A DNA stretch of 33,716 bases from Pseudomonadota bacterium. GTDB lineage: Bacteria; Pseudomonadota; Gammaproteobacteria; Burkholderiales; Rhodocyclaceae. The notes beneath the pieces are model-generated. The model worked only from the letters and a program-made list of their open reading frames with translations. It was not told the origin of the DNA and ran no database searches. Both the position numbers and the translations under genes were made by a program. The stretch lies in NCBI GenBank assembly GCA_018262235.1, contig JAGTRY010000034.1, forward strand, positions 1-33,716, given 5' to 3'. Every line of letters begins with the position of its first letter. Positions within the stretch are counted from its first letter, which is position 1. Below are positions 1 to 33,716 of the stretch, in pieces.

Positions 1-45
1 TTCATGGGCGTGGCCGGAAAATATCGGTGAAAAATCAAGGCGTGA

Positions 46-74
46 ATTCTACCCCGGATCGCCCGCCATGCCGA
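46..74 (-). promoter_or_regulatory. Possible sigma-70 promoter leading out of the left edge
   Basis: Reading leftward, TCGGCA (69-74) and TAGAAT (46-51) are separated by 17 bases. An ATG follows on the same strand at positions 5-3, so a further gene may begin just beyond the window. The -35 is poor and the downstream gene is not visible, so this is a weak call. The 96 bases left of the permease stop codon hold no other supported feature. Confidence 0.25.
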
Positions 75-96
75 AACCTCGCGTCAGGCATGTTTC

Positions 97-909
97 CTAG
101 CGGTATGGGCGCGGCGCCGCCAGCCGCATCCCGACAAGCACGATCCCCAGCGTCGCCCCATATACCAGCACGTGCATGCCGGTCGGCTCGGCATCGTAGC
201 CAGCCAGGGCATGCAAGGCCGTGCCCAGCGCAGAATCCGCCGAGATCAGGCCGGAACTGTCCCACAGCGGGTCGGCCAGAGCCGGCAACCAGCCCGCCTG
301 GATCAGGAAGCGCGCCGCCTGCCCGGCCATGCCGGCCGTCAGCAGCAGCACCAAGCCGGCCGTCACATTGAAGAACCAGCGTAGCGGGATGCGCAACAAG
401 CCGGCATACAAGCCCACGCCGACCAGCACGCCAGCCAGCAGCCCGAGCAATGCCCCACCCATCATCGACGCCAGCGTGGTACCGCCCTGCGCGAAGATAC
501 CGTACAGGAACAGGACGACTTCCGAGCCCTCGCGCAGTACCGCCATACCGATCACCGCCAGCAGCACGGTCACCGGTTCGCTACCGGTCTGCACGGCTTG
601 CCCCATGCGGGAGGCACGGCTGGCCATCTCGCGCCCGTGGCGGGCCATCCAGATGTTGTGCCAGGCCAGCATCAACACCGCAAGCATCAGGATCGCGGCA
701 TTGAAAAGCTCCTGCCCCACGCCTTGCGCCCATTCGCCGATCACCCCGGCAAACATCGCCACCAGACAGGCGCCGGCCACACCCAGGGTTACGCCGCAGG
801 CAATCCAGCGGCCGCGATGGCGCACCCCGACCAGTGCGGCAGCAATGATCCCGATGATCAGGGCAGCTTCGAGGACTTCACGAAAAACAACGATGGCACT
901 GCTGAACAT
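97..909 (-). CDS. efeU: FTR1-family high-affinity iron permease (EfeU/FtrC-like)
   Basis: A 270-residue polytopic inner-membrane protein with about seven hydrophobic segments. It carries the two REXXE iron-binding motifs that define the FTR1/EfeU family: R10-E-V-L-E14 in the first segment and R126-E-G-S-E130 in the fourth. Members move iron, usually oxidised from Fe(II) during transport, across the cytoplasmic membrane. The length matches bacterial EfeU/FtrC proteins. It lies 90 bases downstream of a periplasmic cupredoxin on the same strand, and the pair is probably one transcript from the Fur-controlled divergent promoter near 1390. EfeB (DyP peroxidase), P19/FtrA and a ferredoxin FtrD are not visible, so this is a minimal version unless partners lie beyond the left edge. 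Family assignment is firm; the oxidation partner is unknown. Confidence 0.93.
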   Translation of the reverse strand: MFSSAIVVFREVLEAALIIGIIAAALVGVRHRGRWIACGVTLGVAGACLVAMFAGVIGEWAQGVGQELFNAAILMLAVLMLAWHNIWMARHGREMASRASRMGQAVQTGSEPVTVLLAVIGMAVLREGSEVVLFLYGIFAQGGTTLASMMGGALLGLLAGVLVGVGLYAGLLRIPLRWFFNVTAGLVLLLTAGMAGQAARFLIQAGWLPALADPLWDSSGLISADSALGTALHALAGYDAEPTGMHVLVYGATLGIVLVGMRLAAPRPYR

Positions 910-999
910 GGCTTACCCCATGAGGCCGCAGAAAAATGCAGCAAAGTGGAACGGAGCGTTTCCGGCTGGAGAACGCCAGCGGCCGCATTTCTGTTGCCG

Positions 1000-1320
1000 T
1001 CATTCGGCAATCAGGACGCCCTGGGCGGTTTTCTCGTTGAACTCGCCAAAGAAGGAATACGTGCCGGGTTTGAGCGGACCGACCATCACGACGCCCTTGC
1101 TCTTGCCAGGAATCACCTTTTCCGCACGCAGCTTCTTGCTCTCGAATTCTTCGGGCGTGGCATCCCGGTTATCCACCACGATTCGGATCCGCTGCCCGGC
1201 CGAAACGCGCAGTTCAGCAGGCTGGAACAGGTGGTTTTCGATCACCAGCGTCACGTCCTGGTCCGCAAGTGCCAGACCGGAAGCCAGCATCAAGGTCGCG
1301 GCAACAAAGCTTCTGCGCAT
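1000..1320 (-). CDS. Periplasmic EfeO-type cupredoxin-like iron protein
   Basis: I chose the ATG at 1320 because a GGAGAG ribosome site lies just upstream and the protein then starts with a clean Sec signal peptide (MRRSF...ALA). A GTG/ATG further upstream would add 15 non-signal residues. The 106-residue product resembles the cupredoxin domain found in EfeO and FtrB. It has an acidic stretch TPEEFES and the C-terminal motif GPLKPGTYSFFGEF. No cysteine is present in the mature part, so the usual type-1 copper Cys-His-Met site is absent; carboxylates may bind iron instead (inference). The M75 peptidase-like domain of full EfeO is missing. Its gene precedes the FTR1 permease, and it probably delivers or oxidises periplasmic iron for that permease. 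Confidence 0.82.
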   Translation of the reverse strand: MRRSFVAATLMLASGLALADQDVTLVIENHLFQPAELRVSAGQRIRIVVDNRDATPEEFESKKLRAEKVIPGKSKGVVMVGPLKPGTYSFFGEFNEKTAQGVLIAE

Positions 1321-1363
1321 GAGGACTCTCCATTCCATCAATTCATTGCTTGGGGTTTGATGC

Positions 1364-1393
1364 ACTCTATTTGCGAATGATTATTAATGTCAA
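1364..1393 (-). promoter_or_regulatory. Divergent promoter for cupredoxin-permease pair with Fur box
   Basis: On the minus strand a perfect -35 TTGACA (1388-1393) is followed after 18 bases by TAGAGT (1364-1369). Within the spacer, 1372-1386 reads TGCGAATGATTATTA and matches the 7-1-7 Fur consensus TGATAATNATTATCA at 11 of 14 defined positions. Repression by iron-loaded Fur is the natural reading given the iron genes on both sides. Seen directly: the motifs. Inferred: Fur binding. Confidence 0.6.
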
Positions 1394-1397
1394 CCAC

Positions 1398-1435
1398 TTG
1401 ACTTTCATTGTCTTGCAAGATGAGAATGATTCCCA
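1398..1435 (+). promoter_or_regulatory. Promoter of the siderophore receptor operon with Fur box
   Basis: TTGACT (1398-1403) is followed after 18 bases by GAGAAT (1422-1427). A second Fur-like palindrome, TGAGAATGATTCCCA at 1421-1435, covers the -10. Six of its seven arm pairs are self-complementary, and it matches the Fur consensus at 11 of 14 positions. Its centre is 49 bases from the other Fur box, so the two promoters can be repressed together. Confidence 0.6.
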
Positions 1436-1482
1436 ATAAAACCAAGACTTGCCCCAAACCCATTCCCCAGGGAGATTTTTCG

Positions 1483-3645
1483 ATGCGTTTTTCCCCCGAA
1501 GTCCTGAACAAGGCGCCCTCGCGCCTGTTGTCCGCACTCGCCACCGGTGCCATGGTGAGCAGTGCCGCAGCCGCTGAACCGCAGGCAGCCCAGTCCAGCG
1601 CCGAGGCCGACCGGACGCTCAAACCTGTCGTCGTCCGGGATTCACGCGACAGCGCCCGTCCCGAGCGGGGCTACAAGGCCGAAGTCACCACCATCGGCAA
1701 ACAGGCCGAAACCCCCAAGGACGTTCCGCAGTCGATCACCATCATCCCGGAGAAACTGATCTCGGATCGCAAGGACGACAGCCTCAAGGCAGCGCTGCAG
1801 AACGTCGCCGGGCTGACTTTCAACGCTGGCGAAGGCGGTCGCATCGGCGACAACATCAACCTGCGCGGTTACGTGGCTTATGGAGATCTCTACCAGGACG
1901 GCCTCCGGGACATCGCCCAGTACAACCGTGAAGTCTTCAACCTGGAACGTGTCGAAGTGCTGCGCGGCGCCTCCTCGATGCTCTTCGGCCGCGGCTCGAC
2001 GGGTGGCGTAATCAACCAGGTCAGTAAAACGCCCTTCCTCGCCGATGAAAACGTGGTGAGTACCACCGTCGGCAACCACGACTATTTCCGCAGCACGACC
2101 GACCTGAACAAGGTCGTCGGCGAAACCTCGGCAATCCGCCTCAACACGATGTACACCACATCAGGTGGCGATCCGGACGGCGCCGACAGCAAACGCTATG
2201 GGGTTGCACCGAGCTTCAGCACCGGCATCGGCACCGCCAACCAGTTCGACGTCAGCTACTACCATCTGAACTACGACGACACCCCCAACTATGGCTTCGG
2301 TTGGGCCGGCGGGCGCCCGGTGGATAGCGCCGCGGACAAGTTTTACGGACTCGCCAGCGACTTCCAGCGTGATTCGGCGGATGTCGTCACCGGCAAATAC
2401 ACGCACCGCTTCGACAACCGGACCCAGCTCAGCTCGGTACTGCGCTACGGCGAATACAAACGCGACCTGTGGGCCACCACGGCGCGCCCGAGCGGCAGCG
2501 TGGTCACCGACAGCAGCAGTTTCTCGCGTGGCAACCAGCGCCGCGGCGGGGAAGAGCAGCACGTGTTCAGCCAGACCGATCTCTCCTCGCGATTCGAAGC
2601 ACTGGGCATGAAACACGAAGCCCTGGCCGGGATGGAACTGGCCCACGAGCAATCGACCCGCTGGAGCTACGCTGCAACCCCATCCAAGACCGCAGGCATT
2701 GTCGGCGACCCGGGGGCGAGCAGCGATCAAGGCCTCGCCCGCAATGGCATGCGCACAAGCATGAACGACTTCACAGCCAGCACTGTCGGCCTGTATACGC
2801 AGGACATCATCGAATTCCTCCCGGGCTGGAAGCTGCTCGCCGGCACCCGCTGGGACCGTTTTGCGGGCGATTACCGCTCGGGTACCGGGAGTCAGGCCTC
2901 GCGCCTGGAACGCCACGACTATCTGTGGAGCTGGCGCAGCGGGCTGATCCACGCGCTGACCGAAGAGGTGAATGTGTATGCCACGTACGGCTCCTCGTTC
3001 AATACCTCGGGCGACCTCTACCAGTACGACTCACGGACCGCCAATACGCCCCCCGAACAAAGCCGCAACCTTGAACTGGGGACCAAAGCCGAATTGCTCG
3101 ACGGCCAGCTGTCTGCCCGCGTGGCGCTGTTCCGCACCGAGAAATACAACGAGCGCAGCACGGACACCGACACCACGGACAGCACCTACCTGCTCTCCGG
3201 CAAGCGCCATACCGATGGCTACGAATTCGAGATCAACGGCCATCTGAGCGACAAGTGGGAGGTCTTCTTCAACTACGCCCACATGTGGTCGAACATCGAC
3301 AAGGCAGGCTCCTCAGCGAGTGCGTCCGCGACAGTGGGACGCCCGGCCGCCAACACGCCGACCAACACCGGCAGTCTGTGGAGCACCTACCAGTTCCTGC
3401 CGAACTGGACCTTCGGCGCCGGCGCAGATGGCCAGAGCAAGCGCAACCCTTCGCACAACTCGTCGAACTGGGCGCCGGGCTATGTGAAGTATGACGCCAT
3501 GATCAAGTACGACCAGCCGCGCTACAGCGTCCAGCTCAATCTCAACAACTTGCTCGACAAGGTCTACTGGCAGGCGGTCTACAACGGCCATGCCATCGCC
3601 GGCCCCGGTCGCACCATCCAGCTCACCACCGAGCTGAGGTTCTGA
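1483..3645 (+). CDS. TonB-dependent siderophore receptor (PiuA/Fiu-like)
   Basis: Start at the ATG at 1483, preceded by CAGGGAGA and followed by a signal peptide ending near SSAAAA. The upstream in-frame start at 1408 would bury the signal and run through the Fur box. The 720-residue product has a TonB-box-like segment (LKPVVV), a plug domain (VPQSITIIP; VEVLRGASSMLFGRGSTGG) and a long 22-strand-type barrel ending in a C-terminal phenylalanine, as expected for an outer-membrane protein. Family knowledge: such receptors import ferric siderophores using TonB energy. Linkage to a piuC gene suggests the PiuA/Fiu catecholate branch. The actual substrate cannot be read from sequence. Confidence 0.9.
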   Translation: MRFSPEVLNKAPSRLLSALATGAMVSSAAAAEPQAAQSSAEADRTLKPVVVRDSRDSARPERGYKAEVTTIGKQAETPKDVPQSITIIPEKLISDRKDDSLKAALQNVAGLTFNAGEGGRIGDNINLRGYVAYGDLYQDGLRDIAQYNREVFNLERVEVLRGASSMLFGRGSTGGVINQVSKTPFLADENVVSTTVGNHDYFRSTTDLNKVVGETSAIRLNTMYTTSGGDPDGADSKRYGVAPSFSTGIGTANQFDVSYYHLNYDDTPNYGFGWAGGRPVDSAADKFYGLASDFQRDSADVVTGKYTHRFDNRTQLSSVLRYGEYKRDLWATTARPSGSVVTDSSSFSRGNQRRGGEEQHVFSQTDLSSRFEALGMKHEALAGMELAHEQSTRWSYAATPSKTAGIVGDPGASSDQGLARNGMRTSMNDFTASTVGLYTQDIIEFLPGWKLLAGTRWDRFAGDYRSGTGSQASRLERHDYLWSWRSGLIHALTEEVNVYATYGSSFNTSGDLYQYDSRTANTPPEQSRNLELGTKAELLDGQLSARVALFRTEKYNERSTDTDTTDSTYLLSGKRHTDGYEFEINGHLSDKWEVFFNYAHMWSNIDKAGSSASASATVGRPAANTPTNTGSLWSTYQFLPNWTFGAGADGQSKRNPSHNSSNWAPGYVKYDAMIKYDQPRYSVQLNLNNLLDKVYWQAVYNGHAIAGPGRTIQLTTELRF

Positions 3646-3666
3646 TCCGCATCATCAGGAAAAGCC

Positions 3667-4347
3667 ATGCTGATTCACGCCCGAAACGTTCTCTCCCCTG
3701 CCGAACTGCAGCGCATCCGTGCGCTGCTGGATGCGGCCGACTGGGCCGATGGCCGCATCACGGCCGGAACCCAGTCGGCACAGGTCAAACGCAACCAGCA
3801 GTTGCCGGAAACCGCTGCACAGATCGGTGAAGCGCGGGCCATCGTGCGCGCCGCCCTGGCGCGTAATGCCCAGTTCTTCTCGGCGGCCCTGCCGCGCGAG
3901 ATCTACCCGCCGCTGTTCAATCGCTACGAAGGCGGTCAGCACTTCGGCAATCACGTCGACAACGCAGTGCGTCTGTTACCCGACGGCAGCCGTCACCTGC
4001 GTACCGACGTATCGGCCACGCTGTTCCTCACCGAACCCGGAAGTTATGATGGCGGCGAACTGGTGATTGACGACACCTACGGCGAACAGCGCGTGAAATT
4101 CGCCGCGGGCGACATGGTGGTCTACCCCTCGACCAGCCTGCATCGCGTCGAGCCGGTCACCCGCGGTGCCCGCGTGTCCTGCTTCATGTGGATCCAGAGC
4201 ATGGTGCGCGAGGACGCCAAGCGCGCCCTGCTGCACGAGATGGATCTGGCGATTGCCACCCTGCGTGCCGAACACGGCGACACCGAGGCAGTCATCAGCC
4301 TGACCGGCAATTATCACAACCTGCTGCGCATGTGGGCCGAGCTGTGA
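3667..4347 (+). CDS. piuC: PiuC/YbiX-type Fe(II)/2-oxoglutarate dioxygenase
   Basis: A 226-residue protein with the PKHD-hydroxylase core. The metal triad is H96-x-D98 (in GNHVDN) and H159 (in TSLHRVEP). An arginine in TRGAR is the expected 2-oxoglutarate contact. The length equals that of E. coli YbiX and Pseudomonas PiuC. The gene lies 21 bases after the receptor and overlaps tonB by one base (TGATG), so it belongs to the operon. The family is consistently paired with catecholate siderophore receptors, but its substrate is not established. No signal peptide is present, so it is cytoplasmic. Confidence 0.92.
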
Positions 4348-5033
4348 TGCACGTCCTCAACGCCCCGCTGCGCACCGAACGCGCCGTCAGTCTTGCATCC
4401 GTCATTGGCCTGCATGCGCTGGCCGCCCTGGCATTGCTGAGCCTGGTCCAGCCGGCAATCATGACCTGGCAGGCCGAGCCGGTGCACATCGAGCTGGTCA
4501 CCGCCGCGCCGCCGGCGCCCACCCCGGCTGAAGCGCCCAAGCCGCTGCCCACCAAGGCTGCACCGCCCCGCAAACCTGCCCCGCAGCCCACCGTAGCGCC
4601 TGCAGTGGTGCAGACTGCCGCCCCCGTACCCGCCGAAACACCGCATATCAGCGCCGCCCCCGCCCCCCAGGCCCCCCCGCGCGTCGCGCCCACCGAGAGC
4701 ACGCCGCCCAGCCATCCGCCAGCAGCCGCAGGTCCTGGTACCGAAACCGTCCAGGCACCGCGTTTCGATGCGGACTATCTGCGTAACCCGTCCCCCGCCT
4801 ACCCGCCCGCTTCACGCAGTCTGGGCGAAGAAGGCCGGGTGATATTGCGCGTACAGGTCAGCGAAGACGGTCAGGCGCAGCAGGTTCTGGTCGACGTCAG
4901 CAGCGGTTCCTCGCGCCTGGATCGCGCAGCCCGCGAAGCCGTTGCGCAATGGCGCTTCGTGCCTGCCCGCCAGGGCCAGCAAGCACTGGTCGCCTGGGTC
5001 AAGGTCCCCATTATTTTTGAACTGAAACGCTGA
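4347..5033 (+). CDS. tonB: TonB energy transducer
   Basis: The ATG at 4347 overlaps the piuC stop codon. The 228-residue protein has a short cytoplasmic head and one membrane anchor near residues 14-36. A long Pro/Ala/Lys-rich periplasmic spacer follows (about residues 48-135, many PAP/KP repeats). It ends in a TonB C-terminal domain that begins at NPSPAYPPASRSLGEEG and includes WRFVPAR. It transmits proton-motive energy from ExbBD to outer-membrane receptors. Being in the same operon as one receptor, it is probably a dedicated TonB. The proline-rich spacer is also very GC-rich compared with neighbouring genes, which is normal for such linkers. Confidence 0.93.
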   Translation: MHVLNAPLRTERAVSLASVIGLHALAALALLSLVQPAIMTWQAEPVHIELVTAAPPAPTPAEAPKPLPTKAAPPRKPAPQPTVAPAVVQTAAPVPAETPHISAAPAPQAPPRVAPTESTPPSHPPAAAGPGTETVQAPRFDADYLRNPSPAYPPASRSLGEEGRVILRVQVSEDGQAQQVLVDVSSGSSRLDRAAREAVAQWRFVPARQGQQALVAWVKVPIIFELKR

Positions 5034-5073
5034 CAACAGCCTTCCCCACAAACTTCATCCACGAGAACACACC

Positions 5074-5796
5074 ATGCCAAACCAGACCCTGGGTTTTGCC
5101 CACTTTCTTACTCAAGCCGATGGCCTCGGCAAGGCCTTGTTCATTCTGCTCATCGCCATGTCACTGGCATCCTGGTACTTCATCCTCACCAAAGCCATCA
5201 TCAAACTGCGCCAGCGCCGCGCTTCGGACAAGTTCGTCAGCCTGTTCTGGAATGCCGCCTCACTCGATGAGGTACGTAACGAAATCAACACCCATGGTGC
5301 CAACGAGCCCTTCTCCCACCTGACCAGTCACGCCCTGTTTGCGCGCGAACACCACCAGCGCACCGGCGGGGGCAAACTCGGCGAAGCCGGCTCCCTGGGT
5401 GATTTCCTCACCCGCAGCATGCGCAAGGTCATTGACGAAGAAACCGCCTCGCTCGAAAACGGCCTGACCGTACTCGCCACGGTGGGCGCGACCGCGCCCT
5501 TCGTTGGCCTGCTCGGTACCGTGTGGGGCGTATATGGTGCCCTGATTGCCATCGGCATGAGCGGTGCGGGCACCCTGGACAAGGTTGCTGGTCCGGTCGG
5601 TGAAGCCCTGGTGATGACCGGTCTGGGGCTCGCTGTGGCAATCCCCGCCGTGGTGGCCTACAACAGCTTCACACGCCACAACCGCCTGACGCTTTCGCGC
5701 CTGGATGCCTTCGCCCACGACCTGTTTGCCTACCTCACCACGGGTGTGCATCACGCGCAGAACGGTAAGCTGCACAACCTGCAAGGAGTCGCGTGA
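5074..5796 (+). CDS. exbB: ExbB proton-channel subunit (MotA/TolQ/ExbB family)
   Basis: A 240-residue protein with three membrane segments: residues about 20-40 (LFILLIAMSLASWYFIL), then the family signature region TVLATVGATAPFVGLLGTVW, then EALVMTGLGLAVAIPAVVAY. The order and the GLLGTVWG motif are typical of ExbB/TolQ. Direct linkage to tonB and exbD favours ExbB over TolQ. With ExbD it forms the inner-membrane motor that energises TonB. It starts 40 bases after tonB and overlaps exbD by one base. Confidence 0.93.
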   Translation: MPNQTLGFAHFLTQADGLGKALFILLIAMSLASWYFILTKAIIKLRQRRASDKFVSLFWNAASLDEVRNEINTHGANEPFSHLTSHALFAREHHQRTGGGKLGEAGSLGDFLTRSMRKVIDEETASLENGLTVLATVGATAPFVGLLGTVWGVYGALIAIGMSGAGTLDKVAGPVGEALVMTGLGLAVAIPAVVAYNSFTRHNRLTLSRLDAFAHDLFAYLTTGVHHAQNGKLHNLQGVA

Positions 5797-6221
5797 TGGC
5801 CTTCGGCGGTTTTTCCAAGGAAGCCAATACGGCACCGATGGCCGAGATCAACATGGTGCCGCTGATCGACGTGATGCTGGTGCTGCTGGTGATCTTCATC
5901 CTCACGGCACCGCTGCTCACGCACGCCGTGAAGGTTGAACTGCCGCGCACCACCAGCGCGGAAAACCGGGTCCAGGCGGAACGCATCGAAATCGCCCTGA
6001 CACCCGATTCCGCGGTCTTCTGGAATGGCGAAAAGCTGGACATGGCGCAGCTGGACGAACGCCTGCACGCCGCCGCAGCCACGGTCACCGATGCGGCGAG
6101 CGCCCCGGAACTGCATCTGCGTGCCGACAAGACCACGCCTTACGATGCCGTCGCCAAGGTGCTTTCCGCCGCGGCACGGGCAGGGCTGGGCAAGATCGCC
6201 TTCGTGAGCCAGCCGGAATGA
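5796..6221 (+). CDS. exbD: ExbD proton-channel subunit
   Basis: I use the ATG at 5796, which overlaps the exbB stop (TGATG) and has AAGGAG seven bases upstream; a GTG one codon earlier is possible. The 141-residue protein has a short cytoplasmic N-terminus and a single membrane helix with the essential aspartate in PLIDVMLVLLVIF. A periplasmic domain ends in the family-typical K-I-x-F-V. It partners ExbB to drive TonB. Its stop lies only seven bases from the stop of the converging chemoreceptor gene, with no hairpin in between, so the operon has no obvious private terminator. Confidence 0.93.
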   Translation: MAFGGFSKEANTAPMAEINMVPLIDVMLVLLVIFILTAPLLTHAVKVELPRTTSAENRVQAERIEIALTPDSAVFWNGEKLDMAQLDERLHAAAATVTDAASAPELHLRADKTTPYDAVAKVLSAAARAGLGKIAFVSQPE

Positions 6222-6228
6222 TGCGCGA

Positions 6229-7827
6229 TCAGCCACCAGCCTCCACACCGGACACCCGAAACCGTTCGGTGGTCTGCTGGATCTGATCGGCTACAGCAAG
6301 CAAGGTCTGCATCTCCGTGCGGGCCACCGCCAGTTCTTCCATGACCTGACGGGAGACTTGCGTCGCCCCGTCCACCAGTTCGCGAATGCTGGCCGTCGCG
6401 CTGGAATGCTCGTCAGTGGAGGACGCAATCCCATCAAGCATGCTGCTGACATTGATGATGGCCGGCACCATTTCAATGATGTTCTGCTGCATCCGCCGAC
6501 CCTGCTCGCAGCCACTGCCGGCATTCGCTTCGGCCACACGGATCGAGCTGACGACTTCGGCCGATGCACTCCACACCTGTTCCAGCAGCGTTTCGATCTG
6601 CCCGGTAGACGCAGCAGTACGTTCTGACAAGGCACGAACTTCGTCAGCCACCACCGCGAAACCACGCCCGTGTTCGCCGGCACGGGCAGCCTCGATAGCG
6701 GCATTGAGCGCCAGCAGATTGGTCTGATTGGCGATCCCCTTGATCATGGCACTGACATTGCCGATCTGGGTGATGGAATGCGATAGCTGACTCAATTGTC
6801 CGGCAGCCAGTGCGACAGTTTGCCCCAGTCCTTCGAGTTCACTGGCGGTCTGCACCCCGATCTTCTGCGCCACCTCGCCCATGTTGCGGACGGCGGCGGA
6901 AGACTGTGAAGCGTCCGCCGCAGAACTGGCGATCAGATCGATGGCGGCGTTGATCTCGGCAATCGCCTGATTGGTCTCATCCAGACTCGTGGCCTGCACG
7001 GTGCTGCGCTCGCCCAGTGCCACACTGCGCTGGGCCGCCTGATGGGCATGCTGGCGTACGGCGCTGGCGGCGAGCTTCACCTCACGCAGGATGGACTCGA
7101 ATGCCGCGATGAAGTGATTGAACCGCTGGGCCAGCTCGCCCAGTTCATCATTGCCCTGCGCAGGCAGACGCGTCCGCAAATCCCCCTCGGCCAACAGTCT
7201 GGACACCTGCGACATCTGGACGACCCGCCGCCGGATACCTTGCCCGAAGCGGATCTGGCACACCAGCACGAGCACCCCGGCCAGCGACAGCGGCGTCAGC
7301 ACCCCCCACAGCAGATTGTCGATGTGGTGGTGGATCACCACCTGGTGCAGCGTCGCCTGGACCTGCCGTGCGGCGATGAGGCGGTCCAGGGTCTGGTTGA
7401 GCGGAACGAGATACAAGCTGTAAATCCGCTCGGGAATGCTCAATGCATCTTCCGGCGCAGTGGTAAAGATTGTCAGCGCGCTTTTGAAGTTCTTGTGGAA
7501 GTCGCTCCAGTTGCCGATCACCTGCTTTTCGCTGGTTTCCTGCTGATCTTGCGGCAGGCCTGCACGTAACGCAGCCCAGCGCTCGCGTACCAGCGTGTCA
7601 GCTTCCGTAAGCTGTTTCTCGGTGTCTGCCGCCAGCAGATCCGCCCGTGAAACCGCCAGCGTCGTCGCCTTGATTTCGGTGAGCCGATACAGCACGGCCT
7701 GATCCTCCGCGTAGTCTGCAAAAGCGTGGCGCAGATCCGCGAGGCGATACGCGCTCAAAGACAAAGCGACGGCCAGCGCTGCGCCGTTGATGATCGCCAG
7801 CCACTGTAACTGTTTTGAAATTTTCAT
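6229..7827 (-). CDS. Methyl-accepting chemotaxis protein
   Basis: Start at ATG 7827, with GGGGAA five bases upstream and a membrane segment immediately following; an upstream start would add 19 polar residues. The 532-residue receptor has TM1 at about 8-28 and a helical periplasmic region of about 140 residues that looks like a four-helix bundle. TM2 is near 170-190, followed by a HAMP domain and the cytoplasmic signalling hairpin. The conserved tip reads [20 protein letters not shown] and [14 protein letters not shown] triple histidine (VIHHHID) sits just before TM2. It would control CheA in response to a periplasmic ligand. It follows ugpB-ugpQ on the same strand after a 162-base gap; the ligand is unknown. 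Confidence 0.93.
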
Positions 7828-7989
7828 GATTCCCCGTTCGAAGCCACGGCGCCAAGACGCACCGCACGGGGCTGCATCGGCCATCCTGACGCGGCCTTGA
7901 TGGCTGGAAACGATGAATTTTTCGTGACATGCAAATGAAATATCAGGCGCACCGCGCAGGTCCGCAGCCGACGTGCCTGTGCACCGGAA

Positions 7990-8718
7990 CTAGGCGTGCA
8001 CGATGTCCGGACGATCCGTGATGAGGCAGTCGACACCCCAGGCAAACAATTCCTGCGCATGAACCGGCGCGTTCTCGGTATAGACCGCCAGATGCAAGCC
8101 GGCACGCTTGATGGCTTGTGCCTGTGCATGCGTCAACAAGGCACTGTTGGCATGCACGGCAATGACCCCGAGGCTGACACAGCGCGCGTGCCAATCGGAA
8201 GGCAGCGCCTCGACCAGCAAGGCCCGCGGCAGTTGCGGCGCTTCCCGCCGGGCAACATGCAGCGCCTCTTCGGAGAAAGAGGAAAGCAGCAGCGAGCCGG
8301 CAAGGCCCGCAGCCTCTGCCGCCATGCGGGCAACCCGCGTGGCCGTAGCAGCGTCGTGCCCGATGGCGGGTTTGATCTCGATGTTGGCGCGCAGATTGAG
8401 CCGGCGGCATTCGGTCAGCGCCGCTTCAAACCGGGGGAGACGAACGCCAGCATAAGCACGGTGATGCATGCAACCAGCATCCAGTCCGGCAAGCACGGCA
8501 TCGGTACTTTCACAGACCTTTCCACAGCCGTTGGTGGTGCGTTCGAGGGTTTCGTCGTGGATCAGCCAGGGCGTGCCCTCAGCAGAGAGCATCACATCGA
8601 ACTCCACCCCGCCACAGCCGAGCAGTGCCGCGATGGCGAACCCGGCCAGTGTGTTTTCCGGAGCCAGGGCACCGCCACAGCGGTGCGCCATGACCCGGGG
8701 ATAAACCCAGACGCTCAA
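7990..8718 (-). CDS. ugpQ: Cytoplasmic glycerophosphodiester phosphodiesterase UgpQ
   Basis: A 242-residue TIM-barrel enzyme that hydrolyses glycerophosphodiesters to sn-glycerol 3-phosphate and an alcohol. The catalytic His-Arg lies in MAHRCGG. The metal and acid residues lie in PENT, EFD and LIHDETLERTTNG. There is no signal peptide, as in E. coli UgpQ. The start is TTG at 8718, overlapping the ugpB stop. I prefer it over the ATG nine codons later because the added residues (SVWVYPR) line up with the N-terminus of E. coli UgpQ as I recall it. The second glycine of the usual HRGG is a cysteine here. The overlap implies translational coupling to ugpB. Confidence 0.9.
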   Translation of the reverse strand: MSVWVYPRVMAHRCGGALAPENTLAGFAIAALLGCGGVEFDVMLSAEGTPWLIHDETLERTTNGCGKVCESTDAVLAGLDAGCMHHRAYAGVRLPRFEAALTECRRLNLRANIEIKPAIGHDAATATRVARMAAEAAGLAGSLLLSSFSEEALHVARREAPQLPRALLVEALPSDWHARCVSLGVIAVHANSALLTHAQAQAIKRAGLHLAVYTENAPVHAQELFAWGVDCLITDRPDIVHA

Positions 8719-10013
8719 TTCAGCCGGCCACTACGAATCCGCTGCACGGCGTCATCAAGTCCCTGCTTGGCCGGCTTCTTGTCGGCGAAGACATCTTCCA
8801 TCTCTTCGGCCAGGACACGGCGCACCCCGGCACGGTGAGCGTAGGCACTGGCAGCCGACGCACTGCTGACGGGCTTGTAGGTAAGCTGGGCGATTGCCAC
8901 ACGCTGGGCTTGCAGCTCTTCCTTGAGCAGCTTGCTGGACTGGGTGGCAATCAAGCCCGCTGCACTAAGTGGCAGGAAGCCCGCATTCACCTGCCAATCG
9001 ACCTGATTCTGCGGCGCCAGCCAGAAGCGGACGAAGGCAGCAGCCAGCTTGTATTCGGCCGCACTACGCCCGGCCGCAACCCACAACGCAGGGCCATCGG
9101 CCCAGGTATTCTGCGGCGCGCCATAAGCATCGTCGTGATAGGGATAGCTGCTGACACCGACCGGGAAGGCGGCGGTTCGCACGAGCCCCGGGAAAGCAGC
9201 AGAAGGGCCAACCAGCACAGCACACTCGCCACTGGTGAAATGCGCTTCCGCTTCGTCGCCACGGCCGAAGTAGTGCAGATAACGCGACTTGTACCAGGTG
9301 CTCATCTTGGCGATATGTTTGACCTGGATAAGACCATTCACGGCGATCTGCTCGCTCTTGCCCCCCGTGACGAAGCTCTGGTTGTTCCAGGCACTTGCGT
9401 TTTCGAGCAGGGTCGACACCGGCTGCGAAACCGTCATCGGACACCCGACGCCGCTCTGGTAGAGCTTGCCGAGCACGTCCTGCCATTCGTTCCAGCTTTT
9501 CGGCAGGGCACCCAGATCCGCACCGGCCTTGGTCAGTGCATCCTTGTTAAAGAACACGACCGGCGTCGACAAGCCCACCGGCAAAGCCAGCGGATGCCCT
9601 GCTGCATCCAGCGCCGAAGGCACCATGAAGCGCGGCACAGGTAAAGCCTGTAGTGGTTCGCCGGCATCTTTCATGACCCGCCAGAGCGGTTTGAAATGAC
9701 GTCCGCTCAGCACGGCCGCTTCGTTGTCAGTATCGGCAATGATCGCCAGTTGCGGCTGGGTACCTTCTCCCCAGGGACGATCCGACAAGGAGATCTGTCC
9801 GACCTTGCTCTGCGCATTGAAACGTTCAACGATCCGGGCGATCTGTTCGCCAGTGTCGGCACCAAGCTGGTGGGTAAGCTCGATCCTTGTCGATGCGGCG
9901 GGGGCAGCAGCAGGCGCTTTTTTGGCCGGAGCAGCCAGCACCGGCAGCGCCGTCAGTGTGAAAAACAGGGATACCAGCAGGCTTTGGCCTGCGCGAAAGG
10001 GAATTGCGTGCAT
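8715..10013 (-). CDS. ugpB: UgpB-like sn-glycerol-3-phosphate / glycerophosphodiester binding protein
   Basis: ATG at 10013 is supported by CTGGAG upstream and a signal peptide (MHAIPFRAGQSL...VLAA). The 432-residue product is a cluster-D periplasmic solute-binding protein. Local similarity to E. coli UgpB is visible in the order of segments: STPVVFFNKDAL, LPKSWNEWQD, LENASAWN, VKHIA, YFGRGDEAEAHFTSGECAV, GAPQN and GFLPLSAAG. It would capture glycerol-3-phosphate or its diesters in the periplasm. The permease genes ugpA/ugpE and the ATPase ugpC, normally next door, are absent. Pairing with ugpQ supports the ligand class; the exact ligand is inferred. Confidence 0.83.
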   Translation of the reverse strand: MHAIPFRAGQSLLVSLFFTLTALPVLAAPAKKAPAAAPAASTRIELTHQLGADTGEQIARIVERFNAQSKVGQISLSDRPWGEGTQPQLAIIADTDNEAAVLSGRHFKPLWRVMKDAGEPLQALPVPRFMVPSALDAAGHPLALPVGLSTPVVFFNKDALTKAGADLGALPKSWNEWQDVLGKLYQSGVGCPMTVSQPVSTLLENASAWNNQSFVTGGKSEQIAVNGLIQVKHIAKMSTWYKSRYLHYFGRGDEAEAHFTSGECAVLVGPSAAFPGLVRTAAFPVGVSSYPYHDDAYGAPQNTWADGPALWVAAGRSAAEYKLAAAFVRFWLAPQNQVDWQVNAGFLPLSAAGLIATQSSKLLKEELQAQRVAIAQLTYKPVSSASAASAYAHRAGVRRVLAEEMEDVFADKKPAKQGLDDAVQRIRSGRLN

Positions 10014-10047
10014 CAGAAACTCCAGAAACGCCACGAGCGGAAGGCGG

Positions 10048-10053
10048 ATTATA
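10048..10053 (-). promoter_or_regulatory. Perfect -10 hexamer upstream of ugpB
   Basis: TATAAT on the minus strand, 34 bases before the ugpB start codon. No good -35 sits at 16-18 bases (CGGCTT or CCGGCT), so the promoter may need an activator such as a phosphate-starvation regulator. No convincing Pho box was seen. Confidence 0.4.
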
Positions 10054-10178
10054 GGCGCGTGAGAAGAACAAGCCGGAGCCGGCAAGTGACAAACGGTCCT
10101 ACCGGAAATCTGTGCAACAGCATTCAAGCCCGCCCGGAAGATGTCGTTAAAATCTTATCCAGCCACGGCCATCCGCTC

Positions 10179-10583
10179 ATGAAAGCCCCCGCCTTCTGCC
10201 TTCTGCCCATCCTTCTCTGCGCCCTCACCGCCTGCGAGCGACTGGGCATCCCCGACCCGGCCAAACAGGCGGAGGCCAAGGATGCTGAAGGGAAGGCCAT
10301 CGGTGGCGCCTGTCGTCATGCCGGACGCGCCCTGGAGGATTGCTACGCGCTGAATCCGACGGCGCAGAAGGCATCTGTCTTTGCGGGCTGGAAAGACATG
10401 AACGATTACATGGCGGAAAACAAGATCGATACGGTCAAGCCGGAACTGCCCCCAGTCTTGCCTGCTGCAAAATCCAGCAAGCCCGACGCCGCTACCGAAG
10501 AAGCTTCCGCCCCCGCCGAAACACCGGCCACCAAAAGCAGTTCCCGCAGGCGTGCCGCCAAGGCCGACTCAGGCGCGTACTGA
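10179..10583 (+). CDS. Small hypothetical lipoprotein
   Basis: A 134-residue protein starting at ATG 10179 with a type-II signal peptide and lipobox LTAC, so the mature protein begins at a lipidated cysteine. The middle segment (GKAIGGACRHAGRALEDCYALNP...GWKDMNDYMAENKID) contains two further cysteines and looks like a small helical domain. The tail is low-complexity Ala/Pro/Ser/Lys ending in SSSRRRAAKADSGAY. I do not recognise a named family. The residue after the lipid cysteine is Glu, not Asp, which by the usual Lol rule suggests the outer membrane. Its last 15 bases overlap the end of the converging EAL gene. Confidence 0.7.
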   Translation: MKAPAFCLLPILLCALTACERLGIPDPAKQAEAKDAEGKAIGGACRHAGRALEDCYALNPTAQKASVFAGWKDMNDYMAENKIDTVKPELPPVLPAAKSSKPDAATEEASAPAETPATKSSSRRRAAKADSGAY

Positions 10584-12200
10584 GTCCGGACGAGACCTCA
10601 ACCATTCGAGCAGGGCTTCACTGCTCATGGGGCGCGCAAAACCGAACCCCTGCACCACGGAACACCCTTCGTCCCGGAGCCAGGCAATCACGGCTTCATG
10701 CTCGGCCCCTTCGGCCACGACATTCAGCCCCAGCCCGCGCCCCAACGCAATCACACTGCGCACGATGGCCGCCGACCGGCTGCTCTCGAGCACATCGGCC
10801 ACGAAACAGCGATCGATCTTGATCTCGTCGACGGGCAGTTCGCGCAGATAGGCCAGTGACGAATTGCCAGTCCCGAAATCGTCCAGCGAGATGCGGCAAC
10901 CCAAAGCGCGCAGCGCTTCAAACACGCCAAGAGCCCGCTGGGGCTGAGCAATCAGGGTGGTCTCGGTCACCTCGATCACCAGTTGCTGCGGATTCACTCC
11001 CCAGGTAAGCGCCAGCTGCTTGACGCGCGCCGGCAAGTCCACATCGTAGAAATCGCGTGCAGTCAGATTGATTGCGACACGCAAAGAGAACCCCGCTTTG
11101 CTGAGCACGGACAACTGGCGACAGGCTTCGGCAATCAGCCAGTCGCACAGACGGGGCAGCAAACCCAATCGCTCGGCCAGGGAAATCAGATACGGCGGGC
11201 TGACCCATATTCCTTTTGCATTGCGCCAGCGCAGCAGGGCTTCCACCGCGATGCACTGGTTCTGCCCCAGACACACCTGAGGCTGGAAGTGCAAAAGCAG
11301 GGCATTGGATTGCAAGGCCCGCGCAAACTCCAGCCCCAGCTCCTGATCATCACGCAGGGCACCACGTTCCGGCTGGAAGCGGCCAAACGTCTCGCCACGC
11401 GTCCGCGCGTGCATCGCTGCGGTGCGCGCTGCGAACAAGAGTTCGGGAGCCGACTGACCATCCTCCGGCGCCAAGGCGGCACCCACGCAGAGCGTGTTCT
11501 GGTGTAGCCCGAAATGCAGGGCCAACACCTCAGTGCACGCCGTGCTGAACGCCTGGGCGGCAAGTGGCAGTTGGGTGGCAGAACGCAATTCGGGCATCAG
11601 CAACAGCCATTCGTGTGCAGAGCTCTGGAGAAACCAGTCGCCAGGCCGCAATCGCGCCATCACGGCCTGTACCAGTTCCACTTGCCAGGGACCACCGGGA
11701 TCTTCAAGCGCCTCCAGGAACGCCGGCAAGTGCAGGATGAGTACGCCGGTTTGCGCGCCCGGCGCGGCCGCCCGCAGGAGTTCTGCAAGCGTCTGCCGTG
11801 CATCACTGCACGATACGGTCTGCCGCACCAGTTCGGCGGCACGACCCGCGACATGCAGCGCCAGTGCCTGGACGGCAGCAAGCTGGCCGACGCTCATGGG
11901 CTCTCGCGTCAGAGCCACCAGCCATGCACGCACGCCCTCTGCGGCAAGCGATGCCGGCGCACCTGCCAACAGCGCCGCACGCCAGGTCCGCTCGAAATCC
12001 GCCAGACCGTCCCAGCCATGCCGGGCTAGCCCTGCCAGCGCATCGGCCAGCGCTGGGGTTTCGAAGCCCCCCTCCAGGTCCGGCTGGATCGCCCGGAGAA
12101 TTTCGCCGGATAAAACGCCCGGATCAAATTGCCGGATCGCGAGCAAGGCAGACAGATCCTCCGTCAGCGCGCACGCGGAAGGTGCTTCCATATTGTTCAT
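10569..12200 (-). CDS. EAL-domain c-di-GMP phosphodiesterase with degenerate GGDEF
   Basis: A 543-residue soluble protein. Residues 1-145 are an unassigned helical region. Residues about 150-275 look like a GGDEF fold whose active-site loop reads SSAHEW where GG(D/E)EF is expected, so no cyclase activity is likely. Residues about 295-540 form an EAL domain with the catalytic set in place: E320-A-L-L-R-W, the asparagine of AINLTARD, EVTET, DDFGTG, the lysine of EIKIDR, VAEGAE and VQGFGFARPM. It should therefore hydrolyse c-di-GMP to pGpG. The ATG at 12200 overlaps the stop of the upstream HD-GYP gene (ATGA), so the two are co-translated. Confidence 0.9.
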   Translation of the reverse strand: MNNMEAPSACALTEDLSALLAIRQFDPGVLSGEILRAIQPDLEGGFETPALADALAGLARHGWDGLADFERTWRAALLAGAPASLAAEGVRAWLVALTREPMSVGQLAAVQALALHVAGRAAELVRQTVSCSDARQTLAELLRAAAPGAQTGVLILHLPAFLEALEDPGGPWQVELVQAVMARLRPGDWFLQSSAHEWLLLMPELRSATQLPLAAQAFSTACTEVLALHFGLHQNTLCVGAALAPEDGQSAPELLFAARTAAMHARTRGETFGRFQPERGALRDDQELGLEFARALQSNALLLHFQPQVCLGQNQCIAVEALLRWRNAKGIWVSPPYLISLAERLGLLPRLCDWLIAEACRQLSVLSKAGFSLRVAINLTARDFYDVDLPARVKQLALTWGVNPQQLVIEVTETTLIAQPQRALGVFEALRALGCRISLDDFGTGNSSLAYLRELPVDEIKIDRCFVADVLESSRSAAIVRSVIALGRGLGLNVVAEGAEHEAVIAWLRDEGCSVVQGFGFARPMSSEALLEWLRSRPDSVRA

Positions 12201-13591
12201 CCGAGATAGAATTCCTGCGGATCAATTCCGTAAGCATCAGGCGGCAAACCACGCAGGATCCGATAGACAGAACCATCGGGAGCCTTGGGTTCGTAGAGCA
12301 GATCCAGCATCAGCGGATAGCTCAACGCCTGCTTGTCAGCCTGCAAAAGCACCATGATTCTTGGTTGAAGCCGACGCACCCGGTTCTGTGCCACCACCAC
12401 ACCAACCTCGCCCGTATGCAGCTCGACCAGAGCGCCGACCGGATACAGGCCAACGCACTGAACGAACTGGTCCAGCACATTGGCACTGAAGCGGACATCC
12501 CGCTCCTTGAGCAGGATTTCGAGCGCCTGCTGGCTGGATATGGCTTGTGCATGCGAACGCTGGCGCACCATGGCGCAATAACTGTCGACCACACCGGCCA
12601 TTTCGCCATACAGCCCGATTGCGTCGCCGTGCAGGCCATCCGGATAGCCGCTGCCATCGATTCTTTCATGATGCCGACGCACCACTGCAATCAGCTCCGG
12701 CTTCGTCTGGCTGCACTCATTCAAGATCTCGATGGAATACCCGACATGCTTTTGGTATTCGGCATGCTCGTCAGGCGATAATCCCCCCGTCTTGTCCTGA
12801 AGCGCCGCGGGAAGATGCAGACAGCCGATATCCAGCACAAGCCCCGCCAGCCCCAGCAGTTCCAGTTCAGCCTCACGCATGCCCATGCTGTTGCCGAACA
12901 CCATCATGTGCACACTGGTGTCCAGCGCCCGCTGATACGCTTTCTCGTTCCCCGTACGCAAACGCGCAATCCACATCAGGGCATCCGGGTTGCGCATCAC
13001 GCTGCAGACCATGTCATGCACCGCAACCTCGGCCTGATACAGATCCACTGCGCTCCTGGTACGGATGTCACTCAGCACCTGCGCAACGGCCCGCTCCGCA
13101 CCATCGTAGGCCGGCGCCCCCGCCAGCATTTCAAGCTCCAGCGGCACATCGACACCATCCGCGGCCAGAGCACGTGCTTCACGACCAGCGGCAAGCAGTT
13201 CCACCTGGATGTCATCGACATCACCTTTGCCGCGCCGTAACAAGCGCCGCAAGAAGGCCATGAAATCGAGCCTGCCACGTTGCACATCCTCCTGCACGAA
13301 AGCAGGCAGATGGCGACGCACCCGGGGGCTGCGGGAGCCTCGCTCCGGAGGGGTAAAACTCATTCCGATCGAGCGCGCAGGATCAATCCGCACGAAGCTG
13401 CACAGATCACGCAGATGCGCGATCTGTTCATCGTCTTCGATCAGGAAACCCTGCAGCAGAAAGGGGGTGCCCAGCCAGGGCCGGTCAAGATCCGCGACAA
13501 ACATGCCGTGGCGCAGTTCTGCGACGGCGACGATCCGGGCGGCTGACGCGCTAGGCTTTACGGAGTCCATGCAATGATTATCGACAGGCAC
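12197..13591 (-). CDS. DUF3391 / HD-GYP protein lacking the HD histidine
   Basis: A 464-residue protein with an N-terminal DUF3391 (about 15-75: ELRHGMFVADLDRPWLGTPFLLQGFLI region) and an HD-GYP domain at about 215-390. The GYP end is intact (HHERIDGSGYPDGL), as is the preceding KHVGYSIEIL histidine. The HD dyad is altered: the usual LHDIGK reads VLDIGC, losing the metal-ligand histidine and the lysine. I infer reduced or absent phosphodiesterase activity, perhaps a c-di-GMP sensor role. The listed start is GTG at 13591; an ATG at 13570 is equally possible, and neither has a clear ribosome site. It is followed by an overlapping EAL gene. Confidence 0.85.
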   Translation of the reverse strand: MPVDNHCMDSVKPSASAARIVAVAELRHGMFVADLDRPWLGTPFLLQGFLIEDDEQIAHLRDLCSFVRIDPARSIGMSFTPPERGSRSPRVRRHLPAFVQEDVQRGRLDFMAFLRRLLRRGKGDVDDIQVELLAAGREARALAADGVDVPLELEMLAGAPAYDGAERAVAQVLSDIRTRSAVDLYQAEVAVHDMVCSVMRNPDALMWIARLRTGNEKAYQRALDTSVHMMVFGNSMGMREAELELLGLAGLVLDIGCLHLPAALQDKTGGLSPDEHAEYQKHVGYSIEILNECSQTKPELIAVVRRHHERIDGSGYPDGLHGDAIGLYGEMAGVVDSYCAMVRQRSHAQAISSQQALEILLKERDVRFSANVLDQFVQCVGLYPVGALVELHTGEVGVVVAQNRVRRLQPRIMVLLQADKQALSYPLMLDLLYEPKAPDGSVYRILRGLPPDAYGIDPQEFYLG

Positions 13592-13694
13592 AGGAAAGAA
13601 GCAATCGTAACAACAGGAACTCGTTCAAGGCATGGTCCTGTGGGCATAGCTAGGCTAACATCCATGCCTGCCATCATCGCGGTAAACCATAACA

Positions 13695-14810
13695 ATGTCT
13701 CCAACCGCCAAAGGTTTCATCCTGCTGTGTCGCCCCGGCTTTGAACACGAATGCGCTGCCGAAACCGAAATTCTGGCGCAACGCGCGGGAATCAGCGGCA
13801 TCGTACGTACAGCCCCGAATACGGGGTGCGTCCATTACGTCTTCCATGAGGTCTTCGACTGGGAGCTCGCCCTGGAAGCGGCGCCATTCGTGGCTTTTGT
13901 CTTTGCCCGCCAGCGCAGCGTGTGGGTGGAACGCCTCAGCGAATTGCCGACCGAAGATCGTGCCACCCCGTTGATCGAGGCCATTGCTGCACTGAACATC
14001 CAGATCGGCCGTCTCGAAGTGGAAACAGCCGACACCAACGACGCCAAAACCCTGGGCGGCTTCCTCAAGCGATTCATCCCGCACATCGAACGCGCGCTCA
14101 CGGCACGCCGCATCCTGCGCAATAACAAGGAAGACTTGCCCACGCTGCATCTGTTCTTCAAGGATTCCAGCCAGATTGATCTGGGCCTGAGCCGTCCCGG
14201 TGATGCCTCGCCCTGGCCCATGGGCATTGCACGCTTGCGCATGCCGCGTGAAGCCCCGAGCCGCTCGACACTCAAACTTGCAGAGGCCTTTGATGCCCTG
14301 ATGACCGAAGAAGAACGTAACAACAGCCTGCGGGCCGGCCTCTACGCCATCGACCTCGGCGCAGCCCCTGGCGGCTGGAGTTACCAGTTTGCCGAACGTG
14401 GCCTGCATGTATTTGCCGTGGATAACGGTCCGATTGCGCCCTCGCTGATTGCTGGCGGCATGGTGGAACATGTCCGGGCCGACGGCTTTACCTGGCGTTC
14501 ACCACGCAAACAGGTGGAATGGCTGGTCTGCGACATGGTGGAGCAACCCGCCCGCATCGCCCAGCTGGTCGCTGACTGGGTCGCTTCAGGACGCGCCCGG
14601 CGCTGCATCTTCAACCTGAAGTTGCCCATGAAGAAGCGTTTCGACGAACTCAAGCGCTGCCGCCAGCTCATCGATGCGCGCTTCAAGCTGCACGGAGACA
14701 GCTACGTCCTGCGCATCCGCCACCTCTACCATGACCGCGAGGAAGTGACGGCTTATTTGGCAAAAACCCAGCCCCACGGTGCCGAGCAGGAGAAGCAATA
14801 CCGACGGTGA
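13695..14810 (+). CDS. rlmM: 23S rRNA 2'-O-ribose C2498 methyltransferase RlmM
   Basis: A 371-residue match to the RlmM/YgdE family in length and layout. An N-terminal THUMP-like half (FILLCRPGFEHECAAE) is followed by a Rossmann methyltransferase half with the SAM motif AIDLGAAPGGWSYQFAERG near residue 218. The motif LVCDMVEQP and the late lysine in FNLKLPMKK complete a K-D-K-E type catalytic set. It methylates the ribose of C2498 in 23S rRNA using SAM. The stop overlaps a GTG that could extend the next gene, but the helicase most likely starts further down. Identification is firm. Confidence 0.94.
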   Translation: MSPTAKGFILLCRPGFEHECAAETEILAQRAGISGIVRTAPNTGCVHYVFHEVFDWELALEAAPFVAFVFARQRSVWVERLSELPTEDRATPLIEAIAALNIQIGRLEVETADTNDAKTLGGFLKRFIPHIERALTARRILRNNKEDLPTLHLFFKDSSQIDLGLSRPGDASPWPMGIARLRMPREAPSRSTLKLAEAFDALMTEEERNNSLRAGLYAIDLGAAPGGWSYQFAERGLHVFAVDNGPIAPSLIAGGMVEHVRADGFTWRSPRKQVEWLVCDMVEQPARIAQLVADWVASGRARRCIFNLKLPMKKRFDELKRCRQLIDARFKLHGDSYVLRIRHLYHDREEVTAYLAKTQPHGAEQEKQYRR

Positions 14811-14890
14811 AACCCGATGACGGTTATACTGTCTTGTTTCCTTTCGCAAAAGTCCGCCGGCCCGCTGCCGTTGCGGCCCATTCCAAGCAC

Positions 14891-16345
14891 ATGAGTTTTG
14901 CCGATCTGGGGCTGATCCCCGAACTGTTACGCGCCGTCGAAGAGGCTGGCTACACCGAGCCGACCCCGATCCAATGCCAAGCCATTCCGGTCGTACTGGC
15001 GGGAGGCGATGTCATGGGCGGGGCCCAGACCGGCACCGGCAAAACCGCTGGTTTCACCCTGCCTTTGCTGCAACGGCTGGCGCCACACGCCAGTCCCAGC
15101 ACGTCGCCGGCACGCCATCCGGTGCGGGCCTTGATCATCGCTCCGACGCGCGAACTGGCCATGCAGGTCCACGAATCGGTGCAGACCTACAGCAAATATT
15201 TGCCGCTACGCTCCACCTGCATTTACGGCGGCGTAGACATGAAAGCCCAGATTGCCGAGCTGCGCCGCGGCATCGAGATCGTGGTCGCCACGCCGGGACG
15301 CTTGCTTGATCACGTCGAACAGAAAACCATCCTCCTCGGCCAGGTCGAATTCCTGGTGCTTGATGAAGCAGACCGCATGCTGGACATGGGTTTCATCCCG
15401 GATATCCGCCGCATCCTGAACCTGCTCCCGAGCAAACGTCAGAGCCTGTTGTTCTCGGCGACCTTCTCGGAAGAAATCAAGAAGCTGGCCGACAGCATGC
15501 TGCGTGCGCCGCAACTCATCGAAGTTGCACGCCGCAATACCGTCTCGGAAACCATCAGCCACCTCGTGCACCCGGTGTCCAGCCATGTCAAACGCGATCT
15601 GCTGGCCGAATTGCTCAACGCCGGCGCGGATGGTTTGGGTCAGACACTGGTCTTCGTCAACACCAAGTTCGGTTGCGCACGCCTGGCCCGTCACCTGCAG
15701 AAAGAAGGCATCTCAGCCGACGCGATCCACGGCGACAAGACCCAGCTTGAACGCACGGCCGCACTCGAGAACTTCAAGTCCGGCGCAACCCGCGTACTGG
15801 TCGCGACTGACGTCGCAGCACGAGGCCTGGATGTCGATGACCTGCCTTACGTGGTGAACTTCGAAATCCCCGGCACGCCGGAAGACTATATCCACCGGAT
15901 CGGCCGTACGGGCCGTGCCGGCAAACAAGGCGCAGCGGTATCCCTGGTCGCGCCGGAAGAGAATTACAAGCTGGTGGCCATTGAAAAGCTCATCAAGCTC
16001 AAGATCCCACAACAGCTCGTACCCGGCTTCGGCCCGGAAACTTCCGTGGAAGAGCTGCGTCGTTTCCGCGGCGGACATGCCAAGCCCAGGCGTCAGGCCA
16101 GCGACGACAGCTTCGAAGCGAGCCGTCCGGTCTCCCGCAGTGAAGATGCCAGACCCGCAGCCAAGGCACGTCCCAAGCGCAACATCGCGGAAGACGGTTT
16201 CGACTTCGACCGCCCCTACACCAGCAGCAAGGCCCCGGAAGCCATCTCTCCGGCGAAAACCAACAGCGTATCCACCAAACCCGACAACAAGCGCGGCGCA
16301 CGCTCTGTCGCGTTCCTGCTGGGTGGTTCCGGCAAAGACCAGTAA
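14891..16345 (+). CDS. rhlE: DEAD-box RNA helicase RhlE
   Basis: ATG at 14891 gives the canonical RhlE N-terminus MSFADLGL; a GTG at 14807 would add 28 atypical residues. The 484-residue protein carries all helicase motifs in order: EPTPIQ, AQTGTGKT, PTRELA, TPGRLLD, LDEADRML, SAT, HGDKTQLER, ATDVAARGLD and HRIGRTGRAG. A basic, low-complexity tail of about 110 residues follows and probably binds RNA. RhlE proteins remodel structured RNA in ribosome assembly and mRNA decay. A TATACT sequence at 14825-14830, between rlmM and this start, could be a private -10. The gene follows rlmM closely, and both act on RNA. Confidence 0.93.
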   Translation: MSFADLGLIPELLRAVEEAGYTEPTPIQCQAIPVVLAGGDVMGGAQTGTGKTAGFTLPLLQRLAPHASPSTSPARHPVRALIIAPTRELAMQVHESVQTYSKYLPLRSTCIYGGVDMKAQIAELRRGIEIVVATPGRLLDHVEQKTILLGQVEFLVLDEADRMLDMGFIPDIRRILNLLPSKRQSLLFSATFSEEIKKLADSMLRAPQLIEVARRNTVSETISHLVHPVSSHVKRDLLAELLNAGADGLGQTLVFVNTKFGCARLARHLQKEGISADAIHGDKTQLERTAALENFKSGATRVLVATDVAARGLDVDDLPYVVNFEIPGTPEDYIHRIGRTGRAGKQGAAVSLVAPEENYKLVAIEKLIKLKIPQQLVPGFGPETSVEELRRFRGGHAKPRRQASDDSFEASRPVSRSEDARPAAKARPKRNIAEDGFDFDRPYTSSKAPEAISPAKTNSVSTKPDNKRGARSVAFLLGGSGKDQ

Positions 16346-16363
16346 GCCTTGTCTGTGTAGGAC

Positions 16364-16388
16364 AGCTAGCGCCCTGGGCAGGCTAGCT
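16364..16388. terminator. Hairpin between converging rhlE and DUF192 genes
   Basis: AGCTAGC (16364-16370) and GCTAGCT (16382-16388) form a 7-bp stem with an 11-base loop (GCCCTGGGCAG). There is no T-run on the plus strand beyond CTTG, so it is at best a weak bidirectional terminator. Confidence 0.4.
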
Positions 16389-16402
16389 CTTGCCGTGCGA
16401 GG

Positions 16403-16840
16403 CTATTTTCCGGCTGGCGTCACGATGCCATTCACGGTCGCCCCTGCCTTGATCCCTTTGGCCTTGAACCATCCCCGATTCATTTCCAGCGCATACCGGA
16501 TGGGCTTGACCGCACAATGATTGGTTTCGGTCTGCGGCTGCATGTCCGCCAGATTGACAATCTGCCCAGCCTCATCGATGAACGCAATCGACAAAGACAG
16601 CAAAGTATTCTTCATCCAGAAACAATAAGGCTGGGCCTGCTCGAAAACGAAGAGCATGCCGGCCTGCTGCGGCATCGTCTGACGATTCATCAAACCCAAT
16701 TCACGGGCTTGTTGCGTAGCGGCCACTTCAGCCTGGATCCGGTACATCCCGATCGACAGATCAACCGTTTTCAATGCCTCTGCCGCGGCAGCAAAAGAAA
16801 CAAGCGCCAGTAGCGCAGCAATTACACAACGGAGTTTCAT
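16403..16840 (-). CDS. Exported DUF192 family protein
   Basis: ATG at 16840 starts a signal peptide (MKLRCVIAALLALVSFAAAA) and yields 145 residues. The mature part matches the DUF192 family: QQARELGLMNRQTMPQQAGMLFVF, FWMKNTLLSLSIAFID, and the terminal GWFKAKGIKAGATV. The fold is a small beta-barrel of unknown function, usually periplasmic. It lies 92 bases downstream of rluE on the same strand, with a TAGAAT hexamer in the gap but no matching -35. No catalytic residues can be named. Confidence 0.87.
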   Translation of the reverse strand: MKLRCVIAALLALVSFAAAAEALKTVDLSIGMYRIQAEVAATQQARELGLMNRQTMPQQAGMLFVFEQAQPYCFWMKNTLLSLSIAFIDEAGQIVNLADMQPQTETNHCAVKPIRYALEMNRGWFKAKGIKAGATVNGIVTPAGK

Positions 16841-16932
16841 GGATGGCTTTCTGCTAAACCGGAAAACAACAATAGCACTGGATTCTACCGGGCAATCCTG
16901 CACAAGGCCGAGCCCTGAGCGCACATTGTTGC

Positions 16933-17469
16933 TCAGGCCAGACGCCATTGCCCGGGCCGTAAATCCCCGAGTTGCCAGGGACCGATAGAAACCCGGATCA
17001 GACGCAAGGTTGGCAAACCCACCTTGGCCGTCATGCGCCTGACCTGGCGGTTCTTGCCTTCACGCAACTCGATCCGGAGCCAGCTGGTCGGAATGCTCTT
17101 ACGCTCACGGATCGGGGGATCCCGCGGCCACAACCAATCCGGATCAGCGACCTGCTCGGCTTTGCAAGGCTGGGTTACGAAATCGCCCAGATCCAGTCGG
17201 CCACGCAATTGCTGCAGCGCCTCTGGTGCAGGGAGCCCTTCTACCTGGGCCAGGTAAACCTTGGGTTGCTTGTGCTTGGGATCTGCCAGCTGGTGCTGCA
17301 GACGGCCATCGTCGGTAAGCAGCAAAAGACCTTCGCTGTCTGCATCCAGACGCCCGGCGGCATACACATCCTTCTCCGTCACGAACGCGGCCAGCGTGCG
17401 TTGCCCCGGTTCGCCAGTGAACTGGCTCAGAACGCCAAAAGGTTTGTTCAGAAGGAGGATGCGGCTCAT
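16933..17469 (-). CDS. rluE: 23S rRNA pseudouridine(2457) synthase RluE
   Basis: ATG at 17469 gives [17 protein letters not shown], the standard N-terminus of small RsuA-type synthases without an S4 domain; an upstream start would add only four residues. The 178-residue protein has the catalytic motif [17 protein letters not shown], whose aspartate attacks the uridine. It also has the later signature [18 protein letters not shown]. RluE makes pseudouridine 2457 in 23S rRNA. Length and the missing S4 domain separate it from RluB/RsuA. A strong terminator separates it from the cold-shock gene upstream. Confidence 0.9.
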
Positions 17470-17484
17470 GACAAGGACCAAAAC

Positions 17485-17515
17485 AAAAGGCCCGTCCTGA
17501 AACGACGGGCCTTTT
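17485..17515 (-). terminator. Strong intrinsic terminator of the cold-shock gene
   Basis: A perfect 12-bp stem (17485-17496 with 17504-17515, arms AAAAGGCCCGTC / GACGGGCCTTTT) has a 7-base loop. On the minus strand it is followed by TGTTTTGG. It ends the cold-shock transcript just before rluE; on the plus strand it also has a short T-run. Confidence 0.85.
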
Positions 17516-17541
17516 TGCTGCTCGTTGAACGGGCAGTCAGA

Positions 17542-17745
17542 TCAGGCGCGCTGAATATTCGAAGCCTGCTTGCCCTTCGGGCCCTGCGTCGGCTCAAACG
17601 AAACTTTTTCACCTTCTTTGAGCGACTTGAAGCCGTTCATGTTGATGGCGGAAAAATGCGCGAACAAATCTTCGCTTCCATCGTCCGGCGTAATGAAACC
17701 GAACCCTTTGGCGTCGTTAAACCACTTCACTGTACCAGTTGCCAT
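17542..17745 (-). CDS. CspA-family cold-shock protein
   Basis: A 67-residue OB-fold RNA-binding protein starting at ATG 17745 with AAGGGG upstream. Both nucleic-acid motifs are intact: KGFGFI (RNP1) and DLFAHF (RNP2). The ending [11 protein letters not shown] is typical of betaproteobacterial Csp proteins. These chaperone single-stranded RNA and often act as antiterminators. Which paralogue this is (housekeeping or cold-induced) cannot be told from the protein. The promoter position below implies a 5' leader of about 120 bases, which is a feature of cold-regulated csp genes. Confidence 0.95.
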
Positions 17746-17874
17746 ACCCCTTACCTCTTCCTTCTTCCTCTGGTTTATCTGTCTCAATCCCGCTTGTGCG
17801 GGTGTGCTTCTTGGATTACCCGACGTTGCCGTCGATGTCATGTTGCTGAACGCATCACGACGGAGCACAGTCGG

Positions 17875-17903
17875 CTTTTACGCCTTGCCTCTAGTGCCGT
17901 CAA
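17875..17903 (-). promoter_or_regulatory. Promoter of the cold-shock gene with long leader
   Basis: On the minus strand TTGACG (17898-17903) and TAAAAG (17875-17880) are exactly 17 bases apart. The expected start near 17868 leaves about 120 untranslated bases before the csp ATG. In E. coli cspA the long leader is a temperature-responsive structure; here that is an inference. Confidence 0.5.
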
Positions 17904-18030
17904 GAGAGCCTGTCTGCGCCGTTGGCATAAATACGACAGATCGGATTGTCAGGTCCGTTATCAGGCACGTGGATTGCTTGAGTTGACTCGGCAAAAGATT
18001 CTTCTGTCCTGATCACAGGGCGGGTATTTG

Positions 18031-18074
18031 CCCGATATCGGGATCGCTCTTGAGAAAGCCGGAATAGCCACCAT
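18031..18074 (+). promoter_or_regulatory. Palindrome and heat-shock-like promoter upstream of clpS
   Basis: The gene-free stretch 17746-18120 holds the csp leader and promoter on its left and this region on its right. CCCGATATCGGG at 18031-18042 is a perfect 12-base palindrome. Immediately downstream, CTTGAGA (18049-18055) and CCACCAT (18068-18074), 12 bases apart, resemble the sigma-32 consensus CTTGAAA / CCCCAT. Both are visible; their function is inferred. Confidence 0.35.
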
Positions 18075-18120
18075 TTTCAAGGGAAGAACGGAACTTGATG
18101 TATGGGTCGGAGTCATTAGA

Positions 18121-18437
18121 ATGGGTGCCATGGCTACCCGTAAACAACACGAAACAACGCTTGAAGCAGAACGCACTAGGCTGCAGGCACCACCGATGTT
18201 CAAGGTCTTGCTGCTGAACGACGATTACACCCCAATGGACTTCGTCGTGATTGTGCTGCAGAAGTTTTTTGGGATGGATCGCGAACAGGCAACGCGTGTC
18301 ATGTTGGCAGTCCATCATGAAGGCAGGGGCGTCTGCGGAACGTTTCCGCGCGACGTAGCCGCGACGAAAGTCGAGCAGGTTGGCAGTTTTGCGCGTCAGA
18401 ACCAGCATCCGCTGGCGTGCGTGATGGAGGAAGCATA

Positions 18438-18438
<1 letters not shown>
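18121..18438 (+). CDS. clpS: ClpS, N-end rule adaptor of ClpAP
   Basis: ATG at 18121 has GGAG eight bases upstream. A second ATG at 18130 lacks a ribosome site at usable spacing, so I keep the first (105 residues). The core carries [16 protein letters not shown], with the acidic pocket that receives destabilising N-terminal residues. It also has [11 protein letters not shown] and the ClpA-contact region. The N-terminal 25 residues form the flexible tail that engages ClpA. ClpS hands N-degron substrates to ClpAP. Its TAA overlaps the clpA ATG by one base, so the pair is translationally coupled. Confidence 0.95.
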
Positions 18439-20714
<2,276 letters not shown>

Positions 20715-20736
20715 TTATTATCCGGCTCCATCACCC

Positions 20737-20759
20737 AAGCCGCCTTCGGGCGGCTTTTT
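20737..20759 (+). terminator. Intrinsic terminator of clpSA
   Basis: AAGCCGCC - TTCG - GGCGGCTT, an 8-bp stem capped by a stable UUCG tetraloop, followed by a run of T. It lies 23 bases after the clpA stop. Confidence 0.9.
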
Positions 20760-20808
20760 CATGAGCGCGGCTCAGCCCTCTGCCTAGAGCAAACCCCTAT
20801 GCATATTT

Positions 20809-20839
20809 TGCTGCTGTGCAGCATCGATTTTCCTATACT
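20809..20839 (+). promoter_or_regulatory. Operator-like palindrome and -10 upstream of aceA
   Basis: TGCTGC-TGT-GCAGCA (20809-20823) has perfect 6-base arms. TATACT (20834-20839) is a good -10, but the -35 position (CTGCTG) is poor and falls inside the palindrome. This is a layout expected where a regulator acts on the promoter. The regulator is unknown. Confidence 0.4.
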
Positions 20840-20896
20840 GACTCGCCGGTTATAAAAACATCCACCGGCAAGCATCCACCCAACAGGAGAACGAGC

Positions 20897-22198
20897 ATGA
20901 CCCGCAGCGAACAAATCAGGCAACTCGAGCAGGACTGGCAGCACAACCCGCGCTGGCAAGGCATCCGGCGCAGCTATACCGCAGCAGACGTGGTCCGTCT
21001 GCGCGGCTCTGTACAAGTCGAACACACCCTGGCACGACGTGGCGCCGAGAAACTCTGGCATCTCATCTCCACAACCCCCTTCGTCAATGCGCTCGGCGCC
21101 CTGACCGGCAACCAGGCCATGCAACAGGTCAAGGCCGGCCTGCAGGCGATCTATCTATCAGGCTGGCAGGTAGCCGGAGATGCCAACATTGCCGGCGAGA
21201 TGTACCCGGACCAATCCCTCTACCCGGCCAACTCCGTCCCTGCTGTCGTCCGCAGGATCAACAACACCTTCACACGTGCGGACCAGATCCAGTGGTCCGA
21301 AGGCAAAAACCCGGAAGACACCGACTATCTGGACTATTTCGCCCCCATCGTGGCAGATGCCGAAGCCGGCTTTGGTGGCGTACTGAACGCCTTCGAACTA
21401 ATGAAGGCGATGATTGAAGCCGGAGCGGCCGGCGTACACTTTGAGGATCAGCTTGCCTCCGTCAAGAAATGTGGGCACATGGGCGGCAAGGTGCTGGTTC
21501 CCAGCCGCGAAGCGATTGCCAAACTGGTGGCGGCAAGACTCGCCGCCGATGTACTGGGAGTGCCGACCTTGCTGGTGGCGCGCACGGACGCCGAAGCCGC
21601 AGACCTGCTGACTTCCGATGTCGATCCTAATGATCAGCCATTCTGTACCGGGGAACGCACCATTGAGGGCTTCTACCGCACCAAGCCGGGGCTGGCCCAG
21701 GCGATCTCCCGCGGACTGGCGTATGCGCCATGGGCCGACTTGATCTGGTGCGAAACCGGCAAACCGGACCTCGCGTATGCTCGGGCCTTTGCTGAAGCGA
21801 TCCATGCCCGGTTTCCGGGCAAGATGCTGGCCTACAACTGCTCGCCCTCATTCAATTGGAAAAAGAACCTCGACGATTCGGTGATCGCCAGCTTCCAGCG
21901 CGAGCTTGGCGCAATGGGCTACAAATTCCAGTTCATCACCTTGGCGGGCTTCCACAGCCTGAACTACGCAATGTTCGATCTGGCCTACGGCTACGCCCGG
22001 AACAACATGAGCGCTTTCGTGGCACTGCAGCAGGCCGAGTTCGCCGCAGCCGAGCGTGGTTTCACCGCCGTGAAACATCAGCGCGAGGTAGGCACGGGCT
22101 ATTTCGATGCAGTCACCCAATGCATCGAGGGCGGGCAGTCATCGACCACCGCGCTGAAAGGGTCGACAGAAAACGAGCAATTCTTCGACAAGCATTAG
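20897..22198 (+). CDS. aceA: Isocitrate lyase
   Basis: ATG at 20897 with CAGGAGA upstream; an upstream in-frame start would run through the promoter. The 433-residue length matches E. coli AceA. The catalytic signature [10 protein letters not shown] is present, with the nucleophilic/base cysteine, as are YPDQSLYP and the C-terminal active-site lid region around [13 protein letters not shown]. It splits isocitrate into glyoxylate and succinate, the first step of the glyoxylate shunt used on acetate or fatty acids. Malate synthase is not adjacent in this window. Intrinsic terminators flank it on both sides, so it is a single-gene transcript. Confidence 0.96.
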
Positions 22199-22272
22199 CA
22201 ACGGCGGGCCGTCACGCGCCACGCGTGCGCATTACCTGCCCGCTAATTTCTCAATTCACAACACTCTCTTCA

Positions 22273-22309
22273 ACGACGCCGGGGCGGCTTGCCCGGCGTC
22301 GTCTTGTTT
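22273..22309 (+). terminator. Intrinsic terminator of aceA
   Basis: An 11-bp perfect stem, ACGACGCCGGG (22273-22283) with CCCGGCGTCGT (22292-22302), and an 8-base loop, followed by CTTGTTT. Confidence 0.8.
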
Positions 22310-22325
22310 CGATCCGGCGTCCCTC

Positions 22326-23201
22326 ATGAAGACATTCTGGATGGTCATTTCCTGTTTCCTGATGTCCAGTCTGGGCGCCTGCGTCAAACTCGCAGGCAAC
22401 CATTTCAACCTTGGCCAAACGGTATTCATGCGTGGTTTCATTCCCGTCCTGATGCTGGGCGGCTGGATCCTCTGGCATCGACTCTCGTTACGATCAACGT
22501 ATTGGCGACCCCATCTGTACCGCTCCACGGTTGGCACACTGGGCATGCTCTTGTACTTCGCCACCATTGCCCGCCTGCCACTGGCTGCCGCGGTGACGCT
22601 CAATAACACATCGGCACTGTTCATGGCCGCAATCCTGACGCTGCGCAGCCGCCGCCATCCGCCACTCCCCGTCCTGCTGGCGCTGGGACTCGGATTCGCT
22701 GGCGTCGCCATGGTCTTGCAACCCACCATCTCGCAAGACCAATGGCTGGGCGACTTGCTGGGACTGGGATCCGGCTTGCTCGCCTGCATTGCCCAACTGA
22801 ATCTGCGCGAGCTGGGCCGCGTTGGCGAACCAGAATGGCGCACGGTCTTCATCTTCTCGGCAACCTGTACTTTGTTGGCCCTGCCCTTGGGGCTGACCCT
22901 GCCCAGCAACGCCACACATGCCACGACCACGCAGTGGAGCTTTCTGCTCGCAGTCGGCGTATTCGGTTGCCTCGGCCAGCTTGCCCTGACGCGTGCCTAC
23001 AGCAGCGGCCGGACCATCGTGACCGCCAGTCTGAGCTACACCACCGTGATCTTTTCGAGCCTGTACGGCGTTGCACTGTGGGGGGACCGTTTATCGCTGC
23101 TGTCGTGGCTCGGGATCGCCACCATCATCATCGCCAGCCTGATCTCCACCCATCCGGCGGTATGGGCAGACCACGCAATGGAGCGTGGCAACGAAGCCTG
23201 A
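22326..23201 (+). CDS. EamA/DMT-superfamily transporter
   Basis: A 291-residue, highly hydrophobic protein with about ten membrane segments in two homologous halves, the layout of EamA (drug/metabolite transporter) proteins. Visible family-like features are FMRGFIPVLMLGGW near the first repeat, LNNTSALFMAAILTL at the end of the first half, and GQLALTRAYSSG in the second half. It probably exports a metabolite or amino acid from the cytoplasm, but substrates cannot be predicted for this family. There is no strong ribosome site before the ATG. It sits just after the aceA terminator and is likely transcribed on its own. Confidence 0.85.
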   Translation: MKTFWMVISCFLMSSLGACVKLAGNHFNLGQTVFMRGFIPVLMLGGWILWHRLSLRSTYWRPHLYRSTVGTLGMLLYFATIARLPLAAAVTLNNTSALFMAAILTLRSRRHPPLPVLLALGLGFAGVAMVLQPTISQDQWLGDLLGLGSGLLACIAQLNLRELGRVGEPEWRTVFIFSATCTLLALPLGLTLPSNATHATTTQWSFLLAVGVFGCLGQLALTRAYSSGRTIVTASLSYTTVIFSSLYGVALWGDRLSLLSWLGIATIIIASLISTHPAVWADHAMERGNEA

Positions 23202-23300
23202 GCGGAACTATAGTCAAAGCGTGAAAGCCTTACGGCTGAACACGGCAACAGCGGTCGTGAATGGCTTTCCTCCACAAAAATCCGCCCGAGGAGATGGATC

Positions 23301-23681
23301 ATGATCACCACCGACATCATGCCTGAACGTGTGGAAATGCGAGCCTATGGCACCGTCACGCTGTCCGACTGCAAAGCCTTTGAAGAGGCATCCAACTATC
23401 GTGTGCTGTTCAATCGTCCGATTGATCTGCTGCTCGATCTGCGCAGCATGACCGGCTATTCACTGGACGTCGCCATCGAGGAATGGCGCTACGCACGTGC
23501 CCATCCAAGTGATTTCAGGCGCATCGCGGTATTGACCGACGATCAGTTCGTAACCTGGGGCGCATGGTTCTCGCAATTCGTCGTGGATGCCGATATCCGG
23601 ATCTTCGAAACCGAACGGGCAGCCCGGCGCTGGCTGGATGACAACAGCCTGCTTGAAGAAAGCGGCAGCACCCTGCACTGA
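23301..23681 (+). CDS. SpoIIAA-like STAS/SEC14-domain protein
   Basis: A 126-residue soluble protein with GAGGAG shortly before the ATG. The pattern LLLDLRSMTGYSL, then RRIAVLTDDQFVTWG and a final ARRWL helix, resembles the SpoIIAA-like (DUF3478) family. That family shares the STAS fold of anti-sigma antagonists, though most members are of unknown function. The classical phosphorylated serine motif (D-S-S-G) is not present; the equivalent loop reads TGYSLD. The gene converges on the PP2C phosphatase gene of the large signalling operon, which makes it a possible but unproven partner. Confidence 0.75.
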   Translation: MITTDIMPERVEMRAYGTVTLSDCKAFEEASNYRVLFNRPIDLLLDLRSMTGYSLDVAIEEWRYARAHPSDFRRIAVLTDDQFVTWGAWFSQFVVDADIRIFETERAARRWLDDNSLLEESGSTLH

Positions 23682-23689
23682 AAGCCGGA

Positions 23690-23716
23690 CCCCGTACGGG
23701 CACTCCCCGTGCGGGG
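23690..23716. terminator. Hairpin between converging STAS-like and PP2C genes
   Basis: CCCCGTACGGG (23690-23700) and CCCGTGCGGGG (23706-23716) pair over 11 positions with one mismatch that is a G-U wobble in RNA, and a 5-base loop. There is no long T-run. It probably works as a bidirectional block between the converging genes. Confidence 0.5.
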
Positions 23717-23734
23717 CTTGCGCCCGCTCAGGGC

Positions 23735-25321
23735 TTACTCGGGCAGATCCAGCAGCAGCATTGAAATGTCATCATGACCGGCAAGATCCCCCAGATGACG
23801 ATGCAAGGCCAGCCGCAAAGCATCCAGACGATTCATCGAACCAGCATCCAGAATCGCACGTTGCACACTTTCAAATCCGAACGCGATTCCCGCACCACCT
23901 TCTGCCTCGATCAAGCCGTCCGAACACAACAACAGCTCCGAATGTTCGGTCCATTCCAAAGGCTGGATCACGACATCCTCGTCCTGCCAGGTCTGGATTC
24001 CCAGTGGCAATTGGTCTGCCAGGAAACGTTGCGCGACATGACCATCCAGTCCGATCCTCAACACATCCGGCACACCACCGAGCCACAAGGCGCCTGTACG
24101 CACTTCCTGATCAAGAACCACCAATGCCGCAGAAACGAAACGGCCGATCGGCAGTAATTCCGTCAGGGCATTGTTGAGCATCAGGACCATCCGCCGCAGC
24201 GGCATTTCATCTTCTACCGCACGATAGAAATCATTCACGATAGCCAGTCCGCTCATCGCCGCTGCCAGGCCGTGCCCGGTCGCATCCGCCAGCATCGCGT
24301 AAAGCTTGCCACTGCGCGAACGCGCTGCCAGCACAATATCGCCCGAGAAGCGATGGGTCGGCATCACGCAATGCCGTACCCCGCTTTGTTCCAGCGCATC
24401 GCGCCGGATATGGCGCTCCATGATGTCTTTAGCCAGTTCAGCTTCGGCTTCGGCTTCGTCGTGGTATTGCTGAAGACGCGCAGCATTGTCGGCAAGTTGA
24501 TGCTCCACCCGCTTGCGTTCGCTGATGTCGCGTACCACGGCAATGAACAGGCGCTGATCCGCAACGGGCAATTCGCTGATACAGATCTCGCTGGGGAAGC
24601 GACGCCCGTCGAGCCGGCGCCCGATCACTTCACACAAACTGCCGATGAACCGTGGGGCATTACCACTCAGATGTGCCATAAAGGCTTCTGCCCAAGGCGC
24701 TGCCAAGGGCTGATCAAGCAGCAAGCTGCGGATCTCCACGCCTTGCAGATCCTGTTCCCTGCATCCAAAAATACCCGCCGCAGAACGATTGGCGCCAACG
24801 ATCCTGAACGTGGCATCAAAGGTCAGGATGCCATCCACCACGGCGTCAGACACCGCGGCTTCGCGCTGGCGAGCTTCCTCGCGACTGACCTGAAATTCCA
24901 GGGCACGCGCCAGGTTCTGCATCTTTGCCGCAAACACCTGATATGACAAAGGTTTGTTCAGATAGTCATCCGCGCCGGCTTCCAGCCCTCGCACGATGTC
25001 ATACTCAGCGTCCATGGCCGAAACGATGACGATCGGCACCCAGCGATCTCCACCAAGAGCCCGGATATGCCGAATGGCTTCAAATCCATCCATCTTCGGC
25101 ATCATCAGATCCATCAGGACAATATCCGGACGATCACTCTTGTAAAGATCCAGCGCCTGCTCGCCATCTTCGGCCATCAGGATCTGGAATTCGAGGCGAT
25201 TCAGATAGGCGCGCAGCAATGCCCGATTGGCCTGGGTATCATCGACAACCAGCACGCGAAAGTTCCGGAAACTCATCTTGTGCGTCCCATCACGATTCTG
25301 CTCACGTTGCATGATGTTCAC
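23735..25321 (-). CDS. Receiver-PAS-PP2C (RsbU-like) response regulator phosphatase
   Basis: A 528-residue three-domain protein. The receiver at about 22-135 has the acidic pair D27-D28, phospho-acceptor D71 (IVLMDLMMPKMDG) and K123 (LNKP). A PAS domain spans about 150-270. After a short coiled region, a SpoIIE-type PP2C phosphatase spans about 320-527 with the metal residues in DATGHG, LCSDG and GHDDIS. Such proteins dephosphorylate STAS antagonists when their receiver is phosphorylated. The first in-frame start is GTG at 25321, overlapping the previous stop; ATGs at 25312 or 25276 are possible alternatives. It is the last gene of the three-gene operon. Confidence 0.9.
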   Translation of the reverse strand: MNIMQREQNRDGTHKMSFRNFRVLVVDDTQANRALLRAYLNRLEFQILMAEDGEQALDLYKSDRPDIVLMDLMMPKMDGFEAIRHIRALGGDRWVPIVIVSAMDAEYDIVRGLEAGADDYLNKPLSYQVFAAKMQNLARALEFQVSREEARQREAAVSDAVVDGILTFDATFRIVGANRSAAGIFGCREQDLQGVEIRSLLLDQPLAAPWAEAFMAHLSGNAPRFIGSLCEVIGRRLDGRRFPSEICISELPVADQRLFIAVVRDISERKRVEHQLADNAARLQQYHDEAEAEAELAKDIMERHIRRDALEQSGVRHCVMPTHRFSGDIVLAARSRSGKLYAMLADATGHGLAAAMSGLAIVNDFYRAVEDEMPLRRMVLMLNNALTELLPIGRFVSAALVVLDQEVRTGALWLGGVPDVLRIGLDGHVAQRFLADQLPLGIQTWQDEDVVIQPLEWTEHSELLLCSDGLIEAEGGAGIAFGFESVQRAILDAGSMNRLDALRLALHRHLGDLAGHDDISMLLLDLPE

Positions 25322-26220
25322 GCCTGATCAGTACCAAGAGGAAAACGCACAACGACGGTATTGCCATTGCCCTGATAGGCCAGATCTGAAAACGCCATCT
25401 GCTTGGAGACCGCTATCCCGCGACCATTCGGAGCAAACGCCCGATCCGGCGACATGACCAGAAACTCTTCCCAGCGGAATCCAGGCCCCTGATCGCTAAT
25501 TGCGACAGTCATCATCTTGTCCTCGCACTGCACCTTGACGTGGACACGTTTGTCTTGATGCTCAGGCAACTCCAGTCGACGGTGGACTTCTTCCAACCAA
25601 CGCTCCTCGCTCTTGAGCCGGGCCTTGGTCTGGAAATCGATCCCCAGATTGCCATGCTCGATCCCATTGACGAGCAGTTCCGCCAGGCCCATCGCCACGG
25701 TCTCGCCATCCTGTGCCGTCAGCGCCAGCAACCCTGCCACCGCCTCGGCCTCATCAAGCGTCGCCAGCACAAACTGCGCTTCCTTGATCAGGAGTACCGC
25801 ACGGGAATGATTCGCCATGCGCTGGGAAACATCTGCCCATCGCGCCCGGTCATGCAGGGCGGCACGCACGATGGCGAGCAGGGCCTCGGAACGGAAAGGT
25901 TTCGTCAGGTAATAATGCGCACCAGCAGCCAGACCTTCGCTAACCTGCTCGGGACTGGCCGCAGCTGTCTGCATGATCACCGGCAGATGCTTCATCCGGG
26001 CATCTGCCTTGATCCGCCGGAGCAACGACAGACCATCGAGCTTGGGCATCATGCGATCCATGACCACCACATCAAAATCGTAAGGGCTCGCGTCCAGCGT
26101 ATGCCATGCCAATTCCGGGTCCTCGAAAAAAGTCAGCTGATAGCCTGTATCAGACAGATATTCCCCGATAATTTCGAGGTTCAGCGGTTCATCATCCAGC
26201 ACCAGCAAGGATGCAGTCAT
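25318..26220 (-). CDS. Receiver fused to RsbW-like anti-sigma-type ATPase
   Basis: A 300-residue protein. The receiver at about 4-120 has D55 (VVVMDRMMPKLDG) and K107 (LTKPF). The C-terminal half is a HATPase_c_2 domain like that of RsbW/SpoIIAB serine kinases. Its N-box holds E181 and N185 (ELLVNGIEHGN), then ISDQGPGF and PNGRGIAVSKQMAFSDLAYQGNGN. No HisKA dimerisation domain is present, so it is not an ordinary histidine kinase. It could phosphorylate or bind a STAS antagonist, or sequester a target, under control of the receiver (inference). Its ATG overlaps the stop of the kinase gene and its stop overlaps the start of the PP2C gene. Confidence 0.87.
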   Translation of the reverse strand: MTASLLVLDDEPLNLEIIGEYLSDTGYQLTFFEDPELAWHTLDASPYDFDVVVMDRMMPKLDGLSLLRRIKADARMKHLPVIMQTAAASPEQVSEGLAAGAHYYLTKPFRSEALLAIVRAALHDRARWADVSQRMANHSRAVLLIKEAQFVLATLDEAEAVAGLLALTAQDGETVAMGLAELLVNGIEHGNLGIDFQTKARLKSEERWLEEVHRRLELPEHQDKRVHVKVQCEDKMMTVAISDQGPGFRWEEFLVMSPDRAFAPNGRGIAVSKQMAFSDLAYQGNGNTVVVRFPLGTDQA

Positions 26221-29200
26221 GCATCGTCCCTCATATCAATGTTTTCGGACCCGATATTTGCCTGACGCAACAAAGGAAGTCGCATCACGAACTCGGCGCC
26301 ACCCTCCGGTCGGTTACGCGCCAGGATCTGCCCCCGATGCGCCTGGACAATTTCGCGACAGATTGCCAGACCCAAACCTGTTCCGCCAGCAACAGAACGG
26401 GTCAGGCTGCTCTGGGTGAACCGGTCGAAAATCTGTTCCAGCTCTTCGGGAGGGATTCCCGGTCCTTCGTCTATCACGGCCACTTCCACCACACCGCCCT
26501 CAACAGATTCGCCAGCACGCCGCCCCTGGCCGTCCATCAGGATGGTGCTTCTCAGCGTCACCCTGCTGCCTTCCGGCGCGAACTTGACGGCATTGGACAG
26601 CAGATTGCGCAGGACCTGGCCTATGCGGGCGCCATCAATCCAGATCATTGGCAGGCGTGCCGCATCGATCCGGCTCAATGCCAGCTTGCGTGCAGCAAAC
26701 AGCGCCTCAAATTCGCATGTCACATTATCCAGCAGCCCGGGAAGATCTGTAGGCTGCAGCATCAGACTCATGTAACCGGCTTCCAGTTTGGCAATATCCA
26801 GAAGCTCGTCCAGCAACCCGAGCAGGCGTTCGCCACTTTCGGCTATCCGTGCAAAGTAGCTCCCAACTTTCTCGGCCCCCCACTGCCCGTCACGCGTCAC
26901 CCCCAAACGGGCAAAACTCAGGATGGCATGCAAAGGCGTACGCAATTCATGTGACAACTGGGCAATGAAATCGGATTTGGCAGCACTGCTGCGCTCGGCG
27001 GCCTCCTTGGCCTGCAACAGATCGGCGGTCTGCTCGAACACCAGTTCACGGAGCTGATCACGGTGGCGTAACAATTCATCCTCTGCCAGCTTTTGTTCGA
27101 CCAGATCCTGTACCAGCAACCAGTAAGCCAGGCTCGGTTCACCACGCCCCACCAGTACACCACTGACCATCACCGGCAGCTCCTGCCCATCAGAACCCAG
27201 CAGACAGAGCTCAAAAGGCTGCATCACACCAGCATGCCGGATCTCTTCAATCTTCGCATCGCCCTGCGCCTGGAATCGAACGGGCACGATATCCTGATAA
27301 TGCATCGTGCACATCTGCGTTTCGTCACGTCCAAGCAACCGCTGCAGGCAGGGGTTGACCTGCAAGAACCGTCCCTCCCGATCCAGCAGGGTGATCCCCA
27401 GTGGCGCGTTATGAACCAGCGTATCGAGTCGTTCCAGGACGTGGATCTGGGCTTTCTCGGCCTCTCGCAAAGGCGTCACATCCTGGTTGAGGCCAATGAT
27501 CACACGCTTGCCATCTGCATCCCGGACCAGTTTTTTGTGTGACAGGATGTTGCGCGGACGCCCCCGATGATCACGCATCAATAACTCACTGCTGAGCAGT
27601 TCGCCATCGTCCCGTTCAAGCAACTGTCGGTCCAGTGCTTCCAGCTCCATCACCATCGATTCAGGCATCAAAGCCTCTGCGCGCCTGCCCGAAAAAGCAT
27701 GCTTGGGTACACCATAGAACTCGCTGAGCGCCATGTTGGCCATCACGTAACACAGTCGCTCATCCTTGACGTACGTTGCAAACGGCAAGGCATCGAACAC
27801 TGTTTGCAGGAACTCTCCGCTGCGGGTCTGGCGCAGCAGGCTTTCCGTCAGCGCGGCCTCTTTTTCCAGCAGGTCGGTCACATCGCTGTTGGAGGTGACG
27901 ATCAGCCGTGCCCCGTCAGGATCCAGGCACACCAATTTGCGCAGATGAACCTGGTGGGTTTTGCCATCAGCATAGACAACTGGAACATCCCGTTCGCTCA
28001 TCACGCCTGGACCGATCGCAAAAAGACGATCATCGTTGCGCACGGTTTCCTGTGCAATCTCGGGCAGGTTGAAATCCCAGGTCGTTTTCCCGATCATCTG
28101 GTCGGGGGTCATGCCATGCGCACTGGCCAATGCGCGATTAGCCATCACATAGACATGCTGTTCGTTTTTTACTGCAATAGGGGTAGGAATGGCATCAAAG
28201 ATGTCTTGCAGGAAAGCCCGGTTACGCGTCTGACGCAATGCGGTTTCACGCAACTCTCGTTCCAACATCCGCGTTTCGGTCACATCGAAGGTCACCCCGA
28301 TCACCACCGGCTCGCCATCCGTACCCTCTCCCAGAACCTTGCGGATCAGGGTCTGGTGAGGATTGCCATGTGCATCGTGAAGGACATGCTCACTCTCAAT
28401 CACGGAGCGCCCTGCCATGCCCGAAAAGATTGAATCTTCTTCACGCTCAATCGCTTCCGCGACCTCCGGATCGGCATAATGAAACGCCGTCGAACCGATG
28501 ATTCTTTCGGGATCACTCCCGTGGAAGGTCGCGTGTGCCAGGTTGGTCATCACATACCGATGCTGTCTATCCTTGACGAACATCGGATGCGGCAAGGCAT
28601 CGAAGAGTTGTTGCAAAAACTGGCGCAGACGCGTTTGCTGTTTCAGTGCTTCACGCAACTCGATCTCGGTACGGCGCAGGCCAGTGATCTCGAAATTCGA
28701 CCCGACAATGATGCTCTTGCCATCCACATCCGTACACAAAGCCTTGGTCACCGCCCAATACCGCAACGCGCCCGTCTTCCTGTCCGGAAGGCAATCCTCC
28801 TTGCTGATCACCTCACCCGCAAAGATGCGCTGATCTTCTTCTTCGATGGCAACACCGTGCTCATCCCCGAACAACTCCCGCGAAGACAGGCCTATCATGT
28901 CTTCGACACGCATCCCCCATTGCTCGGCAATGGCCACATTGGCCATCACATAACGGCTCTCCGCATCTTTCACGTAAATCGGGTGGGGAATCGTACGGAT
29001 CAGGCGCTGCACAAAAGCCTCAACGTTCATCGAAAGCTGCGCCATGCGCATGGCGTATTCACGCAATTCCGTCTGGTCTTCGTAGGTGCTCACCACGACA
29101 TGCTGTCCACTGCGATCCACACAACGACTCTTGGTAATCCGCAGGAAGACCCGCCGTTGCGTCCGTGCGATTTCGAACCAGTCCTCCACCACGTGTGGAC

Positions 29201-30047
29201 AACCGGTTTCAAGCGCCAGACGATCCAGTGCTTCCATCCGCTCGGCCACCTCGCTATGCACGATCTGGCTGGCCCGTTTGCCCATCAGATCAGCGGGCTG
29301 CATCTGTATGCCCTGGCAATAGGCATGATTGGCGAGAATCAGAACACCTTTGGCGTTCTTGACCGACATCGGCAAGGGCAGGGCATCCACGACACCTTCC
29401 ATGAATCCCTGATAGAGCCCGCGCTCCCGCGTCAGCTCGATTTCATCGGTAATGTCCGACAAGGCGCCTGTGATGAATTGCCGATCACTGGACACGCTGG
29501 CGCGTATCCGCAACCAGCGCTTTTGTCCACCCGCCAAAAAAATCGAAACCAATTCGTCAAACCGCTCGACTTCATTCCAGGCAGCACGCACAGCTGAAAG
29601 CAGGCGCCGCCGCTGTTCGGTACTCAGGCACCGCAACAGGCTCCGCAGCGGAGATCCCTCGGCACGGGGCTTTCCGATCAGAAGCAGACACCGGTCCGAA
29701 CAGAACAAGGTCTTGCGACTCGCGTCGAATTCCCAGACGCCATCCTGTGTCGCGTCCAGTGCCCGCTCCAGACGGGCACGACCATATATTTGCGCGGCAG
29801 ATATTTCCCGGGCACGCGATTCGGCCCACTGCTGACGATCAAACAGGCCCCAAGACAGGACAAACAGGGCGCCCGCAATCACTCCCGTCAGCCCCCAAAG
29901 GTAACCACTGATGGCCAGCAGAAAACCACCCAGGCTGGCCACTGCCGCCAATCCACAGGCGAACAACCGCAATCCGGTCGACACGCCCTCAACACGCGCT
30001 TGTGCTGGCGACACAGAACTGTCGAACGAAGTTTTCGGGCTAAGCAT
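26217..30047 (-). CDS. Large membrane histidine kinase with seven PAS domains
   Basis: A 1276-residue protein. Two membrane helices lie at about 25-70, nearly back to back, so little is exposed to the periplasm. PAS1 spans about 90-205. Five tandemly related PAS domains follow, beginning near residues 215, 345, 477, 612 and 746; each opens with a pattern like FLQ-hFDALP-P--VKD---YVMAN. A seventh PAS lies at about 870-985. After a coiled coil comes a HisKA domain with phospho-acceptor H1033 (LSHELRTPLH), then a HATPase with LRNLLSNAVKF, DEGPGIPP and GTGLGLA. There is no receiver of its own; two receivers are encoded directly downstream. The ATG at 30047 has no clear ribosome site, so a slightly later start is possible. 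Confidence 0.92.
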   Translation of the reverse strand: MLSPKTSFDSSVSPAQARVEGVSTGLRLFACGLAAVASLGGFLLAISGYLWGLTGVIAGALFVLSWGLFDRQQWAESRAREISAAQIYGRARLERALDATQDGVWEFDASRKTLFCSDRCLLLIGKPRAEGSPLRSLLRCLSTEQRRRLLSAVRAAWNEVERFDELVSIFLAGGQKRWLRIRASVSSDRQFITGALSDITDEIELTRERGLYQGFMEGVVDALPLPMSVKNAKGVLILANHAYCQGIQMQPADLMGKRASQIVHSEVAERMEALDRLALETGCPHVVEDWFEIARTQRRVFLRITKSRCVDRSGQHVVVSTYEDQTELREYAMRMAQLSMNVEAFVQRLIRTIPHPIYVKDAESRYVMANVAIAEQWGMRVEDMIGLSSRELFGDEHGVAIEEEDQRIFAGEVISKEDCLPDRKTGALRYWAVTKALCTDVDGKSIIVGSNFEITGLRRTEIELREALKQQTRLRQFLQQLFDALPHPMFVKDRQHRYVMTNLAHATFHGSDPERIIGSTAFHYADPEVAEAIEREEDSIFSGMAGRSVIESEHVLHDAHGNPHQTLIRKVLGEGTDGEPVVIGVTFDVTETRMLERELRETALRQTRNRAFLQDIFDAIPTPIAVKNEQHVYVMANRALASAHGMTPDQMIGKTTWDFNLPEIAQETVRNDDRLFAIGPGVMSERDVPVVYADGKTHQVHLRKLVCLDPDGARLIVTSNSDVTDLLEKEAALTESLLRQTRSGEFLQTVFDALPFATYVKDERLCYVMANMALSEFYGVPKHAFSGRRAEALMPESMVMELEALDRQLLERDDGELLSSELLMRDHRGRPRNILSHKKLVRDADGKRVIIGLNQDVTPLREAEKAQIHVLERLDTLVHNAPLGITLLDREGRFLQVNPCLQRLLGRDETQMCTMHYQDIVPVRFQAQGDAKIEEIRHAGVMQPFELCLLGSDGQELPVMVSGVLVGRGEPSLAYWLLVQDLVEQKLAEDELLRHRDQLRELVFEQTADLLQAKEAAERSSAAKSDFIAQLSHELRTPLHAILSFARLGVTRDGQWGAEKVGSYFARIAESGERLLGLLDELLDIAKLEAGYMSLMLQPTDLPGLLDNVTCEFEALFAARKLALSRIDAARLPMIWIDGARIGQVLRNLLSNAVKFAPEGSRVTLRSTILMDGQGRRAGESVEGGVVEVAVIDEGPGIPPEELEQIFDRFTQSSLTRSVAGGTGLGLAICREIVQAHRGQILARNRPEGGAEFVMRLPLLRQANIGSENIDMRDDA

Positions 30048-30076
30048 TCAGGAGGGGCACACCAAGGTAACGACTT

Positions 30077-30105
30077 CTTATACGGCAGATCTCTGCAACA
30101 GTTAA
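30077..30105 (-). promoter_or_regulatory. Promoter of the PAS-kinase operon
   Basis: On the minus strand TTAACT (30100-30105) and TATAAG (30077-30082) are 17 bases apart. The start would fall near 30070, about 22 bases before the kinase ATG. The -35 overlaps the cbiX stop codon, and no terminator separates the two genes, so some readthrough from the msrA operon is also likely. Confidence 0.5.
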
Positions 30106-30491
30106 GCTGCCCCCAAGGGAGGTAAAGGCAAGGTGGCATCCAGCACGCAGCATGCCATCGCATCAATCACCTGCTGGGTTTCGCCCAGGGCTTCGTGCAA
30201 GTTGATCCGCAGTACCGGATGGCGCTCACGTGCCGCCTGCAGGATCAACGGAACATCCCGTTTGACGTGCCCGCCTTGCGCAAGAAAGACCGGAATGACA
30301 TCCACGTGTCCAGCTCCGGATGCGGCTACCGCATCAAGCGCTTCAGCCAGCGTGGGCGTCATGAACTCCAGGAAAGCCAGGCGTACGTCGGCATCCGGCA
30401 CGCTCGACAGGATCGCCGCGCGCAACCGCTGCAGGGGTCGCGCCCATTCCGGATCACGCGCACCATGGGCAAACAGGATGATGGCACTCAT
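30102..30491 (-). CDS. cbiX: Short CbiX/SirB-type chelatase
   Basis: ATG at 30491 has GGAG eight bases upstream and gives the standard opening SAIILFAHGARD; the longer reading adds 22 unrelated residues. The 129-residue size is that of the single-domain CbiX-short/SirB group. The two expected metal-binding histidines are in FAHGARD and in QGGHVKRD. These enzymes insert cobalt into sirohydrochlorin or iron to make sirohaem; which metal is used cannot be told. It lies 13 bases after tcdA and closes the operon. No other cobalamin or sirohaem gene is nearby. Confidence 0.87.
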   Translation of the reverse strand: MSAIILFAHGARDPEWARPLQRLRAAILSSVPDADVRLAFLEFMTPTLAEALDAVAASGAGHVDVIPVFLAQGGHVKRDVPLILQAARERHPVLRINLHEALGETQQVIDAMACCVLDATLPLPPLGAA

Positions 30492-30504
30492 ACGGAATAC
30501 TCCG

Positions 30505-31281
30505 TCATGACGATTGCCCAAGCAGTCGCAAGGCACTCGCAGCTGCAAAAAATCCAAAGGGCGCAGTCACACAAACGCCTGATCCGTACCCTGCACAGGA
30601 CAGCCCTTGAGGCGCTTCACCCGATTCACACACCACGGGGCGCTGGATGGGCTCGGTCGAATAAATCGCCGCAATGCCAAACTTGCGCTTCGGGTCTTTC
30701 GGAAAACCATGAAGCTTGCGCAATTGCGCGCGGACCTTGGCCAGCAAGGGATCCTGCAGCGTTCGGGAAAGATCGTCCTCACAGATCCGCGTCGGATCCT
30801 GTTTCCCGCCAGCACTCCCGGCCATGACCAAAGCCACTCCGTTTTCAACGCACCAGGCTGCCATGGCGACCTTCACACGGGCCTGGTCAATCGCATCAAT
30901 GACAACATCGTGTCCCGTCAGCAAGTCGGCCAGATTCTCGGCCGTGACAAAATCCTCCACACATGTCACCCGGCACGCCGGATTGATGGCACGTATGCGC
31001 GCACTCATTGCATCCACCTTGGCTTGCCCCCACACATCGTCTACGGCATGGATCTGCCGATTGGCGTTCGACTCAGCCACCATATCCAGATCAATCAGGG
31101 TAATGTGGCCGACAGCACTGCGCGCCACAGCCTCGGCCGCCCAGGAACCGACTCCGCCAATGCCGACCACGCAGACTTTCGCCGCCACGAAGCGCTGCGC
31201 AGCCGCCTCGCCATACAGACGTCCAACGCCACCAAACCGTCGCGCCTGGTCCGTCACTTTCAGGTCCTGCTCTTCAGCCAT
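30505..31281 (-). CDS. tcdA: tRNA threonylcarbamoyladenosine dehydratase TcdA
   Basis: A 258-residue E1/MoeB-like enzyme (formerly CsdL/YgdL). It opens with RFGGVGRLYG and carries the nucleotide motif VVGIGGVGSWAAEAVARS near residue 39, then LIDLDMVAESNANRQ and VVIDAID. The later segments KFGIAAIYSTEP and GYGSGVCVTAPFG match the TcdA family. It uses ATP to convert t6A37 of tRNA to its cyclic hydantoin form ct6A. The family usually works with the CsdA/CsdE sulfur pair, which is not here. The start overlaps the end of the MBL gene by 22 bases. Confidence 0.93.
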   Translation of the reverse strand: MAEEQDLKVTDQARRFGGVGRLYGEAAAQRFVAAKVCVVGIGGVGSWAAEAVARSAVGHITLIDLDMVAESNANRQIHAVDDVWGQAKVDAMSARIRAINPACRVTCVEDFVTAENLADLLTGHDVVIDAIDQARVKVAMAAWCVENGVALVMAGSAGGKQDPTRICEDDLSRTLQDPLLAKVRAQLRKLHGFPKDPKRKFGIAAIYSTEPIQRPVVCESGEAPQGLSCAGYGSGVCVTAPFGFFAAASALRLLGQSS

Positions 31282-32207
31282 GTCTGCAAACCCTGTGCAT
31301 TCAATTCCAGATCGGTTGCGTACAGGCGCGCCACCTCGTTCCCCTGCAGCGCCCAGCCCTGCTCCGCCGCTTCACGTCGCAAGAGCGTTTCCAGCGCAGC
31401 CCGGATCAATCCCTTTTGCATATCCTCGGCCACGTTTGCAGTGGCCTCGGCGATTTCGACAAAGTCCGCGATCAGCCGATGCAGATCGGCGGCCAGACGC
31501 GTCACGTCGGCCACTCGGCTGTAGTGGGTGAGAAACATGCAGGCCGGCTCATGTGCCAGCAATCGGTCAATCGTCGCATGCATCACAGCCGGCTCAAATT
31601 GCACCGGCGTCGTGGCGGGAAACACGAAAGCTCGTGTGCCCACGTGCGTTTCACGGTAGGAAAGACCAAAGGCATCCCCCGTGAACCAGCCCCGACTCAA
31701 GCTATCGAAATAGCACACGTGGTGGCGTGCATGGCCCGGCGCATCCATCACGTTGATACGCCGCCCGGCCAGATCAATCACCCGCCCCTCTGTTGCCTCC
31801 ACCACCCGCGCGGCAGGCACCGGTAGCACCTCGCCATAGACCTCACGCGCAAAAGCCTCGCCATACACGGCTACGGTTCCAGCCCACAATCGGGAGGGTT
31901 CGACCATATGCCGCACGCCACGTGGATGGACGACCAATTGCGCATTCGGCAACACTTGCAGCAAGGCGCCTGCGCCACCCGCATGATCCAGATGCACATG
32001 GGTCAGCAGCAGCCAATCAACGTCCTCCGGTGCAATACCGATCTGCTGCAGGGCAGCCTGCACGCGTGGCACGGAATGCGTTGTGCCGCTTTCCACCAAT
32101 GCAGCCCGCCCATCCTGAACGATCAGATGCAGGGCATCCATGCATGGGCGCAGATAACCGCTATCGATCACCCAGATCCCGTCACCGAGTGCTTCAACTT
32201 CTCTCAT
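31260..32207 (-). CDS. MBL-fold metallo-hydrolase
   Basis: ATG at 32207 with AGGAAAC upstream, overlapping the msrA stop (ATGA); the longer frame adds 24 residues from within msrA. The 315-residue protein has the zinc motif T-H70-V-H-L-D-H75 and later ligands in DAPGHARHH and FLTHYSR. A C-terminal helical extension of about 90 residues may dimerise or shape the pocket. It is a general metallo-beta-lactamase-fold hydrolase, not obviously a beta-lactamase. Placement between a methionine sulfoxide reductase and a tRNA enzyme hints at detoxification, but the substrate is unknown. Confidence 0.87.
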   Translation of the reverse strand: MREVEALGDGIWVIDSGYLRPCMDALHLIVQDGRAALVESGTTHSVPRVQAALQQIGIAPEDVDWLLLTHVHLDHAGGAGALLQVLPNAQLVVHPRGVRHMVEPSRLWAGTVAVYGEAFAREVYGEVLPVPAARVVEATEGRVIDLAGRRINVMDAPGHARHHVCYFDSLSRGWFTGDAFGLSYRETHVGTRAFVFPATTPVQFEPAVMHATIDRLLAHEPACMFLTHYSRVADVTRLAADLHRLIADFVEIAEATANVAEDMQKGLIRAALETLLRREAAEQGWALQGNEVARLYATDLELNAQGLQTWLKSRT

Positions 32208-32752
32208 GTTTCCTGTTTCAGCAGATGCGCAAATTTTGCGCGGAATTTGTCGAGCTTGGGGCTCACCACGAAGGCGCAATACCCTTGCCCCGGATGATGC
32301 CGGAAATAGTCCTGATGATAGGCCTCGGCAGCATAAAACGTCGTCGCGGGGGTCAGTTCGGTAACGATGGGCACGGCAAATACTTCGCCTTGCTCCAGTT
32401 CTGCCAGAACCTGCTCCGCACAGACACGCTGGACATCACTGCGCCAGAAGATTGCCGAGCGGTACTGGCTGCCAACATCGTTCCCCTGACGATTCAATTG
32501 GGTCGGATCATGGATGACGAAAAACACCTCCAGCAGATCGCGATAACTGATCACTTCCGGATCGAATTCGATCTGAACAACCTCGGCATGCCCACTGCGA
32601 CCGGTACACACCGCGTCGTAATCCGGATCCGGCAACGAACCGCCCATATAGCCGGAAACCACGTCCCGCACGCCACGCACCTGTCGATACACCGCATCGA
32701 GGCACCAGAAACAACCTCCCGCAAGCACCGCACATTCAGATTGACTTGGCAT
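32204..32752 (-). CDS. msrA: Peptide-methionine (S)-S-oxide reductase MsrA
   Basis: A 182-residue protein with the MsrA signature GGCFWC, with catalytic C14. SGYMGG, GHAEVVQIEFDP, HDPTQLNRQGNDVGSQYRS and the late YHQDYF support it. It reduces methionine-S-sulfoxide in proteins, repairing oxidative damage in the cytoplasm (no signal peptide). Few cysteines follow the catalytic one; C17 and a cysteine in GQGYCAF are candidates for recycling. It heads the msrA, MBL, tcdA, cbiX operon. A promoter-like sequence lies about 135 bases upstream. Confidence 0.95.
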   Translation of the reverse strand: MPSQSECAVLAGGCFWCLDAVYRQVRGVRDVVSGYMGGSLPDPDYDAVCTGRSGHAEVVQIEFDPEVISYRDLLEVFFVIHDPTQLNRQGNDVGSQYRSAIFWRSDVQRVCAEQVLAELEQGEVFAVPIVTELTPATTFYAAEAYHQDYFRHHPGQGYCAFVVSPKLDKFRAKFAHLLKQET

Positions 32753-32826
32753 TGCACACCTTCCTCAACGTGTCAGACTTACCGGAGCGATCAGATTCGT
32801 CACTTCGCAAGAAGCCAGACCAGACA

Positions 32827-32850
32827 GAATCCCCGGAACAGCAGGGATTC
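32827..32850. other. Stem-loop in the msrA leader
   Basis: GAATCCC (32827-32833) and GGGATTC (32844-32850) form a 7-bp perfect stem with a 10-base loop, between the proposed msrA promoter and its start codon. There is no T-run, so it is not a terminator. It could be a leader structure or a binding site. Confidence 0.3.
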
Positions 32851-32894
32851 CAGTATGCCCAGACGGTGGTCGAACTCAAGCTCAAAAAACGACA

Positions 32895-32922
32895 TATATA
32901 TGCCCATTCGTCTAGTTGTCAT
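32895..32922 (-). promoter_or_regulatory. Possible msrA promoter
   Basis: On the minus strand ATGACA (32917-32922) and TATATA (32895-32900) are 16 bases apart within an AT-rich patch that stands out from the GC-rich surroundings. The start would be near 32888, giving a leader of about 135 bases. Confidence 0.4.
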
Positions 32923-32942
32923 ACAAAAGGGGAATTCCCGGC

Positions 32943-32970
32943 TTGCCACCAGGGTTTAAGTTCGTACAAT
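32943..32970 (+). promoter_or_regulatory. Promoter-like site for a candidate small RNA
   Basis: TTGCCA (32943-32948, five of six consensus bases) and TACAAT (32965-32970, five of six) are 16 bases apart. No credible plus-strand protein gene follows, but a strong terminator does at 33099. Confidence 0.45.
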
Positions 32971-32976
32971 GTATCA

Positions 32977-33131
32977 ATCGCGCGCTTCAGTGCCCCAGAT
33001 GCATGCAGCGCCAGGGTTTTCACCCTTGCGCATAGTGCTGTCGTAACGGTTTTTGCAGAGGCCGCTACGAGGTCTGTCTCCAAATCTGCTCTCTTGATGG
33101 CCGTCGCTCCTCCGGGTGACGGCCTTTTTTT
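32977..33131 (+). ncRNA. Candidate intergenic small RNA of about 155 bases
   Basis: The gene-free stretch 32753-33227 holds the msrA leader and promoter on its left. On its right, a good plus-strand promoter and a strong plus-strand terminator lie about 155 bases apart. No upstream plus-strand gene needs that terminator. I could not match the sequence to 6S RNA, tmRNA or any other RNA I know. A 78-residue minus-strand reading frame (33155 to 32919) covers the same bases but has poor support. The RNA call rests only on the paired signals. Confidence 0.35.
33099..33131 (+). terminator. Strong intrinsic terminator on the plus strand
   Basis: GGCCGTC (33099-33105) and GACGGCC (33118-33124) form a 7-bp stem with a 12-base loop, followed by seven T residues. 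Confidence 0.8.
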
Positions 33132-33160
33132 GACCTTTGCCATACAACTTGACACCTTTC

Positions 33161-33197
33161 ACACAAACAAACGGCCACCTGGATCTCAGGCAGCCGT
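33161..33197 (-). terminator. Intrinsic terminator of the efflux-channel gene
   Basis: On the minus strand the stem ACGGC...GCCGT (33193-33197 with 33171-33175) continues, after a small internal loop, into CCTG/CAGG. It is followed by TTGTTTGTGT. It lies 30 bases past the stop codon of the efflux-channel gene. Confidence 0.65.
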
Positions 33198-33227
33198 CTG
33201 CGTTTCAACACCAGATGAAAGGTCTTG

Positions 33228-33716
33228 CTATTCCTTCACGCCACCACCGAGAACCTTGTACAGGGTGACCAGATTGCTCTGACGCGCCAGGCGTGTGCCA
33301 ATCAGGCTTTGCTGGGCCGCATACAGGCTGCGTTGCGAGTCCAGCACCGTCAGATAGCCCGCCACGCCTTTGTCGTAGCGCGCTTGCGACAAGCGCAAGG
33401 CCTCGTCGGTCGCTGCGTTCAAGGCCGTCTGCGCTGCCAGTTGCTCACCAAGCGTGGCACGCTGGGCAAGCGCATCGGCAACTTCACGGAAAGCGCTTTG
33501 CACGGTTTTCTCGTACTGGGCTACCTGGGCCACTTTGCTGGCCTTGGCGGCATCGAGATTGGCCTGATTGGAACCCCCATTGAAGATTGGCAAGCTAATC
33601 TGCGGCGCAAAGCTCCAGGTCCGCGCCGAACCCGTAAACAAATCATCCAGCGCGGGACTGGCAAATCCAGTCGAGGCCGTCAGGCTGATGCGCGGAAAGA
33701 AGGCCGCACGTGCGGC
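33228..33716 (-). CDS. RND efflux outer-membrane channel, OprM/NodT family (C-terminal part)
   Basis: The frame stays open to the right edge, so only the last 162 residues are present. The visible part reads [10 protein letters not shown]...[15 protein letters not shown], then helical repeats typical of TolC-like channels ([40 protein letters not shown]). It ends [14 protein letters not shown], as in OprM-type lipoproteins. These form the outer-membrane tunnel of tripartite drug or metabolite pumps. The matching RND pump and adaptor genes would be expected beyond the edge, upstream on this strand. Confidence 0.93.

Follow-up and report, generated by a model that had tools for sequence, protein, structure and literature searches.

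What do a serine kinase and a phosphatase act on when each is controlled by its own receiver and no substrate is encoded beside them? In Bacillus, the serine kinase RsbW and the PP2C phosphatase RsbU oppose each other on the STAS antagonist RsbV. The locus studied here resembles that arrangement but differs in two respects: Bacillus RsbW has no receiver, and its operon includes the sigma factor. In this study, we analysed a stretch of 33,716 nucleotides (the window) from a member of the Rhodocyclaceae, in which an operon on the minus strand (positions 23735-30047) raises this question. A sequence-only reading of the operon had proposed that one histidine kinase sets two receivers driving opposing enzymes, and had considered their target to be unknown and possibly unusual.

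Anatomy of the operon

Open reading frame calls and domain models identified a membrane histidine kinase of 1276 aa (26217..30047), a REC-RsbW response regulator of 300 aa (25318..26220) and a REC-PAS-PP2C response regulator of 528 aa (23735..25321), all on the minus strand. The kinase and REC-RsbW frames overlap at ATGA, and the REC-RsbW and REC-PAS-PP2C frames at GTGA. The histidine kinase carries two hydrophobic stretches at its N-terminus, seven PAS domains (at least one PAS model was over its cut-off for each fragment), a HisKA domain (1023-1091) with the phosphoacceptor H1033 (codon 26949-26951) and a HATPase_c domain (1138-1259). The domain-model search of the 1276-aa protein gave no receiver match.

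The REC-RsbW regulator consists of a Response_reg domain (6-118) and a HATPase_c_2 domain (154-292), both over the Pfam cut-off. D55 (codon 26056-26058) and K107 are present in its receiver, and N185 of the N-box and the G-boxes are present in its ATPase domain, which is of the RsbW serine-kinase/anti-sigma type. With a receiver and an RsbW-type ATPase in one chain, the protein belongs to the response regulators of the TciR/LvrC type. In the REC-PAS-PP2C regulator, a Response_reg domain (23-130; D71, codon 25109-25111) and a PAS domain (163-268) precede a SpoIIE PP2C domain (337-526). The latter scores 85.1 bits against PF07228 (cut-off 25) and has intact metal-site motifs DATGHG, SDG and GHDDIS, placing the protein among the RsbU/SpoIIE phosphatases. 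Both the overlapping three-gene set and the intact catalytic motifs described by the sequence-only reading were thus confirmed. A promoter and terminator scan gave no clear excess over shuffled sequences.

Conservation of the three genes

The family sample comprised 150 Rhodocyclaceae genomes. A full-length REC-RsbW protein, scored as present at a best E <1e-40 (the next best was 1.3e-27), was found in 69. Five genomes with partial RsbW matches (G009, G057, G095, G108 and G143), none of which has the STAS family described below at threshold, were counted as being without it. At these GC-rich loci, presence was called from six-frame profile matches, and the REC-RsbW tree was built from frame-checked sequences. 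All 90 full-length REC-RsbW relatives retain D55 and N185, which indicates that the motif set is more than chance. A PP2C regulator gene follows the REC-RsbW gene in 56 of the 69 genomes and is not found there in 13; in 10 of the 56, the RsbW-PP2C pair lacks a neighbouring kinase that matches the one of the window. The triad is therefore conserved but not obligatory. Among its carriers is Uliginosibacterium gangwonense DSM 18521 (record NZ_KB892835.1), a culturable non-pathogen.

It might be argued that the three genes encode independent regulators without a common target, their proximity being due to chance or to shared transcription, since 23 of the 69 genomes do not have the full set. However, the genes overlap, the complete triad is kept in the other 46 genomes, and both neighbours occur in all members of a 20-sequence set around the REC-RsbW protein of the window (tree support 83). 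Moreover, the two regulators form one chain in two genomes (G040 and G135). We regard independence as very improbable. The three genes are kept together across genomes as well as in the window, and the proposed combination of one kinase and two receivers with opposing output enzymes is upheld by both anatomy and conservation.

The nearest candidate for a common target is the product of the adjacent convergent gene (23301..23681, plus strand), a SpoIIAA-like protein of 126 aa that matches PF11964 and has a STAS-antagonist-like fold. It neighbours the phosphatase gene in 2 genera (6 genomes), including one in which CbiX and TcdA lie on the other side. All 6 relatives share an SLD serine close to the position of the STAS phosphosite, an equivalence judged by eye. 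However, the gene lies outside the operon in convergent orientation and was found in only 6 of the 56 RsbW-PP2C genomes within the fetched regions, and for the latter reason we rank it low, as an improbable target. As for other neighbours, 14 of the 56 RsbW-PP2C genomes have a NasT gene after that of the phosphatase, and 30 have CbiX within 12 kb. A link to nitrate assimilation was set aside; the window has no nas genes at that place.

A STAS family of the flagellar cluster

The earlier observation that a classical STAS antagonist is missing holds for the operon but not beyond it, as classical STAS genes are present elsewhere in the genome, which encodes five small STAS proteins. One of these genes (C97:9068-9370 of the source genome) is part of a flagellar/chemotaxis cluster, where it is flanked by CheB and CheV. 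Its product, provisionally termed HsbA-like, scores 67.5 bits against the curated antagonist model TIGR00377 (cut-off 53.45). The motif DSSALG provides a candidate phosphosite, Ser56. By the model and the DSS motif, the protein is an anti-sigma factor antagonist, and the genome thus holds an HsbA-like STAS protein with a phosphorylatable serine, as in partner switches of the HsbR/CrsR type. Ser56 is retained in all 90 STAS locus sequences, some of which represent the same gene twice.

We compared the occurrence of this STAS family with that of any full-length REC-RsbW protein, not of the triad alone. In the Rhodocyclaceae, where STAS was counted as present at a best E <=1.7e-20 (next 5.1e-10), 67 of the 69 REC-RsbW genomes have it, against 7 of the other 81. 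When only the FliG-positive genomes (n=132) were considered, the figures were 64/66 and 5/66. Seven genera vary for REC-RsbW, and STAS varies in step in six of them. A second sample of 291 genomes from the order outside the family gave 60/62 with REC-RsbW and 30/229 without (profile E up to 1e-12; G222, with the ATPase half only, counted as without). STAS is therefore missing from two REC-RsbW genomes in each sample, and the link of REC-RsbW to this one STAS family of the flagellar cluster is near-obligate. In one genome, G071, a STAS gene of the same family lies 13 bases upstream of a REC-RsbW gene, and REC-PP2C and CheB genes are close by. Co-occurrence and this neighbouring case together suggest that the kinase and phosphatase of the window act on the C97 STAS protein. 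The target is thus no longer without a candidate, nor does it appear to be unusual; rather, the near-obligate link provides a named and testable substrate.

Three further STAS genes of the source genome precede CheA genes (C58, C70 and C117), and the switch might instead be tied through them to chemosensory arrays. The C70 protein carries the motif DSSG, but those of C58 and C117 lack the serine (DTAG and DIAG), and the family adjoining REC-RsbW in G071 is of the CheB type, not the CheA type. These proteins are, in our judgement, poor candidates. As for the phosphatase arm, the only SpoIIE-type phosphatase detected in the source genome is the one in the operon. This could reflect a gap, since the draft assembly (199 contigs) is 97% complete and three relatives of the same genus have 2 or 3 SpoIIE matches each.

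Relation to known switches and proposed mechanism

In the available parts of the published accounts, HsbR-HsbA of Pseudomonas aeruginosa and CrsR-CrsA of Shewanella oneidensis likewise combine a receiver-controlled RsbW kinase and a PP2C phosphatase on a STAS protein (PMC6482189, PMC5085249). The phosphosite of HsbA is Ser56, the same number as the candidate site of the C97 protein, and hsbA adjoins CheR-like and CheW-like genes (PMC6482189, PMC5085249). However, HsbR and CrsR are described as single chains with one receiver, whereas the kinase and phosphatase of the window are two proteins with two receivers, neither of which carries the RsbW and PP2C domains together with a receiver. HsbR is reported to be fed via HptB by several hybrid kinases, while the operon has its own kinase without a receiver and, unlike HsbR/CrsR, lies far from the STAS gene. 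Because RsbW and PP2C are on separate open reading frames, we say that the system works like HsbR, not that it is HsbR. We consider it likely, with a probability of roughly 65%, that the operon encodes a two-receiver, split version of HsbR/CrsR that acts in trans on the HsbA-like antagonist.

According to this scheme, the PAS kinase would autophosphorylate at H1033 and pass the phosphate to D55 and D71. By analogy with HsbR, phosphorylation of the receivers would alter the relative activities of the RsbW-type serine kinase and PP2C, probably with the kinase down and the phosphatase up. Comparative genomics suggests that both enzymes would then act in trans on the C97 STAS protein at Ser56. As with HsbA and CrsA, the phosphorylation state of STAS may set its partner, the leading candidates being FlgM and RpoS, which are both encoded in the source genome. 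Swimming and a sessile or stress state would then be the two outcomes of the switch.

It is also conceivable, although rather unlikely, that the RsbW domain is mainly a receiver-controlled anti-sigma factor that binds, for example, RpoS directly, STAS being only an antagonist and the phosphatase resetting it. The RsbW domain of HsbR is reported to bind RpoS in P. aeruginosa (PMC6482189), RpoS is available in the source genome, and anti-sigma action of REC-RsbW proteins has, in the accounts at hand, been proposed for LvrC and is one model for TciR. Alone, this reading leaves unexplained why the receiver-PP2C gene is kept with the receiver-RsbW gene in 56 of 69 genomes. It is compatible with the split, two-receiver switch, since CrsR is described as doing both.

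Response regulators of the REC-RsbW type are widespread and have already been published, as TciR (2025) and LvrC (2026), both without a known target in the available parts of these reports. As described, TciK-TciR of Vogesella indigofera likewise places a histidine kinase beside a REC-RsbW regulator, and both are required for indigoidine (PMC12826045). Its operon, in contrast to that of the window, is reported to have two genes and none for a PP2C, and the authors report an RsbV homologue to be absent (PMC12826045). The profile of the REC-RsbW protein matches PDB 9QIH over its full length (E 8.8e-28, residues 4-293). This entry, one of six structures deposited with the LvrB-LvrC work, is LvrC as judged by its domains. 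In Leptospira, a histidine kinase phosphorylates LvrC, which likewise has the REC-RsbW arrangement. However, this system is distant (Spirochaetes), its kinase is itself receiver-controlled, and the available part of the account describes neither a PP2C partner nor a STAS target. SypE-SypA of Vibrio fischeri, as told in part of PMC12826045, also joins an RsbW-like kinase, a receiver and PP2C acting on STAS, but in a single chain with another domain order and at a biofilm polysaccharide locus.

If the proposed scheme is true, the window holds a natural partner switch with separate receivers on the kinase and phosphatase arms, in contrast to the one receiver of HsbR. The two arms could then be controlled at different times or by different sensors, something that a single shared receiver cannot provide. 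Why two inputs are kept can be tested by comparing relatives in which the regulators are split, fused or single-chain. More broadly, the Betaproteobacteria may possess a flagellar HsbA-type hub with interchangeable controllers, either a single-chain HsbR at the same locus or a kinase encoded elsewhere together with separately phosphorylated serine-kinase and phosphatase regulators, and this hub may be the missing target of the TciR-type regulators; we hold the chances of this wider view to be evenly balanced.

The STAS locus was surveyed in 73 of the 74 STAS-positive family genomes (13 with 1.5 kb flanks only; G071 was read by hand). Local partners of STAS (locus L168) have the HsbR architecture REC-PP2C-RsbW. 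REC-RsbW was present in 56 of 58 genomes whose STAS gene has no adjacent HsbR-like (PP2C) gene and in 10 of 15 whose STAS gene has one (Fisher p 0.003, with no correction for common descent). The RsbW-PP2C pair also occurs in 8 of the 15 family genomes with the HsbR-like gene (p 0.053 for exclusion, likewise uncorrected for common descent). The idea that the pair strictly replaces HsbR is thus weakly supported within the family and unsupported outside it, where an HsbR-like gene follows STAS in 8 of 10 sampled REC-RsbW genomes, and was set aside. Outside the family, REC-RsbW therefore does not simply take the place of HsbR and may have a different target. An origin by direct splitting of present-day HsbR is not supported by the PP2C-domain tree, in which most triad phosphatases stand apart from the HsbR-like ones.

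Structure and conservation of the triad

The triad lies on the minus strand and consists of three overlapping genes, which encode a histidine kinase of 1276 aa with seven PAS domains (26217-30047), a receiver-RsbW protein of 300 aa (REC-RsbW, the middle gene, 25318-26220) and, last, a receiver-PAS-PP2C protein of 528 aa (23735-25321). The ATGA and GTGA junctions were verified in the sequence, and the catalytic residues are located where the sequence-only reading had placed them (H1033 of the kinase; D55 and the N-box N185 of REC-RsbW; D71, DATGHG, SDG and GHDDIS of the phosphatase). D55, N185 and the glycine motifs of REC-RsbW were invariant in 90 of 90 sequences.

A full-length match to REC-RsbW (E below 1e-40) was present in 69 of 150 Rhodocyclaceae genomes; the gene neighbourhood was surveyed in fetched regions for 68 of them and in the window itself for the source genome. 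A PP2C regulator gene comes after REC-RsbW in 56 of these 69 genomes (absent in 13), and a kinase matching that of the window comes before it in 49. The complete triad occurs in 46. In the midpoint-rooted REC-RsbW tree, the window falls within a set of 20 sequences (support 83), all of which have both neighbours. The two regulators form one chain, REC-RsbW-REC-PP2C, in genome G135 (L078:9193-11277), and their RsbW and PP2C domains likewise lie within one frame in G040 (L124); the PP2C domains of these two genomes group together (support 78).

A STAS protein as the proposed shared target

The source genome, of which the window is contig 152, is a draft of 3.96 Mb in 199 contigs (97% complete). 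It has one SpoIIE match. REC-RsbW gives the strongest HATPase_c_2 match; a further 31, all weaker, are in frames of 310-1185 aa, and three of them exceed the Pfam cut-off. Relatives of the same genus have two (G122, G074) or three (G011) SpoIIE matches, so the single phosphatase is atypical for the genus and might be an artefact of the draft assembly. A second STAS lies less than 1 kb from one of the SpoIIE matches of G011. Genome G029 shows an expansion of partner-switch parts, with eight SpoIIE matches and eight STAS-query matches.

STAS searches of the source genome returned five small STAS ORFs, two SulP-like proteins and one 405-aa protein. The small ORFs on contigs C58 (DTAG), C70 (DSSG) and C117 (DIAG) each precede a CheA-like gene, and that on C69 is MlaB-like and adjoins an ABC transporter. 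The fifth, an HsbA-like protein on contig C97 (9068-9370), carries DSSALG with Ser56, passes the antagonist model TIGR00377 as well as PF13466 and PF01740, and adjoins CheB and CheV in the order FlhD, FlhC, MotA, MotB, Hpt, CheR, CheB, STAS, CheV, CheV, CheY (names read from the sequences).

Within the family, 67 of the 69 REC-RsbW genomes have a C97-type STAS, compared with 7 of the 81 others (Fisher 1e-31, with genomes treated as independent of common descent). The two REC-RsbW genomes lacking a STAS match are 79% complete (G016) or in 1240 contigs (G085). Among the 132 FliG-positive family genomes, the corresponding numbers were 64/66 and 5/66. REC-RsbW is variable within seven genera, and STAS follows the same pattern in six; in the seventh, STAS stays where REC-RsbW is missing (G090, 86% complete). 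The pair is independent of flagella in genera 7 and 19, where both genes occur without FliG (G006, G126) and FliG occurs without REC-RsbW or STAS (G119, G019, G080), while FliG varies together with both in genera 2 and 59. In a second sample of 300 Burkholderiales genomes, 291 of them outside the family, STAS was present in 60 of the 62 outside-family genomes with REC-RsbW (exceptions G152 and G434) versus 30 of the 229 without, and REC-RsbW spanned 16 family codes.

The STAS locus was surveyed in 73 family genomes. CheB directly precedes STAS in 65, and a PP2C gene directly follows it in 15, with an RsbW domain in view for 13 of these. In one case (L168), Pfam gives the domain order REC-PP2C-RsbW, which is the architecture described for HsbR, the Pseudomonas aeruginosa regulator acting on the STAS antagonist HsbA (PMC6482189). 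REC-RsbW is present in 10 of the 15 genomes with the adjacent PP2C gene and in 56 of the 58 without it, the exceptions being G090 and G138, whose contig starts at STAS. Outside the family, all 30 genomes having STAS without REC-RsbW were inspected: a PP2C gene directly follows STAS in 27, a divergent one lies beside it in G151, and none is in view in G247 and G268. These counts indicate that nearly every C97-type STAS seen has either a local HsbR-like partner or REC-RsbW in the genome. Outside the family the two often coexist; 8 of 10 genomes sampled from the 60 with REC-RsbW and STAS also have a PP2C gene after STAS. In G071, a REC-RsbW gene begins 13 bases downstream of a C97-type STAS, and genes for REC-PP2C and CheB are nearby.

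Proposed switch and characterized relatives

In P. aeruginosa, HsbA binds FlgM when unphosphorylated, and HsbR and HsbD when phosphorylated (PMC6482189, PMC5085249). On the model of HsbR, phosphorylation of the receivers would reduce RsbW kinase activity and raise PP2C phosphatase activity; the STAS protein would then be dephosphorylated on Ser56 and engage a partner, for example FlgM. FlgM and RpoS are both encoded in the source genome. We infer the phosphotransfer, the sign of control and the downstream partner alike. The observation of the sequence-only reading, a kinase encoded with two receiver proteins that carry opposing enzymes, is confirmed; its interpretation is supported in part and needs correction on the central question it left, the target, which it had called unknown and for which the C97 STAS protein is proposed.

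REC-RsbW regulators have been studied in other bacteria. TciR of Vogesella indigofera and its kinase TciK are needed for indigoidine; the authors of that report state that they know of no earlier functional characterization of a protein with this architecture, and they note the absence of an RsbV homologue (PMC12826045). In Leptospira, LvrB phosphorylates LvrC, whose crystal structure has been solved (PMC13269768). One of the six entries from the LvrC work, 9QIH, which the PDB list names SenB, matches the REC-RsbW family of the window over its length. Neither a kinase/REC-RsbW/REC-PP2C operon nor a STAS target for REC-RsbW regulators was found in searches of open-access papers, most of which were covered as listings.

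Genes around the triad

CbiX, TcdA-like (ThiF) and metallo-beta-lactamase genes lie upstream of the triad, and a convergent SpoIIAA-like PF11964 gene (23301-23681) lies downstream. Six genomes from two genera keep the latter next to the phosphatase gene, though CbiX and TcdA switch sides. Among the 56 genomes with the RsbW-PP2C gene pair, 30 have CbiX within 12 kb, 18 have an RND operon (MFP, RND, 74-aa protein) nearby, and 14 (L052, L053, L055, L056, L067, L075, L086, L091, L099 and others) have NasT (REC-ANTAR-like) and NrtABC-like genes downstream of the phosphatase gene. A second RsbW protein near the triad precedes the RND efflux operon (L055:4179-5081, also L057, L058 and L096-L098); that of L055 has a weak receiver match (20.5 bits). 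Positions 97-6221 of the window hold a likely iron-uptake cluster, named by reading the sequences, with an FTR1-like permease, a cupredoxin-like protein, a TonB receptor, a PiuC-like hydroxylase and TonB-ExbB-ExbD-like genes.
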